From Paracoccus sanguinis (lineage in GTDB: Bacteria; Pseudomonadota; Alphaproteobacteria; Rhodobacterales; Rhodobacteraceae), in NCBI RefSeq assembly GCF_900106665.1, contig NZ_FNNA01000001.1:806001-870000 (forward strand): 64,000 nt of DNA. The letters are read 5' to 3'. The number at the start of each line of letters is the position of its first letter. The stretch's first letter is position 1. The notes under the pieces are model-generated. The model searched no databases. It was not told the DNA's origin and saw nothing but the letters and a program-made list of their open reading frames with translations. The translations under genes and the position numbers were made by a program. Shown piece by piece: positions 1 through 64,000 of this stretch.

Positions 1-264
1 CTGCGGGGCGGGGACGGCGGCGACGGCCGCGGCGCGGGCGGCGGCGTCGCCCTGGGTCGCCTCGGCCGCGAGCAGCGCGTCGCCGAACGCCTGCGCGGTG
101 CGGGCGGCACGGGCCGTGGACCACTCGCGCCAGGCGGCGGCCCCGACCAGCACCAGGATGGCGAGGACGGCGATCCAGCCGTAGCGCCGCATCGCCAGGA
201 ACAGGCGGTCGCGGCGCAGATCCTCGGTCACCTCGTCGATGAAGCTGTCGTTCTGGTTGGCCAT
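1..264 (-). CDS. YfgM/tetratricopeptide-like membrane protein (partial, N-terminal 88 residues)
   Basis: The gene runs off the left edge of the window, so only its N-terminus is present. It starts at the ATG whose complement is at 262-264. The first ~25 residues are charged (MANQNDSFIDEVTEDLRRDR) and cytoplasmic in character. They are followed by a single membrane helix at about residues 28-45 and an Ala-rich region that would enter a tetratricopeptide-like periplasmic domain. This layout matches the alphaproteobacterial YfgM/TPR_21 family, usually found beside the BamB and Der GTPase genes, which would lie outside the window. Family assignment rests on the N-terminus only. Confidence 0.6.
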   Translation of the reverse strand, partial: MANQNDSFIDEVTEDLRRDRLFLAMRRYGWIAVLAILVLVGAAAWREWSTARAARTAQAFGDALLAAEATQGDAAARAAAVAAVPAPQ

Positions 265-432
265 GTCGTCCCGCCGGTCCCTCGTTTCCCGCTCTTCTAT
301 ACGCGCGCGGGGCGGATTGCCAACGGCTGCGCGGGAACCCGCCCCACGCCCGCCGCGTTGCCCACGCAAGCCCGGCGCCACCTTGTGCGCGCCGACGCCG
401 AGACCACCGAAATCCTTGGAAAGGAACGCAAT

Positions 433-1032
433 ATGGCCTTCACCCTGCCCGACCTCCCCTATGCCCACGACGCGCTGGCCGCCGGCGGGATGTCCAAGGA
501 GACGCTCGAGTATCACCACGACAAGCACCACAAGGCCTACGTCGACAAGCTCAACGAGCTGATCGCCGGCACCGAGTGGGAGGGCAAGACGCTCGAAGAG
601 ATCGTCAAGGGCACCTATCAGGAGGGTGCGGTCGCCCAGAACGGCATCTTCAACAACGCCAGCCAGCACTGGAACCACACCCAGTTCTGGGAGATGATGG
701 CGCCGAAGGTTCCGGCGATGCCGTCCGAGCTGGAAGCCGCGATCAAGGACAGCTTCGGCTCGGTCGACGACTTCAAGAAGAAGTTCACCGAGGCCGGCGT
801 CGGCCAGTTCGGCTCGGGCTGGGCGTGGCTGGTCAAGAAGGCCGATGGCGGGCTCGAGATCACCAAGACCGAGAACGGCGTGAACCCGCTCGCCAAGGGC
901 CAGACCGCGCTGCTCGGCTGTGACGTGTGGGAACATTCCTACTACATCGACTTCCGCAACGCGCGGCCGAAGTACCTCGAGAACTTCCTCGCCAATCTGG
1001 TGAACTGGGAAAACGTCGCCTCGCGGATGTGA
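433..1032 (+). CDS. sodB: Superoxide dismutase, Fe/Mn family
   Basis: A 199-residue protein of normal family length that dismutates superoxide in the cytoplasm. Metal-ligand contexts are visible: a His-rich helix near residue 26 (HHDKHHKAYV), a second ligand block around NASQHWNHTQFW, and the C-terminal DVWEHSYYIDF block carrying the Asp and His ligands. The start at 433 is chosen because AAGGAA lies just upstream and the homologous N-terminus (MAFTLPDLPYAHDAL) begins there. The open frame extends upstream to 358 but with no family-like sequence. Iron is the more likely metal from family resemblance, but this is inference. A terminator follows directly. Confidence 0.97.
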   Translation: MAFTLPDLPYAHDALAAGGMSKETLEYHHDKHHKAYVDKLNELIAGTEWEGKTLEEIVKGTYQEGAVAQNGIFNNASQHWNHTQFWEMMAPKVPAMPSELEAAIKDSFGSVDDFKKKFTEAGVGQFGSGWAWLVKKADGGLEITKTENGVNPLAKGQTALLGCDVWEHSYYIDFRNARPKYLENFLANLVNWENVASRM

Positions 1033-1054
1033 TCTGCGGAGTTTGAACGCGAGA

Positions 1055-1083
1055 GGGCCCGCAGCGATGCGGGCCCTTTTCGT
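1055..1083 (+). terminator. Rho-independent terminator of sodB
   Basis: A perfect 8-bp inverted repeat (GGGCCCGC at 1055-1062 and GCGGGCCC at 1069-1076) with a 6-base loop is followed by TTTT. It lies 23 bases after the sodB stop codon. Confidence 0.85.
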
Positions 1084-1102
1084 TGTGGGGGTTGTGACGC
1101 CG

Positions 1103-1130
1103 AACCGGGGTATTTCGCCAGACAGACGCG
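1103..1130 (+). repeat. Intergenic 'GGGGTATTT' element (copy 1)
   Basis: CCGGGGTATTTCGCCAGACA lies in the short gap between the convergent sodB and soxG genes. It resembles two other intergenic sites in this window (about 8412 and 10869), each with a C/G-rich lead, a GG(G)(A/G)TATTT core and an A/G/C-rich tail. Similar short dispersed intergenic sequences are common in Rhodobacteraceae genomes. Function is unknown. Confidence 0.4.
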
Positions 1131-1131
1131 C

Positions 1132-1689
1132 TCAGCGGGGCGCGAGGCCGGTGCCAGGGGCGGCGGCGCGCGCCAGCACCTCGGCGAGGTAGTCGCGGAT
1201 CGACCGGAAGGCGATGACCCGCCAGCCGTCGCCGTGGCGCCACAGCGCGCAGGCGACCTGGGCCGCGCGGGTGCGGCGCACCCCGTCCGCGGGCAGCGCG
1301 GACAAGTCGGCGGGGGTCAGCTTCATCAGCACCTCGGCGGCCCGGGGGCCGGACAGGTCAAAGACGCAGCGCATGGCGCTGACATCCTCGATCAGCGCGG
1401 GCTCGGTCGAGAGCGCGTCGCGCAGCGCGGCGAGGGTCTCGGCCGTCTCGGCGGCGGGCAGGATCAGCAGCAGCTCGTCCGGCGCCATCCAGCCGAGCCA
1501 GCGCGCCCCGTCGGTGGTGAAGCGCGTGGTGGCGGGCACCGCGAGCCCCGCCGCCTCGGCCAGCGCATCGCCCGCCCGGGCCAGGTCGGCGCGGATCAGG
1601 ATCATCCCCAGCCCGCGGATCTCGGTGATCGCCGCCAGCGGCCCCGTGCCCGTCACAACGCTGCTCGTATCTCTGCCCCTCTCAGCCAT
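1132..1689 (-). CDS. soxG: Sarcosine oxidase, gamma subunit
   Basis: This 185-residue protein is the gamma subunit of heterotetrameric sarcosine oxidase, which demethylates sarcosine to glycine and passes the one-carbon unit to tetrahydrofolate with release of hydrogen peroxide. It has the GcvT-like fold region typical of SoxG, with a core containing GWMAPDELLLILP and, near the C-terminus, WRVIAFRSIRDYLAEVL. Its start overlaps the end of soxA by 8 bases, so translation is probably coupled. It is the last gene of the leftward sox operon. Confidence 0.93.
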   Translation of the reverse strand: MAERGRDTSSVVTGTGPLAAITEIRGLGMILIRADLARAGDALAEAAGLAVPATTRFTTDGARWLGWMAPDELLLILPAAETAETLAALRDALSTEPALIEDVSAMRCVFDLSGPRAAEVLMKLTPADLSALPADGVRRTRAAQVACALWRHGDGWRVIAFRSIRDYLAEVLARAAAPGTGLAPR

Positions 1690-4612
1690 TCGCCCGCGTC
1701 CCTTCCTTGTCGTAGAACACCGGATCGACGATCCGCGCCCGATAGGTCGCGCCCGGCACCTCGAAGGCCAGCTCCTCGCCCATCCGCTCGGGCCCGCGCT
1801 GCACCAGCCCCATCGCGATCGGCCGGCCGAGCGTCGGCGAGGCGTAGCTCGAGGTCACCCGGCCTTGCGTGTTGCGCTGGCCGTTGGCGTTCACGCCGTC
1901 GGCCACCGCATAGGCGCCGTCCGGCAGCACCCGCCCGTCGAGGCTTTCTAGCCCGACCAGCTTCCAGCGCTCGGGCGAGGCCATGAACGACCGCTCCTGC
2001 GCGCGCTTGCCGATGAAGTCGGGCTTCTTCTTCGAGATCGCCCAGCCGAGGTTCAGGTCCTGCGGGATCACAGTGCCGTCGGTCTCGTCCCCGATCATGA
2101 TGAAGCCCTTTTCGGCCCGCATGACGTGCATCGCCTCGGTGCCGTAGGGCGTGATGCCGTATGGCGCACCGGCGGCGTGGATCGCCTCCCACAAGGCCAG
2201 GCCGCGGTCGGCGGGGGTGGCGATCTCGAAGGACAGCTCGCCCGAGAAGCTGATGCGGTAGATGCGGACCGGATGCCCGGCCAGCGTGCCCTCGGCCCAG
2301 CCCATGAAGGGCAGCGCCGCCTCGGACACGTCCATGCCGCCCAGCGCCTCAAGCACCGCGCGGGCCTTGGGGCCGACCACGGCGATCTGCGCCGACTGCT
2401 CGGTGAGGTTGGCGGTGTGCACCTGCCAGTCCCACCATTCACACTGCAGCCAGTCCTCCATATGCGCGTGGATGCGTTCGGCCCCGCCGGTGGTGGTGTG
2501 GCAGAGCCAGGCGTCCTCGGAGAGCCGCGCCGCCACCCCGTCGTCGATCAGGAAGCCGTTTTCCGAACAGATCAGCCCGTAGCGGCATTTGCCGACCGGC
2601 AGGGACGACATCATGCCGGTATAGATCATGTCGAGGAAGCGCCCGGCATCCGGCCCCTTGACGAGGATCTTGCCCAGCGTCGAGGCGTCGAGCGTGCCCA
2701 CCCCGCCCCGCACCGCCCCGATCTCGCGCGCGACGGCGGTTTCGCGGGTCTCGCCCGCGCGCGGGTAGCAATAGGGCCGGCGCCAGAGACCGACCGGCTC
2801 GAAATCCGCGCCGTGCGCCTCGTGCCAGCCGTGCATCGGCGTCTTGCGCAGCGGCTGGAAGGCCGCGCCGCGGGCCTCGGCGGCGATGGTGCCGAGGGTG
2901 AGTGGCGTATAGGGCGGGCGGAAGGTCGTCGTGCCGGTCGCCGCGATGGGCTGGCCCAGCGTGTCCGACAGCACGGCGAGGCCGTTGATGTTGCTGACCT
3001 TCCCCTGGTCCGTCGCCATCCCCAGCGTGGTGTAGCGCTTGGCGTGCTCGACGCTCGCATAGCCCTCGCGGCCAGCGAGTTCCACGTCCGAGACCTTCAC
3101 GTCGTTCTGGAAATCGAGCCACATCTTGAAGCGCGCCTTGGGCGGCGCACCCGCGGGCATGACCCAGACCGGCAGGATCGGCGCCTCGTCCGGCGCCCCG
3201 GTCAGCTCGGCCAGCCGCAGGTCGCCCGCCGCCGCGCCCACGGCCAGCACGTCGCCGCGCCCGTCGGCGCCCGTGGGCGGCTGCGCGGGGTCAGGGGCGA
3301 ACATCGCGCGGGCCTCGTCCCAGACCAGCTTGCCGCCACAATGGCTCCACAGATGGACCACCGGCGACCAACCGCCGGACATGGCGATCACGTCGCAATC
3401 GACGGTGCCGAGCGGGTCGCCCGCGCCGTCCTGCGCGCACCAGCGCAGCCCGTCGACACCCATCCGACCGAGCACCTTGGCCACCGCCGCCCCCGTCTCG
3501 ACCCGCACCCCGCGGGCGCGGACGGCCTGCGGCAGCGCGCCCTCGGCCTGCGCCCGCGCGTCGAGCACCACCGGCACCTCGAGCCCGGCGTCCAGCGCCG
3601 CGAGCGCAGTGCGATAGGCGTCGTCGTTGTTGGTGACGACCGCGATCCGCCGCCCCGGCGCCACCGCGTAGTCGGTGATGTAGTCGCGCACCGCGCTGGC
3701 CAGCATCACCCCAGGCACGTCGTTGCCGGCAAAGCTCAGCGGCCGTTCGAGCGCCCCGGTGGCGGTGATGATGCGCCCGGCGCGGATGCGCCACAGCCGC
3801 TGGCGCGGCAGGCCGCTGTCGGGTGCGTGGTCGGCCAGCGCCTCACGGGCGAGCAGATAGCCGTGATCGTAAAGCCCCGTGGCCATGGTGTTGCGCCGCA
3901 GGGTGACGTTCGGCATCGCCCGCAGCGCGGCCAGCGCCGCCTCGACGTGGGCCTGCCCGTCGGGGTGATCGACCGGCGTGCGCCCGCCCCAGTGCGGGGA
4001 CTGTTCCAGCACGAGGACCCGGCCGCCCCCCGCCGCGACGCGCTGCGCGGCAGCCAGCCCGGCGATACCGCCGCCCACCACGACGACCTCGGCATGGGCA
4101 TAGGCCTGTTCGTAGCGGTCGGGGTCGGGATGCTCGGGCGCCCGCCCGAGGCCGGCGGCGCGGCGGATCACCGGCTCGAACAGCCGCTTCCACGCCGCCC
4201 GGGGGTGGATGAAGGTCTTGTAGTAGAACCCGGCCGGGAAGAACCGCCACAGCCGGTCGTTGATCGCGCCGATGTCGCGGTCAAGGCTCGGCCAGGCGTT
4301 CTGGCTGACCGCCACCATCCCCGGCTCGAGCGGGGTGGTGGTGGCGCGCTGGTTCGGCTCGAACCGCGGGCCGGTGCCGAGGCCGAAGAGCGCGTTCGGC
4401 TCTTCCGCGCCCGAGGCGAGCGGGCCGCGCGGGCGGTGATACTTGAAGCTGCGCCCCATGATCAGCTGGCCGCTGCCGAGCAGCGCCGAGGCGAGCGTGT
4501 CGCCGGCAAAGCCCGCGCGGTCGCGGCCCTCGAAGCGGAACGGACGCGGCGCGCTGCGGTCGATCAGGCGGCCGCCCTGCGGCAGGCGGAAGGGGGGATG
4601 GCGGCGGGTCAT
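1682..4612 (-). CDS. soxA: Sarcosine oxidase, alpha subunit
   Basis: A 976-residue subunit of the cytoplasmic heterotetrameric sarcosine oxidase, of full family length. The N-terminal ~100 residues form the small ferredoxin-like domain seen in SoxA (FAGDTLASALL, FKYHRPRGP). A dinucleotide-binding fold begins near residue 173 (VVVVGGGIAGLAAAQ). The C-terminal ~400 residues are an aminomethyltransferase (GcvT)-like domain that handles the folate-bound one-carbon unit (RAEKGFIMIGDETDGT, LGWAISKKKPDFIGKRA). Its ATG overlaps the stop of the TfoX-like gene upstream (ATGA), and its end overlaps soxG. The long open frame on the opposite strand is a shadow of the GC-rich codon bias. Confidence 0.97.
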   Translation of the reverse strand: MTRRHPPFRLPQGGRLIDRSAPRPFRFEGRDRAGFAGDTLASALLGSGQLIMGRSFKYHRPRGPLASGAEEPNALFGLGTGPRFEPNQRATTTPLEPGMVAVSQNAWPSLDRDIGAINDRLWRFFPAGFYYKTFIHPRAAWKRLFEPVIRRAAGLGRAPEHPDPDRYEQAYAHAEVVVVGGGIAGLAAAQRVAAGGGRVLVLEQSPHWGGRTPVDHPDGQAHVEAALAALRAMPNVTLRRNTMATGLYDHGYLLAREALADHAPDSGLPRQRLWRIRAGRIITATGALERPLSFAGNDVPGVMLASAVRDYITDYAVAPGRRIAVVTNNDDAYRTALAALDAGLEVPVVLDARAQAEGALPQAVRARGVRVETGAAVAKVLGRMGVDGLRWCAQDGAGDPLGTVDCDVIAMSGGWSPVVHLWSHCGGKLVWDEARAMFAPDPAQPPTGADGRGDVLAVGAAAGDLRLAELTGAPDEAPILPVWVMPAGAPPKARFKMWLDFQNDVKVSDVELAGREGYASVEHAKRYTTLGMATDQGKVSNINGLAVLSDTLGQPIAATGTTTFRPPYTPLTLGTIAAEARGAAFQPLRKTPMHGWHEAHGADFEPVGLWRRPYCYPRAGETRETAVAREIGAVRGGVGTLDASTLGKILVKGPDAGRFLDMIYTGMMSSLPVGKCRYGLICSENGFLIDDGVAARLSEDAWLCHTTTGGAERIHAHMEDWLQCEWWDWQVHTANLTEQSAQIAVVGPKARAVLEALGGMDVSEAALPFMGWAEGTLAGHPVRIYRISFSGELSFEIATPADRGLALWEAIHAAGAPYGITPYGTEAMHVMRAEKGFIMIGDETDGTVIPQDLNLGWAISKKKPDFIGKRAQERSFMASPERWKLVGLESLDGRVLPDGAYAVADGVNANGQRNTQGRVTSSYASPTLGRPIAMGLVQRGPERMGEELAFEVPGATYRARIVDPVFYDKEGTRANG

Positions 4613-5013
4613 GGCGCTTGGGTCCGGCTGGATCGGGTCTGCTGGGATCGGGTGGGTCCGGCCGTGCCGCAGCCCTTGGGCGGCAGCGTGCCGACATGGG
4701 ACAGCGCCATCGCCAGCAGCGTGGCGCGGGTGTCGTCGGACGCGGCCGCGGTGTCGAGGAACACATAGCCGCGCATCCGCCGCCCGCCGTGGATCATCGG
4801 CGTCACGGCGGGAAGGGTCAGGGCGTCCGCCTCGGCCTCGGGGCCGACGCGCAGCATCAGCCGCCCTTCGCGCACCCCGGCGAGCATGTGGCCGTGCTGC
4901 ATGAGGCAGAGCCCGCCGAACATCGGCCGCTCGCTCAGCCCGTCGGCGCCGGTCAGCCCGGCACCGGCCAGCTCGGCCCGCAGCCGGTCCTCGGCCTGGG
5001 GATCGCGGGTCAT
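4609..5013 (-). CDS. TfoX N-terminal domain-like protein inside the sox operon
   Basis: A 134-residue protein. Residues ~10-100 match the TfoX/Sxy N-terminal domain pattern (SERPMFGGLCLMQHGHMLAGV, then LMLRVGPEAEAD, then GYVFLDTAA), with a basic, low-complexity tail. The family is named for competence regulators, but many short members have no known role. The gene overlaps soxD by 4 bases upstream and soxA by 4 bases downstream, so it is translated within the sarcosine oxidase message. A role in sox expression or assembly is inference only. The start at 5013 is set by the ATGA overlap. Confidence 0.8.
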   Translation of the reverse strand: MTRDPQAEDRLRAELAGAGLTGADGLSERPMFGGLCLMQHGHMLAGVREGRLMLRVGPEAEADALTLPAVTPMIHGGRRMRGYVFLDTAAASDDTRATLLAMALSHVGTLPPKGCGTAGPTRSQQTRSSRTQAP

Positions 5014-5411
5014 GGCAGGGCGTCCCGGGCGGGGGTGGGGTTCGCGGCGTAGTCGTCGCCGACCCGGCCGGCCGGCGCCGCCTCGACCCGGTCGGGCGGG
5101 GTCCAGCCGGGGCGGGCGGCGCGGATCGCGGCCACGAGATCGTCGGGCGGGGCCTTCGACTGCGCCGGGTAGGTGCCGAACACCTGCAAGGTCACGCTGT
5201 CGCGGGCGGCGAGGAACCACTTGCCGCAGCCATAGGCGTGGCGCCAGCGCTCGAACAGCACCCCGCGGGGGTTCTGGCGGGCGAAGAGGTAGCCCTCGAA
5301 CTCGGCGTCGGTCGAGCCGGGGCCGTGCCGCGTCAGATGCGCCTCGCCGCCGGGGGCGAGCTCGGTCTCTTCGGCGGCGACGCCGCAGTAGGGGCAGGTC
5401 AGGGTCAGCAT
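5010..5411 (-). CDS. soxD: Sarcosine oxidase, delta subunit
   Basis: The 133-residue zinc-binding delta subunit. The N-terminal CPYC pair, a His in HLTRHG and the Cys in AYGCGKWF fit the SoxD zinc site. The core ends at about residue 85 (VFGTYPA), followed by ~48 residues rich in Asp, Pro and Ala, which makes this copy longer than the roughly 90-110 residues usual for the family. The start is MLTLTCPYCG at 5411; an in-frame ATG 27 bases upstream adds nothing conserved. It is co-translated with the TfoX-like gene. Confidence 0.93.
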   Translation of the reverse strand: MLTLTCPYCGVAAEETELAPGGEAHLTRHGPGSTDAEFEGYLFARQNPRGVLFERWRHAYGCGKWFLAARDSVTLQVFGTYPAQSKAPPDDLVAAIRAARPGWTPPDRVEAAPAGRVGDDYAANPTPARDALP

Positions 5412-5573
5412 CGGACGCCTCCACGGCAGGCACCCCACGCGCCGGCGGGCGCGCAGGGGGAACGGGACGGACGGAACGGGGCGGGCGGGATCAGCCCGGC
5501 GTGGGCCGGTGCAGCGATCCCACGCGCGGCGCGGGCCGGCGCGGGCCGCCGCTTGGCGCGGGCGGTGCCGGCC

Positions 5574-5843
5574 TCAGGGCCGGACGGGCACCGTGGCCGA
5601 GCCGGCAGGCGCCTGGGCGCCGACCGGGGCGCCGGGCTGCGGGCCAGAGCCGGTGACGCCGGAGGGTTCGCCCGGCGCGCCGGTAGCGGCGGGGCTGGAC
5701 GGCGTCGGCGGGGGCGGCTCGATGTCGGCGCCCGAGGTGAAGAACCACACGGCGGCGAGGATGACGACGGCCGCGCCGATGACCAGCGGCCAGACGGCGG
5801 CACCGCGGCGCGGGGCGGGAGGGGTGGAGCGGGGATCGGCCAT
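5574..5843 (-). CDS. Small single-span membrane protein with Pro/Ala-rich tail
   Basis: 89 residues, family not recognised. A basic, Pro-rich N-terminus precedes one membrane helix at about residues 18-36 (VWPLVIGAAVVILAAVWFF), followed by a Pro/Gly/Ala-rich tail, probably periplasmic. It sits between soxB and soxD on the same strand. Its architecture matches the next small gene (6015-6263), which suggests a tandem duplication. An upstream GAGGTAGCG on the coding strand is a plausible ribosome binding site. Confidence 0.6.
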   Translation of the reverse strand: MADPRSTPPAPRRGAAVWPLVIGAAVVILAAVWFFTSGADIEPPPPTPSSPAATGAPGEPSGVTGSGPQPGAPVGAQAPAGSATVPVRP

Positions 5844-6014
5844 GACGCTACCTCGAGGCTGGACGCGCGGCGGCCCGAAGCGGGGCGCCCGTCACGAGAG
5901 TGCCGCGCGACCGGGGCGGCAGCCTTGACTTCGGTCAGCCGCGGCCAACCGCCGGCGCAGGCCGCTGGGCGCGGCGTCCGGCCCCCGCGCCGCAGCGCGA
6001 GGGCCGGGGGAGGC

Positions 6015-6263
6015 TCAGTTGGTCGCCGGAGCGGTCGTGGTGGTCGTGGTGGTCGATCTGGTGGTCTCGGCGGTGCCGCCAGCCGGGGCGGCCGGGGCAG
6101 CCGGGGCCGCAGGCGCGGTGGCTGCGGGGGCCTCGACGGTGACGTTGGTGCCGCCGGCCGGGGCGCCGCCGGCGTTGAGGTACCACACGATCGCCGCGAC
6201 CGCGACGATGACGGCGCCGATGAGGAACCACAGGCCCGAGTTCGATTCGTTGTTGGTGGCCAT
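6015..6263 (-). CDS. Small single-span membrane protein with Ala/Thr-rich tail
   Basis: 82 residues, not a characterised family. A short polar N-terminus (MATNNESNSG) leads into a membrane helix at about residues 11-29 (LWFLIGAVIVAVAAIVWYL). The rest is a low-complexity tail of Gly, Ala, Pro and a run of threonines. GGAGGG lies just upstream of the ATG on the coding strand, which supports translation. It resembles the neighbouring small protein at 5574-5843 in layout and helix sequence. Confidence 0.65.
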   Translation of the reverse strand: MATNNESNSGLWFLIGAVIVAVAAIVWYLNAGGAPAGGTNVTVEAPAATAPAAPAAPAAPAGGTAETTRSTTTTTTTAPATN

Positions 6264-6330
6264 GTCAGGCCCTCCGTGCTGGTGAATATGCCAGCCGGAT
6301 GCCGCCAGTCCGTGGATTTTGCAAGCGGCA

Positions 6331-7623
6331 TCAATGCGCCACCCCCGCCGCCACGCTCTCGTCGATGAACCGCCCCTCGGCGAAGCGTTCCAGCCCGAAG
6401 GGCGCGGCCAGCGGCCCCGGCGTCCCCTTCGCCACCAGCTCGGCCATCGCCCAGCCCGAGCCGGGGATCGCCTTGAACCCGCCGGTGCCCCAGCCGCAGT
6501 TGACGTAGATTCCCTCGACCGGGGTGCGCGACAGGATCGGCGAGCGGTCGCCGGTCATGTCCACGATCCCGCCCCACTGCCGCAGCATCTTGAGGCGGGA
6601 GAGCATCGGGAAGGTCTCGATCAGCGCCCGCACGGTCTCCTCGACATGGTGCCACGAGCCGCGCTGGGTGTAGTTCACGAACCCGTCCGTGCCGCCGCCG
6701 ATCACCATCTCGCCCTTGTCGGACTGCGACAGATAGCCGTGGACCGTGTTGGCCATCACCACCACGTCGAGGCAGGGCTTGATCGGCTCGCTGACCAGCG
6801 CCTGCAGCGCGATCGATTCGATCGGCAGGCGGAACCCGGCCATGCCAGCCAGCACCGAGGAATGGCCCGCGACCACCATGGCGAGGCTGTCGCACTCGAT
6901 CCGCCCCTTGGCCGTCTCGACCGCGCGGACCCGGCCGCCGGCGGTGTCCACGCCGGTCACGGCGCAGTTCTGGATGATGTGCATCCCCATGTCGCTGCAG
7001 GCCCGGGCATAGCCCCAGGCGACCGCGTCGTGGCGCGCGGTGCCGCCGCGTTCCTGGTAGAGCCCGCCCAGCACCGGGTAGCGCGGGCCGCCGATCTCGA
7101 TGATCGGCACCAGCCGCTTGAGCTCGGCCGGGTCGATCCAGCGCGTCGCCACGCCCTGCAGGTGGTTGGCGTTCACCGTCCGGCGGTAGCCGCGCACCTC
7201 GTGCTCGGTCTGCGCCAGCATGATCAGCCCGCGCGGGCTGAACATGACGTTGTAGTTCAGGTCCTGGCTCAGCGTCTCGTAGAGCTTCAGCGCCTTGTCA
7301 TAGATCGCCGCCGACGGGTCCTGCAGGTAGTTCGAGCGGATGATCGTGGTGTTGCGGCCGGTGTTGCCGCCGCCGAGCCAGCCCTTCTCGATCACCGCGA
7401 CATCGGTGATGCCGTGGTTCTTGCCGAGGTAATAGGCGGTGGCGAGCCCGTGCCCGCCGGCGCCGACGATGACCACCTTGTAGCGCTTGCGCGGCGCAGG
7501 CGAGGCCCAGGCCCGGCCCCACCCCTGGTGCAGCCCCATCGCCTGCCGGGCGATGGCAAAGACCGAATAGCGCCCCGAACGTGCGGGGGCGGCGGGCGAA
7601 AGCGGGGGGCGGGCGTCGGCCAT
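6331..7623 (-). CDS. soxB: Sarcosine oxidase, beta subunit
   Basis: The 430-residue flavoprotein subunit that oxidises sarcosine. A Rossmann FAD-binding motif begins near residue 49 (VVIVGAGGHGLATAYYLGK). It is followed by the family block GWLGGGNTGRNTTIIRSNYL and a C-terminal FAD-contact region (NCGWGTGGFKAIPGSG). The start at 7623 (MADARPP) gives a normal N-terminus with the conserved YSVF and GLHQGWGRAWASP blocks; the open frame 43 residues further upstream has no conserved sequence. It is the first gene of the leftward sox operon. The interval to soxD is unusually long because of the two small membrane protein genes. Confidence 0.96.
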   Translation of the reverse strand: MADARPPLSPAAPARSGRYSVFAIARQAMGLHQGWGRAWASPAPRKRYKVVIVGAGGHGLATAYYLGKNHGITDVAVIEKGWLGGGNTGRNTTIIRSNYLQDPSAAIYDKALKLYETLSQDLNYNVMFSPRGLIMLAQTEHEVRGYRRTVNANHLQGVATRWIDPAELKRLVPIIEIGGPRYPVLGGLYQERGGTARHDAVAWGYARACSDMGMHIIQNCAVTGVDTAGGRVRAVETAKGRIECDSLAMVVAGHSSVLAGMAGFRLPIESIALQALVSEPIKPCLDVVVMANTVHGYLSQSDKGEMVIGGGTDGFVNYTQRGSWHHVEETVRALIETFPMLSRLKMLRQWGGIVDMTGDRSPILSRTPVEGIYVNCGWGTGGFKAIPGSGWAMAELVAKGTPGPLAAPFGLERFAEGRFIDESVAAGVAH

Positions 7624-7814
7624 CGGCAAAGCCTGTGCTGCAAATCGGGACTTGGCGCCCAGACTGGGGCCGGGCGGGGCCGGGCGGCAAGGCGCTTTGC
7701 GACGGGGCAATGGAACCGTTGCGACATTGCGCCCGCGCCGCGCAGGGGGCATCAGCTTGCGGGGCGGCCGCCATCTGTGGTCCGCTCAGCCCCGAGGCTC
7801 AGAAAGGATTCGCC

Positions 7815-8240
7815 ATGACCGCCCCCGTCCTCGTCGCGCTCGACCCCTCGGACATCGAGGCGCAGGCCCATATCCTCGCCGCAGCCCAGGCCGAGGCCGC
7901 CGCCCGCGGCGCGGGTCTGGCGCTGATCCTCGTGGTCGAGGGGATGCGCCACGCCGCCCACGGCCCCGCCTACGCCGAGCTGCGCCAGAGCCTGATGCAA
8001 GAGGCCGCCAACCGCGCCGACGCCTGGGCCCAGGGCGTCGTCGGCGGCCCGGTCGAGACGCACGTGGCCTATGGCGACGCCGACGAACAGATCCTCGCCG
8101 CGGCGGAGCGGCTGGGCGCGTCGGCCATCGTCATGGGTGAGCGCCGCGAACGCGCCATCGACCGGGTGCTCGGCTCTGTCGCGCAGGCGGTGAGCGCCCG
8201 GGCCGGCGTGCCGGTGGTGCTGGTGCCGCCGGTGGCGTGA
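7815..8240 (+). CDS. Universal stress protein (UspA family)
   Basis: A 141-residue single-domain Usp. It has the alpha/beta fold pattern starting with a hydrophobic strand (VLVALDPS). At about residues 111-135 is the C-terminal nucleotide-binding region (VMGERRERAIDRVLGSVAQAV), followed by the final strand VPVVLVPP. The first strand ends in DPSD, as in ATP-binding Usp proteins. AGAAAGGA lies just upstream of the ATG. It is divergent from soxB with a ~190-base gap that could hold promoters for both, although none was identified with confidence. Confidence 0.9.
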   Translation: MTAPVLVALDPSDIEAQAHILAAAQAEAAARGAGLALILVVEGMRHAAHGPAYAELRQSLMQEAANRADAWAQGVVGGPVETHVAYGDADEQILAAAERLGASAIVMGERRERAIDRVLGSVAQAVSARAGVPVVLVPPVA

Positions 8241-8870
8241 GCCCGGGCGTCTGGCTTGGCGGAGTTTGGAATACGGCGCGCCGAGGCGCTGGTGGCCCCG
8301 GCCGTGTGAGGTTGGCGCCCGGCGGCGGCCGTGGGCTGCGGTGCTCGTCGGGCCGGCAGCGTTTGGGCGCGGCGCCCTGCCCCAGGGCATCGCGGGTGGC
8401 ACTGTGGGATGCCTCCGGCGGGGATATTTGTGTCCAGCCCGAGGTGGGCGGCGTCGCGTGGGGGCCGGCACGGCGTCCGTCGGCGGAGGCTGCGCCGGCT
8501 CGGAACCGTGGGGGCGGGTCCGGGCACGCTGTCGCCCGCGGCGTCAGGCCCTCGTGCGTAAGGCGGTGGTGCGCCCGGATCGCCATAGGGTGTGCGCGGG
8601 GGCCGGCTGAACCGACGCCCGAGCGCCTTGCATCGCGGGGCGCGCGGGGGCGCGAACAGCGGCTGCGGGCGACCGCTGGGTGGCTCGCCACCCCGCCCGC
8701 GCGCGCGGCAGCGCACTGGGGCGCCCGCCCCGGGCCCCTGCGCCCGGCCGCAGGGGCGCGCCCATCGCCCCCGCACGTCGGCGTGAGCCGCGCGCCCCTG
8801 CGGCATGGCTGCGCTTTCGGTTGGCGGCGAAACCGCCTATCACCCTTGCGACCAAAGGGATGAGGCGGCG
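8241..8870. other. 630-base intergenic region without a recognisable gene
   Basis: Very GC-rich DNA between the universal stress gene and ccmI. Open frames exist on both strands, but their translations are Arg/Pro/Gly-rich and look like codon-bias shadows. It contains one intergenic repeat element near 8412. The final ~60 bases, less GC-rich, presumably carry the ccmI promoter; no -35/-10 pair could be assigned. Confidence 0.5.
8412..8440 (+). repeat. Intergenic 'GGGGATATTT' element (copy 2)
   Basis: CCTCCGGCGGGGATATTTGT matches the core of the elements near 1103 (same strand) and 10869 (opposite strand). It lies downstream of the universal stress gene. Function is unknown. Confidence 0.4.
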
Positions 8871-10121
8871 ATGTTCTGGGTGATGGCGGCGGCGATGGTG
8901 GTGCTGGTGGCGGTGGCGATGCTGCGCCCCTTCCTGGGCCGCGGCGCCACCACGGTCGAGCCGCCTGCCGCCTATGACCTCCGCGTCTACCGCGACCAGC
9001 TGCGCGAGGTGGACCGCGACGTGGCCCGCAAGGTGCTGTCCGAGGCCGACGCCGAGCGCCTGCGGGTCGAGATCGGGCGCAAGGTGCTCGAGGCCGACAG
9101 GGCGCTGGCGCGGCAGACCGCGCCCCGGGGGGTCGCCCCGCGGCCGCTGGCGGCGGCGCTCGTGCTGGTCGCGCTGATCGCGGCCAGCGGCGCGGTCTAC
9201 TGGACGTTCGGCAGCCCGACGATGCCCGACCTGCCGCTCAAGGCCCGGATCGCCGCCGCCGACGCGCGCATCGCCGCCCGCCCGACGCAGGCCGAGGCCG
9301 AAACCGCCGCCGCCGCGGCCCGCCCCGCCACCCCGACGCCGCCGACCCAGGCCGATGCCGACTACGTCAAGCTGGTCGAGCAGCTGCGCACCGCCGTGGC
9401 AAGCCGCCCGGGCGACCCGCAGGGCCTCGCCCTGCTGGCCGAGCACGAGGCACGGCTGGGCAATTTCACCGCCGCGCGCGAGGCGCAGGCGGGGCTCATC
9501 AAAGCCAAGGGCAGCGACGCCGACGCGCTCGACTACGCCCGCCTCGCCGGGCTGATGATCGAGGCCGCCGGCGGCGCCGTCTCGCGCGAGGCGGAAACGG
9601 CGCTTGACGAGGCACTGAAGCGCGACCCGCAGAACGGGCAGGCGCTCTATCTGCGCGGGCTGATGCTGGCACAGGTGGACCGGCCCGACCTCGCCTTCCC
9701 GATCTGGCGCGACCTGCTCGAAAGCGGGCGCGAGGACGGGCCGTGGATGGCGCCGATCCGCCAGCTCATGCCGGATCTGGCGTGGCTCGCCGGGCATCCC
9801 GACTACCGGATGCCGGGCGACGCGCCGGCGGGGGCGCCGATGATGCCCGGGCCTGATGCCGCCGCCGTGGCCGCGGCGGGGGACATGACGCCCGAAGAAC
9901 AGCAGCAGATGATCGCCGGCATGGTCCAGCGGCTCGAGACGCGGCTCTCGGAAGAAGGCGGCACGCCCGAGGAATGGAGCCGCCTGATCACCTCGCTCGT
10001 GCGGCTCGGCAACACCGACCACGCGCGCGAGATCCTGGCCGAGGCCAAGGCCCGCTTCGCGGCCCAGCCCGAGGCGCTCGCCACCGTCACCGCCGCGGCC
10101 GACAGCGTCGGGCTGAAATGA
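8871..10121 (+). CDS. ccmI: Cytochrome c maturation protein CcmI (CycH)
   Basis: A 416-residue membrane protein that in this family presents apocytochrome c to the heme ligation complex. A first membrane helix is at residues ~2-22, then a cytoplasmic loop with [15 protein letters not shown] typical of CcmI, then a second helix around residues 88-110. A periplasmic domain with TPR-like repeats follows ([36 protein letters not shown] region; [19 protein letters not shown] region). The start at [11 protein letters not shown] fits the family; the frame extends upstream to 8805 without family-like sequence. It overlaps ruvX by 4 bases. Confidence 0.93.
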
Positions 10122-10585
10122 TCTGCCCCGACATGACCGCCTTTGCCGCGGCATTGCCGCGGGCCGGGGCGCTCGCCGGGCTCGACCTCGGGACGAAGAC
10201 CATCGGGGTGGCGGTGTCGGACGGGCTGCGGCAGGTCGCCTCGCCGCTGACGGTGATCCGGCGGGTGAAGTTCACCCAGGATGCCGCCGCCGTGCTGGCG
10301 CTGGCGGCCGAGCGCGGCCTGGCCGGGCTGGTGCTGGGGCTGCCGCTGAACATGGACGGCAGCGAGGGGCCGCGCGCCCAGTCCACCCGCGCCTTCGCCC
10401 GCAACCTCGAGCGGCTGACGCCGCTGCCGATCGGCTTCTGGGACGAGCGGCTGTCCACCGTCGCGGCCGAGCGCGCGCTGATCGAGGGCGACACCTCGCG
10501 CAGGCGCCGCGCCGAGGTGATCGACCAGGTGGCGGCGGGGTATATCCTGCAGGGGGCGCTCGACCGGCTGCGGTATCTCGGATGA
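10118..10585 (+). CDS. ruvX: Putative Holliday junction resolvase YqgF/RuvX
   Basis: A 155-residue RNase H-fold protein of normal length. The characteristic N-terminal motif [15 protein letters not shown] carries the first catalytic Asp. [14 protein letters not shown] and WDERLST, with the second acidic residue, follow. Family members have been linked to Holliday junction resolution and to 16S rRNA 5' end maturation; which applies here cannot be told from sequence. The ATG overlaps the ccmI stop (ATGA), and the stop overlaps the DUF1289 gene. Confidence 0.93.
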
Positions 10586-10746
10586 GCGTCGCCAGCCCCT
10601 GCCGCAACATCTGCACGCTGGAACGCGACCGTCGCCTGTGCCTCGGCTGCGGACGGACACTGGACGAGATCGGCCGCTGGTCGCGGATGACCGAGGCCGA
10701 GAAGCAGGCCGTGCTCGACCGCCTCGCCCGCCGGGCGGCGGACTGA
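10582..10746 (+). CDS. DUF1289 family small Cys-rich protein
   Basis: 54 residues, beginning at an ATG that overlaps the ruvX stop by 4 bases. Four cysteines are arranged as C-x3-C and C-x2-C ([20 protein letters not shown]), followed by the typical [14 protein letters not shown] segment. This is the DUF1289 signature, a probable small metal-binding protein of unknown function. It is very often found as the last gene of a short operon in proteobacteria. Confidence 0.88.
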
Positions 10747-10854
10747 CGGGGCCGAAGGGCGCGCACGGGAGGTGAGTCGGGGCCATGCCCGGACCCTGCC
10801 ACGGCGCCGGTTAACATCCCCTGAACGCCACCGGTCCCTCCCCCACGAACCTCC

Positions 10855-10908
10855 CCATTCTTCCTTGCAAAAATATCCCGCGGGGGTGCGGGGGCGCGAA
10901 GCCCCCGC
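10855..10908 (-). repeat. Intergenic 'GGGATATTTTT' element with GC hairpin (copy 3)
   Basis: Read on the minus strand, the core is CGCGGGATATTTTTGCAAGG. Next to it is a perfect 8-bp hairpin (GCGGGGGC at 10888-10895, GCCCCCGC at 10901-10908, 5-base loop). It sits in the 226-base gap between the DUF1289 gene and zapE. It resembles the elements near 1103 and 8412; the hairpin could also act as a terminator. Confidence 0.5.
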
Positions 10909-10972
10909 CTGCGGCAGCGCACGTCCCGCGCCGCCCCTTGCCCCGCGGGCGCGGATTTGGCACCTCCGACGC

Positions 10973-12106
10973 ATGGCCGATCCCGTGTCCCACCCCGTCA
11001 CCGCCGCCTACGAGGCCCGCGTCGCCGCCGGCGCGCTCAGCGGCGACCCGGCGCAGCGCGCCGTCCTGCCGGTGCTCGACCGGCTGGTGGCCGCGCTCGC
11101 CCGCCAGCCGGCGCCGGGCAAGCCGGGCGGGCTGCTCGGCCGGCTGTTCGGGGCGGCCGCCTCGGCCCCGCCGCAGGGGCCGGCGCCGCGCGGGCTCTAT
11201 CTCTGGGGCGGCGTCGGGCGCGGCAAGTCCATGCTGATGGACCTGGTGATGGAGACCGCCCCCACCGAGGCCAAGCGCCGGGTGCATTTCCACGCCTTCA
11301 TGCAAGAGGTCCACGCGGGCCTCAACGCTGCCCGCGCGCGGGGCGACGCCGATGCGGTGCGCCCCGTCGCGGACGCCATCGCCGACAAGACGAGGCTCTT
11401 CTGCTTCGACGAGATGCAGATCACCGACATCGCCGATGCGATGATCGTCGGGCGGCTGTTCCAGGTGCTGTTCGACCGCGGCGTGGTCGTCGTCACGACC
11501 TCGAACCGGGTGCCCGAGGACCTCTACAAGCACGGGCTGAACCGGGCGCTGTTCCTGCCCTTCATCGCGCTCATCCGCGAGCGGATGCAGGTGGTGCGGC
11601 TCGACAGCGACACCGACCACCGGCAGGACCGGACGCAGGGCGGGCAGGTGTGGTTCTCGCCCGCCGAAAGCGTGGCGCGTGAGGCGCTGGACGCGGCATG
11701 GGACGCGCTGACCGACGGCGCGGCGCCCCTGCCCTATGACCTGCCCGTGGGCGGCCGCACGGTGCCGATCCCGGCCGCCGCGGGCAAGGTCGCGCGGGCG
11801 GGGTTCTGGGATCTCTGCGGCAAGGCGCTCGGCCCGGCCGACTACCTCGCCCTCGCCGAGCGGTTCGAGGTGCTGATCCTCGACGCCATCCCCCGGCTCG
11901 GCTCGCAGAACTACGACGCGGCCAAGCGCTTCGTCACGCTGGTCGATGCGCTCTACGAGGCGCGGGTGCGGCTGATCGCCAGCGCCGCCGACGAGCCCGA
12001 ACGGCTCTACATCGAGGGCACCGGCAGCTTCGAGTTCGAGCGCACGGCCTCGCGCCTGCGCGAGATGCGCGACGCCGCCTGGGGCCGGAACCGCGCCGCG
12101 GGCTGA
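10973..12106 (+). CDS. zapE: Cell division ATPase ZapE / AFG1-like
   Basis: A 377-residue AFG1-family P-loop ATPase of normal length. Walker A is GGVGRGKSMLMD near residue 80 and Walker B is LFCFDEMQITDIADAM. A sensor-like VVVTTSNRVPEDLYKHGL follows, with the conserved IPRL and FVTLVDALYE blocks near the end. In Escherichia coli, ZapE is an ATPase associated with the Z-ring; the mitochondrial homologue has roles in protein quality control. The start is the ATG of MADPVSHPV. It ends 24 bases from the convergent histidine kinase. Confidence 0.93.
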   Translation: MADPVSHPVTAAYEARVAAGALSGDPAQRAVLPVLDRLVAALARQPAPGKPGGLLGRLFGAAASAPPQGPAPRGLYLWGGVGRGKSMLMDLVMETAPTEAKRRVHFHAFMQEVHAGLNAARARGDADAVRPVADAIADKTRLFCFDEMQITDIADAMIVGRLFQVLFDRGVVVVTTSNRVPEDLYKHGLNRALFLPFIALIRERMQVVRLDSDTDHRQDRTQGGQVWFSPAESVAREALDAAWDALTDGAAPLPYDLPVGGRTVPIPAAAGKVARAGFWDLCGKALGPADYLALAERFEVLILDAIPRLGSQNYDAAKRFVTLVDALYEARVRLIASAADEPERLYIEGTGSFEFERTASRLREMRDAAWGRNRAAG

Positions 12107-12130
12107 GCCGCGGCAAGGCCCCTGCCCCGC

Positions 12131-13159
12131 TCAGGCGTCGTCGCCCGAGGGCTCGCGCTCGCGTTCGCGCAGCGGAAAGACGATCGCCACCCGCGTCCCG
12201 CGATCCGAGCTCTCGACGCCCAGCCGGCCGTCGATCTGCTGGACGAAGGCCTCGATCAGCCCGGTGCCGATCCCCGGCTCGCGCGCGGGGTCATGGGTCG
12301 CGGCGGTGCCGATGCCGTCATCGGTGACCGACAGCTCGACCCGCTCGGGGTCCACCCGCCGCAGCACCACCCGGATGGTGCCACGCCGCCCGGCCGGAAA
12401 GGCGTATTTCAGCGCGTTGGTCATCACCTCGTTGAGCAGCAGCCCCAGCGGCGCGGCGCGCGCGGTGGGCAGGCACTCGGCGGCGATGTCGCAGCGCACC
12501 TCGATCTGCGTCGCGTCCGCGACCAAATGGGCGACCGAGTTGACGACCTCGGGCAGGTAGCGCTCGGCGGCGACCTCGGACACGTCCGCGGCGCGGTTGA
12601 GCGCCCGGTAGAGCGCCGTCACCGCCGCCAGCCGCGTCACGATCCCCGCCAGCGCGCGCTGGCCCGCGGGCTCGTCCAGCCGCCGCGCCTCCATCCGCAC
12701 GATCGAGGTGATCATGGCCAGCGTGTTCATCACCCGGTGGTTCAGCTCGGCGAGCAGGTTCTCGGCCTTCTGCCGCGCCTCCTCGCGCTCCCGCTCGATC
12801 CTCAGCCGCTCGGTGACGTCGCGGAAGACAAGGGCGAAGCAGCCGTCGGGCTTCACCGGCGTGGCAAAGACGTCGAAGTCGCGGCCCATCACCTCTGACC
12901 GGCTCTGGAACCGGATCGAGGTGCCGCGGGCGACTTGGTCGTAGCGCTCGAACCACTCCTGCTCGAGCCCGGGGACCATCTCGCGCGCCGTGCGGCCCTC
13001 GGCGCCGACCAGCCCGGTCATCGTCTCGAACAGCGGATTGGTCTCGAGGAAGCGATAGTCGAGCGGCGCGCCGTCCGGCCCGCGCAGCATCTCGCACAGG
13101 CAATAACCGTCGTCGATCACCTCGAAGAGCTGGTCGAGATAGGGGCGGGCGAGGGTCAC
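12131..13159 (-). CDS. PAS-domain sensor histidine kinase (HisKA_2 / HWE-like)
   Basis: About 342 residues, soluble. An N-terminal PAS domain (DQLFEVIDDGYCLCEML, then FLETNPLFETMTGL) is followed by a short coiled linker and a phosphoacceptor region with the histidine in ELNHRVMNTLAMI. The C-terminal ATPase domain shows an N box (LLNEVMTNALKYAF), a DDGIG motif and a G-rich GIGTGLIEAF. This is the layout of general-stress and light-type kinases in alphaproteobacteria. No partner response regulator is adjacent. GTG at 13159 gives the most natural N-terminus; GTG at 13213 is an alternative adding 18 residues. The signal sensed is unknown. Confidence 0.85.
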   Translation of the reverse strand: MTLARPYLDQLFEVIDDGYCLCEMLRGPDGAPLDYRFLETNPLFETMTGLVGAEGRTAREMVPGLEQEWFERYDQVARGTSIRFQSRSEVMGRDFDVFATPVKPDGCFALVFRDVTERLRIEREREEARQKAENLLAELNHRVMNTLAMITSIVRMEARRLDEPAGQRALAGIVTRLAAVTALYRALNRAADVSEVAAERYLPEVVNSVAHLVADATQIEVRCDIAAECLPTARAAPLGLLLNEVMTNALKYAFPAGRRGTIRVVLRRVDPERVELSVTDDGIGTAATHDPAREPGIGTGLIEAFVQQIDGRLGVESSDRGTRVAIVFPLREREREPSGDDA

Positions 13160-13238
13160 GCGAATCGCTTTTCGAAATGGCTGACGGGGGTATGCAGGCG
13201 CCCGATATAACACGGAAATCCGCGCCGCAACGGACCGA

Positions 13239-14516
13239 TCAGCCGTTCTCGCGCAGCACCCGTCCGGCGAGGTACAGCGAGCCGCAGATCAGCAGCCGCG
13301 CGCCGGGGTGGGCGGCGGCGAGCGCACCCACCGCCGCGCCCGCATCCGCGGCGGTGCCGGCCGGCAGCCCGGCGGCGCGGGCGGCGGCGGCGGTCGTCTC
13401 GGCCGGCAGCGTGTTGGCCTCGCCCGGAATGGCCACCGCGGTCAGGCTTTCGGCCACGGCGGCCAGCGGCGCCATGTAGCCCGCCACGTCCTTGGTGTTC
13501 AGCATCCCGCAGATCAGATGCGTGGGCCGCGGTGGCATCGCCGCCAGCGTCGCGGCCACCGCCGCCCCGCCCGCCGGGTTGTGGCCGCCGTCGAGCCACA
13601 GCTCGCAGCCGCCCGCCTGCGCGGCCTCGACCAGCGGGCCGCGGGTCAGGCGCTGCATCCGGGCGGGCCATTCGACCCGCGTCATCGCCGCCGCCGCCTC
13701 GGCCTGCCCGTAGCCCAGTTCGCGCAGGGCGGCGATGGCGGTGCCGGCGTTGTCGATCTGGAACGGCCCCGGCAGGGCCGGCAGCGGCAGGTCCAAGAGC
13801 CCGCGCTCATCCTGATAGACCAGCGCGTCGCCTTCGCGCGCGGCGGTCCAGTGCTGCCCTGCGACCGCCAGCGGACAGCCGAGCCGCGCAGCGCGCGCCT
13901 CGATCACTGCCAGCGCCTCGTCCTGCTGGCGGGCCACGACACAGGGCACGCCGCGCTTGAGGATGCCGGCCTTTTCGCCGGCAATCTCGGCCAGCGTCTC
14001 GCCCAGATACTGGGTGTGGTCGATCGAGACGGGGGTGATGACCGTCAGCCGCGGCGCGCCGACCACGTTCGTCGCGTCCAGACGCCCGCCGAGGCCCACC
14101 TCGAGCAGCGTCACGTCGGCCGGCGTCCGGGCGAAGGCGAGGAACGCCGCCGCGGTGGTGATCTCGAAGAAGGTGATGGGGCGGCCGGCGTTCACCGCCT
14201 CGACCTCGGCCAGCACTGCGGCCAGCGCCGCGTCGCCGATCAGGTCGCCGGCCAGCCGGATGCGCTCGTTGAAATACGCCAGATGCGGCGAGGTATAGGC
14301 GTGGACGCGCAGCCCCGCCGCCTCGAGCCCCGCGCGCAGATAGGCCTGCGTCGAGCCCTTGCCGTTGGTCCCGGCGATGTGGATCACCGGCGGGATCGCG
14401 TCCTGCGGGTTCCCGAGGTCCGCGAGCAGCGCCGTCAGCCGGTCGAGCGACAGGTCGATGACCTTGGGATGCAGCGCCGTCAGCCGGGCGAGGATGGCGT
14501 CCGTCGCGTCGCTCAC
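13239..14516 (-). CDS. folC: Bifunctional folylpolyglutamate / dihydrofolate synthase
   Basis: A 425-residue Mur-ligase-like enzyme that makes dihydrofolate and adds glutamates to folates. The P-loop [14 protein letters not shown] lies near residue 47. [13 protein letters not shown] and [15 protein letters not shown] are the central Mur ligase motifs, and [10 protein letters not shown] opens the C-terminal domain. It overlaps accD by 4 bases; accD-folC adjacency is conserved across alphaproteobacteria. It could also serve the folate demand of the sarcosine oxidase pathway, but nothing in the sequence links them. Confidence 0.96.
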
Positions 14517-15526
14517 GCCTTGGCGTTCTTTCGCGCGGCGGCCGGGACCGGGCCGGGCGCCTCGGCCGCCACCGGGGCGGCGTCGGCGGGCTGGAACGCG
14601 GCCGAGGGCTCCGCCGGCGCGTCGGGCAGTGCCACCGGGATGGCGCCGGGCGCCGGCAGGTCGGCCACGATCGGCGCCGATTGCCGGGTCAGCATCCGCA
14701 GGATCGTCACCAGCTCGGCCCGCAGGTGCTTGCGGTGCGTCACCCGGTCCAGCATCCCGTGCTCGAGCAGATACTCGGCGCGCTGGAACCCCTCGGGCAG
14801 CTTCTCGCGGATGGTCTGCTCGATCACCCGCGGCCCGGCAAAGCAGATCAGCGCGTTCGGCTCGGCGATCTGGACGTCACCCAGCATGGCGTAGCTGGCC
14901 GTCACCCCGCCGGTGGTGGGATGGGTCAGGACGACGACATAGGGCAGCCGCGCCTCTTTCAGCATCTGCACCGCGACGGTGGTGCGGGGCATCTGCATCA
15001 GCGACAGGATGCCCTCCTGCATCCGCGCGCCGCCGGCGGCCGAGAACAGCACCAGCGGCCGCTTGAGCGCCACCGCGCGCTCGGCCGCGGCGAGGATGGC
15101 ATTGCCGACATACATCCCCATCGACCCGCCCATGAAGCTGAAGTCCTGCGCCGCCGCGACGATGGCGGTGCGCCCGACCTCGCCCTCGGCGACCAGCATC
15201 GCCTCGCGCTCGCCGGTCTGCTTCTGCGCGGCCTTGAGGCGCTCGGGGTATTTCTTCTGGTCCTTGAAGCCCAGCGGGTCGGCCAGCGGCTCGGGCACCT
15301 TGACCTCGACGAAGGCGCCGCCGTCGAAGAGCGCGGTGAACCGCGCCCGCGGCGTGATCGCCAGGTGATGGTCGCACGAGGTGCAGACGTTCAGGTTGTC
15401 GGCGAGTTCCCGGTGAAACAGCATCGTCCCGCATTCCGGGCACTTGGTCCACAGGTTCTCGGGCACCTCGCGGCGCGAGAACAGGCTGTTGATGCGCGGG
15501 CGGACATAATTGGTGATCCAGTTCAT
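14513..15526 (-). CDS. accD: Acetyl-CoA carboxylase, carboxyltransferase subunit beta
   Basis: 337 residues. An N-terminal zinc ribbon (CPECG and CTSCD pairs, residues ~28-50) precedes the carboxyltransferase domain with [19 protein letters not shown] and [16 protein letters not shown], which forms the acetyl-CoA site with AccA. The C-terminal ~50 residues are Ala/Pro-rich and not conserved. The first step of fatty acid synthesis is its role. The start [10 protein letters not shown] is the family N-terminus. Confidence 0.97.
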
Positions 15527-15672
15527 CGCTGTTCCCTTGCGGTCGGCCTCGGGTCGGCCTTCGGGCGGCCTTGCGCGCCCCGGCCGGAACCGCGGCCGGA
15601 CAGCGCCCTGCGTCAGGGGCGTGAGATAGGCCGCACCGTCCGCGATTGCAATCGGCGCGCGGGGGCGGCCCT

Positions 15673-17109
15673 ATGGCGGCCATGTGGGGACAGATCATCC
15701 TCTGGGCGCATATCCTGGCCGCGGTGGCGGTCAGCCTGCGGGTGCTGACGCGCCCGCAGATGGAGCCGCCGGTCCGCCTCGCCTGGATCCTCGTGGTCGA
15801 GGCGCTGCCGCTGATCGGCATCGCGGGCTACCTGCTCTTCGGCGAGATCCGCATGAACGGCCGCGACCGGCAGCGGCGCGAGGACATCCGCGAGCGGCTG
15901 ACCGGCCTCTGGACCCCGAGCCCGCAGGCGGTCGAGGCGCCCCCCGACTCGGCCCGCGCGGTCTTGGACATGAACCGTGCGGCGGGCGGGTTCGAGCCGG
16001 TGTCGGGCAACGACATCCACCTGCTGCCCGAGGACGATTCGGCCATCGACGCGGTGGTCGAGGCGATCGACGCGGCCGCCGACCACGTCCACATGCTGTT
16101 CTACATCTGGCTGGACGACGTGTCGGGCCGCAAGGTCGCCGCCGCCGCCTGCCGCGCCGCGCGCCGGGGCGTGGCGGTGCGGGTGATGGTGGACGGGCTC
16201 GGCTCGCGCGCGCTCACCCGCTCGGCCACGTGGGAGGAGATGCGCGCCGCGGGCGTCGACTGCCGCCGCGTCGACCCGGTGCGGTTGTCGCTGGTGCGCG
16301 CGATGCTCAGCCGCGTGGACCTGCGCAACCACCGCAAGATCGTGGTGATCGACCACACGCTCGGCTTCACCGGCAGCCGCAACTGCGCCGACATGGCCTT
16401 TGCGGTGAAGCCGCGGTTCGCGCCGTGGGTCGACATCCTCGCCCGCATCCGCGGCCCGGTGGTGCGGCAGATGCAGGCGGTGTTCCTGCAGGACTGGATG
16501 ACCGCGACCGGCGCCGACCTCGGCGCGATGCTGACCCATGTGCTGCCCCCCGGCGGCCCGGACCAGATCGCCCAGGTGCTGCCCACCGGGCCCGACCGGC
16601 ACGTCGCGGGGCTGTCGGACGCGATGATGACGCTGATCCTGAGCGCCCGGCGCAGCATCACCATCTCGAACCCCTACTACGTCCCCGACCAGGCGGTGGA
16701 CGCGGCGCTGCGGGCCGCGGCGCTGCGCGGGGTCGAGGTCACGATGATCCTGCCCCGGCGCAACGATTCGCTCTTCGTCGGCGCGACCAGCGAGGGGTTC
16801 TTCGGCGGGCTGGCCGAGGCCGGGGTGCGGCTGTGGCAGTTCGTGCCGGGGCTGCTGCACGCCAAGATCATGACCGTGGACGGGCAGCTGGCGATGATCG
16901 GCTCGGCCAATCTCGACCGCCGCAGCTTCGAGCTGAACTACGAGATGAACCTGACCGTCGTGGACCCGGTGCTGACGGCCGAGCTGGACGCGCGGCAGGC
17001 CAGCTACCTCGCCCGCGCCGTGCCGCTGACGGCCGAGGACATCGCCGCCTGGCCGATGTGGCGGCGGGTGCGCAACAACGCGCTGGCGCTGGCGACACCG
17101 CTGCTGTGA
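15673..17109 (+). CDS. cls: Cardiolipin synthase / phospholipase D family protein
   Basis: About 478 residues. Two N-terminal membrane helices (residues ~5-25 and ~32-52) form the PLDc_N domain. Two HKD-type active-site motifs follow: NHRKIVVIDHTLGFTGSRN near residue 220 and LHAKIMTVDGQLAMIGSANL near residue 397. This is the arrangement of bacterial cardiolipin synthases, which join two phosphatidylglycerols at the inner membrane. ATG at 15673 or 15682 are both possible starts. It is divergent from accD and ends just before the convergent Lrp regulator. Confidence 0.9.
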   Translation: MAAMWGQIILWAHILAAVAVSLRVLTRPQMEPPVRLAWILVVEALPLIGIAGYLLFGEIRMNGRDRQRREDIRERLTGLWTPSPQAVEAPPDSARAVLDMNRAAGGFEPVSGNDIHLLPEDDSAIDAVVEAIDAAADHVHMLFYIWLDDVSGRKVAAAACRAARRGVAVRVMVDGLGSRALTRSATWEEMRAAGVDCRRVDPVRLSLVRAMLSRVDLRNHRKIVVIDHTLGFTGSRNCADMAFAVKPRFAPWVDILARIRGPVVRQMQAVFLQDWMTATGADLGAMLTHVLPPGGPDQIAQVLPTGPDRHVAGLSDAMMTLILSARRSITISNPYYVPDQAVDAALRAAALRGVEVTMILPRRNDSLFVGATSEGFFGGLAEAGVRLWQFVPGLLHAKIMTVDGQLAMIGSANLDRRSFELNYEMNLTVVDPVLTAELDARQASYLARAVPLTAEDIAAWPMWRRVRNNALALATPLL

Positions 17110-17571
17110 TCACACCGGCAGCGCGGTGGTGTATTTCGTCTGCCGCAGGACGAAGTTCGTCACCGTCGCCCGGATGATCCCGGTCGCCAGCAGCCGCCGC
17201 ATCAGGAACCGCTCGAGCCCCTCGGCATCCTCGGCCACGATCTTGAGCAGATAGTCCGACGCCCCGGTGATGGTCGCGCATTCCACCACCTGATCCTCGG
17301 CCTGCACGAAGCGGTCGAAGGCGGCGATGGTCTCCTCTCGGTGGTCGAGCAGCGAGACCTGCACATAGGCGAGCGCCGAGAGCCCCAGCGCCCGGGGCGG
17401 CACCAGCACCACCTGCGCGGCGATGACGCCGTCCTCGGTCATCCGCCGCACCCGCCGCCACGCGGGCGAGGCCGAGAGCCCGGCGCGCTCGGCCAGCTCC
17501 TGCGTCGAGAGCGTGGCATCGCGCTGAAGCACCCGCAGCAGCCGGCGGTCGGTGTCGTCGAGGTCAGGCAT
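17110..17571 (-). CDS. Lrp/AsnC family transcriptional regulator
   Basis: 153 residues. The N-terminal winged helix (LDDTDRRLLRVLQRDATLS, then ELAERAGLSASPAWRRVRRM) and the C-terminal RAM ligand domain (VVECATITGASDYLLKIVAED) are both complete. It is transcribed away from phhA, with 117 bases between start codons. A divergent Lrp-type gene beside an aromatic amino acid hydroxylase suggests it controls phhAB in response to phenylalanine or a related amino acid. The start at 17571 (MPDLDDTDRR) fits the family. Confidence 0.92.
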   Translation of the reverse strand: MPDLDDTDRRLLRVLQRDATLSTQELAERAGLSASPAWRRVRRMTEDGVIAAQVVLVPPRALGLSALAYVQVSLLDHREETIAAFDRFVQAEDQVVECATITGASDYLLKIVAEDAEGLERFLMRRLLATGIIRATVTNFVLRQTKYTTALPV

Positions 17572-17635
17572 GGGATACCTCTTAACGGCCCGCATGGGGC
17601 ATGACGTTTCCCTACCCTGCACCACATCCCCGCCT

Positions 17636-17655
17636 GCGGCAAGATCTTGTGCCGC
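17636..17655. promoter_or_regulatory. Candidate operator between the Lrp gene and phhA
   Basis: A 20-base inverted repeat, GCGGCAAGATCTTGTGCCGC, has perfect 6-base arms (GCGGCA/TGCCGC), with the palindrome AAGATCTT inside. It lies 34 bases upstream of the phhA start and 65 bases from the regulator start. Lrp-family proteins bind imperfect palindromes of about this size, so this is a reasonable binding site; binding is inferred. Confidence 0.45.
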
Positions 17656-17688
17656 GTTCGGGTAAACTGGACCACGGGAGGACTTACC

Positions 17689-18483
17689 ATGCCGAAATCG
17701 ACCGAATACGAGGCCAAACAGCCCGACGCGGACGGATTCATCGCCTACACGCCCGAGGAGGACGCGGTCTGGGCCGATCTGGTCGCCCGCCAGATGCCCG
17801 CGGTGCGCCGTGACATGGCGCTGCCCTATCTCGACGGGCTGGCCAAGCTCGACCTGCCCACGGCGCGGGTTCCGCAATGCCCCGAGGTCAGCGAACGGCT
17901 GCGCGATCTGACCGGCTGGCGGGTCGAGCCGGTGCCGGCGCTGATCGGCTTCGGCCGCTTCTTCGGGATGCTTGCCGACCGGACCTTTCCGGCCGCCAGC
18001 TTCATCCGCAAGCGCAAGCACTTCGACTACATCGAGGAACCCGACATCTTCCACGAGATCTTCGGGCACACGCCGCTGCTGACCGACCCGGCCTTCGCGG
18101 CCTTCTCGCAGGCGATCGGGCAGGCCGGGACGCGGGCCGAGAAGCCGGATTACGCCTGGCTGATCCGGCTCTACTGGTTCTCGATCGAGTTCGGGCTGAC
18201 GCGCGAGGACGGGCGGCTCAAGGCGCTTGGCTCGGGGCTGGCGTCGTCGGTGACCGAGTTGCCGTGGTCGATCTCGGACGCGCCCCAGCACCGGCCCTTC
18301 GGCGTGATCGACATCCTGCGGACGCCCTATCGCATCGACATCCACCAGCCGCTTTACTTCGTGATCGACCGGCTGGACGATCTTTTTGCCGCCGCCGACC
18401 GCGACCTGCTGGCCGACGTGCGGCAGGCCCGCGCGCTGGGGTTGCACCCGCCCGCATACCCCCCGAAGGAGGAGGTGGCATGA
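17689..18483 (+). CDS. phhA: Phenylalanine 4-monooxygenase
   Basis: A 264-residue, iron- and tetrahydropterin-dependent enzyme that converts phenylalanine to tyrosine. The iron ligands are visible: His122 and His127 in FHEIFGHTPLL and Glu167 in YWFSIEFGL. Substrate-pocket blocks such as GFGRFFGML are also present. Length is normal for the bacterial single-domain enzyme. GGGAGGA precedes the ATG; the open frame 14 codons upstream is not conserved. It is followed with 4-base overlap by the pterin-recycling enzyme. Confidence 0.96.
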   Translation: MPKSTEYEAKQPDADGFIAYTPEEDAVWADLVARQMPAVRRDMALPYLDGLAKLDLPTARVPQCPEVSERLRDLTGWRVEPVPALIGFGRFFGMLADRTFPAASFIRKRKHFDYIEEPDIFHEIFGHTPLLTDPAFAAFSQAIGQAGTRAEKPDYAWLIRLYWFSIEFGLTREDGRLKALGSGLASSVTELPWSISDAPQHRPFGVIDILRTPYRIDIHQPLYFVIDRLDDLFAAADRDLLADVRQARALGLHPPAYPPKEEVA

Positions 18484-18827
18484 CTGACCCGACCTGCGAT
18501 CTCGCCGCCCGCGACTGCGTGCCCTGCCAGGGGGGCGTGGCGCCCATGGACGCCGCCGCCGCCCGGGCGGCGCTCGGGGGGATCGAGGGCTGGACGCTCT
18601 CGGACGACGCCCGCGCGATCCACCGCCGCTTCGCCTTCAAGGGCTTTGCCAAGGCGGTCGAGATGGCGAACCTCGCCGCGTGGCTGGGTAATAGCCAGGG
18701 CCACCACCCCGACATCGCCTTCGGCTGGGGCTATTGCGAGGTGACCTTCACCACCCACGAGGCCGGGGGGCTGACCGAGAACGACCTGATCTGCGCGGCC
18801 AAGCTGAACGCAGTGCTGGCGGTCTGA
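18480..18827 (+). CDS. phhB: Pterin-4a-carbinolamine dehydratase
   Basis: 115 residues. The family core is complete: W-x-L near residue 38, then [20 protein letters not shown] with the catalytic HHP, then [16 protein letters not shown]. It regenerates the tetrahydropterin cofactor after phenylalanine hydroxylation. The N-terminal ~20 residues ([14 protein letters not shown]) contain three cysteines, as in many proteobacterial members. It overlaps phhA by ATGA, so the two are co-translated. Confidence 0.95.
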
Positions 18828-18924
18828 GCGCGCGGGCGGGCACTCCGCCCCGCGCTGCCCCCTCCCGCGCCCTTGCCCCCCGCCCGGCCCGGCACTATTC
18901 CGGACCCCAGCCAAGGGGGACGCC

Positions 18925-20658
18925 ATGAAGAACACGCGCTTCGACAAGTCGAAACTGCCCAGCCGTCACGTGACCGAAGGGCCGGCGCGTGCCGCGCATC
19001 GCAGCTATCTCTACGCGATGGGCGTGACCGAAGAGGAAATCCACCAGCCGCTGGTCGGCGTGGCGACCTGCTGGAACGAGGCCGCGCCGTGCAACATCGC
19101 GCTGAACCGTCAGGCGCAGGTCGTGAAGATGGGCGTCAAGCGCGGCGGCGGCACGCCGCGCGAGTTCACCACCATCACCGTGACCGACGGCATTGCCATG
19201 GGACACGAGGGGATGCGCTCGTCGCTCGCCTCGCGCGACGCCATCGCCGACACGGTGGAACTGACCATGCGCGGGCACTGCTACGACGCGCTTGTGGGCC
19301 TTGCCGGCTGCGACAAGTCGCTGCCCGGGATGATGATGGCGATGGTGCGGCTGAACGTGCCGTCGGTCTTCATCTACGGCGGGTCGATCCTGCCCGGCCG
19401 CTATCAGGGCCGCGACATCACCGTGCAGGACATGTTCGAGGCCGCGGGCAAGCACGCCGCGGGCCTGATCTCGGACGCCGAGCTCGACATCATGGAGCGC
19501 GTGGCCTGCCCGTCCTCGGGCGCCTGCGGGGCGCAGTACACCGCCAACACCATGGCCTGCGTCTCCGAGGCGATCGGGCTCGCGCTCATCAACTCGTCCG
19601 GCGCGCCCGCGCCCTACGAGAGCCGCGATCAGTTCTGCGACGCCTCGGGCTTCGCGGTCATGAACCTGATCGAGAAGAACATCCGCGCCCGCGACATCGT
19701 GACCCGCAAGAGCCTCGAGAACGCGGCCCGCGTCGTGGCCTGCACGGGCGGGTCCACCAACGGCGGTCTGCACCTGCCGGCGCTCGCGCATGAGGCGGGG
19801 ATCGACTTCGACCTCTTCGACGTATGCGACATCTTCAAGGACACCCCCTATTTCGTGAACCTGCGGCCGGGCGGCGAATACGTCGCCAAGGACCTGTTCG
19901 AGGTCGGCGGCATCCCGGTGGTGATGAAGGAGCTGGCCAAGGCGGGGCTTCTGCACCTCGACTGCCTGACCGCCTCGGGCCGGACGCTGGGCGAGGAGCT
20001 GGACGAGATCCGCGGCGAGCCGGACGGAAAGGTCATCCACCCCGTCGAGACGCCGATCACCAGGACCGGCGGCGTCGTCGGGCTGAAGGGCAACCTCGCG
20101 CCCGAGGGCGCCATCGTGAAGGTCGCGGGGATGAGCGAGGCCGAGCAGGTCTTCACCGGCCCCGCCCGCGTCTTCGAGTGCGAGGAAGAGGCGTTCGCGG
20201 CCGTGCAGGCCCGCACCTACAAGGAAGGCGAGGTCATCGTGATCCGCAACGAGGGCCCCGCCGGCGGGCCGGGGATGCGCGAGATGCTGGCGACCACCGC
20301 GGCGCTCTCGGGTCAGGGGATGGGCAAGAAGGTGGCGCTGATCACCGACGGCCGCTTCTCGGGCGCCACCCGCGGGTTCTGCGTCGGCCACGTCGGCCCC
20401 GAGGCCGCGCATGGCGGGCCGATCGCGCTGGTGCGCGACGGCGACATCATTACGCTCAACGCCATCGAGGGCACCATCTCGGTCGACCTGACCGACGAGG
20501 AACTCGCCTCCCGCAAGGCCGCCTGGGCGGGGCCGCGCAAGACCGACTATGCCTCGGGCGCGCTGTGGAAATACGCCCAGCTCGTCGGCGTGGCGCGGCT
20601 GGGCGCCGTCACCCACCCCGGCGCCAAGGCCGAGACCCACGTCTACATGGACCAGTGA
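18925..20658 (+). CDS. ilvD: Dihydroxy-acid dehydratase
   Basis: A 577-residue iron-sulfur enzyme of branched-chain amino acid synthesis. Cluster cysteines are visible in [10 protein letters not shown], in [12 protein letters not shown] and in [17 protein letters not shown]. The C-terminal block [20 protein letters not shown] is strongly conserved. The N-terminus ([20 protein letters not shown]) matches the IlvD/Edd family, and length is normal for the shorter IlvD type. AAGGGGGA lies upstream of the ATG. It is a stand-alone gene with a ~100-base gap from phhB. Confidence 0.97.
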
Positions 20659-20692
20659 CCGGCACCGCCGGTCCGACGGGGGCGCCGCAACG

Positions 20693-21481
20693 ATGGCCAT
20701 CCAACCGCGCCGCTGGGTCAGGAACAGGCTGCGCCTGCGCGCGATGGGCGAGTGGCAGCGGCTGGCCGAAGCCACCGGCGGCATGACCCTGCGCCGGCTG
20801 CGCGAGTTGCAGGACGACGCGCGCGGCCTCAGGCGCAGCGCCGACCGCTTCATCGCCAGCGCGCAGAGCCGGCTTGACAGCGTCCAGCGGCCGGTCGATC
20901 TGGCCGACCTGCCGCGCGGCACCGACTGGCGCTGGCGGCCGCCGTTCCTGTCGACCCGGATCGCGCCGTCGGGCATCGCCGCCCCCGCCTCGGGGACGTG
21001 GCTGGGCGAGCAGGCGGCGGTCTGGCACGACTGCCCGGCCGGCGCGCTGATCCTGCGGCAGATGCCGAACCGCGGCGCCGCCGATCTGGCGCCCTTCGGC
21101 CTGCTGCTCGAGACGCTGGGGTTCTCGGGCAGCTACCTGTCGGTCTCGGTCACCCTGCCCGACGCCGCCCGCGACGGGCTGACCCGCGCCCATATCATCC
21201 GGCTCGACGTGACGCTGACCGTCGAGCGCCCGATGAGCATCTATGCCCGGCTGAACATCGGCCACGGGCCGAACACCGACACGCTGCTGCGCCATCTCGG
21301 CGACATCGCCCCCGGCCCCGAGCCGGTCGCGCGCGAGATCGAGTTCGACCTGCACTACGTCGAGATGAACGAGAAGCGGCTCGAGAAGCTGTGGCTCGAC
21401 CTGATCTTCGAGGCGCCGCAGATGAATGCGGTGCGCATCCGCGACCTGTTCCTGTCGCGGCATCTGCGCGCCGATGTGTAA
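20693..21481 (+). CDS. Conserved hypothetical protein (DUF6478-like)
   Basis: 262 residues, no known motif and no membrane segment. A basic, helical N-terminus (RRWVRNRLRLRAMGEW) leads into a beta-rich middle containing ISTRIAPSGIAAPAS-like and FGLLLETLGFSGSYLSVSV segments. It ends RIRDLFLSRHLRADV. The pattern resembles a conserved hypothetical family found in Rhodobacteraceae; I recall it as DUF6478 but cannot confirm this. It probably forms an operon with the next gene (30-base gap). Function is unknown. Confidence 0.75.
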   Translation: MAIQPRRWVRNRLRLRAMGEWQRLAEATGGMTLRRLRELQDDARGLRRSADRFIASAQSRLDSVQRPVDLADLPRGTDWRWRPPFLSTRIAPSGIAAPASGTWLGEQAAVWHDCPAGALILRQMPNRGAADLAPFGLLLETLGFSGSYLSVSVTLPDAARDGLTRAHIIRLDVTLTVERPMSIYARLNIGHGPNTDTLLRHLGDIAPGPEPVAREIEFDLHYVEMNEKRLEKLWLDLIFEAPQMNAVRIRDLFLSRHLRADV

Positions 21482-21511
21482 CGCCCGATGGCTGACCCAA
21501 GGGGGCCCGAC

Positions 21512-21895
21512 ATGACCCGTCCGTTCGTCTCGCTCGGCCTCAAGTCCGGGGTGTGGGAGGGGCGGCTGCCCGACGGCCCCGCCCCCGGCCGGGTGGCGCT
21601 GACGCTGAACGGCCGCACCGTGGGCCAGGCCGAGGTCACACCCGGCGCCGAGAGCGGCTGGAACATTCGCGCCGCCCTGCCGGTCGAGACGCTGTCCGAG
21701 GGGGTGCAGACCTATACGCTCATCGCCGATGATGGCGCCGGCGTGGACGCCCCGCGGCCCGGCGCGATGCGGCTCGGGCACCTGCCGCTGCTCGCGGGCG
21801 AGGCGCTCGACGCCGACCTGCGGGCCGAGATCGACCTGCTCAGGGCCGAAGTGGACCTGCTCAAGCGCGAGTTCCGGCGGCTGGCGACCGAGTGA
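21512..21895 (+). CDS. Hypothetical protein with C-terminal coiled coil
   Basis: 127 residues, not recognised. The first ~90 residues look beta-rich (FVSLGLKSGVWEGRLP, VALTLNGRTVGQAEV, VQTYTLIADDG). The last ~30 form an amphipathic Leu/Glu/Arg helix (AEIDLLRAEVDLLKREFRRL), probably a coiled coil for oligomerisation. The start at 21512 is preferred because AAGGGGG lies 7 bases upstream; an ATG at 21488 would add 8 residues. It follows the DUF6478-like gene and may work with it. Confidence 0.65.
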   Translation: MTRPFVSLGLKSGVWEGRLPDGPAPGRVALTLNGRTVGQAEVTPGAESGWNIRAALPVETLSEGVQTYTLIADDGAGVDAPRPGAMRLGHLPLLAGEALDADLRAEIDLLRAEVDLLKREFRRLATE

Positions 21896-21899
21896 CGGC

Positions 21900-22616
21900 T
21901 CAGCCGCCGCGCTGCCAATAGGCGTAGCGGCCGACCGGCGCGAAGCCGAGCCCGGCATAGAGCGCGCGCGCCGCGGCGTTCGCCTCGGTCACCGCGAGCG
22001 CCAGTTCGGTGGCGCCGTGCCGGGCGGCGAAATCGGCCGCGCGGCGGACCATCCACGCGCCGAGACCCTTGCCCCGCCAGCGCGGCAGCACCGCCAGCGC
22101 GTGCAGCGTGCCGATGCCGCCGTGCACCGCGGCAAAGGCGGCGCCGGCGGCGCGATCCTCGACCCGGCCGAGGATCGCCGTGTGCGGCCCCGCCACCCGC
22201 GCCATCACCGCCTGCCGCGCGTCCCCGACCCCAAGCTGGCGCCACAGGTCGCGCTGGATCGCCAGCGGCGGCCAGGATTCGAGCGCCGTCACCGGCGGGA
22301 TCGCCCGGTCGGTCAGCGGCCCGAGCGGTGCCGACAGGATCAGCGTGGGGTTGGCGGCGCGATACCCCCGCGCCGCAAGCGCCGCGGCCAGCGCGTCGTC
22401 GCCGTCCTCGACCGAGAACAGCGCCGGCTGGCCCCAGCCGGCATGGGTCGCCTCGGCCGCGGCAATGTCGGCCTCATCCCAGTCGCCCACCACCCGGGCG
22501 GCGCTGACCCGGCCGCCGCCGCCCATGCCCCGGCCGACCCGCAGCCCGCCGTGGTCGGCATAGTCGGCCGCGGGCCAGGTCGCCTGCCAGGCGGCGTCGA
22601 ACGCCGGTGAGATCAC
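21900..22616 (-). CDS. GNAT family N-acetyltransferase
   Basis: 238 residues. The C-terminal half holds the GNAT acetyl-CoA site: LHALAVLPRWRGKGLGAWMVRRAADFA (the Q/RxxGxG/A loop) and LAVTEANAAARALYAGLGF. The N-terminal ~100 residues are a less conserved GNAT-like lobe. The substrate is unknown. It overlaps the CinA-like gene by 4 bases (ATGA), so they are expressed together. Confidence 0.87.
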   Translation of the reverse strand: MISPAFDAAWQATWPAADYADHGGLRVGRGMGGGGRVSAARVVGDWDEADIAAAEATHAGWGQPALFSVEDGDDALAAALAARGYRAANPTLILSAPLGPLTDRAIPPVTALESWPPLAIQRDLWRQLGVGDARQAVMARVAGPHTAILGRVEDRAAGAAFAAVHGGIGTLHALAVLPRWRGKGLGAWMVRRAADFAARHGATELALAVTEANAAARALYAGLGFAPVGRYAYWQRGG

Positions 22617-23353
22617 AGCCCGAGCCGGGTGCCGAGCGCTGCGAGCGCGGCCTCGACGCGGGCGGAGTCGAGCCCGCGGATCACGAGGTTGGTGCCGAAG
22701 CGCCCCTCCTCGCGGAAGGGATAGCTGCCGAGCGACAGGTCCGGGAACGCGGCCGCGACCTCGCGCAGCCCCTCGGCCACGTCGGACTCGGGGCGCTCGA
22801 CCCGGACGGTGCGGCTGACCGGCGGGCGGCCGGGGTTGAGCCGCGGGACCAGCGCCTCGACCATGCTGCGGAACACCGAGGGGACCCCGGCCATGACGTG
22901 CGCGCCGCCGATGGAAAAGCCCGGCGCGGCGGACTCGGCATTCTCGATCAGCGTCGCGCCGACCGGGATGCGGGCCATCCTGAGGCGGGCGGGCGTGATC
23001 TCCATCCCCAGCCGGGTCCAGCGCTCCTCCATCATGCGGCGGGCGTCGGCGTTGACCTCGATCCCCACGCCATAGGCGTCGGCCACGGCGTCGGCGGTGA
23101 TGTCGTCGTGGGTCGGGCCGATGCCGCCCGAGGTGAACACCATGTCCCAGTCCCCACCGAGGTGGCGGTCGAGCGCCCGAAGCGCCCCCACGATCGCGGC
23201 ATGGTCGTCGGGCACCACGCGAATCTCGCGCAGGTCGATGCCGATGCCGTTCAGGATGCCGGCGAGGTGGTGGGCGTTCAGGTCGCGGGTGCGGCCGGAC
23301 AGGATCTCGTCCCCGATCAGCAGGATCGCGGCGGTCGGATTGTCGGATTGCAT
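22613..23353 (-). CDS. CinA-like molybdopterin-binding domain protein
   Basis: 246 residues, consisting of the MoCF_biosynth/CinA N-terminal domain only. ILLIGDEILSGRTRDLNAH is followed by VFTSGGIGPTHDDITADAVA, which is the diagnostic GGIGPTxDD motif, and then GVPSVFRSMVEAL. The C-terminal PncC nicotinamide amidase domain of full-length CinA is absent, as in many alphaproteobacterial homologues. Full-length CinA proteins are NMN deamidases or pyrophosphatases; the activity of this short form is uncertain. Confidence 0.88.
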   Translation of the reverse strand: MQSDNPTAAILLIGDEILSGRTRDLNAHHLAGILNGIGIDLREIRVVPDDHAAIVGALRALDRHLGGDWDMVFTSGGIGPTHDDITADAVADAYGVGIEVNADARRMMEERWTRLGMEITPARLRMARIPVGATLIENAESAAPGFSIGGAHVMAGVPSVFRSMVEALVPRLNPGRPPVSRTVRVERPESDVAEGLREVAAAFPDLSLGSYPFREEGRFGTNLVIRGLDSARVEAALAALGTRLGL

Positions 23354-23474
23354 CAGGCGTCCCCCGGGTGTCTAGCCGGGCGAGGCCCGGTGCGGGCGCA
23401 TAATGCCCGGCCTGAGGGCTGGAACAAGGCCCCGCCGGGGTCTATCTGGCACCTCAAGCGAAAGGATCAGCCCG

Positions 23475-24335
23475 ATGAACGACCCGCGCCTCACCCGCGA
23501 AGGCATCCGCATCCATGCCCCCGAGGATTTCGCCGGAATGCGCGCCGCCGGCGCCGCCGCCGCGCTGATCCTGGACGAGGTGGGCCCGCGCGTGGCCCCC
23601 GGCGTGACCACGGCCGAGCTGGACGACTTCATCAACGCCCGGGTGGCCGAGCTGGGGCTGACCAGCGCCACCGTCGGCTATCGCGGCTACCAGCACGCGA
23701 GCTGCATCAGCGTGAACCACGTCGTCTGCCACGGCATCCCCGGCCAGCCGATCCCCAAGGGCCGCGACGAGACGATCTCGCGCGATCTCGAGAAGCGGCG
23801 CGACAGCGATGCGCTGCTCGAGGGCGACATCCTCAACATCGACGTGACGGTGATCAAGGACGGCTGGTACGGCGACAGCTCGCGCATGTACGTCGCCGGG
23901 CCGGTGTCCGAGCGCGCGGCGCGGCTGATCCGGGTGACCCACGACTGCCTGATGAAGGGGATCGAGGCGGTGCGCCCCGGCGCCACCTTCGGCGACATCG
24001 GCGCGGCGATCCAGACCTACGCCGAGGGCCAGCGGATGTCGGTGGTGCGCGACTTCTGCGGCCACGGGCTGGGCCGGGTGTTCCACGCGCCGCCGAACGT
24101 CCTGCACTTCGGCCGGCCCGGAAAGGGCCCGATGCTGGAAGAGGGGATGTTCTTCACCATCGAGCCGATGATAAACCTCGGCCGGGCCGAGACGCGCATC
24201 CTCGCCGACGACTGGACCGCGGTCACGCGCGACAAGTCGCTGTCGGCGCAGTTCGAGCATTCCGTCGGCGTGACCGCGGACGGGTGCGAGATCTTCACCC
24301 TCTCGCCCGGTGGGGTGTTCTTCCCCGACCTTTGA
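23475..24335 (+). CDS. map: Methionine aminopeptidase, type I
   Basis: A 286-residue dinuclear metallo-peptidase that removes initiator methionine. Metal and active-site contexts are complete: the His in NHVVCHGIP, Asp in LNIDVTVIKDGWYGDSS, His in FCGHGLG, Glu in FFTIEPM and Glu in AQFEHSV. An insertion around residues 90-115 (RDETISRDLEKRRDSDA) is typical of alphaproteobacterial Map. AAAGGA precedes the ATG. It is divergent from the CinA-like gene. Confidence 0.96.
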   Translation: MNDPRLTREGIRIHAPEDFAGMRAAGAAAALILDEVGPRVAPGVTTAELDDFINARVAELGLTSATVGYRGYQHASCISVNHVVCHGIPGQPIPKGRDETISRDLEKRRDSDALLEGDILNIDVTVIKDGWYGDSSRMYVAGPVSERAARLIRVTHDCLMKGIEAVRPGATFGDIGAAIQTYAEGQRMSVVRDFCGHGLGRVFHAPPNVLHFGRPGKGPMLEEGMFFTIEPMINLGRAETRILADDWTAVTRDKSLSAQFEHSVGVTADGCEIFTLSPGGVFFPDL

Positions 24336-24385
24336 GGCCGTGCCACCGAGTCTTCGGGCCAGACGGACGCAGCTGAGGGCGGCGC

Positions 24386-26167
24386 TCAGGCCGCCCCGTC
24401 CGTGAACTGCAGCCGGGCGAGCCGGGCGTAGAGGCCGCCCTGCGCCACCAGCTCGTCATGCGTGCCCTGCTGGACGATGCGGCCCTTGTCCATGACCACG
24501 ATCCGGTCGGCCTTCTTCACCGTCGCCAGCCGGTGCGCGACGATGATCGTCGTGCGGTCGCGGGCCAGCGCGTCCACCGCGTCCTGAACCAGCCGCTCGG
24601 ACTGGGCGTCGAGCGCGCTCGTCGCCTCGTCCAGAAGCAGGATCGAGGCATCGCGCAGGATCGCGCGGGCGATGGCGATGCGCTGCTTCTGGCCGCCCGA
24701 CAGCATCACCCCGCGCTCGCCCACCTGCGCCTCATAGCCGTCGGGCAGCGCGGTCAGGAAGTCGTGGGCGTTGGCGGCACGGGCGGCGGCCTCGACCTCG
24801 GCGTCCGAGGCCTCGGGGCGGCCGAAGCGGATGTTCTCGCGCGCGGTGGTGGCGAAGATCACCGGGTCCTGCGGCACCAGCGCGATGGCGCGGCGGAAAT
24901 CGGCCCGCGCCATGTCGCGCAGGTCGATCCCGTCCAGCGTGACGCGGCCCGTCTCGGGGTCCCAGAAGCGCAGGATGAGCTGCACGACGGTGGTCTTGCC
25001 CGCCCCCGAGGGGCCGACCAGCGCCACCGTCTCGCCCGGCCGGATCGAGAGCGACACGTCCTCGAGCGCCGAGACATCGGGCCGGGTCGGATAGTGGAAC
25101 GAAACGCCCTCGAGCTCGATCTGCCCGCGCACCGGGCGCGGCAGCGCCACCGGGCGGGCGGGGTCCGTCAGCGCGTCCTGCGTCGCCAGCAGCTCGCCCA
25201 GCCGCTCGGTGGCGCCGGCGGCGCGCTGCAACTCGCCCCAGATCTCGGACAGCGCGCCGACCGAGCCCGCGACCATCACCGCGTAGATGACGAACTGCAC
25301 CAGCTCGCCCACCGTCATGGCGCCCAGCCGCACGTCGCGGGCGCCGATCCACAGGACGCCGGTGACGCCCGCGAAGATCAGGAAGATCACCAGCGCCGTC
25401 ATCGCCGCCCGCACCCGGATGCGGCGCGCGGCCGAGGCGAACGAGCGTTCGGTCACGTCGGCAAAGCCCGCCCGCGTCGCGTCCTCGGCGGTGAAGGCCT
25501 GCACCGTCTGCGCCGCGAGCAGCGTTTCCGACGCGCTGCCCGACGAGGCGGCGATCCAGTCCTGGTTCTCGCGCGAGAGGCCGCGCAGCCGGCGGCCGAG
25601 CACGATGATCGGCACCAGCACGACGGGCACGACCAGCATCAGCAGCCCGGTCAGCTTGGCCGAGGTCAGCAGCAGCATCACCAAGCCGCCGACCGCCACC
25701 ATCGCCTGGCGCAGCGCGAGGCTTACCGACGAGCCGATCACCGACAGGATCAGCGTCGTGTCGGTGGTGATGCGGCTGATGATCTCGCCGGTCATCACCC
25801 GCTCGAAGAAGGCGGGCGAGAGGCCGATCACCCGGTCGAAGACCGCGCGGCGGATGTCGGCCACGACCCGCTCGCCCAGCCGGGTGACAAGCGCATAGCG
25901 CAGCGCCGTGCCCACGGCGAGGAGCGCCGCGATGCCGATGGCGGCGAGGAAATACTGGTCGAGCAGCCGCGCGCCCTCGTCGAACCCGTCCACGATCCGG
26001 CGCACCGCGACCGGCAGGACGAGGCTCACCCCCGCCGTCACCATCAGCGCGAGCAGCGCGCCGGCCAGCAGCAGCCGGTAGGGCCGGACGAACGGCCACA
26101 GCGCCGCCAGCGCGCCGATGCGTTTCGTCGCGGGCCGATCGGCGATCGGCTTGGGGCTGCGGGCCAT
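24386..26167 (-). CDS. ABC exporter, fused permease and ATPase (MsbA/ABCB type)
   Basis: 593 residues, a half-transporter that would dimerise. Six membrane helices lie in residues ~30-320, followed by a nucleotide-binding domain from ~350. Walker A is VGPSGAGKTTVVQL, the signature is MLSGGQKQRIAIARAI, Walker B is ILLLDEATSALD and the H-loop is IIVAHRL. The closest types are MsbA-like lipid or multidrug exporters; the substrate cannot be read from sequence. It is a stand-alone gene. Confidence 0.93.
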   Translation of the reverse strand: MARSPKPIADRPATKRIGALAALWPFVRPYRLLLAGALLALMVTAGVSLVLPVAVRRIVDGFDEGARLLDQYFLAAIGIAALLAVGTALRYALVTRLGERVVADIRRAVFDRVIGLSPAFFERVMTGEIISRITTDTTLILSVIGSSVSLALRQAMVAVGGLVMLLLTSAKLTGLLMLVVPVVLVPIIVLGRRLRGLSRENQDWIAASSGSASETLLAAQTVQAFTAEDATRAGFADVTERSFASAARRIRVRAAMTALVIFLIFAGVTGVLWIGARDVRLGAMTVGELVQFVIYAVMVAGSVGALSEIWGELQRAAGATERLGELLATQDALTDPARPVALPRPVRGQIELEGVSFHYPTRPDVSALEDVSLSIRPGETVALVGPSGAGKTTVVQLILRFWDPETGRVTLDGIDLRDMARADFRRAIALVPQDPVIFATTARENIRFGRPEASDAEVEAAARAANAHDFLTALPDGYEAQVGERGVMLSGGQKQRIAIARAILRDASILLLDEATSALDAQSERLVQDAVDALARDRTTIIVAHRLATVKKADRIVVMDKGRIVQQGTHDELVAQGGLYARLARLQFTDGAA

Positions 26168-26367
26168 GGGCGGACCTCTCAGGCTGGGACGTCGGGCGGC
26201 GAGGGGGCGCGGCAGGGCCGCGCGGCGGACCGGGCGGGTTTAGGCACTCGGCCCGGCCGGGGCAAGCGCAGCCCCCCGGCCCCGCCTGCGGCAAGGCGGC
26301 ACGGGGGCGGGCCGGTCCGTCCCCCGGGGGCGTGGCGCAAGCGCGCGGCCGGGGCTGGCCTGCGGGG

Positions 26368-26760
26368 TCAGATGCCGCCCATCACCGCGCCGATCACCGC
26401 GCAGGCGGTGATGGCATAGCCCATGTCCACCAGCGTCATGATCATCGGCCGCGGCGAATAGGTGTTCTCGATCACGAACCACGGCGCGACGATGGCCGCG
26501 CCGATGCCGAAGCCCCAGCCCATCCCGGCCAGCACCCCGTCGATGCCGGCGCGCACGAACAGCACCCGCAGCATCGCCGCCACCGCCACCAGCGCCACCC
26601 CGGCCAGCAGATAGGGCACCACCGAGCGCGCCTTGGGATGACCGATGTTCTGGACCTGCAACGCCGAGGCGTGGGCATAGACCCGGTCGGTCAGGCGGTA
26701 CCAGATCGCCCCCACGACCCAGGCGAGGATCGCCGCGGCGATCACGATCATCAGCTCCAT
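26368..26760 (-). CDS. DUF1761 family membrane protein
   Basis: 130 residues with four predicted membrane helices (starting MELMIVIAAAILAWVVGAIW, then around residues 45-65, 73-95 and 108-128). The N-terminal pattern with W-x-G-A-I-W-Y-x-L resembles DUF1761. Function is unknown. It starts 4 bases after the EVE gene stop, on the same strand, so it is the last gene of the gpsA-YciI-EVE group. Confidence 0.82.
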   Translation of the reverse strand: MELMIVIAAAILAWVVGAIWYRLTDRVYAHASALQVQNIGHPKARSVVPYLLAGVALVAVAAMLRVLFVRAGIDGVLAGMGWGFGIGAAIVAPWFVIENTYSPRPMIMTLVDMGYAITACAVIGAVMGGI

Positions 26761-26764
26761 CGGG

Positions 26765-27259
26765 TCAGTCCCTCCGTTTGGCCGCGCGTCTGGCGGGCTT
26801 GGCTTTGGCCGGGCGGTCGGCGGGCGCATCCTCAGGCGCCTCTTCAGGCGCTTCGGCCAGGGCCAGCACCGCCTCCCACTCCGCGTCGGTCACCGGCTGC
26901 ACCGACAGGCGCGAGTTGCGCACCAGCACCATATCGGCGAACTGCGGGTCCGCCTTGATCTGGGCCAAGGTCACCGGCCGGGCCAGCGGCTCGACCGCGC
27001 GCAGGTCCACGCAGTCCCATTTGGGGTCGTCGGCGGTCGAATCGGGGTGGCTTTCGGCGATCACCTCGACGATGCCCACCACCTCTTTCCCGATGTTCGA
27101 GTGGTAGAAGAACCCGCGGTCGCCGACCTTCATCTCGCGCATGACGTTGCGGGCCTGCACGCTGCGCACCCCGTTCCACTCTTCCCCGTCGCGGCCGCGG
27201 GCCACGAGGTCGTCCCACGAGAAGGCGTCGGGCTCGGACTTGAACAGCCAGTGCGCCAT
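26765..27259 (-). CDS. EVE (thymocyte nuclear protein 1-like) domain protein
   Basis: 164 residues. The EVE/PUA-like fold is complete: WLFKSEPDAFSWDDL at the start, then NGVRSVQARNVMREM, GFFYHSNIGKEVVGIVEV and a C-terminal LVRNSRLSVQPV. The last ~30 residues are a basic Ala/Lys/Pro tail. EVE domains are thought to bind modified bases in DNA or RNA. Its ATG overlaps the YciI-like stop by one base (TGATG). Confidence 0.92.
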   Translation of the reverse strand: MAHWLFKSEPDAFSWDDLVARGRDGEEWNGVRSVQARNVMREMKVGDRGFFYHSNIGKEVVGIVEVIAESHPDSTADDPKWDCVDLRAVEPLARPVTLAQIKADPQFADMVLVRNSRLSVQPVTDAEWEAVLALAEAPEEAPEDAPADRPAKAKPARRAAKRRD

Positions 27260-27531
27260 CAGATCACCTTGCGCCACTCGATGACCTCGACCGACTGGAA
27301 CAGCCCGGCCGCGGCATAGGGGTCGCCCGCGGTCCAGGCGCGCACCCGCTCGGCGTCGTCGGCCTCGACCACGACCAGCGAGCCGCGCATCTCGCCGTCC
27401 TCGACCAGGGGCCCGGCCATGCGGACCATGTCGGCGGCGTTGAGCCAGTCCAGATGCGCCGAGCGCGTCTCGAGCCGGGTCGAGAGATGGCCGGGCTTGT
27501 CCCGGCAGATCACGGCGAAAAGCGGCATCAT
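27259..27531 (-). CDS. YciI family protein
   Basis: 90 residues, a dimeric ferredoxin-like fold. [28 protein letters not shown] carries the conserved His and charged residues of the family, followed by [17 protein letters not shown] and DPYAAAGLF. The catalytic role is unknown. It sits between gpsA and the EVE gene with overlaps at both ends, a neighbourhood often seen in alphaproteobacteria. Confidence 0.9.
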
Positions 27532-28466
27532 TCCTCCTTGAGCGGGCGGGCGAGCAGCAGCTCCATCGCCTGTTTAACGTCGATCCGGCCCCCGGCAAGC
27601 CCGGCGACCAGCGCCGAGATCGGCATCTCGATCCCCTGCGCCGCGGCCAGCCGGGTGACGGCGCGGGCGGTGGCCGCGCCCTCGACCGTCACGGCGGCGC
27701 CGAAGGCCGCCCCCTGCCCCAGCGCCTGGCCATAGCGGAAGTTGCGCGACTGGGCCGAGGTCGCGGTCAGGATCAGGTCGCCCAAGCCCGAAAGCCCGGC
27801 GAGCGTCTCGGGCTCGGCGCCCTGCGCTGCGGCAAAGCGGGCCATCTCGGCAAAGCCGCGGGTGACGATGGCGGCCCGCGCGCTGTCCCCCAGCCCCGCG
27901 CCGATGGCCGCGCCCGCGGCGATGGCGATGACGTTCTTGAGCGCCCCGCCCAGTTCCGCGCCCACCACGTCGGTCGTGCGGTAAAGCCGCAGCGCCGGGG
28001 TCGAGAGCTGGTGCTGCAGCGCGTGCCCCGCCTCGGCATCGGCACAGGCGAGCGTCAGCGCGGTCGGCAGGCCGCGGGCGATGTCGGCGGCGAAGCTCGG
28101 CCCGGTCAGCACCGCGACCGTCGCCGCGGGGCAGGCCGCGGCCAGCATCCCGGCCGGCGAGCGCCCGGTGGCGAGGTCGATGCCCTTGGCGCAGGCGACC
28201 AGCGCCCGCCCCTCCAGCGCCCCCGCGTGGGTCTCGAGGAACCCGCCGAGCGCCTGCGCGGGAATGGCGATCAGCAGCACCTCGGCCCGCGCCTCCGCGA
28301 GCCGTTCGGTCACGGTGACGGCGGTGGGCAGGGTCACGCCGGGCAACAGCGGGTTCTCGCCCGTCCAGCCGATCCGTCGCCCCCACAGCACCACCGGCCC
28401 CTTGGCCGCCAGCGCGACGGCGAGCGCGGTGCCGAAGGCGCCGGCGCCGAGGACCGCGACGCTCAT
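27528..28466 (-). CDS. gpsA: Glycerol-3-phosphate dehydrogenase [NAD(P)+]
   Basis: A 312-residue enzyme that reduces dihydroxyacetone phosphate for phospholipid synthesis. The N-terminal nucleotide-binding motif is [18 protein letters not shown]. The catalytic and substrate region includes [28 protein letters not shown] and [21 protein letters not shown] with the catalytic Lys. [14 protein letters not shown] confirms the family. It overlaps tsaD upstream by 4 bases and the YciI gene downstream. Confidence 0.96.
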
Positions 28467-29560
28467 GCCTTGGCCCCCCGCTTGCCCGCGCCCAGCATCG
28501 GCGCGGCGCGCCCGTCGAGCGGCCAGCGCGGGCGCGCCGAAAGCTCCATCCCGTCGCGGTGGCCGAGGCGGAAGCGTTCGATCCCCGCCCAGGCGATCAT
28601 CGCCGCGTTGTCGGTGCAGAGCGCCAGCGGCGGGGCGAGGAACCGCACCCCGGCGCTGTCCGCCACCGCCTCGAGCGCCGCGCGGATGGTGCGGTTGGCA
28701 GCAACGCCCCCGGCCACGGCGAGGACCGGCACCGGGGAGGTGGCGAGCGCCCGGCGGGTCTTTTCCGCCAGCACCTCGGCCACCGCGGCCTGAAACCCCG
28801 CGCAGATGTCGGCCCGCACCCCGGCGCGCAGCCCGCCGTCGCGGGCCACCGCCTCGTCCCGGGCGCGCAGCACGGCGGTCTTGAGGCCCGAAAAGCTCAT
28901 GTCGCAGCCCGGTCGGTCGAGCAGCGGGCGGGGCAGCGGAATGGCGCGGGGGTCGCCCGCGGCGGCCTCGGCCTCGACCGCCGGGCCGCCGGGCTGCGGC
29001 AGGCCGAGGAGCTTGGCCACCTTGTCAAAGGCCTCGCCCGGCGCATCGTCGATGGTGCCGCCAAGGCGGGTGAAGTCCTCGGGCCCCTCGACCCGCAGGA
29101 ACTGGCAATGCCCGCCCGAGACGAGCAGCATGAGGTAGGGAAACCCGATCCCGTCGGTCAGCCGCGGGGTCAGCGCGTGCCCGGCGAGGTGGTTGACCCC
29201 CACCAGCGGCAGCCCGGTCCCGGCCGAGATCCCCTTCGCGAGCATCACCCCCGCCATGACCCCGCCGATCAGCCCCGGCCCGGCGGTGACGGCGATGGCG
29301 TCGAGATCGCCAAGGCCCACCCTCGCCTCGGCCAGCGCCTGCTCGACGGCGAGGTCGAGCCGTTCGGCATGGGCGCGGGCGGCGATCTCGGGGACGACTC
29401 CGCCAAAGGCCGCGTGCAGCGTCTCTTGCCCCGCCACGACCGAGGACAGGATGCGCGGCGCGGCGCCCCCGTCGTCCCGGCCTGCGGCATCGTCCAGCCG
29501 CACCACGGCGGCGGCGGTGTCGTCGCAACTGCTCTCGATCCCCAGCACGGTCAGCGTCAT
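28463..29560 (-). CDS. tsaD: tRNA N6-adenosine threonylcarbamoyltransferase TsaD
   Basis: A 365-residue ASKHA-fold enzyme that finishes the t6A37 modification of ANN-decoding tRNAs. [14 protein letters not shown] starts the fold, [15 protein letters not shown] follows, and the metal-binding pair lies in [25 protein letters not shown] and [15 protein letters not shown] are nucleotide-site segments. The ATG of [11 protein letters not shown] at 29560 is chosen; the frame continues upstream without conserved sequence. It heads the tsaD-gpsA-YciI-EVE-DUF1761 operon and is divergent from hemD. Confidence 0.96.
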
Positions 29561-29620
29561 GGTTGAAATCACGGGTTGGGACGGCCTATCCCCGCCTAGC
29601 ACCGGTCCCCGGGAAACGCC

Positions 29621-30331
29621 ATGCAGCCGCCCTTGCCCCCCGTCGTCCTCATCACCCGCCCCGCCCCCGCGGCGCGGCGCTTCGCGGACCAGATCGCCGA
29701 CCTCGGCCTGGCCACGGTGATCGCCCCGCTGATGCGGATCGTCCCCGTCCCCCACGACAGCGCCGCGGTCGCGGCGGCCGAGGGGCTGGTCCTGACCTCC
29801 GAGAACGCCGTCCCCCACGCCGGGCCGGGCCGCGGGCGCCCGGCGATCTGCGTCGGCCCGCGCACGGCCGAGCTGGCCCGCGCGGCGGGCTTTGCGGTGA
29901 CGCAGGGGCCGGGCGATGCGGCGGGGATGATGCCGCTGCTCACCGGGCTCGGCCCCGGCTGGGTGCACCTGCGCGGGGTGCGCGTCGCGGCCGAGCTGCC
30001 GGTGCCGGGGATCGTCGTCTATGACCAGCAGGCGCTGCCCTTGCCGGAGGAGGCCGCCGCCCTGCTCAAGCGTCCGGCGCCGGTGATCCTGCCGCTCTTC
30101 TCGCCCCGCGCGGCGGCGCTCGCGGCTGCGGCCGTGGCCGCCGTCGGGCCGGCCGCGCCGCTGTGGCTCGCCCCGATCAGCGCCGCCGCCGACGCGGCCT
30201 GGGATCGGGCGTGGACGGGCCCCGCCCCCGCGACGCTGCGTCGCGCCGTGGCGCCCTCGCCCGACGCGCCCGGCATCCGCTGCGTCATCCGCGCGCTCAC
30301 CCGCGGAACAGAGCCGCCCGGCGCGGGTTGA
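29621..30331 (+). CDS. hemD: Uroporphyrinogen-III synthase
   Basis: A 236-residue tetrapyrrole enzyme that closes the ring to uroporphyrinogen III. The family is poorly conserved, but the bilobal pattern is present: [17 protein letters not shown] at the start, [26 protein letters not shown] and, in the second lobe, [15 protein letters not shown]. Position supports it strongly, since hemD lies between tsaD and the mitofilin-like/hemY pair in many alphaproteobacteria. It is transcribed away from tsaD. Confidence 0.87.
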
Positions 30332-30450
30332 GCCGCACGGCGCTGCTCTCTACTGTGACGCCACCCGCGCGGTTCGTGCGCGGGCCGAACCGCCAAATCA
30401 CGACGCCGGGGACGACGCCCCGCCCGTCCGCCGCAAGGGATCGCCGCGCC

Positions 30451-32565
30451 ATGACCGACCGCAAGGATACCGCGAAACCCGGCAAGACGCCCGCCGGCCA
30501 GCCCGCCGCCGGCACCAAGGCCGCCGCGCCGGGCAGCGTGGTGGACCTGCGCGAGGCGCCGCCGGTCGAGCGGGCCGGGCCGGGCATGGCGAAATCGGGC
30601 GAGCCGGCCCCGTCGGTCGAGTCGTCGCTGGTCGGCACCGGCGGCGTGGCGGGTATGGCCCCGCGCGATGCGGCGGCCTCGGGTCGTGCCGACGCTGAGG
30701 CGCCCGTGGGCAAGATGGGGGTCGGGGCTGCGGGCGCGGCCGACAAGCCGTTGAAGGCAGGGGCCGATGCGTCGCCGGCCTCGGTGCGCGCCGAAAGCCC
30801 CACGATCACCCGCGACACCACGCCCGGCAAACCTGCCGAGTCCACGCCGAAAACCTCCGCGGACCGCCCGGCGCCCGACGCTCCCAAGTCCGACGCCGCC
30901 ATTCCCCCGCGCGCCAGCACCGAAGGCACCACCCGCTCCTCGGTCCCGCCCACCTTCAACGAGTCGCGCAGCCCGGCCCCGGCGCCGGCCCACACTCCGG
31001 CCCCGGCCAAACCCGCCCCCGCCCCCCGGCGCGGCGGCTTCGCGCCGCTGTTCCTCGGCGGCGTCGTCGCCGCGGGGCTCGGCGCCGGGGCCGCGTGGTG
31101 GGCGATCCCGCGCCTGCCCGCCGCGTGGCAGCCTGCGCCCGCGCCCGCCGCGGCACCCGAGATCGACACCGCGGCGCTCGCCGAACAGGCCGCCGCCGCC
31201 GCCCGCGCCGAGATCGACAGCCGCGCCGCGGCGATCGAGACCCGCGCCGCCGAAGCCGCCCAGCAGGCCGCCACAAGCGCCGCCGAGGCCGCCAGCCGCG
31301 CGGCCGGTGCCAGCCTCGTCCCGGACCGCGAGGCGCTGCTGACCGAGGCGCGGCAGGCCGGCTCGGACGCCGCCGCCAAGCTGATTGCCGAGGCCCCCGC
31401 CACGCCCCAGCCCGACGGCGCGATCCAGTCCACGCTGGCCGCGCAGGCCCAGGAGCTCGCCGCGCTCGACACGCGGCTGCGCGAGCTGGCATCCGCCCAG
31501 CCCGGCGACCTCGACGCGCTGCGCCAGCAGGTCGAGACGCTGGCCGCGCGCGAGCCCGTCGATCTCGCCCCGCTGCGCCAGCAGGTCGAGGACCTCGCCG
31601 CCCGCCCGCCGGTGGATCTGGAGCCCCTGCGACAGGAGGTGCAGGCGCTCGCCGCCCGCCCGACCGTGGATCAGGCGACCGCCGACCGGCTCGAACAGCT
31701 CGCCGCTGACGCCGAGGCCGCGACGGCGCGCATCAACCAGGCCGCCGACGAAGCCGAGGCGCGGCTGGCCGAGGCCGAGGCCCGTGCCGCCGACCTGCGC
31801 GCCGCCGCCGACGAGGCCGCCCGCCGCGCCCGCACCGCCGCCGCGGCAAGCGCGCTCGGCACCGCGATCCAGACCGGCGCCCCGCGCGAGGCGGCGCTGG
31901 CCCAGTTGCAGGAGGCCGGCGTGACCCCGCCCCCCGCGCTGACCGTCGAGGTGCCGACGCTCGAGGCGCTCGCCGCCGAGTTCCCGCCCGCCGCCCGCGC
32001 CGCGCTGCGCGCCGAATTGCGCAGCGATGCGGCCTCGGGCCGCGGCAGCGCCATCGGCAACTTCCTGCGCGCCCAGACCGGGGCGCGCTCGGTCACCCCG
32101 CACGAGGGGTCGGACGCCGACGCGGTGCTGTCGCGCGCCGGCGCGGCCGTCGACCGCGGCGACATTGCCGCGGCGCTCAAGGAACTTGAGGCGCTGCCCG
32201 CCCCGGCCCGCCCGGCGATGGAGCCGTGGATCGCCCGCGCCCGCGCCCACGCCGACGCCACCGCGGCGATCGGTGCGCTGACCTCCCCCTCGACGCCTGA
32301 GCCGGCGGGGGATGCTGCGGCGCCTGTCGCGCCTGCGCCGACACAGGCCGCGCCGGCGGCGGAGCCGGCACCTGCCGCTCCGGCGACCGAACCCACCAAT
32401 CCCGCGCCCGCGGCCGAGCCTGCTTCTGCCACCGCCCCGGTGGACGCCATCTCGGTCGGCCGCCCGGCGGCGGTCGAGGCCGCGGCGCCGTCTGCGGTCG
32501 CGCCGCCGGCCGACGTGCCGCCGCCGGTCGCTACCCCCTCCCCTGCCGCAACCCCGTCGAATTGA
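30451..32565 (+). CDS. Mitofilin-like (COG4223) inner membrane protein
   Basis: 704 residues. The first ~190 are low-complexity and Ala/Pro/Thr-rich. One membrane helix follows at ~197-219 (FAPLFLGGVVAAGLGAGAA), then a long Ala/Glu/Arg-rich coiled coil (residues ~230-470) and a C-terminal helical domain with EFPPAARAALRAEL. An Ala/Pro tail ends the protein. This is the bacterial mitofilin family found between hemD and hemY, thought to organise the inner membrane. The start MTDRKDTAKPG at 30451 follows AAGGGA. Confidence 0.85.
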   Translation: MTDRKDTAKPGKTPAGQPAAGTKAAAPGSVVDLREAPPVERAGPGMAKSGEPAPSVESSLVGTGGVAGMAPRDAAASGRADAEAPVGKMGVGAAGAADKPLKAGADASPASVRAESPTITRDTTPGKPAESTPKTSADRPAPDAPKSDAAIPPRASTEGTTRSSVPPTFNESRSPAPAPAHTPAPAKPAPAPRRGGFAPLFLGGVVAAGLGAGAAWWAIPRLPAAWQPAPAPAAAPEIDTAALAEQAAAAARAEIDSRAAAIETRAAEAAQQAATSAAEAASRAAGASLVPDREALLTEARQAGSDAAAKLIAEAPATPQPDGAIQSTLAAQAQELAALDTRLRELASAQPGDLDALRQQVETLAAREPVDLAPLRQQVEDLAARPPVDLEPLRQEVQALAARPTVDQATADRLEQLAADAEAATARINQAADEAEARLAEAEARAADLRAAADEAARRARTAAAASALGTAIQTGAPREAALAQLQEAGVTPPPALTVEVPTLEALAAEFPPAARAALRAELRSDAASGRGSAIGNFLRAQTGARSVTPHEGSDADAVLSRAGAAVDRGDIAAALKELEALPAPARPAMEPWIARARAHADATAAIGALTSPSTPEPAGDAAAPVAPAPTQAAPAAEPAPAAPATEPTNPAPAAEPASATAPVDAISVGRPAAVEAAAPSAVAPPADVPPPVATPSPAATPSN

Positions 32566-32575
32566 GGTCCGCCCG

Positions 32576-34456
32576 ATGCTGCTCACGCTTCTGAAGGTCA
32601 CGTTCTTCTTCGGCGTCGTCCTCGCGGCGGCGCTGGGGGCGATGCACCTTGCGCAGACCGGGCACCCGCTGGTGCTGCAGTTCAACGGTGTCGAATACAC
32701 CTTCGGCCCGGTGCAGGCCGCGGTGGCGGCGATCCTGTTCATCCTCGCCAGCTGGGTGATCGTCCAGCTTCTGCGGCTGGCGCTCGCGTTCATCCGCTTC
32801 CTCGCCGGCGACCGCACCGCCATCGACCGCTATTTTGACCGCTCGCGCGAGCGGAAGGGGTATCAGGCGCTGGCCGAGGGGATGCTCGCCGTCGCCTCGG
32901 GCGAGGGGCGGCTGGCGCAGGACCAGGCGTCGAAGGCCGCGAAATACCTCGACCAGCCGCATCTGACCAACCTGCTCGCCGCGCAGGCGGCCGAGACCGC
33001 GGGCGATGCCCGCCGCGCCGAAGAGGTCTACCGCGAGATGCTGGCCGACGCCCGGACCCGCTTCGTCGGCATCCGCGGGCTCATGCAGCAGAAGCTGGCC
33101 ATGGGCGAGACCGACACCGCCCTGCGGTTGGCGGAAAAGGCCTATGCGCTGAAGCCCGCGCACACCGACCTGCAGAACACCCTGCTGACGCTCCAGACCC
33201 GCGAGCACGACTGGAAGGGCGCCCGCCAGACGCTGCGCGACAAGCGCAAGCAGGGCACCCTGCCGCAGGACGTCCACCTGCGCCGCGACGCCGTGCTGGC
33301 GCTGCAGGAGGCGTCCGAGGTGCTGGCGCACGGCAACTCGATCAGCGCCCGCGAGGCGGCGATCAGCGCCAACCGCGCCTCGCCCGACCTCGTGCCGGCG
33401 GCGGTGCTGGCGGCGCGCAGCTACCTCGCGCAGAAGGACACCCGCAACGCGAGCCGCCTGCTGCAGAAGGCGTGGGAGGCGCAGCCGCACCCGGCGCTCG
33501 CCGCGGTCTATGCCGAGATCGTGCCGGACGAGACCCCGGCCCAGCGGCTGCGGCGGTTCGACGACCTGCTGCGCCACAAGCCCGACCACCCCGAGACGCG
33601 GATGCTGCGCGCCGAGCTGGCGCTCGCGGCCGAGGATTTCCCCGCCGCCCGCCGGGCGCTCGGCGATCTGGCCGAGACGCAGCCGACGACGCGCTCGCTG
33701 GCGATCCGCGCGGCGGTCGAGCGGGGCGAGGGCTCTGACGACAGCGTCGTGCGCGGCTGGCTGGCGCGGGCCATGAACGCGAGCCGCGGGCCGCAGTGGG
33801 TCTGCGACAACTGCCACAACGTGATGGCCGACTGGGCGCCGGTCTGCGACAGCTGCCACGGGTTCGACACGCTGAGCTGGCGCGAGCCGCCGGTGGCGGC
33901 GCGGATGGCGGGGGCGAGCAATGGCGTCGAGATGCTGCCACTGATCGTCGGCCGCCCGGCCGGGTCCGAGGCGCACGTCGACCAGAGCTTCACCGAGGCC
34001 GACGCCTACGCCGAGGGCACCGACGCGCCTCGCCACTTGCCCGGACCGCGTCCCGCCGCCTCGGCGGCGCAACCGGTGAGCAACCCGGCACCCGCCAAGC
34101 GCCGCACGACGCGGACCGAGGTGCCGAGCGTCGCGCCGGGGATTGTCCCGCGCGAGTCGGACTATGCCCCCTCCTCGACCGTCACCGACCCCGAGCCGCT
34201 GCGCCTTGACCCCGCCGCGCGCCGGGGCGGCGAGACTGCGACCGTGGTCACCGTGACCGAGGTTTCGCCGCCGCCGGCCGTCGAGATCACCCCTCCGCCC
34301 GCCTCGGGAGGCGACCGGCTTATGGCGACCGATGCCGGCAAGACGCCTGTGGCGCCTCGCGCGGCCGCGCCGGCGCCGGTCGCGGATGACAGCGGCAACC
34401 CGCCCGTGCGCCCGGACGTCGAGCCGCCGCTCGCCGAGGCGACGGATTCGCGCTGA
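32576..34456 (+). CDS. hemY: HemY-like TPR membrane protein with C-terminal zinc ribbon
   Basis: 626 residues. Two N-terminal membrane helices (residues ~5-25 and ~42-66) and a TPR array follow the HemY_N family pattern (GDRTAIDRYFDRSRERKGYQ). After the TPR region are two CxxC pairs at residues 410-413 (CDNC) and 424-427 (CDSC), a rubredoxin/zinc-ribbon-like module. A ~180-residue Pro/Ala-rich tail ends the protein. HemY is genetically tied to heme synthesis, but its role is not settled. It starts 10 bases after the mitofilin-like gene. Confidence 0.88.
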   Translation: MLLTLLKVTFFFGVVLAAALGAMHLAQTGHPLVLQFNGVEYTFGPVQAAVAAILFILASWVIVQLLRLALAFIRFLAGDRTAIDRYFDRSRERKGYQALAEGMLAVASGEGRLAQDQASKAAKYLDQPHLTNLLAAQAAETAGDARRAEEVYREMLADARTRFVGIRGLMQQKLAMGETDTALRLAEKAYALKPAHTDLQNTLLTLQTREHDWKGARQTLRDKRKQGTLPQDVHLRRDAVLALQEASEVLAHGNSISAREAAISANRASPDLVPAAVLAARSYLAQKDTRNASRLLQKAWEAQPHPALAAVYAEIVPDETPAQRLRRFDDLLRHKPDHPETRMLRAELALAAEDFPAARRALGDLAETQPTTRSLAIRAAVERGEGSDDSVVRGWLARAMNASRGPQWVCDNCHNVMADWAPVCDSCHGFDTLSWREPPVAARMAGASNGVEMLPLIVGRPAGSEAHVDQSFTEADAYAEGTDAPRHLPGPRPAASAAQPVSNPAPAKRRTTRTEVPSVAPGIVPRESDYAPSSTVTDPEPLRLDPAARRGGETATVVTVTEVSPPPAVEITPPPASGGDRLMATDAGKTPVAPRAAAPAPVADDSGNPPVRPDVEPPLAEATDSR

Positions 34457-34499
34457 CCCCCTTTTCCCCCGCGCGGGAAGGTGCTAACCCGCGCGGCAC

Positions 34500-34575
34500 G
34501 CCGCAGTAGCTCAGCTGGTAGAGCACGTCATTCGTAATGATGGGGTCGGGGGTTCGAGTCCCTTCTGCGGCACCA
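34500..34575 (+). tRNA. tRNA-Thr (CGT anticodon)
   Basis: A 76-base cloverleaf with encoded CCA. The acceptor stem pairs GCCGCAG (34500-34506) with CTGCGGC (34565-34571). The D-arm (AGCTCAGCTGGTAGAGC) and the T-arm with GGTTCGAGTCC are standard. The anticodon loop TTCGTAA gives CGT at 34533-34535, reading ACG (threonine). The GC content of the DNA falls sharply immediately after its 3' end, which fits use of this gene as an island integration site. Confidence 0.96.
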
Positions 34576-34739
34576 AAATATTCTCATTTTATACACTTGA
34601 TCCGATGCTTTCTTGGATCGATCCGGTTTGTTACCTTATCAAACCTATCGTTTGCTGTCGTTTGCAGAACCTTGAGCGGTGTGGGCTTGGCACGATCAGT
34701 GCGCTCTACGTTAACCGGTTGCTCGGACGAACAGGAATC

Positions 34740-34990
34740 GAAGCGCTACAGCTTCCATGGCGAGGCCAATAACCTTGATCTGATGCGCCGTCTCCGTACG
34801 ATCGCCGGCGTCGGGACGATCACGACAATGGCTGTAAAGGCATTCGCGCCGGCCTAGACGCGTTCCCTCACGGAGGCACTTATCTGCTTGGCTGGGCCTC
34901 GCTTCGCGGCAGCATCTATCCGGCAGCGAACAGCCCCTCGGCGAACGTCGAAGGTAGCCCAGCGCTGCACCCAATGAAAATTCTCTGCGC
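34740..34990 (+). pseudogene. Decayed C-terminal fragment of an IS110/IS1111-type transposase
   Basis: Frame 1 reads MRRLRTIAGVGTITTMAVKAF (34782-34847), then stops at 34857. Frame 2 from 34883 reads SAWLGLASRQHLSGSEQPLG, and another frame near 34942 reads RTSKVAQR. In order, these match the IS110/IS1111 transposase C-terminus: an IPGVGPITA-like helix-hairpin-helix, then an AAWLGLxPRQxSSGGKxxLG block, then GRxSKxGxR. Several frameshifts and no intact ends: a dead remnant. Confidence 0.65.
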
Positions 34991-35311
34991 CGGGCGAACG
35001 CGCAACTGTCGCAGATAGGCATAGATCAGCTACCGGCCCCGGTCGCGGCTAGATCAACGACTAGTGTCACGTCAGTCACACTCAGGACAAAGTAGAAGAG
35101 CGTGAGGCCGCGCCCGCGGCTGAACTTCTGGTAAACTCTCAGTATAGGATCGGAGCGGTGGACGTGCTAAAGACGCTCTCCTATCAGCAGGTAAGGAATC
35201 AAGCGCAACCCCCTAGCAGTATGTCCTAGCAATCTGTGTCATAGTCTCGCACCCTCCCCTTCATCAAGTCCGAGAAGAAGCTGTCCGATAACGGGCCCGA
35301 TTCTCACGTTC

Positions 35312-35497
35312 CCAAAGGTTGCCATTTTGTTGAAGGTCACACAAAATACCGCCTACTCGACGGCTCACACCGGTCGGATCCCAGCGTTCAAGATTCGGGG
35401 TCAAGCGCGTTTCAAGAGCGATGCTATTGATCGATTGATCGACCAACAGAAGGCAGGGGTCGAGTGGAATGCCTTAGAGGACTTCTGCGATGTCTGA
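35312..35497 (+). pseudogene. Excisionase-type helix-turn-helix protein, partial or with unusual start
   Basis: The frame reads a short HTH domain, PKVAILLKVTQNTAY followed by HTGRIPAFKIRGQARF and DAIDRLIDQQKAG, and ends FCDV at a TGA at 35495-35497. This is the MerR/excisionase-like 'helix_turn_helix' pattern with its wing. No ATG or GTG exists in frame back to the stop at about 35189; TTG at 35327 has AAAGG 8 bases upstream but would remove most of helix 1. The stop overlaps the res start by 8 bases, so it was probably the first gene of the restriction operon. Confidence 0.6.
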
Positions 35498-38400
35498 GCA
35501 GTTCTTCGAAAAGCCGATCCTAAATTCCCCCTACGAATATCCGGGCCGCCATTGGGAACTGGATGCAGACGGCCAGCCAACGAATCGCATTATCGATACC
35601 AGGCGCCATTCCGACCTGATCACACCGGTCCCCAAGACGAAGAAGCAGCGGAAAAGCCAGAAGCAGGGCGCTCTTCTTCTGGGTGCTGATGACGATCTTT
35701 CGACGGCTGAGCTGGAATACAACCCTACCCCGATCATCAACGAGGTTCGGGGACATGTCGAAACGTGGCGCAATCTTCCCAACCCAGACCAGTGGCTCGT
35801 GACCCCGGAAACAGCCCGACTGTTGCAACATTGGCGACACCACAAATTCGAGGGGGTCCAGCCCTTCTTTTGCCAGATCGAAGCCGTCGAAACCTCGATC
35901 TGGTTGACCGAGGTCGCGCCGAAAATGGGGCCGCGCGTGGCCAAGTTCTGGGCGCACATCAAGGGGGCCAACGAGCAGGCCAATCCCGAACTGATGCGCC
36001 TTGCGTTGAAGCTTGCGACCGGGGCTGGCAAGACCACCGTCATGGCGATGCTGATCGCGTGGCAGACGGTTAACGCCGTGCGTCACCCAAACAGCAAGCA
36101 GTTCTCTAGCCGGTTCTTGATCGTTTCCCCTGGCATTACCATCCGCGACCGCTTGCGTGTCCTGTTGCCGAACGATCCCGAAAGCTACTACCGCTCGCGC
36201 GAAATCACGCCGCCCGACATGCTACGAGATATCCAGGCTGCGAAGATCGTCATTACCAACTATCACGCCTTCAAACTGCGTGAGAAACTGGTGATCGCAA
36301 AGGGAACCCGACAGGCTTTATAGGGCTGGCGGGGTGACAAGGTCCCGACGCTGGAGACCGAAGGAGAGATGATCCAGAGGGTTATGGGCGACCTGATGGG
36401 CCAGAAAAACATCGTCGTCCTGAACGACGAGGCGCATCATTGTTATCGCGAGCGGGTGAAGGACGCCGTTGGCGAGACAGAGGAAGATCTGAAGGGCGAC
36501 GAGAAAAGCGAGGCCAAGGAGAACAACGAGGCCGCCCGCATGTGGATTTCTGGTCTCGAAGCGGTCAAGCGGAAGCTCGGCATCAGCATCGTCTATGACC
36601 TGTCGGCAACGCCATTCTTCCTTCGCGGCTCAGGATACATCGAGGGCACCCTGTTTCCTTGGACGATGTCCGACTTCTCCCTGATGGACGCCATCGAATG
36701 CGGCATTGTGAAACTGCCGCGGGTGCCTATCGCCGACAATGTGCCAGGCGGCGATACGCCTAAGTTCCGCAACCTCTGGAATCATATCGGCAAGAAGCTC
36801 CCCAAGAAGGGACGTGCGGCAGGCAAGGCGCTCGATCCGTTCAGCCTACCGGTCGAACTGTTGACCGCCTTGGAAGCCTTGTACGGTCACTACGAAAAGA
36901 CATTCGAGCTCTGGCAAGACAAGAGGATCGGCGTTCCGCCGGTTTTTATAGTCGTCTGCAACAACACGGCGACGTCGGAACTGATCTACAAGTACATCTC
37001 AGGTTTTGACCGGGTCAGTGACGATGGCACCGAGACTACGCTTGAAAATGGGCGCCTTGCGCTTTTCCGGAACTATGATGACTTCGGCAACCGCATGCCG
37101 CGGCCGAACACTATCCTGATCGACAGCGCGCAGCTGGAAGCGGGCGAGGCACTCGACAAGGATTTCCGCGAGATGGCGGCTGTCGAGATCGAGCAATTCA
37201 AACGCGAGATGGTCGAGCGAACGGGCGACATAACGGCAGGCCAGAAGATCGACGAACCAACCCTCCTGCGCGAGGTCATGAACACCGTCGGCAAGAAGGG
37301 CCGCCTCGGTGAACAGATCCGCTGCGTGGTCTCGGTCTCCATGCTGACCGAAGGGTGGGACGCGAATACCGTCACCCACGTTCTTGGCGTCCGCGCCTTC
37401 GGCACGCAACTGCTGTGCGAACAGGTGATCGGAAGGGCTCTTCGGCGCCAGTCATACGAACTGAACGACGAGGGGCTCTTCAACGTCGAATACGCCGATG
37501 TTTTAGGCATCCCCTTCGACTTCACGGCGAAACCGGTGATCTCCCCCCCGGCGGCGCCGCGCGAAACAGTCCGCGTCCACGCTGTAAAACCAGAGCGCGA
37601 CGCACTGGAAATCACCTTCCCTCGCGTCGAGGGCTACCGTGTCGAACTGCCGGATGAACGGCTCGAGGCCAACTTCGGTCCCGACCACGTTCTGGAACTG
37701 ACCCCGCAGCTGCTTGGCCCTTCGACCACCACCAACCAAGGAATCATTGGTGAAGGTGTGGACCTTACGCTTGAGCATCTGGACGACATGCGCTCGTCCA
37801 CCATCCTGTTTCACCTGGCGCGGCACCTTCTCTACACCAAAGACCGCGACCCCGGAGAGGTACCGAAGCTGCACCTCTTTGGCCAGTTGAAGCGCATCAC
37901 CCGCCAGTGGCTCGACGGCGGCTACCTGAAATGCTCGGGGGGCACCTATCCCGCGCAGCTGATCTACAAGGAAATTGCCGATATGGCGGCCGAGCGGATC
38001 AAGGCGGCCATCACCGAAACGCTGAAGGGAGAGAACCAGATCAAGGCTATCCTCGACGCCTACAATCCCACCGGCACGACCGCCTTCGTCAACTTCACCA
38101 CGTCCAAGGCACTTCGCTGGCGGACCCGCCTGGACAAGTCCCATGTCAATTGGGTCGTTTGCGACAGCGAGTGGGAAGCGGAATTTGCTCGGGTGGCGGA
38201 AGGTCATCCCCGAGTACTGTCCTACGTCAAGAACCAGGGGCTCGGCCTCGAGGTGCCCTACCTCTCCGGCTCTACCCCGCGCAAATACCTGCCCGACTTC
38301 ATCGTCAAGGTCGATGACGGCCGCCGCACCGAGGACGGCAAGCCTGACCCGCTGAACATCATCGTCGAAATCAAGGGCTACCGCGGCGAGGATGCCAAAG

Positions 38401-38555
38401 ACAAGGCGAACACCATGCGCGCCTACTGGGTGCCGGGCGTGAACAACCTCGGTAAGTTCGGGCGCTGGGAGTTTGCCGAGTTCACCGCCGTTTATGATGT
38501 GGAAGCGGGATTCGCAAAGCTGATTGAAAATCTAGTGAGCTCGGAGACCCGGTGA
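35490..38555 (+). pseudogene. res: Type III restriction enzyme, Res subunit, interrupted by an amber codon
   Basis: One continuous frame of 1,022 codons, broken only by TAG at 36321-36323. The first part (277 residues) holds Walker A, ATGAGKTT at residues 176-183. The second part holds the DEAH-like box (NDEAHHCY, residue ~313), LSATPFF, the helicase C-terminal block ending VIGRALRRQSYELN, and a C-terminal PD-(D/E)XK nuclease with PDFIVK (Asp936) and VEIKGYRG (Glu960, Lys962). ATP-driven translocation and cleavage would need both parts in one chain. An ATG at 36369 could start the second part alone, lacking Walker A. The stop differs from CAG (Gln) by one base. Read-through or sequencing error remain possible. 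Confidence 0.9.
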
Positions 38556-38556
38556 G

Positions 38557-39465
38557 ATGACTAGGATCCCCATCAAGCCAACGAACGAAAACTTTGACAA
38601 GTATGCCGAACCAGTATTGGCCAGATGGCTCATCGAGGCGGCAATGAACAGAACGGATATTACGTACGGAGAGGCAATGCTTCGCCTCGAACAACAGGTA
38701 GGATTCTCGAGCATCGGTCGTGCAACCCGCTTAGGGTACTGCGCGGGTCAGATAATTCATAACATCCAAGCCAACTTTCCTGATCCGCCACTCTTGAATG
38801 CGCTGCTGGTACTGCAAGAAGATCATATGCCAAGCACCGGTGCGGGCAGTTTCCTGGCCGCCCACTTCAACCAACCAAGGCTTGCATCACAGGGCTTTCG
38901 AGATAGCAAGCCCGCAATCTGGCGTGAATACTTCGAGAGTGCAGCAGAGGAAGTCTACGCCTTCCCAGATTGGCCGAGAGTCTATCGAAAGGTCTATGGT
39001 ACGCCGTATAAGCCTGACACCAGCAAAATGTCACCATCGAGTCCGACCGGTGGCGCTGAAAAGGATGGCATTGCCAGGGGGCGAGGCGGAGAAGGCCCTA
39101 ATCACAAGGCGCTTCGCCTGTGGGTGAAGGCAAATCCAGCCGCAGTTTTCCCAAGGCTGCAAGTCACTCGCACGGATACGGAGATTGATTTGCTCTCCGG
39201 GGACCGTGTTGACGTCGTCTACTACGCACCAGAACGCACGATCGCCTTGGAAGTGAAGTCGAAGGACTCGAACGAGGCAGACCTGACCCGTGGCATCTAC
39301 CAGTGCGTCAAGTATCGAGCGGTAATGCAGGCTATGGATCCGCGCGATGACGCTGACATCTGGGCCGTATTGGTCACGGAGCAAAAGTTGCCCGGCTATT
39401 TGAAGGAACTGGCAAAACGGCTTGAGGTCCCGCACAAGCTGGTCTCGCCCAAGAAAGCTACCTGA
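38557..39465 (+). CDS. PD-(D/E)XK nuclease-like protein of the restriction cluster
   Basis: 302 residues, no named family recognised. The C-terminal third reads as a restriction-endonuclease-like fold: GDRVDVVYYAPERTIALEVK gives Asp219 and Glu232-x-Lys234, followed by a helix with RGIYQCVKYRAV and the strand WAVLVTEQKLP. The N-terminal half (residues 1-150) is helical and unknown. A Ser/Pro/Gly-rich linker lies around residues 155-180. It begins one base after the res stop and ends 3 bases before mod. Its lower GC content compared with res and mod suggests separate acquisition. It may be an accessory nuclease or an inactive nucleic-acid-binding partner. Confidence 0.7.
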   Translation: MTRIPIKPTNENFDKYAEPVLARWLIEAAMNRTDITYGEAMLRLEQQVGFSSIGRATRLGYCAGQIIHNIQANFPDPPLLNALLVLQEDHMPSTGAGSFLAAHFNQPRLASQGFRDSKPAIWREYFESAAEEVYAFPDWPRVYRKVYGTPYKPDTSKMSPSSPTGGAEKDGIARGRGGEGPNHKALRLWVKANPAAVFPRLQVTRTDTEIDLLSGDRVDVVYYAPERTIALEVKSKDSNEADLTRGIYQCVKYRAVMQAMDPRDDADIWAVLVTEQKLPGYLKELAKRLEVPHKLVSPKKAT

Positions 39466-39468
39466 CCC

Positions 39469-42381
39469 ATGGCCAAGAAACCCATCGAGGTCGAGACCCT
39501 CACCCACGTCGCCACGCGCAAGAACATCCCGACGGCCGAGTTCGAAAGCCTGATGCGGGATCAGGACAAGACACCGATCCAGCTTGCGTACGAACGTCGC
39601 AACCGTGACCTTGACCCGCAGCTCGTCTGGCGCGGCAAGGATGAGCAGGACTGGTCCGACCTGATCGTCCAGGCCCCGCCGCTGTACATTCAGGAAAAGG
39701 TCCATCCCAAGGTCATCATCGACGACCTGAAGCGCGAAAGCGCCGACCGCGCGAAAGCGGCCAAGGGCGCCCCGCAGGTCGACATGTTCGCCGATTTCAA
39801 CGGCCTGCCCGATGCCGAGGCCGCGACCGAGTTCTACCAGCACGACCAGCACTGGTCGAACCGGATGATCAGCGGCGACAGCCTGTCGGTGATGGCATCC
39901 TTGGCCGAGCGCGAGGGGCTGCGCGGTCAGGTGCAGTGCATCTATTTCGACCCGCCCTATGGCATCAAGTTCAACTCCAACTTCCAGTGGTCCACCACCA
40001 GCCGCGACGTCAAGGATGGCGACAAGACCCATGTGACGCGCGAACCCGAGCAGGTCCGCGCCTTTCGCGACACCTGGAAGGACGGAATCCACTCCTACCT
40101 GACCTACCTGCGCGACCGGCTGACCGTGGCGCGCGATCTGTTGGCCGAGAGCGGCAGCATCTTCGTGCAGATCGGCGACGAGAACGTTCACCGCGTGCGG
40201 GGGCTGATGGATGAGGTGTTTGGGGACGAGAATTTCTGCGGCCAGATCATGGTGCAGAAGACTTCCGGCGCCGGGAGCCCCGCTATCGGCACAGACGTTC
40301 TTGCAGCCGTCACAGACTACGTCGTCTGGTTCGCCAAGAAGAAAGAAGTTGTGAAGTATCGCCAACTCTACCGGGAGAAACTACTCGGGGAGGAAGGAAC
40401 CACGCAGTATGTAAACTGCCGCATCCGTGATGCCATGAAAGATGTTCGCCTTTCCCAGGTCGAAGGAATTCCCGACAATAACGATGTCTTTGCTTCTGAC
40501 AACTTGACCAGCCCTACTGGGGCCGTAACAACTACCTTCCGCACGTTTGTTGAGGGAAACGGGTTTCAGCCAAAGAAAGGCGGTTGGAAGACGAATGCGG
40601 CAGGGATGAAGAATCTGACCCTCGCATCTCGCCTTAAGCCCATCGGAAATACGCTTATGTATCGTCGATACCTCAATGACTTTGGGGTATCGCCAATCAA
40701 TAACCTCTGGCGAGACGTCCTCTTCACTGGCTTTGCAGAGGACAAAATCTACGTTGTGCAATCCGCTCAGCGACTTGTCCAACGCTGCATCCTGATGACC
40801 ACCGACCCCGGCGATCTGGTGCTCGATCCCACCTGTGGCTCGGGCACCACGGCCTATGTCGCCGAACAATGGGGGCGGCGCTGGATCACCATCGACACCA
40901 GCCGTGTCGCCATCGCCCTCGCCCGGTCCCGCCTGATGGGCGCGCGCTATCCCTATTACCTGCTGGCCGACAGCCCCGAAGGCCAGCAGAAAGAGGCCGA
41001 GGTCACGCGCTCCGTCCCCCGATCTACCCCCACCCACGGCAGCATCCGCCAAGGCTTCGTCTATGACCGCGTGCCGCACATCACGCTGAAATCCATCGCC
41101 AACAACGCCGAAATCGACGTGATCTGGGACAGGCTCCAACCTGCCGTCGAAGACGCCATCACCGCCCTCAACACCGCGCTGCGCGGCCACCGCCCCCCCT
41201 TCAAGGTGGAAACCGGGGGGCGCGCGGGCGCGAAGATCGACTTCACCGCGGGGGGTGAGGTCAAGCTCCCCTCCGGCGAAATGGCCCCGGCAAACGGCCT
41301 GATGGAATGGGAAATCCCGCGCGAGGCCCCCGCCGACTGGCCCACCCCCGCCAAGGCGGCGCTGGCCACGTTCTGGGAGGCCCGCATCGCCCGGCAAAAG
41401 GAGATCGACGCCTCCATCGCCGCCAAGGCCGATTTCGAATACCTCTACGACAAGCCCTTCGCCGACAAGGACAAGTTCCGTGTCGCCGGGCCCTTCACGG
41501 TCGAGAGCCTCTCGCCACACCGAACACTTGCCGTGGACTGGGACGACGAGCTGATCGACCTGCACGATGCCGCCGAGGGCAAGCGCAGGGCCGCCGAGGC
41601 CCCGCGCGACGTCACCGACTTCGCCCACATGATCCTGGAAAACCTCAAAGCCGCAGGCGTGCAGCAGGCGCACAAGGAGGACCGGATCACCTTCACCAGC
41701 CTCAAGGGCTGGCCCGGCAAGTGGGTGGCGGCCGAGGGCGCCTTCATGGAAGGCGACACCCAGCGTCGCGCGGGCGTGTTCATCGGGCCCGAGTTCGGCA
41801 CCGTCTCTCGTCCCGATCTGGTCGCCGCAGCCCGCGAGGCAGGCGACGCCGGTTTCGACGTTCTGATCTGCTGCGCCTTCAACTATGACGCCCACAGTTC
41901 CGAATTCGACAAGCTCGGCCGCATCCGCGTGCTGAAGGCTCGGATGAACCCGGACCTCCATATGGGCGGCGACCTGAAATCCACCGGCGCAGGCAACCTG
42001 TTCGTGATCTTCGGCGAGCCTGACATACGCATCACGGATGACGGGGAGGGCATGGTGCGGGTTCAGGTCTTCGGCGTGGACGTGTTCAAGCCGCAGACTG
42101 GTGAGGTGCAAAGCGAAGGCACCGACGGAATCGCGCTGTGGATGCTGGACACCGACTATAACGAGGAGTCGTTCTTCGTCCGCCACGCCTATTTCCTCGG
42201 CGCTAACGACCCCTACAAGGCGCTGAAGACCACGCTGAAGGCAGAGATCGACGAGGAGGCGTGGGAGAGCCTGTATTCGGACACCTCGCGCCCCTTCCCA
42301 AAGCCGAAGTCGGGGCGGATCGCGGTGAAGGTGATCAATCACCTCGGAGATGAGGTGATGAAGGTGTTTGCGGTAGAGTGA
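39469..42381 (+). CDS. mod: Type III restriction-modification DNA methyltransferase, Mod subunit
   Basis: 970 residues. Motif IV (DPPYG, residues 161-165) precedes motif I (DPTCGSGTT, from residue 453), the beta-class order of amino-methyltransferases, most likely N6-adenine. The ~290 residues between them hold the target-recognition domain. DNA from about 40240 to 40795 (residues ~258-442) is clearly less GC-rich than either flank. The C-terminal 500 residues are long and carry no motif I recognise, apart from strong conservation-like blocks (FEYLYDKPF, YLYSDTSRPFP-like end). Mod methylates the target and is needed by Res for recognition. The gene is intact. Confidence 0.93.
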   Translation: MAKKPIEVETLTHVATRKNIPTAEFESLMRDQDKTPIQLAYERRNRDLDPQLVWRGKDEQDWSDLIVQAPPLYIQEKVHPKVIIDDLKRESADRAKAAKGAPQVDMFADFNGLPDAEAATEFYQHDQHWSNRMISGDSLSVMASLAEREGLRGQVQCIYFDPPYGIKFNSNFQWSTTSRDVKDGDKTHVTREPEQVRAFRDTWKDGIHSYLTYLRDRLTVARDLLAESGSIFVQIGDENVHRVRGLMDEVFGDENFCGQIMVQKTSGAGSPAIGTDVLAAVTDYVVWFAKKKEVVKYRQLYREKLLGEEGTTQYVNCRIRDAMKDVRLSQVEGIPDNNDVFASDNLTSPTGAVTTTFRTFVEGNGFQPKKGGWKTNAAGMKNLTLASRLKPIGNTLMYRRYLNDFGVSPINNLWRDVLFTGFAEDKIYVVQSAQRLVQRCILMTTDPGDLVLDPTCGSGTTAYVAEQWGRRWITIDTSRVAIALARSRLMGARYPYYLLADSPEGQQKEAEVTRSVPRSTPTHGSIRQGFVYDRVPHITLKSIANNAEIDVIWDRLQPAVEDAITALNTALRGHRPPFKVETGGRAGAKIDFTAGGEVKLPSGEMAPANGLMEWEIPREAPADWPTPAKAALATFWEARIARQKEIDASIAAKADFEYLYDKPFADKDKFRVAGPFTVESLSPHRTLAVDWDDELIDLHDAAEGKRRAAEAPRDVTDFAHMILENLKAAGVQQAHKEDRITFTSLKGWPGKWVAAEGAFMEGDTQRRAGVFIGPEFGTVSRPDLVAAAREAGDAGFDVLICCAFNYDAHSSEFDKLGRIRVLKARMNPDLHMGGDLKSTGAGNLFVIFGEPDIRITDDGEGMVRVQVFGVDVFKPQTGEVQSEGTDGIALWMLDTDYNEESFFVRHAYFLGANDPYKALKTTLKAEIDEEAWESLYSDTSRPFPKPKSGRIAVKVINHLGDEVMKVFAVE

Positions 42382-42947
42382 TGATCAAGAACTATGGGTT
42401 ATTCTGGAAGCGCGAGGCGGTTCACTGGAATCCTGGCGGTCGGCGAGGAAGCCCACGAGGACACCTAATCGGCAGCCACTTAGTCGAAAGGCGACAGCAA
42501 CAGGTCAACTTTCGTGATCAAGTCGGTATCTACTGCCTGTATGACGATAACTTCAGGCTGCTTTATACCGGACAAGCTGGGTTCGGAAACGCAACTCTAT
42601 TCGGAAGGCTTCGAAGCCACACGAACGACCCTCTCTCTGAGAGGTGGACCAAGTTCTCATGGTTTGGTCTAAAAGGACTTCTGCACGAGGGCGACAGGTA
42701 TGTCTTGCAGAATCAAGTCGACGCCAATGGACTTGAACTTAATGAAGTACTCAACTCACTAGAAGGAATAATAATAGTTAGTGCGGAGCCGCCACTCAAT
42801 CGGAGAGGTCCAAACTTTGGGGCGGCGCAGAAATTCTCACAGTATCGAGACCTCAAGAATGTCTATCCCTCTCAGATTGATATGATCAAGGACATATGGG
42901 ACAGTGTGCCCGCGGAGGAGGACGACGCTGAGGCAGGAGATCAGTGA
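42381..42947 (+). CDS. GIY-YIG nuclease family protein
   Basis: 188 residues. The signature pair is GIY at residues 49-51 and YTG at 62-64, followed at the usual spacing by an Arg/His helix (FGRLRSHTND), as in GIY-YIG endonuclease domains. A later EGIIIVSAEPPLNRRG segment fits the conserved Glu and the 'PP-LN' region seen in many GIY-YIG proteins. Its ATG overlaps the mod stop (TGATG), and its stop overlaps the helicase start in the same way. GC content is about half, much lower than mod. It is likely a DNA endonuclease working with the cluster; the target is unknown. Confidence 0.82.
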   Translation: MIKNYGLFWKREAVHWNPGGRRGSPRGHLIGSHLVERRQQQVNFRDQVGIYCLYDDNFRLLYTGQAGFGNATLFGRLRSHTNDPLSERWTKFSWFGLKGLLHEGDRYVLQNQVDANGLELNEVLNSLEGIIIVSAEPPLNRRGPNFGAAQKFSQYRDLKNVYPSQIDMIKDIWDSVPAEEDDAEAGDQ

Positions 42948-45036
42948 TGGAGTTCCGGATCGCCGACACCTTCACCGACAGTCTCGGTCGCCTGACGGCG
43001 CAAGAGCAAAAGGCGGCTAAAACCGCTGCTTTCGACTTGCAACTGGACCCGACCTCGAATGGACTGTCCTTCCATAAACTGGACCGCGCAAAGGATCCGA
43101 ACTTCTGGTCGGTTCGGGCAAACGCCGACATCCGTATCATCGTCCATCGCACGGCAGCAAGCATCCTACTGGTCTACGTCGACCACCACGACAACGCTTA
43201 CAAATGGGCCGAACGCCGCAAGATCGAACGACATCCGACGACCGGCGCCATGCAGTTGGTGGAGGTACGCGAGCGGGTTGAAGAGGTAGAAATATTCAAG
43301 CCCAAAGAGGTGGCCGCTACACCAGCGCCACTCACAAAGCCCGCGGCCCTCCTGTTCGACAATCTGCGCAAGTTCGAACTGATGGCCTTCGGTGTGCCCG
43401 AGGAATGGGTAAGCGACGTTCGGGCCGCCACCGAGGACACGCTGTTCGACCTGATCGAGCACTTGCCGCAAGAGGCGCAGGAGGCGCTCCTGAAACTGGC
43501 AGTTGGCGAGGAGCCGGAACCGCCCGAACTTGCGCCGGTCGAAGCCGATCCCTTTGCCCACCCCGACGCGCAGCGCCGCTTCCGCGTTTTGACCAATGCA
43601 GAAGAACTGAAGCAGGCGCTCGACTATCCTTGGGACAAGTGGGCGGTGTTCTTACACCCGGCCCAAGCCGACCTTGTCGAGCGATCCTTTTCGGGCCCAA
43701 CGCGGGTTTCGGGATCGGCCGGTACGGGCAAAACCATCGTTGCCCTTCATCGTGCGGTTCATCTTGCCCGTGCCCATCCTTCCGCAAGAGTCCTGTAACA
43801 ACGTTTTCAAAGCCGCTTGCGAACGCCCTGCGGCGCAAAATGGACAGCCTGGTGGGCAATGAGCCAGCTGTTGCAGCGCGAATCGTGGTGAAGCCGGTTT
43901 CGGCAGTCGGTTACGACATCCACACCAAACTTTTCGGGCAGCCTCAGATCGCTCCGTCCGCCTTGATCAGATCTCTTATCGTCAAGGCTGCGGCCGAAGT
44001 CGACGGGCACAGCTTCTCGACCCAATTCCTGATCGGAGAGTGGAATGATGTTGTCGACGCCTGGCAGCTTCGATCATGGACGGACTACCGCGATGTTTCG
44101 CGGCTTGGCAGGAAGACCCGGATCGGCGGCAAGCAGCGTGAAACCCTCTGGGCCATCTTCGATCGGGTCCGTGCGAGGCTGCGAGACCGTAGCTTGATGA
44201 CATGGTCGGATGTGTTCGGCCGCGTGACAGACGCTCTCAGCCAAGGCGATTCGCGCCCCTACGACTTCGCTGTAATCGACGAGGCGCAAGACTTGGGTGT
44301 GACAGAGGCTAGGTTCTTCGCCGCCCTCGCAGCCGCACGCAGCGACGGCCTTTTCTTCGCAGGCGATCTCGGCCAGCGCATATTTCAGCAACCCTTTTCG
44401 TGGAAAGCACTTGGCCTCGATGTTCGCGGACGATCCTTTACGCTGCGAATCAACTATCGCACCTCTCACCAGATCCGAACACATGCCGATCGGCTCCTGC
44501 CGTCAACGGTCTCGGATGTTGACGGAAACACAGAGGGGAGGCGTGGTACGGTATCAATGTTCGATGGGCCTCCACCATCAGTCATGGCTTGTAGCGATGA
44601 GGATCACGAATGCGGCACAGTTGCGGAATGGATCACGGCCCGACTGGCGGAAGGGTGCGCGCCGCATGAGATTGGTGTCTTTGTCAGGTCCGACGCGGAA
44701 TTGAAACGTGCGCGTGCTGCCGCGAAAGCGGCGGGTGTTCGCTCGGTTGAACTTAGCGAAAAGATCGAAGTGGGGGACGGGGCGATCGCCCTGAGTACGA
44801 TGCACTTCGCCAAGGGATTGGAATTCCGGTCGGTGGTGGTGATGGCATGCGACGACGAGGTGATCCCACAAGCGGAGCGGATTGAGTCGGTCGCCGACCA
44901 CGCGGACCTGGAAGAGGTCTACAACACGGAACGTCATCTCCTTTACGTTGCATGTACTAGAGCGAGGGATGAGCTGCTAGTCACCGGTGTCACTCCACTA
45001 TCCGAGTTTGTCGATGACTTCCTCAAGACAAGCTAG
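42947..45036 (+). pseudogene. Superfamily-I (UvrD/Rep-type) helicase with RelE/ParE-like N-terminus, frameshifted
   Basis: The first frame (283 residues, stop at 43796-43798) contains a RelE/ParE-like fold (FHKLDRAKDPNFWSVRA, then DIRIIVHRTAASILLVYVDHHD, then YKWAERRK) and, after a linker, the helicase Walker A GSAGTGKT at residues 256-263. The remainder continues in another frame from about 43797 (TTFSKPLANALRRK, then FAVIDEAQDLG, ALSTMHFAKGLEF, LLYVACTRARDELLV), which are motifs Ia, II, V and VI. The total length of 2,090 bases is one short of 697 codons, so a single-base deletion near 43796 explains the break. As written, neither half is a working helicase. Confidence 0.88.
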
Positions 45037-45214
45037 CCTCGCCAATGTCTTTAGCGGATGGCTATGGCGGTACGATACCTTCGCTGGCGTCGGTGAGATT
45101 GCGGCACGATTCACCCCTCCTGCGCTGCATCAGGATATTGGGCATCGAGAGCGGCGTCCCTCTTGAGCTTCCCAGCCAAGCGGCGCATAGCAACATCACA
45201 GATGGGTAACGCTC

Positions 45215-45985
45215 GTGCTGAGCATTGTGACACATCTAGCGATCGGCCTCGTCCCCTGCACGGCGCTCCTTGTGCTTGCGGGGTTGTGGCGGGGGTGGAA
45301 CCCACCCGGCGACTGCGAACTCTCGTTGCCCGTTATTCTCCTCGCCGGGCTTTTCATCGCGCACATACGCTCTCACCTGCCCGCGGCCCGGCGCAGGGCG
45401 CAGGTCGTGGCACTGCCGGGCTCACTGCTAGGAAGCGTGCTGACGGGCCGAACCCGCGTCGTTCTGTGTGCCGGGACCTACGCCGTGGGGGCGACGGTGA
45501 CGCTTGCCCTGTGGTCCCTGACCGCGCCGCCCCGCGCGCTGGTGCTCGCCCCCTCTGCAGCAGCTGTTGCGGCCGCGCTACACCACCCTCTCGCGGATTG
45601 GTTCGGGAGCCGGCACCTGCAAGCGCCGTTCAACGGTCTCTGGGCCGTGGGCATGCTCAGCTGGACCTGCGGCCTCGCGGCCAGCGTTCTGATCCTGTGG
45701 CTGATCGTGCCCGACATCGTCGTCACGATTCCCCCTACCTTCACCGCTGCACTGGCCCTCGGCCAAGAGACGGCCGCGGCGCGAGGCAACGATCTGACAG
45801 GCACCGCACTCGGCTGGCTGGCCGTGCTTGACGGATTGCGGGCAATGGCGCTCGATTCCCTACGCAGCGTGGTTAGAGTAGGCTGGCTCTACCACCTCGA
45901 GGACATCTTGATGGCAGTTGTCGCCGTGCGCGCCATCCTGACGGTCGTCCACGCCTTCACCATCAGCATTGCGAGGCCCAGATGA
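45215..45985 (+). CDS. Unknown polytopic membrane protein
   Basis: 256 residues, family not recognised. About five or six hydrophobic segments are visible (residues ~5-23, 38-55, 83-103, 110-120, 145-172 and 225-245). The segment WTCGLAASVLILWLIVPDIV is the clearest. The loop AALALGQETAAARGNDLTG may be extramembrane. The start is GTG at 45215, with GGTAACG-type sequence upstream and no strong ribosome site; a GTG at 45227 is also possible. Its stop overlaps the next gene by ATGA, so the two are co-translated. About 180 bases without a gene precede it. Confidence 0.65.
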   Translation: MLSIVTHLAIGLVPCTALLVLAGLWRGWNPPGDCELSLPVILLAGLFIAHIRSHLPAARRRAQVVALPGSLLGSVLTGRTRVVLCAGTYAVGATVTLALWSLTAPPRALVLAPSAAAVAAALHHPLADWFGSRHLQAPFNGLWAVGMLSWTCGLAASVLILWLIVPDIVVTIPPTFTAALALGQETAAARGNDLTGTALGWLAVLDGLRAMALDSLRSVVRVGWLYHLEDILMAVVAVRAILTVVHAFTISIARPR

Positions 45986-47088
45986 GCCAGAGCCCGCCGC
46001 CGGAAGCTTCCGTCCCCCGGAACCCCTTGCGCGCCGAGGCGCTCGGCCTCATCGTTGGGCTTGGACTAGCGGCGTTGGCCGCTATGGGCATCGCCAATTG
46101 GCGAGTACCGCCGGTAGCCCTGGCGGTACCCGAAATCATTCTCGGCGACATCGCCGCCAAGGCCGACAGTTTAATCGTGAGCGCCAACGCTGGCGCTTAC
46201 ACCGACACACTAGCGTGGACGAATGCCGAGATTGACCGCGCCTTCGAGGTGGTCGAGGAGGCCATCGCCCCCTTTGCGGATCGCCACTACTCCATGACCG
46301 GCCAGTGGGTGGAACTGGCAGCGGCCTTCTCGACCAAGCGCGCCCGAGCCTTGCTCGCACCCTTGACCGACCCAGTGGACAGCTCCATCAGGCTCATGGC
46401 GCATCGCCTACCGGAGCATTTTTCGGAGGCGTTCCGTACGCGCCTAGAGGCGCTTGCGCAGGCCGAGGGGCTTGACCTAGCGGTAGATTTGTCCGGTGAG
46501 CTATCGCAGACCGTGGCCGCCGATCGGTCAGCTCGGTTGCGGGTGTCCGTGCCTGTCGGTAGTGCGCTAGGCGTCGCCGCCGGCACGATGCTGGCCCGAT
46601 CGGTCACGCAGCAGGTAGGCCGCTCCCTTGCCGCGCGGCTTACAAGCGGGCTGGCGGTCCGGTTTGGCCTCGGCCAGACAGGGGCATTCGGCACCGGCGC
46701 GTCTATAGGAGCCGCGGCCTGCGGGTTCACCGGGTTAGGGGCAGTACCCTGTGGCGTCGCCGGCGGCATATTGACGTACCTCGCGGCCGACAAGATCAGC
46801 GTCGAGTTGGCCGAATGGTGGGGCCGCGATGCCTTTGAGGCTGACCTTCGCGCCAGCCTCCCCCGGACGCGCAATGCGCTGAAGGCTGATCTGGCCGCTC
46901 AGACGCACGCCATGATGGCTGAGTTGGATAGGCGCCGCCCCTGCATGGTGTCCATGACCACCGCCGAGTGGGACGCGGGGGCCACGCCCGCCTGCCCGGT
47001 CACGACCGACGCCCCGGCTAACGGGTTGGCAGCAGCGGCTGGGCAGGCGGCGGCACCCGTGCAGGGGACTGCGTCTGCCAGTCGATAA
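45982..47088 (+). CDS. Unknown membrane-anchored protein with glycine-rich hydrophobic core
   Basis: 368 residues, not recognised. One N-terminal membrane helix (residues ~20-40) is followed by a mostly helical region. A long hydrophobic Gly/Ala stretch spans residues ~190-275 (VGSALGVAAGTMLARSVT, then GASIGAAACGFTGLGAVP). A polar C-terminus contains three cysteines. The central region could insert into a membrane as a hairpin. It is translationally coupled to the preceding membrane protein. Its last 71 bases overlap the 3' end of the convergent gene at 47018-48484. Confidence 0.65.
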   Translation: MSQSPPPEASVPRNPLRAEALGLIVGLGLAALAAMGIANWRVPPVALAVPEIILGDIAAKADSLIVSANAGAYTDTLAWTNAEIDRAFEVVEEAIAPFADRHYSMTGQWVELAAAFSTKRARALLAPLTDPVDSSIRLMAHRLPEHFSEAFRTRLEALAQAEGLDLAVDLSGELSQTVAADRSARLRVSVPVGSALGVAAGTMLARSVTQQVGRSLAARLTSGLAVRFGLGQTGAFGTGASIGAAACGFTGLGAVPCGVAGGILTYLAADKISVELAEWWGRDAFEADLRASLPRTRNALKADLAAQTHAMMAELDRRRPCMVSMTTAEWDAGATPACPVTTDAPANGLAAAAGQAAAPVQGTASASR

Positions 47089-48484
47089 CAGCCTGCGCCG
47101 CCGTCCGTGCGCGCAGATCTAGATCCTCAATCCGCTCAAGCGCTGCGGCGGCGGGCCAGTCCCGTCTGGCCCGGACCTGTGCGAGAACCACCTCGCTCCA
47201 TTCGAGGTCGGTCATAACAGGCCCCTCCGCCATGTTCTCACTCCACTCCTCTGCAGTTGCCGCCATGAGCTCAGCCGCGGCCGCGCGCGTCGCCACATCA
47301 CCGCGGCCAAGAATAACCTTGTAGGCCGCGAACTGCTTATCCGCTGGAAGGCGGGCGATGGCTTCGGGGATCAGCGGGGCATCGTCCACGGGCCACGCGG
47401 TCGGCGCCGGGTCGTCTTCGTCAAACAGTCGCCCCGCAGTGGCCAGCCCGTCGCCTGCCGTCCGCTTGATCAACCCTCCGAGCTTGCTCGCCTGACGGAG
47501 CGGCGCTCCCAGAGCGCTCCTATCGGTCTTTGCCTCGATTCGCGCAGCGACCTCGGCGGCTTCAGACTCATGGTCGTGGTGGCGCAGATCACGCCGGAAC
47601 CGCTCCATCTCCTTCACCCAGTCCTCGTTGGCCTCCGCTGTGCCAATGACTTCAAGGCCAGCATCAGTTACCGCATAACGCGCCAGCAAGTTGAGCAGAT
47701 CCCCACGCCCCGCCCCCGTCGCTGCCGCCCCCCCGGCGAGTTCAGTCAGCAGATGCCGCACCTCCGCCGCCCGGCCGCGCGCAGCAAGGTGCTCACTCGC
47801 CACACCGGCTTGGGTCACCCGCGCCTTGGTGTCGGCAATATCCTCAAGCACATCCGTCATCGCCGTGACTGGCCGCGCCACCGCCATGCCGGCCAGCACT
47901 CCACCTAAGCAGCGCTCGGGGTCGTTTTCGAGCGCGCCCTGCCCCAGCGTTCGCTGGAACTCGGCTACCGCCTCGGTGGGCGCGGCCAGCCCGACAGCGT
48001 AGGCTTGCAGCCTGCACCCGTCTGCATCGGCCGCCACCGTGCGCGCCGCTGCGAGTGCAAGGCACGCACGGACGTCCGCGCGACACCTGTCCATGTCAGC
48101 CAGCGCCTTAGGCGCGATGGCGGCCCACAACGGGCCATCCAGATGAGGCAGCAGGTAGTTGTCGATGTCTACATTGCTCGGCGCCGCCGCTCGCACCACC
48201 TGCACGGCTGCCGCGAGCGCGTGCGTGGCCTCGGGGTGCCCGGGATGGAGGCGGTCGCGAACGGCGGGCACCGCAGCAGCCGCGATGACCGCCTCAAGCC
48301 CAGAGGGCTGATACACCGGCACAGCGACAACAGGGGTCACAATTGGCGGGGGTGCAGCTCGACCGCCACCCCCAGGCCCGACTAGCCGCCACGCCACCCC
48401 GCCCACTACGCCGATGACCACCACCGCCACTGCCACCACAAGCCCAGACTTCAGGTCTTCCGCCACGGCCGACTCCCTATTCAT
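47018..48484 (-). CDS. Unknown single-span membrane protein with large helical domain
   Basis: 488 residues, not recognised. One N-terminal membrane helix (GLVVAVAVVVIGVVGGVAW, residues ~13-31) is followed by a Gly/Pro linker and a long Ala/Glu/Arg-rich, mostly helical domain of probable periplasmic location. Five cysteines fall in or near residues 145-205. No signal cleavage site is obvious. It is convergent with the two preceding membrane genes; its C-terminus is encoded by DNA that also codes the C-terminus of the 45982-47088 protein. The three genes look like one functional group, but no role can be assigned. Confidence 0.65.
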   Translation of the reverse strand: MNRESAVAEDLKSGLVVAVAVVVIGVVGGVAWRLVGPGGGGRAAPPPIVTPVVAVPVYQPSGLEAVIAAAAVPAVRDRLHPGHPEATHALAAAVQVVRAAAPSNVDIDNYLLPHLDGPLWAAIAPKALADMDRCRADVRACLALAAARTVAADADGCRLQAYAVGLAAPTEAVAEFQRTLGQGALENDPERCLGGVLAGMAVARPVTAMTDVLEDIADTKARVTQAGVASEHLAARGRAAEVRHLLTELAGGAAATGAGRGDLLNLLARYAVTDAGLEVIGTAEANEDWVKEMERFRRDLRHHDHESEAAEVAARIEAKTDRSALGAPLRQASKLGGLIKRTAGDGLATAGRLFDEDDPAPTAWPVDDAPLIPEAIARLPADKQFAAYKVILGRGDVATRAAAAELMAATAEEWSENMAEGPVMTDLEWSEVVLAQVRARRDWPAAAALERIEDLDLRARTAAQAVIDWQTQSPARVPPPAQPLLPTR

Positions 48485-48634
48485 CTCGCCGCACTCTGGC
48501 CGACAGCCTCAGCCGCAGGCAATGGTCACGCTCTGAAACCGGTTCCGCTGAGCCCGTTCTTTGTCGAGGTGCCCGCGTTCAATGATCGCACTCGTTAACG
48601 AAGAACCCAGTGCTCGCGAGGACGAGGTCGATCC

Positions 48635-49840
48635 TCAGCACCCCTTGTCATCCGGAAGCTCGGCTGCGCGCTTGAGGACGCCTGTGAAACTGGTGATGCT
48701 TATTTTCATAACGTCAGAGATATACCGCCCGAATGCGTCCTCAAAGTCCGAGCGGCGATAGAACCTTTGGCTCGAGACACGCCGCCGCTCAATGCCGTAA
48801 GGCTTCAGCAGTTTTGCGATGCCACATGTTGAGAGAGAAGGCCCACCACGCCATTCGGCTCAAGGGCTTTCCTGCGGTGCGCACAGTGCGTTCAGCAGCT
48901 CCGTGCTGCAGATCCGCCCGGAACGCTTTGACGCGAACACCTCCGCCAGGTCGCGCACAATAGCGGGACGCTTGCGGATTGCGGTTCATCGTCCTGGACA
49001 TCTTGGTGTATTCTGGCGAATGAGGCGGAGTGTCATCGACTACCGGCTACCAACATCATCGGCAAGCGCGCAGATGTGGCGGGCGTGGTCCTCGGCCCGG
49101 TCATTCAAGGTCGTCGAGGACCTGAGGATAAGTGTTCCCGAAGGTCAGGGCATTGCCTTTGGACCATCAGGCGGCCCGTTGTCGCAGCGGCAAGGAGTCC
49201 TTGATCCGGCCGGCCCGGAAGCGCTGGACCGTTTCCCCGTCGCGCTTGCGGCGCAGGCGCACGACAAGGCCGCAGTCCTCCAGGGTACCGGGCAGGTTGC
49301 CGATCATCGCCACAACCTTCGGTCCCCAGACCTTGAAGCGGCGTGGCTCGTGGTCGTCGCCGACCGAACGCCGGACTTAGGCGCTCATCCGATTGGGCCC
49401 GCCATTGAGCATCCCACGCATGTCGCAGTTTTCGTCTTCGACAAGGAAGTTGTCGACCCCGTCGATTCGCGCGGTCGGACTGTACCTCTCGATCACGCGG
49501 AACAGGACCGACGCCAAGATAACCGACAGGGCCGTGGCCTTGCGCAGCGTTTTCAGGCGAGACGATCCATAAAACCGGGCTGACGTCGAAAGAGACATGC
49601 GCCCACGCGTGCAGCACCCATGGGGCCGTGAGCGGAGCGCTATGATCGGGCAGGATGGCGAACCGCAGGATGGTCGACTCCAGCTCGTCCAGCAGCGTCC
49701 TACTGTCCACCGAATGGTTCGCCGGCTCCACGTACTCGAAAAGGTCCTCGCGCTCGTTACTTAACGCGGCGCCGGACTTCCCTTTCTGCTCGTTTAGCAA
49801 CTTGTCGAGTGCCGAGACCCGGACCTTTGGCGAGGTCTTC
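48635..49840 (-). pseudogene. Decayed DUF3631-type replication helicase/primase protein
   Basis: Read on the minus strand, fragments in several frames follow each other in family order. LLDELESTILRF and LPDHSAPLTAPWVLHAWAH precede the P-loop region. SPENA then frameshifts into LRKATALSVIL. Next come LFRVIERYSPTARIDGVDNF, VGDDHEPRRFKVWG and CGLVVRLRRKRDGETV, then LLNALCAPQESP, a stop, and AEWRGG. GIAKLLKPYGIERRR and DFEDAFGRY form the end. This is the DUF3631 domain of phage/plasmid-type DNA-processing proteins. At least three frameshifts and one internal stop make it non-functional. Apparent forward-strand frames here are shadows. Confidence 0.75.
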
Positions 49841-49953
49841 GCGAAACTGCTCGCACAACAAGCGCTACATCCTGGTGATTTCGGCAGTTCAAGGCTTAGA
49901 CGGCGAGATCCCGAACTCCTCTTCAGACAGTTGCAGCCTGCCGTCCAGCGTGT

Positions 49954-50360
49954 TCATGCCGCACCCCTTTCGGCGTCCAATACATCGGACCCTTCACAGA
50001 AGGCCGGCATTCCTCGCGGCGATAGGGCAAGTGTGTTCTCGTGCTTGTGGCGTGACTTGCCGAGCAATGCTTGGGAATTTTCGGTCGCCTGCACATCCAT
50101 CTCGACGCCGAGCGTTGCAGCATGCTCCAAACAGATGGGCAGCCGGTTGAGTGCCTTCAGCGCGATAGCTGCCTTTCGTGCCAGATCGGCCGCAGCGTAT
50201 CGCGGATAACAATCTGCGGTAGATCGGACGCTGGAGTAGGAGCGCGACGCCTCCACTCACGTTCGCGGATCGGGTGCTGGCCGGCCAGCGTAAGCGATCG
50301 GGCATCTGTTGCGGTACGCCGCGCCTCAGCTAGCGTGACCGGAGGATAAGGCACCGATAC
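49954..50360 (-). pseudogene. Decayed tyrosine integrase (P4-type)
   Basis: On the minus strand, YPPVTLAEARRTATDARSL and QHPIREREWRRRA match the arm-binding domain of P4-type integrases. IVIRDTLRPIWHER matches the start of the core-binding domain. In another frame, LARKAAIALKALNRLPICLE and QALLGKSRHKHENTLAL precede MPAF, which resembles the domain boundary before the catalytic part. The catalytic Arg/His/Tyr region is missing. Together with the tRNA-Thr on the other side, it supports an integrated island that can no longer move by itself. Confidence 0.65.
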
Positions 50361-50756
50361 ACCTCTCTGATGACGGCCTTGAACAGTAAGCCGCAGAACT
50401 CGATGGGCGCCGCCAGCCTATCGCGTGTGCACTTACAGCGGTCCACCATTGCGGTACCTGCCGGGCTAGGGAGGCTGGTCCCCTCGCGCTTAGCCGGTTC
50501 GTTGCGCGCATCGCATCCACCTTCTCGGGTCCGCTTGCCGATCCACCTTTCAATCCACCTCTAGAAATTATCTTCTTTCGATACAGTGTAGTAGACGCGG
50601 CGCTATTCGCTAAAGTTCCAGCGCATCACTTGTCCCTTTCGGACGGGCATACACACGGCTGCCCGTGCGCCGGACGTGATGCGAAAAGGGGGCTGTCCGC
50701 CCCCCATCGCCCTCCGGAGATCCCCCCCGAAGATCCTTCGACCAGGAGAGAACGGA

Positions 50757-51338
50757 TTACCGCGGGGCGGCGTAGACCGCGGCCCAGAACACCGTCTTGC
50801 CGTCGGCGGCGACGGCGTGGCCGATGCCCATCTCGCGCACCTGCGGCAGCAGGATGTTGGCCCGGTGGCCCGGGGACTGCGCCCAGATCGAGAGCACCTG
50901 GCCGCCCGCGAAGGGGCCCGCGGCGATGTTCTCGGCGGTGATCTGCGGGCGGTAGCCCAGCGCCTTGACCCGCTGCGACGGGCCGCGCGTGGTGCTGCCC
51001 TGATGCGCCATCAGCCCGCGCCGCGCCATGTCGCAGGCGTGCGCCGCCGCCGCGGCCGCCAGACGCGGGTCGGCCTTGAGCGGACCGAGCCCGTAACCCT
51101 TCCGCTGGGCCGAAGTCGCCTTTGCGGCGGTGGCATTGTTGCTCGGGGTCGTGGTGGCGCAGCGCGCGGCGCCCGGGCGGGTGGCCTGCACCGTCGTGAG
51201 GTCCAGCCTGACCTTCACCCCCTGCGCCGCCACCGGCGCGGCGGATGCGCCAACCAGCGCTAACGCCGCGACCACGCCGAGCACCCTGGCCCGTGCGCCC
51301 GCAAAACCCGTCCCCGACCCCGTCCCGTCTGTCATCAT
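50757..51338 (-). CDS. Secreted CAP (SCP/PR-1) domain protein
   Basis: 193 residues. A signal peptide covers residues ~1-35 (ARVLGVVAALALVGASAAPVAAQ, cut after an Ala-x-Ala). The CAP domain has its two histidines in AAAHACDMARRGLMAHQG and in SPGHRANIL, with TAENIAAG between, the order typical of bacterial CAP proteins. These are usually secreted, small-molecule or cell-wall-associated proteins of unclear function. ATG at 51338 or 51335 are equally good. It is the first core gene right of the island. Confidence 0.88.
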   Translation of the reverse strand: MMTDGTGSGTGFAGARARVLGVVAALALVGASAAPVAAQGVKVRLDLTTVQATRPGAARCATTTPSNNATAAKATSAQRKGYGLGPLKADPRLAAAAAAHACDMARRGLMAHQGSTTRGPSQRVKALGYRPQITAENIAAGPFAGGQVLSIWAQSPGHRANILLPQVREMGIGHAVAADGKTVFWAAVYAAPR

Positions 51339-51551
51339 GTGCGCCTTGCTCTGCCCTGCCCGACCCTGCGAGCTTCGGCGCGAATTCACGGCACGCACCT
51401 GCGCCGATGCAACCGCTGATTGCGCGGGATTTGAGCGGTTGCCGCCTGACGCCGCGTTCCGGGCGTACGAAAGAGACAAGAACTTGCCCCGCTGCCGCAA
51501 TTTGTCTCATGCTGCGTGGACCTTGGGGGATAGTGAGGAGGGAGGAGCCGG

Positions 51552-53432
51552 ATGTCGCGCTTTGCAAGCATGGCCGATCGGGACCGCATCGAAGCCGAAT
51601 CGGCCTATGCCGACCGCGACCTGCCGAAGACGATGTACCGGTTCCTGACCGCGACGCGGGACCGCTTCCCCACCCGTCCGGCGCTGTCCTTCCAGCTTCT
51701 GTCCGACCCCCGGGCCGCCGCCCGCACGCTCAACTGGACCGAGGTGCACGAGCGCGTCACCGAGACCGCCAACCTCTTCCGCAAGCTCGGCGTCGGGCCG
51801 ACCGACACGGTCGCCTATCTGCTGCCGAACAGCCTCGAGACCCCCATCATGCTGATCGCCGGGGCCACCGCGGGCGTGGTCAACCCGATCAACCCCCTGC
51901 TCGAGCCCGAGCACATCGCCGGCATCCTGCGCGAGACGAACGCCAAGGTGCTCGTGACCCTCAAGGCCATGCCCAAGACCGACGTGGCGCAGAAGGCCGC
52001 GGCGGCGCTGGCGCTGGCCCCGAACGTCGAGACGGTGCTTGAGATCGACCTTGCCCGCTACCTGACCGGGGTCAAGAAGCTGCTGGTCCCGCTGATCCGG
52101 CCGCGGGTCAAGGCGACCCACAAGGCCCGCGTGATGGACTTCGAGGCCGCGGTCTCGGCCCAGCCGCACGACCGCCTGACCTTCGAGGATCCGGCCAAGG
52201 ACCGCGTCGCCGCCTATTTCCACACCGGCGGCACCACCGGGATGCCGAAGGTCGCGCAGCACCGCTATTCGGGGATGATCTACAACGGCTTCCTCGGCGG
52301 CGAGCTGCTGTTTGACGAGACCGACGTGCTGATGTGCCCGCTGCCGATGTTCCACGTCTTTGCGGCCTATCCGATCCTCATGTCCTGCATCCATTCGGGC
52401 GCGCACATGGTGATGCCGACCCCGGCGGGCTATCGCGGCGACGGCGTCTTCGACAATTTCTGGAAGCTGATCGAGCGCTGGCACGCGACCTTCCTCATCA
52501 CCGTGCCGACCGCCATCGCGGCGCTGATGCAGCGCAAGGTGGATGCGGACGTCTCGTCGCTCAGGACCGCCATCTCGGGCTCGGCGGCGCTGCCGGTCGA
52601 GCTTTACAACCGCTTCAAGGCCGCGACCGGGGTCGAGATCGCCGAAGGCTACGGGCTGACCGAGGCGACCTGCCTCGTGTCCTGCAACCCGGTCGACGGG
52701 CTGAAGAAGGTCGGATCGGTCGGGATTCCCCTGCCCTACACCCACGTCCGCATCCTGCGCAGCACGCAGGCGGGCTATGAGGACTGCGGCACCGACGAGA
52801 TCGGCGAGATCTGCGTGGCCAACCCCGGCGTCATCGAGGGCTCGACCTACACCGAGACCGACAAGAATCGCGACCTGTTCGCCGAGGGGCGGTTCCTGCG
52901 GACGGGCGACCTCGGGCGGCTCGATTCGGACGGCTATCTGTGGATCACCGGCCGCGCCAAGGACCTGATCATCCGCGGCGGCCACAACATCGACCCGGCC
53001 GAGATCGAGGACGGGCTGATGTCGCACCCCGATGTGGTCGGCGCCGCCGCCATCGGCCAGCCCGACAGCTTCGCGGGCGAGCTGCCCTGCGTCTATGTCC
53101 TGCTGCGCGAGGGCGCGACCGCCACCGAAGAGGATCTGGCCGCCCATGCCCGCGCCCATATCCACGAGCGCGCGGCGGTGCCCAAGCACATCGACATCGT
53201 GCCCGAGCTGCCGCTGACCGCGGTCGGCAAGGTCTTCAAGCCCGAGCTGCGCCGCCGCGCCATCGCCCGGGTGCTGGACGCGACGCTCGCCGATCTGGGC
53301 GGCTCGGTCAGCGAGGTCGTGGACGACCGCAAGCGCGGCCTGACCGCGCGCATCGCCCGCGCCCCCGGCGCCGACGAGGCGGCGATCCGCAAGAAACTGG
53401 GCGAGTTCACCGTCGCCTGGGAATGGGCCTGA
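51552..53432 (+). CDS. AMP-dependent acyl-CoA synthetase
   Basis: A 626-residue adenylate-forming enzyme. The AMP/phosphate-binding motif is YFHTGGTTGMPKVAQH near residue 227. The A5 motif is EGYGLTEATCLVSCNP, and A7/A8 are RTGDLGRLDSDGYLWITGR and DLIIRGGHNIDPAEIE. The A10 lysine is in TAVGKVFKPEL. This activates a carboxylic acid, probably medium or long chain, as its CoA thioester; the exact substrate cannot be read. GGAGGGAGGAG precedes the ATG. It is a stand-alone gene divergent from the CAP protein gene. Confidence 0.92.
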   Translation: MSRFASMADRDRIEAESAYADRDLPKTMYRFLTATRDRFPTRPALSFQLLSDPRAAARTLNWTEVHERVTETANLFRKLGVGPTDTVAYLLPNSLETPIMLIAGATAGVVNPINPLLEPEHIAGILRETNAKVLVTLKAMPKTDVAQKAAAALALAPNVETVLEIDLARYLTGVKKLLVPLIRPRVKATHKARVMDFEAAVSAQPHDRLTFEDPAKDRVAAYFHTGGTTGMPKVAQHRYSGMIYNGFLGGELLFDETDVLMCPLPMFHVFAAYPILMSCIHSGAHMVMPTPAGYRGDGVFDNFWKLIERWHATFLITVPTAIAALMQRKVDADVSSLRTAISGSAALPVELYNRFKAATGVEIAEGYGLTEATCLVSCNPVDGLKKVGSVGIPLPYTHVRILRSTQAGYEDCGTDEIGEICVANPGVIEGSTYTETDKNRDLFAEGRFLRTGDLGRLDSDGYLWITGRAKDLIIRGGHNIDPAEIEDGLMSHPDVVGAAAIGQPDSFAGELPCVYVLLREGATATEEDLAAHARAHIHERAAVPKHIDIVPELPLTAVGKVFKPELRRRAIARVLDATLADLGGSVSEVVDDRKRGLTARIARAPGADEAAIRKKLGEFTVAWEWA

Positions 53433-53621
53433 GCCAAACGGGCGGCGCCTGAGCCGCCCCCCTGCCCTGCCGGCCGTTCGCCGCGCGCTCAGGTGACCTT
53501 GGCGGCCTCGCCTCTAGCTCTCAGCCCCCCGTGTCCCCCCCGCACCGCCCGCGGCGTCATTCGCCGCCGGGGCGGTGCTCTGCATTGACGCCACCGGCCC
53601 CGGCGCGATAGCAGGCCGCGA

Positions 53622-53795
53622 CCGAGTTCCGGCCTCGCCGGATTGAAAGGGAACACGGGGGACGGGCGCCTGCCCGCAGCCGTGGCTGCCCCCGCAACTG
53701 TGCGCGGATGGCGGCGCCGACACGCCACTGGGGACCGCACCCCCGGGAAGGCCGGCCGCCGCGATGATCCGCAAGCCAGGAGACCTGCTCGGTCG
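53622..53795 (+). ncRNA. Cobalamin riboswitch upstream of btuB
   Basis: All conserved blocks of the B12 riboswitch occur in order. GAAAGGGAACACGG is at ~53645. GCCGTGGCTGCCCCCGCAAC with the following TGT is at ~53679-53702. GCCACTGGG is near 53724, and the B12 box AGCCAGGAGACCTGC is at 53774-53788. It ends about 140 bases before the btuB start. In this class, adenosylcobalamin binding lowers expression of the downstream uptake genes. Confidence 0.93.
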
Positions 53796-53934
53796 CCACC
53801 CTTTTGCCGGCGCGGGGCGTGCGGGCAAAGCGGCCTGCCGCAGCGGTGATCTTTGCTGTCTGCGGGGTCGCACCGATTCCCGGACCACCACCAACCGCGG
53901 GCCGACCGCCCGCCCCGTCCACGGGAACCGCCTG

Positions 53935-55854
53935 ATGCCCTACGTCCACCCTGCCCCCCGCCTGCGCGCCGCCACTGCGCTGCCGCTGATCGCGGCACTC
54001 GCCATGCCCGCCGCAGGGCACGCCCAGGTCGCCAGCGAGCCCACCCCCGCCGGGATCACCGCCGTCACCCTCGACCCGGTGGTGATCTCGGGCGGCTTCT
54101 CGCCGGTCGAGGCCGACGCCTACGGCCGCGCCGCCACCGTCATCACCGCCGAAGAGCTTGAGCAGCGCGGCACCGCCACCGTCCAGGACGCGCTGCGCGG
54201 CCTGCCCGGCGTCTCGATCACCGCGACCGGCGTCTCGGCCGGCAGCATCCGTATCCGCGGCGGCAATCCGAACCACACGCTGGTGCTGATCGACGGCGTG
54301 AACGCCGCGGGCGGCGACCAGCCCTATACGTTCAGCGGCCTCGACCTCGCCGATGTCGAGCGCATCGAGGTGCTGCGCGGCCCGCAGTCAATCTATTACG
54401 GCTCGGCCGCCGCCTCGGGCGTGGTCAACATCATCACCCGCAAGGCCGACCGCACCGGCGGGCGGGCGATGATCGAGGGCGGCAACGGCGCCGCCGGCGC
54501 GCTGAGCTACGCCACCGTCACCGACCGGCTGCGGATGCAGGTGGACGCCGGCTACCGCGAGGACCGCAGCTCCGACGTCTCGAAGGGCGATCCCGGCGAC
54601 CGCGACGGGCTGCGCCGGGCGACGCTGGCGTTCTCGGGCGACTGGCAGGCGACCGACGACCTGAAGCTGGGGTTCGCCACCCGCCATGCCGAGGAGCGCT
54701 ATTGGTACGACGCCACCAACTTTGCCGCGACCTCGGCCAGGGACTACCTGCGCGACGCCGACTACTGGGCCGACCGGCGCGAGCGGATCAACACCGTCTG
54801 GGGCGAGCTTGCGACGCTGGACGGGCGGCTGACCCACCGGCTCTCGTGGCAGGAGACGCGCAACGAGGTCGACAGCCACGACGATTTCCCGGTGGACAGC
54901 GAGGGGCGGCGCGAGGCGCTGAAATACCGCGCGACCTATGGGCTCGACGCCCCGGTGGCGGACGCGCGCCAGACCGTGGCGATGGCCTATGACCACATCA
55001 AGGACCGCGCTTCGGGCGGGTCCGACTGGAACCTCGAGACCGATTCGGTGGCGCTCGAGTATCGCGGCGCCTTCGACAACGGGCTGGACGTGCAGCTCGG
55101 CCTGCGCCGCGACGACAATTCGACCGTGGCCGACCAGACGACCTGGGCGGCCGGCCTGTCGTGGCAGATCGCGGGCACGCCCTACCGGCTGCACGCCTCG
55201 GCCGGGACCGGGGTGGTCAACCCGCAGTATTACCAGCTGCTCGGCGGCTACGGCACGGTCGGCAACCCGAATCTGGTTCCCGAGGAAAACAGGAGCGTGG
55301 ACCTCGGGCTGGAATACCGCCTGCCCGACGGGCGCGGTCTGATCGACGTGACCTGGTTCCGCGACCGGCTTGAGAACGCCATCGAATATTCCGGCGCGCC
55401 GCTGCCCGACGGCTCGAACTACCGCAACATCGACGGCACCAGCCGCCGCGAGGGGGTCGAGGTCGCCGCCCAGTACGAGGTCACGGACGCGCTGTCGCTG
55501 CGCGGCGCCTATACCTATCTCGACGCCCGCAACCCCGACGACAGCCCCGCCACCCGTCGCCCCCGGCATGAGCTGGGGCTGACCGCGACGCTCAAGACCT
55601 TCGGCGGGCGCGGCTGGGTGTCGGCGGACCTGCGCCACGTCGCGGACATGACGAGCGAACAGTACTGGGGCACCTACGCCAACGCGCGGATGCCCGACTT
55701 CACCGTGGTGAACATGGCGGCGAGCTATGACCTGACCGACAGCGCGCGGCTGACCGGGCGGATCACCAACTTCTTCGACGCCGAGTATCAGGAGGCGTGG
55801 GGCTACACCGCCCCCGGCCGCGCCGCCTGGATCGGCATCGAGCAGCGGTTTTGA
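53935..55854 (+). CDS. btuB: TonB-dependent cobalamin receptor BtuB
   Basis: 639 residues. A signal peptide (residues ~1-29, ending GHAQ) is followed by a TonB-box-like segment (LDPVVISG), a plug domain (TVQDALRGLPGVSI, then IRIRGGNPNHTLVLIDGV, then VERIEVLRGPQSIYYGSAA) and a 22-strand-type barrel ending in a terminal aromatic residue (IGIEQRF). The riboswitch upstream and the btuFCD genes downstream identify the ligand as a cobalamin. The start at 53935 gives the signal peptide directly. The btuF start overlaps its stop. Confidence 0.94.
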   Translation: MPYVHPAPRLRAATALPLIAALAMPAAGHAQVASEPTPAGITAVTLDPVVISGGFSPVEADAYGRAATVITAEELEQRGTATVQDALRGLPGVSITATGVSAGSIRIRGGNPNHTLVLIDGVNAAGGDQPYTFSGLDLADVERIEVLRGPQSIYYGSAAASGVVNIITRKADRTGGRAMIEGGNGAAGALSYATVTDRLRMQVDAGYREDRSSDVSKGDPGDRDGLRRATLAFSGDWQATDDLKLGFATRHAEERYWYDATNFAATSARDYLRDADYWADRRERINTVWGELATLDGRLTHRLSWQETRNEVDSHDDFPVDSEGRREALKYRATYGLDAPVADARQTVAMAYDHIKDRASGGSDWNLETDSVALEYRGAFDNGLDVQLGLRRDDNSTVADQTTWAAGLSWQIAGTPYRLHASAGTGVVNPQYYQLLGGYGTVGNPNLVPEENRSVDLGLEYRLPDGRGLIDVTWFRDRLENAIEYSGAPLPDGSNYRNIDGTSRREGVEVAAQYEVTDALSLRGAYTYLDARNPDDSPATRRPRHELGLTATLKTFGGRGWVSADLRHVADMTSEQYWGTYANARMPDFTVVNMAASYDLTDSARLTGRITNFFDAEYQEAWGYTAPGRAAWIGIEQRF

Positions 55855-56813
55855 CCGAGCCCCGGCCCGCGCCCGTACCCGACCTTGCCGCGCCGCGCGC
55901 GGCGAGGCGCCGGGTGCCCGCGGGCCGACTGCGGCAGGTCCGGCGCCCCCTGCGGGCGCCGCGGCCTCTCGCGTTGCTCGCCGCGCTGCTCGTCCCGGCG
56001 CTGGCCGGGGCGGCCCCGGCGGCCCCTCCGCCGCCCGCCACCCCGCCCGCGCGGGTGGTGTCGATGAACCTCTGCACCGATCAGCTCGCCATGCTGCTGG
56101 CCGCGCCGGGACAGCTCGTCTCGGTCAGCCACCTCGCCCGCGATCCGCAGATGTCGGCGATGGTCGCCGAGGCCGCGGCCTATCCGCCGAACCGCGGCCG
56201 CGCCGAAGAGGTCTATCTGATGCGCCCCGACCTCGTGCTCGCGGGCACCTATGACGGCCCGCCGGTGGCGATGCTGGCGCGGCTGGGCGTGCCCGTGGTG
56301 ACCCTCGCCCCGCCGACCTCGCTGGCCGAGACGCGGGCGGCGATCCGCACCATCGGGCAGGCGCTCGGGCGCGCGCCGGCGGCCGAGGCGATGCTGGCGC
56401 AGTTCGACGCCCGCCTTGCCCGCCTGGCCCACCCCGCGGGCGACGGCGCGCCGCTGGCCGCGACCTGGGGGCCGAACGGCTATTCCGCCGGGGCCGAAAG
56501 CCTCGCCGGCGACGTGCTCAAGACCGCGGGCTTCGCGCTCTTGTCCGAGCGGTTGGGGATGGCCGGGTCGGGCACCGTCCCGCTCGAGACGCTGGTGCTG
56601 GCCGACCCGGCGCTGATCGTGACCGGCCGCCGCTTCCCCGGCGCCTCGCGCGCCGAGGAGACGCTGACCCACCCCGCGCTCACCCACCTGCACGCAAGGC
56701 GGATCGAGATCCCCGACGCCGACTGGGCCTGCGGCATCCCGCAGGTGCTCGACGCGCTGGCCACCCTCGCCGAGGCGCGCGAGGCGCTGCCCGCGACGGC
56801 AGGGCAGCCATGA
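55851..56813 (+). CDS. btuF: Periplasmic cobalamin-binding protein BtuF-like
   Basis: About 320 residues. An Arg/Pro-rich N-terminus leads to a hydrophobic signal segment (LALLAALLVPALAGAA). The class III binding protein fold follows, with VVSMNLCTDQLAMLL, a strand VSVSHLARDPQ and RPDLVLAGTYD. It delivers cobalamin from BtuB to the inner-membrane transporter. No ATG exists at the start: TTG at 55851 overlaps the btuB stop (TTGA), and GTG at 55914 is the alternative. It overlaps btuC by ATGA. Confidence 0.88.
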   Translation: MTEPRPAPVPDLAAPRAARRRVPAGRLRQVRRPLRAPRPLALLAALLVPALAGAAPAAPPPPATPPARVVSMNLCTDQLAMLLAAPGQLVSVSHLARDPQMSAMVAEAAAYPPNRGRAEEVYLMRPDLVLAGTYDGPPVAMLARLGVPVVTLAPPTSLAETRAAIRTIGQALGRAPAAEAMLAQFDARLARLAHPAGDGAPLAATWGPNGYSAGAESLAGDVLKTAGFALLSERLGMAGSGTVPLETLVLADPALIVTGRRFPGASRAEETLTHPALTHLHARRIEIPDADWACGIPQVLDALATLAEAREALPATAGQP

Positions 56814-57796
56814 CCCCGCGCCCCGCCCTGCTGCTCGGCGCGCTCGCGCTTCTGGTCGCGGTGCTGGCGCTCGCCTCGCTGCTGGTCGGGCCGGCGGGGA
56901 CGCCGCCGGGCGAGAGCCTCGCCGCGCTCGTCTCGGGCGAGGGGCCGCTGGGCCTCGTCCTGCGCGAGATCCGGGCGCCGCGGGCGGTGCTGGGGATCAT
57001 GGTCGGCGTCAGCCTTGGCCTGTCGGGGGCGGCGTTGCAGGGGTATCTGCGGAACCCGCTGGCCGAGCCGGGGCTGATCGGCGTCTCGGCCTCGGCGGCG
57101 CTGGGGGCGGTTATCGCCATCCAGCTCGGCGCCTCGGCGCTGGGGATGACGGTGCCCCTCGCCGCACTCGGCGGGGCACTGGGGGGCGTCGCGCTGATCC
57201 TGATGCTGGCCGGGCGCGGCGGCGGCAGCTTTGCGCTGATCCTCGGCGGGATCGCGGTCTCGGCGCTGGCAGGGGCGCTGACGGCGCTGGTGCTGAACCT
57301 CTCGCCGAACCCGTTTGCGGCCTATGACATCATGTTCTGGACGATGGGCTCGCTGGCCGACCGAAGCTGGGCCCATGTCGCGGCGGCGGCGCCGGTGATG
57401 GCGCTCGGCTGGGGGGCGCTGGCGCTGACCGGGCGCGGGCTCGACGCGCTGACCCTGGGCGAGGAGGCCGCCGCCTCGCTGGGCGTGGACCTGGCCCGGC
57501 TGCGGCTGACAGTGGTGCTGGGCACCGCCGCCGCAGTCGGGGCGGCGACGGCGGTGGCGGGCGCGATCGGCTTCGTCGGGCTGGTGGTGCCGCATCTCTT
57601 GCGCGGGCTCAGCGGCGGGCTGCCCTCGCGGCTGCTGCCGGCGGCGGCGCTGGGGGGCGCGGCGCTGGTGCTCGCCGCCGACGTGGCGGTGCGGGTGATC
57701 CTGCCCGACCAGGACCTGAAGCTCGGGGTGATGATGGCGCTGGTCGGCGCGCCGGTGTTCCTGCACCTCATCCGCCGCACCGAGGCCGGAAAATGA
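56810..57796 (+). CDS. btuC: Cobalamin ABC transporter permease BtuC-like
   Basis: 328 residues with about nine or ten membrane helices, the FecCD/BtuC family. Typical blocks are LREIRAPRAVLGIMVG, GLSGAALQGYLRNPLAEPGLIGVS and, near the end, GAIGFVGLVVPHLLR. The last is the coupling region that meets the ATPase. Length is normal. Overlaps of 4 bases with both neighbours show a single translational unit under the riboswitch. Confidence 0.94.
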   Translation: MTPRPALLLGALALLVAVLALASLLVGPAGTPPGESLAALVSGEGPLGLVLREIRAPRAVLGIMVGVSLGLSGAALQGYLRNPLAEPGLIGVSASAALGAVIAIQLGASALGMTVPLAALGGALGGVALILMLAGRGGGSFALILGGIAVSALAGALTALVLNLSPNPFAAYDIMFWTMGSLADRSWAHVAAAAPVMALGWGALALTGRGLDALTLGEEAAASLGVDLARLRLTVVLGTAAAVGAATAVAGAIGFVGLVVPHLLRGLSGGLPSRLLPAAALGGAALVLAADVAVRVILPDQDLKLGVMMALVGAPVFLHLIRRTEAGK

Positions 57797-58527
57797 GCCT
57801 GACGCTCAGCGCCCTGACCGTCCGCCGGGACGGCTGTCCGGTGGTGGACCGGGTGTCGCTGGCGGTCCCGCCGGGGCAGTTCGTGGGCCTGATCGGCCCG
57901 AACGGCGCCGGCAAGTCCACGCTGATGCGCGCCGCGCTGGGGCTGATCGCGGCCGAGGGGATAAGCGACCTCGCCGCCCTGCCCCCCGCCCGCCGCGCCC
58001 GCCGCGCCGCCTGGCTGCCGCAGACGCGCGAGGTCGCCTGGCCGATCCCGGTCGCGGCGCTGGTGCGGCTGGGCCGCCGCGCCGACCCGGACCGGCGGGC
58101 CGACGCCCCGGCCGTGGCCGAGGCGCTCGCCGCGCTCGACGCCACCCACCTGCGCGACCGCCGCGCCACGGAACTCTCGGGCGGCGAGCTGGCGCGGGTG
58201 CTCATCGCCCGGCTTCTGGCCCAGCGCACGCCGCTGATCCTCGCCGACGAGCCGGTGGCGGGGCTCGATCCGGCGCATCAGCTCGCGGTGATGGCGCTCT
58301 TCCGCGACCTCGCGCGGCAGGGCCGCACGGTGATCGCCTCGGTCCACGAACTCGGCCTTGCGGCGCGGTTCTGCGACCGGCTGGTGCTGATGGACCGCGG
58401 CCGGCTCGTGGCCGACGGCGCCCCGGCCGAGGTGCTGACCGCCCCCCATCTGCGCGACAGCTTCGGCGTCGGGGGCGCGTTCGTCGCCACCCCCGCCGGC
58501 CCGGCCTTCGTGACCCTGCCGCTCTAG
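57793..58527 (+). CDS. btuD: Cobalamin ABC transporter ATPase BtuD-like
   Basis: 244 residues. Walker A is [13 protein letters not shown] near residue 37, the signature is ELSGGELARVLIARLL, Walker B is LILADEPVAGLDPAHQ and the H-loop is IASVHELGLAARF. It powers the BtuC permease. It is shorter than siderophore ATPases, with a compressed segment between Walker A and the Q-loop (WLPQTREVAWPIPV). The stop TAG shares its four-base CTAG with the stop of the convergent dsbA-like gene. Confidence 0.94.
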   Translation: MSLTLSALTVRRDGCPVVDRVSLAVPPGQFVGLIGPNGAGKSTLMRAALGLIAAEGISDLAALPPARRARRAAWLPQTREVAWPIPVAALVRLGRRADPDRRADAPAVAEALAALDATHLRDRRATELSGGELARVLIARLLAQRTPLILADEPVAGLDPAHQLAVMALFRDLARQGRTVIASVHELGLAARFCDRLVLMDRGRLVADGAPAEVLTAPHLRDSFGVGGAFVATPAGPAFVTLPL

Positions 58528-59171
58528 ACCCCCAGCGTCTTGCGGCCGCGCGCCACCAGCGCCTTGAGATCGTCGAGGCTCTGGTGCCCGAACACCGCCT
58601 CGTCCCCGGCGATCAGCGTCGGCGTGCCGACAAGCCCCATGTGGTCGGCGAGTTCGAACGAGGCGTTGATGTGCCGGCTGACCCGGTCCGACTGCATCTC
58701 GGCCCTGAGCTTGCCCTCGTCCAGCCCGACCCGGCGCACCACCCGCATCACCGAGGCCTCGGTGGCGCGCCCCTTGATGCCCATCAGCCCCGCGTGCATC
58801 TGCCAGTATTTCCCCTGCGGCAGCGCCGCGAGCGCCGCGCGGGCCGCGAACTCGGAGTCCTCGCCGAACACCGGCCATTCGCGGAACACCACCCGCAGCC
58901 CGGGGTCCGCCGCGATCAGCCGCTGCATCATCGGCATGATGGTTTTGCAGTGCGGGCAGTTGTAGTCGAAGAACTCGGACAGGGTGATGTCGCCCTTGGG
59001 GTTGCCCAGCACCGGCGCCGTCGGGTCGCGCTCGAGCGCGGTGCGCAGCGCCGCGGGCATCGGGTTGGGCCGGGCGGCGGTGGCGCTTTGCGCGGCGGCC
59101 GGGCCGGTGGCGAGCGCCACGCCGGCGGCGAGCGGCAGGGTCAGGGCGAGGGTCTGGCGGCGGGTCGGCAT
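58524..59171 (-). CDS. DsbA-family thiol oxidoreductase
   Basis: 215 residues. A signal peptide with a twin-arginine-like start (MPTRRQTLALTLPLAAGVAL) ends near residue 28. The thioredoxin fold carries the active site NCPHCKTIMPMM and the cis-proline loop GLVGTPTLIAGD. The layout is that of the alphaproteobacterial DsbA/Com1 group acting in the periplasm. ATG at 59171 is preferred because AAAGGA lies 7 bases upstream; an ATG at 59186 would add 5 residues. It faces the btu operon tail to tail. Confidence 0.9.
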   Translation of the reverse strand: MPTRRQTLALTLPLAAGVALATGPAAAQSATAARPNPMPAALRTALERDPTAPVLGNPKGDITLSEFFDYNCPHCKTIMPMMQRLIAADPGLRVVFREWPVFGEDSEFAARAALAALPQGKYWQMHAGLMGIKGRATEASVMRVVRRVGLDEGKLRAEMQSDRVSRHINASFELADHMGLVGTPTLIAGDEAVFGHQSLDDLKALVARGRKTLGV

Positions 59172-59467
59172 GGCGGTTCCTTTCATCGCGGGGCCTGCCG
59201 GGTGCAGGCCCCATTCTGCGCGGTGCCCCTTGGCGGGGCCGGCGCGGTCACGGGCGGTCAGGGCGCCGCGGCCACGGACCCGAGGGCCGGCCGGGGCCCT
59301 GACGCGGGCGGTCCCCCCCGGGCTTACGGGCATCGGCGCCGGGGGGAAAGTCACGATGGCTCCATCGGCCGCCCGCCCGGCGCGGCGGCGTGCGCCGGGG
59401 CCGCCGAGGGAACCCCACCGCGCGGTTGCGCGCTGACCCCCCAGTACGAAAGAGGGAGGAGACCCGC

Positions 59468-60487
59468 ATGACCACGACCCTGATCCGCTCGGCCGCCGTC
59501 CTGCTGCTGACCGCCGCCACCGCGCCGATGGCCCTGGCGCAGGCCACGCCGGCCCCCGCCGCCCCGGCCGAAGCGCCGGCTGCAACTCCAGAGGCCGCCC
59601 CGGCGCCCCCGCAGGGCGCGCCCCGCGTCGGCATCACCCGCGACATGGCCGAGGCGGTGTTCAAGACCCCCGACGGTGAGTTCACCATCCGCCGCGACCA
59701 GACCCCCGGCGCCCGTCTCGAGGGGGACTGGGCGCTGACCAGCATGGATTGTCCGCCCTTCTGCATCCAGCCGATGAGCCCCGCCCCCGGCGTGACCACC
59801 GTGGGCGAGCTTGAGCTGATCGAGGCAATGAAGGCCGGCGACACGATCCTCGTCGATGGCCGCACGCCGGACTGGTTCACCGGCGGCACCATCCCCGGCG
59901 CCATCAACATCCCCTACACCCAGGCGGTCGAGCGGCTGAGCGAGCTCGGCTGCGAGCCCGATTTCGACGGCAAGTTCGACTGCGCCGAGGCGAAGAAGGC
60001 GATCCTGTTCTGCAACGGCATCTGGTGCGGCCAGTCGCCGACCGCGATCCGGGCGATGATCGACGCGGGCTACCCGGCGGAGAAGATCAGCTATTACCGC
60101 GGGGGGATGCTGACCTGGCGGCTGCTGGGGCTGACCGTGGCCGGGGGCGCCAACGCGGCCGACACCGACCCGGTGGCGGCGCAGGAGGTGACGCCCGAGG
60201 AGGCCGCGACGCCCGGTGCCGGGGCGGCTTCTGGCGCGAAGGATGGGGTGGCGCAGAATGCGGGGCAAAAGGTCAACGATGGCGTAATGACTCCGGCGGA
60301 AAACCCGCTGACCAACGGCACCGCCGCCGAAGCCGCCAAGTCCGGCGAGACCTCCGTCACCGGCGACGCCACCGCCGCCAAACCGGGCGACGCGGCGGCC
60401 CAGGGGGGCGACGCGACGACCGGCAACCCGAGCGACACGGCCGCCCCGAAGGCTGCCGACTCCGCGGCGCCCAAGCCCGCGAATTGA
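59468..60487 (+). CDS. Secreted rhodanese-like protein with low-complexity tail
   Basis: 339 residues. The signal peptide covers residues ~1-24 (SAAVLLLTAATAPMALAQ), followed by an Ala/Pro linker. The rhodanese-like domain (~residues 115-215) has DTILVDGRTPDWFTGGTIPGA and the loop ILFCNGIWCGQSP, where the catalytic Cys would lie. The final ~120 residues are Ala/Gly/Asp-rich and of low complexity. It resembles periplasmic rhodanese proteins linked to sulfur or alcohol oxidation, but no such genes are nearby. AGAGGGAGGAG precedes the ATG. Confidence 0.82.
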   Translation: MTTTLIRSAAVLLLTAATAPMALAQATPAPAAPAEAPAATPEAAPAPPQGAPRVGITRDMAEAVFKTPDGEFTIRRDQTPGARLEGDWALTSMDCPPFCIQPMSPAPGVTTVGELELIEAMKAGDTILVDGRTPDWFTGGTIPGAINIPYTQAVERLSELGCEPDFDGKFDCAEAKKAILFCNGIWCGQSPTAIRAMIDAGYPAEKISYYRGGMLTWRLLGLTVAGGANAADTDPVAAQEVTPEEAATPGAGAASGAKDGVAQNAGQKVNDGVMTPAENPLTNGTAAEAAKSGETSVTGDATAAKPGDAAAQGGDATTGNPSDTAAPKAADSAAPKPAN

Positions 60488-60495
60488 GCCGAAGG

Positions 60496-60789
60496 TCATG
60501 CGGCGGCGCGGCGGGCGGGGGTGGCTGCGCCCCCGTCTGCCTTTTGTGCCTGCACCCGATCCCTCCGGGCGCGCGGCATCATCTGGTGCCGCGGGTAAAG
60601 GGCGGCGTCCAGGGCGAGACGGTGTTGATCCACGCCGTCTGCCACAAGGTCATCCACCGCACGTTGACCGAGGCGGAACTGGCGCGACGCTACGCCTCGG
60701 TCGAGGCATTGCGCGGGCACGAGGGGCTCCGGCGGTTCTGGGACTGGGTGGGGAAGCGGCCGCCGGGGTGGACTGGGCGGGTGCGGTGA
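60496..60789 (+). CDS. Small HNH endonuclease-like protein, start not identified
   Basis: The frame ending at TGA 60787-60789 reads CLLCLHPIPPGARHHLVPRV, then HAVCHKVIHRTLTEAELARRY, then FWDWVGKRPPGW. The Cys pair, HHLVP and CxxxIH fit the short HNH proteins found widely in Rhodobacteraceae. No ATG, GTG or suitable TTG lies in frame before the first Cys (~60538), so the start may be lost or shifted by a frameshift; an ATG at 60498 is in another frame. The given left end is only a limit. It may be a pseudogene. Confidence 0.55.
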   Translation, partial: SCGGAAGGGGCAPVCLLCLHPIPPGARHHLVPRVKGGVQGETVLIHAVCHKVIHRTLTEAELARRYASVEALRGHEGLRRFWDWVGKRPPGWTGRVR

Positions 60790-60831
60790 GGCGAGGTAAC
60801 GCGATGTAGGTTACGGTGACGATGAACCTTA

Positions 60832-61881
60832 TTAGTCCAATGCCGAGAACGAAGGCTTCGGAGCAATAACAGTTGCGGCCTTTTGCTTTATATGCAGCCA
60901 CTCGGGGGCATTAACCCCGACAAGTTCATGCGATTGCTTGACGAGGTTCTGCTGTGCAGCCTCGTTCAAAGCTTCCTCAATCTCTAAAATCCGCGCGTCA
61001 GGATATTTCTCTAACTGTTCTTGCAGCCTTTGACCCTTAGCGCTCGGCTTCGCGTAATATGGAGGCTGAGCCTGCTTGCCCAAGCTACACATCGCTCGAC
61101 CCACGGCCATATCGGCGTCGTTGTACAACCCCATGAAACCGTTGGGATCAGCGAGGCTTACGATCCACATCTTTTTCGAATTATCGTACCAAACTCCCTC
61201 TTTGTTTCCAAAGTGGGTCGACTCTGGAACTATTCCTACTCTCAACCCCCGGCCAGACTCAAGAAGCTTGTAATTTGACTTAACTGTTGCAGCGACGTAA
61301 CAGGCGTCGTCCTCAGTCGAAAGAAAAAGGTCTGTTTTCCATATTTGCTTAATCCTGTCCGGCAGTGATGGTTCAGACTGAAGACCTCTTGCTGCCGTTG
61401 CTACCCACGGCCCGAAACTAAATGGCCGACCACTACCCTCTGGCAAAAGATATGCTCCATCGCCTGCGTTCTCGACAACAGCGTCGATAAAGCCTAGAAA
61501 CTTTGCCCGCTCGTAGCCGTAAAGCAGAGACTGTGGACTGCGATCTCGCAAACGAGTGGGCGAACACTTGCGTAGTACATTAGAAATGTGATCGGTGACG
61601 TTAGGCTCGTGTCCAAGGATCGCCTCATGGACAGCCCACTCAAAACCGTCGCCCCTCATCCCCTTGTCACGTTCTAGCCGAACAACCTTCGCGAATTGCC
61701 GCGCTCGAACATCTTTAAGCTCAGTGTTCAAGTCTGCCAAATCTTCATCGGAAATCGAGTCGATGAAGGCTCTCAAGATCGAGCGAGCCACCGCATAAAG
61801 GGCGCGACCGTATTCGTCGATTGGTTCTGCCTGCGTGATGAAGGTGACCTTTGGCGTGTTGGCGCTCGTTTGCTTTGCCAT
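60832..61881 (-). CDS. Unknown low-GC protein, possible nuclease-like
   Basis: 349 residues, family not recognised. GC content is near half, far below its neighbours, and codon use differs, so it was probably acquired horizontally as a single gene. The N-terminus is polar and helical (FAKVVRLERDKGMRGDGFEW, then EAILGHEP). Around residue 185, KTDLFLSTEDDACYVAATVK has the Asp...x-x-Lys spacing of some PD-(D/E)XK nucleases, though with Thr in place of the usual Glu/Gln. RVGIVPES and VWYDNSKKMWIVSL follow. It has no membrane segment. It could be a solo restriction or defence gene; evidence is weak. Confidence 0.7.
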   Translation of the reverse strand: MAKQTSANTPKVTFITQAEPIDEYGRALYAVARSILRAFIDSISDEDLADLNTELKDVRARQFAKVVRLERDKGMRGDGFEWAVHEAILGHEPNVTDHISNVLRKCSPTRLRDRSPQSLLYGYERAKFLGFIDAVVENAGDGAYLLPEGSGRPFSFGPWVATAARGLQSEPSLPDRIKQIWKTDLFLSTEDDACYVAATVKSNYKLLESGRGLRVGIVPESTHFGNKEGVWYDNSKKMWIVSLADPNGFMGLYNDADMAVGRAMCSLGKQAQPPYYAKPSAKGQRLQEQLEKYPDARILEIEEALNEAAQQNLVKQSHELVGVNAPEWLHIKQKAATVIAPKPSFSALD

Positions 61882-61885
61882 GCCA

Positions 61886-63541
61886 CTACCTCGTGAACTT
61901 CTTATACTTCACCCGCTTCGGCTCGACCGCGTCCGGCCCCAGCCGGCGCACCTTGTCCTCCTCGTACTGCTCGAAGTTGCCTTCGAACCACTCGACATGG
62001 GCATCGCCCTCGAAGGCGAGGATGTGGGTGCAGAGCCGGTCGAGGAAGAAGCGGTCGTGCGAGATGATGACCGCGCAGCCGGCGAAGTCCTCCAGCGCCG
62101 CTTCCAGCGCCTGCAGGGTTTCCACGTCCAGGTCGTTGGTCGGCTCGTCGAGCAGCAGCACGTTGCCGCCGGATTTCAGCAGCTTGGCCATGTGGACGCG
62201 GTTGCGCTCACCGCCCGAGAGCAGCCCGACCTTCTTCTGCTGGTCGCCGCCCTTGAAGTTGAAGGCCGAGGCATAGGCGCGCGAGTTCATCTGCGCGTCG
62301 CCGAGGTCGATCTGCTCGGCGCCGCCCGAAATCTCCTCCCACACCGTCTTGTTGGCGTCGAGCGCGTCGCGGGACTGGTCCACGAACGAAAGCTGCACGG
62401 TGTCGCCGAAGGTGATCTCGCCCGCGTCGGGCTTTTCGGCGCCGGTCAGCATCTTGAACAGCGTCGACTTGCCGGCGCCGTTCGGGCCGATCACGCCGAC
62501 GATGCCGCCCGGCGGCAGGCTGAAGTCCAGCCCCTCGATCAGCAGCTTGTCGCCGAAGGCCTTGGTCAGGCCGGAGACCTCGATCACCTTGCCGCCCAGC
62601 CGCGGGCCGTTCGGGACGATGATCTGGGCGTTGGCGATCTTCTCGCGCTCGGACTTCGCCGCCATCTCGTTATAGGCGTTGATCCGCGCCTTCTGCTTGG
62701 CCTGCCGCGCCTTGGCGCCGGCGCGGATCCAGTCCAGCTCGCGCTCGAGCGACTTCTGCCGCGCCTTGTCCTCGCGGGCTTCCTGTTCCAGCCGCTTGGC
62801 CTTCTGCTCCAGCCACGCCGAATAGTTGCCCTCGTAGGGGATCCCCCGGCCGCGATCCAGTTCGAGAATCCAGCCGGTGATGTCGTCGAGGAAATAGCGG
62901 TCGTGGGTCACGATCAGGATCGTGCCCGGATATTCGATCAGGTGCTTCTGCAGCCACGCGATGGTTTCCGCGTCGAGGTGGTTGGTCGGCTCGTCCAGCA
63001 GCAGCATGTCCGGCTGTTCCAGCAGCAGCTTGCACAGCGCGACCCGGCGCCGCTCACCCCCGGAAAGGGTTTCCACGTCGGCGTCGTCGGGCGGGCAGCG
63101 CAGCGCCTCCATCGCGACGTCGACCTGGCTGTCGAGGTCCCACAGGTTCTCGGCGTCGATCTCGTCCTGCAGCTTCGCCATCTCGTCGGCGGTCTCGTCC
63201 GAGTAGTTCATGGCGAGTTCGTTGTAGCGGTCGAGCTTGGCCTGCTTGGCCTTCACCCCCTCCATCACGTTGCCGCGGACGTTGAGCTGCGGGTCAAGCT
63301 GCGGCTCCTGCGGCAGATAGCCGACGGTCGCGCCCTTGGCGGCCCAGGCCTCGCCCGAGAAGTCCTTGTCGAGCCCGGCCATGATCCGCAGCAGGGTGGA
63401 TTTCCCCGCGCCGTTGACGCCGACGACCCCGATCTTGACCCCGGGCAGGAAGTTCAGGCGGATGTTCTCGAACGTCTTCTTGCCGCCCGGATAGGTCTTG
63501 GACACGCCGTCCATGTGATAGACATACTGATACGAGGCCAT
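61886..63541 (-). CDS. ettA: Energy-dependent translational throttle protein EttA (ABC-F)
   Basis: 551 residues with two ATPase domains and no membrane region. Walker A motifs are [13 protein letters not shown] and [13 protein letters not shown]. Signatures are [16 protein letters not shown] and [16 protein letters not shown]. Both Walker B motifs end LLLDEPTN(H/D)LD. The charged linker (residues ~240-300, [20 protein letters not shown]) is the P-site tRNA interaction motif region. EttA binds the ribosomal E site and controls entry into elongation according to energy state. The N-terminus [15 protein letters not shown] is typical. Confidence 0.96.
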
Positions 63542-63565
63542 GATCCGCTCCTGTAAGGTTGGCGG

Positions 63566-63960
63566 TTATCTAGGCCATCGGGGGGGCGAATTGAAGGCGC
63601 GTCGAATCAGCCGCCCGAGGGTCAAGACCGCCACGGCGACAGCCACCCAGGCGGCCAGCCCTGCGATCAGATAGAACCATCCCACGCCATGAGCCGATCG
63701 GATATGCGCCACCCCGGCAAAAGGGAAAAGCAGGGCGAATAAAGGTTGTAGACCGGCTCGCGCAGCCAGCCCAGAGGCGCGCGCGGGCTGCACTGGACGA
63801 ACACGAACAATGCATCCGTCCAGTAGCAGCCCGTTTCAGAATTGGCGGCAGCCCGTGGCGGCAGCCAGCGCGAGGTGAGTAGGCCGATGACGAGCAGGCC
63901 GACAAAGCCCAGGCTGGCCGCCTGGACAGCCCGCCACAGCATCGGCCTGAACTCCCGCAT
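63566..63960 (-). pseudogene. Small membrane protein gene split by a one-base frameshift
   Basis: Not a recognised family. The minus-strand frame from 63960 reads a membrane helix (SLGFVGLLVIGLLTSRWLPP), then GCYWTDALFVFVQCSP and REPVYNL near 63750. Beyond that point its translation becomes unlike a protein. A second frame continues naturally as FALLFPFAGVAHIR, then GWFYLIAGLAAWVAVAVAVL, ending at 63566. Joining them needs one base added near 63747. A real frameshift or a sequence error are both possible. Confidence 0.5.
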
Positions 63961-63962
63961 TT

Positions 63963-64000
63963 TCAGCGGTCCAGGAAGCCGCGGATCGCCTCGCCGGCCT
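63963..64000 (-). CDS. C-terminal end of an unidentified gene (partial)
   Basis: The last codons of a leftward gene read AGEAIRGFLDR and stop at 63963-63965, three bases before the split membrane gene. The ending is of the kind seen in alpha/beta hydrolases, but eleven residues are too few for an assignment. Confidence 0.3.
   Translation of the reverse strand, partial: AGEAIRGFLDR

What the first reader, a model, noticed from the sequence alone, without database searches (positions are those of the whole stretch)
35312..45036. Six-gene type III restriction cluster carrying extra nucleases and a helicase
An HTH protein, Res, a PD-(D/E)XK-like protein, Mod, a GIY-YIG protein and a RelE/ParE-fused SF1 helicase lie on one strand with gaps of 3 bases or less or with overlaps. 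Classical type III systems need only mod and res. Co-translation of two more nuclease folds and a helicase suggests a composite defence system rather than chance neighbours. I do not recognise this exact set as a named system.
Basis: partly seen in the sequence, partly recalled or inferred. Interest (0 to 1): 0.75.

Follow-up and report, generated by a model that had tools for sequence, protein, structure and literature searches.

The report
Restriction operon with exchangeable defence slots
This looks like a recently broken copy of a widespread bacterial anti-virus operon in which two restriction genes and a toxin-like helicase form a constant core and two slots between them hold interchangeable defence genes, here two extra nucleases.

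Summary
Related loci show a constant core, res - mod - RelE/UvrD helicase, with two variable slots: res|mod and mod|helicase. Of the 80 best helicase loci in about 85,000 genomes, Mod lies upstream in 72; the other eight contigs end within 1.8 kb. In 289 alphaproteobacteria helicase and Mod co-occur (12 genomes, p=5.5e-14), whereas the PD-(D/E)XK and GIY-YIG genes do not track Mod (p=0.28 each). Those two are cargo: nearest relatives share only one of them. Elsewhere the same slots hold GmrSD, IetA-IetS, SIR2-HerA, Dsr1, Fic or HNH genes. At 90% or more helicase identity, cargo families match in only 4 of 13 pairs per slot. The window copy looks inactivated: res has an in-frame stop, the helicase a frameshift, the HTH frame no recognisable start; mod and both nucleases are open. 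The helicase resembles ArmD of ARMADA type II, essential for phage defence there (PMC12458937). Mod also occurs without the helicase (6 of 18 class genomes). New variant of a known kind; mechanism inferred.

The parts
35312..35495 (+). HTH (excisionase/MerR-like) frame just upstream of res, overlapping its start; no recognisable start codon, decayed
   Evidence: relatives in 10 other loci
35490..38555 (+). res: type III-like restriction subunit (BPTD_3080 family), one gene with an in-frame TAG at 36321-36323
   Evidence: NCBIfam NF046055 matched by both pieces; PF04851; stop position
38557..39465 (+). slot 1 cargo: PD-(D/E)XK nuclease-like protein, 302 aa, intact
   Evidence: no library match; invariant D..ExK..Q-K-Y pattern in 5 relatives; C-terminal part of model resembles PD-(D/E)XK nucleases; same slot in L086 at 78%
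39469..42381 (+). mod: type III-like DNA methyltransferase, 970 aa, intact
   Evidence: PF01555; PADLOC PDLC03632 MTase_III, 1258 bits; EcoP15I Mod in PDB
42378..42947 (+). slot 2 cargo: GIY-YIG nuclease-like protein, 189 aa, intact, overlaps mod stop and helicase start
   Evidence: motif residues invariant in 7 relatives; weak PF20815 match of the 95% identical L043 copy, E 0.02, below cut-off
42944..45036 (+). RelE-fused UvrD helicase, core gene, interrupted by a frameshift near 43795
   Evidence: intact relative P0010 of 697 aa; RelE-like domain by model and Foldseek
34500..34575 (+). tRNA-Thr(cgt) at the left edge of the low-GC stretch; no second copy of its 3' end in the window

Best explanation
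The locus is a recently inactivated copy of a widespread defence operon. Its constant core is a type III-like restriction-modification pair (Res, Mod) plus a RelE-fused UvrD helicase. Its two internal slots, res|mod and mod|helicase, hold other defence genes that are exchanged at gene boundaries. Likely working (inferred unless marked): Mod methylates host sites; Res with Mod recognises unmethylated sites on incoming DNA, moves along it and cuts, as type III enzymes do; the helicase enters at the cut or stalled complex and unwinds or helps to degrade the DNA, and its RelE domain may cleave mRNA if infection goes on. In ARMADA type II a protein of the same make-up, ArmD, is essential for defence (published). 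The co-directional cargo genes, many of which abut or overlap the core genes (observed), would act as a second line against phages that evade restriction. In this genome res and the helicase are interrupted while mod and both cargo nucleases remain open (observed), so it would now methylate but not restrict.
For: Mod upstream of the helicase in 72 of 80 helicase loci, the other 8 lacking upstream contig. Helicase and Mod co-occur: 12 of 16 and 18 in 289 genomes, p=5.5e-14; 17 of 24 and 24 in 398 genomes, p=3.4e-19, 16 of the 17 on one contig within 2.8 kb. Helicase beside Mod in 20 of 21 IMG/VR loci. Slots: 97 non-redundant loci, slot 1 occupied in 46 of 73, slot 2 in 73 of 95; 33 of 34 recurrent cargo families keep to one slot; junctions at gene boundaries in 13 loci inspected; cargo shared by only 4 of 13 pairs per slot at 90% helicase identity or more. 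Whole named systems as cargo: IetA+IetS, SIR2+HerA, Dsr1, GmrSD. dN/dS 0.02-0.08 for res, helicase, GIY-YIG. ArmD precedent.
Against: No function was measured. Mod occurs without a detected helicase in 6 of 18 class genomes and 7 of 24 phylum genomes; some are distant Mods or contig ends, but L044, L050 and L073 have several kb downstream without it. Two plasmid records (Methylibium) with 58% identical partial Mod lack it. A 50% identical helicase sits without Mod in Qipengyuania, and 30-36% relatives lie in other systems. The 80 loci are the best-scoring ones, so biased to close relatives. PD and GIY-YIG co-occur in 2 genomes (own and G288, p=0.0024), so a preference for each other is not excluded. 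The lesions could be sequencing errors.
Confidence: 0.7

Rival explanations
1. The lesions are sequencing or assembly errors and the window holds a working operon.
For: Low dN/dS of res, helicase and GIY-YIG; only one assembly is held; a frameshift is a common assembly error.
Against: Three separate lesions (stop, frameshift, lost start) in one operon while mod, PD and GIY-YIG are open; HTH dN/dS is raised; res is broken at other sites in 3 other loci.
Confidence: 0.25
2. The cargo genes are addiction or selfish genes that hitchhike in the operon and add nothing to its defence.
For: Some cargo looks like toxin-antitoxin parts: PIN, HepT-like, Fic, Peptidase_M78.
Against: Other cargo matches whole anti-phage systems (IetA-IetS, SIR2-HerA, Dsr1, GmrSD), and families keep to one slot.
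Confidence: 0.2
3. An ordinary type III RM pair in a defence island with chance neighbours.
For: Many accessory genes differ from locus to locus.
Against: Constant helicase partner; fixed slot positions; 144 of 151 slot ORFs of 150 aa or more co-directional.
Confidence: 0.05
4. A fixed six-gene composite system.
For: Tight spacing; G288 has PD, GIY-YIG, helicase and res/mod fragments, though on separate contigs.
Against: PD and GIY-YIG each occur with Mod only in the own genome among 289; L086 shares only PD, L043/L064/L084 only GIY-YIG.
Confidence: 0.03

Closest known systems
Type III restriction-modification (EcoP15I type; PADLOC MTase_III, NCBIfam BPTD_3080)
   Same: Mod with N6/N4-methylase domain, related to EcoP15I Mod; Res with ResIII helicase domain
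   Different: res before mod, long Mod, constant RelE/UvrD helicase, two cargo slots; PADLOC Res models match only at 18 bits
ARMADA type II (PMC12458937: abstract and passages seen)
   Same: Ends in a RelE-fused UvrD (GajB-like) helicase, ArmD, essential there
   Different: No BrxHII-like, PglX-like or YprA-like partner found in the window cluster; Res and Mod instead
BREX loci with embedded auxiliary nucleases (PMC12839542: passages and part 1 of section 35 seen)
   Same: Core methylation-based system with PD-(D/E)XK, HNH/GmrSD, PIN, HEPN, Schlafen effectors inside the locus
   Different: Different core; the two-slot, gene-precise exchange pattern is not what was described in the part read
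PrrC in the EcoPrrI type IC locus (passages in review PMC12707154)
   Same: Extra nuclease gene embedded in an RM locus, active when restriction is inhibited
   Different: One gene in a type I locus
Gabija GajB (PADLOC)
   Same: Helicase part matches GajB models, best E 6e-21
   Different: RelE-like N-terminus; no GajA match in the cluster

Membership tests
Type III RM | Mod with DNA N6/N4-methylase domain, related to EcoP Mod | tested here: met
Type III RM | Res with SF2 helicase and C-terminal endonuclease domain | tested here: inconclusive
   ResIII met, BPTD_3080 full length; RE_endonuc E 0.008, below cut-off; reading frame interrupted
Type III RM | Adjacent mod and res in one operon | tested here: met
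Type III RM | Asymmetric site, ATP-dependent cutting between two inversely oriented sites | not testable with these tools
   needs methylome and enzyme assay
ARMADA type II | RelE-fused UvrD helicase (ArmD) | tested here: met
   same architecture; not compared directly with the E. coli ArmD sequence
ARMADA type II | ArmA (BrxHII-like), ArmB (PglX-like), ArmC (YprA-like) | tested here: not met
   no such match for the cluster's other genes
BREX | PglZ and BREX core genes | tested here: not met
   no such match in the first rows shown for the cluster; flanks of the window only partly scanned
Gabija | GajA (OLD ATPase-TOPRIM) beside GajB | tested here: not met
   no GajA match in the cluster

The most novel reading that the evidence does not exclude
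Res, Mod and the RelE/UvrD helicase are an unnamed three-part defence chassis, spread over many phyla, whose two slots capture whole other defence systems by gene-precise exchange; the core both restricts DNA and carries the cargo as a second line that acts when restriction is blocked, with the RelE/UvrD protein linking the two.
Probability: 0.25. Interest if true: 0.8.

Novelty: new variant of a known kind. Interest (0 to 1): 0.6.

Why it matters
It defines a testable unit: one conserved restriction-helicase core with two positions that act like natural insertion sites for anti-phage genes. Slot genes without any family match are candidates for new defence genes, so the slots offer a way to find them. 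It also lets the role of RelE/UvrD (ArmD-like) proteins be tested in a simpler system than ARMADA, and asks whether restriction operons carry their own back-up.

Tried and rejected
Six-gene composite: rejected because PD and GIY-YIG do not track Mod and swap independently.

HTH as a core part: rejected, 11 of 69 loci, window included; other HTH families upstream were not sought.

Programmed read-through of the res stop: rejected; two close relatives inspected have no stop there, and the other interrupted res genes are broken elsewhere.

Island bounded by a tRNA repeat: no second copy of the tRNA 3' end in the window; left open.

RelE domain by sequence against PDB: weak (RelE3, E 0.28), and lost when three distant rows were removed; the structure model carries the claim.

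PD protein in IMG/VR: none. Helicase in the phage collection at E 1e-40: none. Res C-terminal piece in PDB: none. The PD model is poor overall (mean pLDDT 61; usable about 180-295), and no Foldseek hit reached 0.001.

Papers: nine searches showed no title or listed abstract describing a Res/Mod/RelE-UvrD operon. PMC11980606 on RelE/ParE toxins (outline and passages seen) has no 'UvrD' or 'helicase' in its main text. The library lacks most subscription journals.

Mended here: the Methylibium plasmid records, Mod without helicase, the PD-GIY co-occurrence and the GC range were added or corrected; odds of the best explanation are set at 0.7.
Full report
What is there. The window is G000:C11:806001-870000 of a 3.59 Mb genome. 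I take its class to be Alphaproteobacteria: G260, listed as same class, has a contig of the length of the Tistrella mobilis record with the same Mod position (inference). After a tRNA-Thr GC falls, and on the + strand lie an HTH frame, res, a PD-(D/E)XK-like gene, mod, a GIY-YIG-like gene and a RelE/UvrD helicase, tightly packed.

Lesions. res is one gene with an in-frame TAG at 36321-36323. The helicase loses its frame near 43795. The HTH frame lacks a recognisable start and has a raised dN/dS. Among loci where the gene could be read, window included, res is uninterrupted in 74 of 78, the helicase in 113 of 114, mod in 88 of 91; near-identical contigs are counted. Three other res genes are interrupted, two by stops at other residues and one by a frame change. 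dN/dS against near relatives is 0.02-0.06 for res, 0.05-0.07 for the helicase, 0.075 for GIY-YIG and about 0.25 for mod; for PD it could not be computed. So the lesions look recent, or are sequencing errors; one assembly cannot decide.

Identification. Res belongs to NCBIfam BPTD_3080. Mod has a Pfam N6_N4_Mtase domain, matches PADLOC PDLC03632 at 1258 bits and is related to EcoP15I Mod. PD has no match in Pfam, PADLOC or NCBIfam at E 0.01; a D..ExK..Q-K-Y pattern is invariant in five relatives, and the confident C-terminal part of a model resembles EndoMS, Can2/Card1 and a Pyrococcus repair endonuclease at E 1.6e-3 and above. GIY-YIG motif residues are invariant in seven relatives (motif meaning recalled). 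The helicase has UvrD domains behind a RelE-like domain: AlphaFold model mean pLDDT 91, Foldseek hits YoeB, RelE and ParE toxins, best E 7.8e-5.

Core. Mod lies upstream in 71 and in L130, where the last 41 residues of Mod are seen about 9.9 kb upstream: 72 of 80. The other eight have at most 1.8 kb of contig upstream. Titles of Mod-positive records include Pseudomonadota, Desulfuromonas, Clostridiales, Planctomycetota, Acidobacteria, Nitrospirales, Methylomirabilis, Pseudanabaena, Chryseolinea, Acidimicrobiales and Akkermansiaceae; many are MAGs, so single assignments are uncertain. IMG/VR: helicase beside Mod in 20 of 21 Mod loci. In 289 genomes of the class: helicase in 16, Mod in 18, both in 12, p=5.5e-14 (without the own genome 6.7e-13). 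PD in 5 and GIY-YIG in 5, each with Mod only in the own genome (p=0.28), each with the helicase in 2 (p=0.026; without the own genome 0.19); PD with GIY-YIG in 2, own and G288 (p=0.0024). In 398 genomes of the phylum: helicase in 24, Mod in 24, both in 17, p=3.4e-19; of 18 genomes with a helicase at 50% identity or more, 17 have Mod, 16 on the same contig within 2.8 kb, and in the one without Mod the helicase starts at a contig edge. The two samples share some genomes. Plasmids: of 12 records with Mod at 53% identity or more, 10 have the helicase; the two without are Methylibium records with a partial Mod match.

Against a strict core. Mod without a detected helicase: 6 of 18 class genomes and 7 of 24 phylum genomes, some of them distant Mods or broken contigs, but L044, L050 and L073 have kilobases downstream without it. 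In L046 and L052 the order is mod-res with the helicase on the other strand. Helicase without Mod: Qipengyuania at 50%, and relatives at 30-36% in Thermus and cyanobacterial plasmids.

Slots. In 111 loci with Mod, window included, slot 1 was measurable in 83 and slot 2 in 101, 8 to 3,663 and -1 to 7,915 bases long (L130 not among them). 198 slot ORFs fell into 115 families. The ORF caller was laxer for the + strand; among ORFs of 150 aa or more 144 are co-directional and 7 are not. After removing loci with helicases 97% or more identical, 97 remain: slot 1 empty (under 150 bases) in 26 and occupied (250 or more) in 46 of 73, slot 2 empty in 20 and occupied in 73 of 95. 24 families occur in slot 1, 83 in slot 2, one in both. 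Of 34 families seen in two or more loci 33 keep to one slot; of 74 loci with slot 2 cargo the last cargo stop is within -20 to +40 bases of the helicase start in 58 (overlap in 29), and the first cargo start is as near to the mod stop in 50 of 74 (overlap in 23). In 13 close loci inspected by eye, shared core sequence ends at the mod start, mod stop and helicase start. At 90% or more helicase identity 4 of 13 pairs share a slot 1 family and 4 of 13 a slot 2 family.

Cargo. Representatives match GmrSD, Bro-N, NYN, ASCH (slot 1), AAA plus subtilase, SIR2 plus HerA-like, HNH, SNF2 helicase (slot 2), and GmrSD with both domains, Fic and Schlafen AlbA_2 (slot 1); many others had no Pfam match. PADLOC names whole systems in slot 2: IetA and IetS (L115), SIR2 and HerA (L104), Dsr1 (L105). 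108 of 115 family representatives, those on the + strand, were put through tally scans.

The window's combination. PD recurs in the same slot of L086 (78%), whose slot 2 holds another small ORF; GIY-YIG recurs in L043 (95%), L064 and L084, whose slot 1 holds another family. I saw no other contiguous locus with both. G288 has both, with helicase and res/mod fragments on separate contigs and a stop inside its GIY-YIG.

Mechanism. Shown: composition, order, co-direction, exchange, purifying selection. Inferred: Mod methylates, Res-Mod restricts, helicase processes or blocks DNA with RelE as a possible RNase arm, cargo as second line. Precedents: all four ARMADA type II genes, ArmD included, are needed, and a Walker A change in ArmD abolishes protection while a Walker B change only reduces it (PMC12458937, passages); auxiliary nucleases inside BREX loci (PMC12839542); PrrC in a type I locus (PMC12707154).

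Novelty. In PADLOC 2.0.0 the helicase matches only GajB-like and other UvrD models, and Res only at 18 bits. Nine searches of an open-licence library showed no description. I call it a new variant of a known kind: a type III-like restriction core with an ArmD-like helicase and two cargo slots.

Noticed in passing
window 34576-35311: No convincing gene between the tRNA-Thr and the HTH frame; by eye parts look like insertion-sequence remnants. One ORF there had no Pfam match.
   Followed up: no
L039:2682-10255: A GIY-YIG relative (43%) ends another operon: NERD-SF1 helicase, DEAD helicase, MZB-domain protein, GIY-YIG; possible separate defence operon.
   Followed up: partly
L190:1-11995 (Thermus thermophilus plasmid): RelE/UvrD relative (36%) after a 1838-aa DEAD helicase and an N-6 methylase, beside type III-A CRISPR genes; looks ARMADA-like.
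   Followed up: partly
L191:4792-17757 (Qipengyuania citrea plasmid): RelE/UvrD helicase (50%) between a TM0106 RecB-like nuclease with an unknown gene and a 1900-aa DUF4011 protein, without Mod.
   Followed up: no
L106, L108, L117, L142, L157: Mod matches break before the last ~107 residues, with a gap of roughly 370-540 bases; possible domain insertion.
   Followed up: no
L184 (G288:C45): Remnant with the Res N-terminus close to the Mod N-terminus, as after a deletion.
   Followed up: no
L130:1-10000: The largest slot 2 seen, about 9.9 kb between Mod end and helicase; its genes were not annotated.
   Followed up: no
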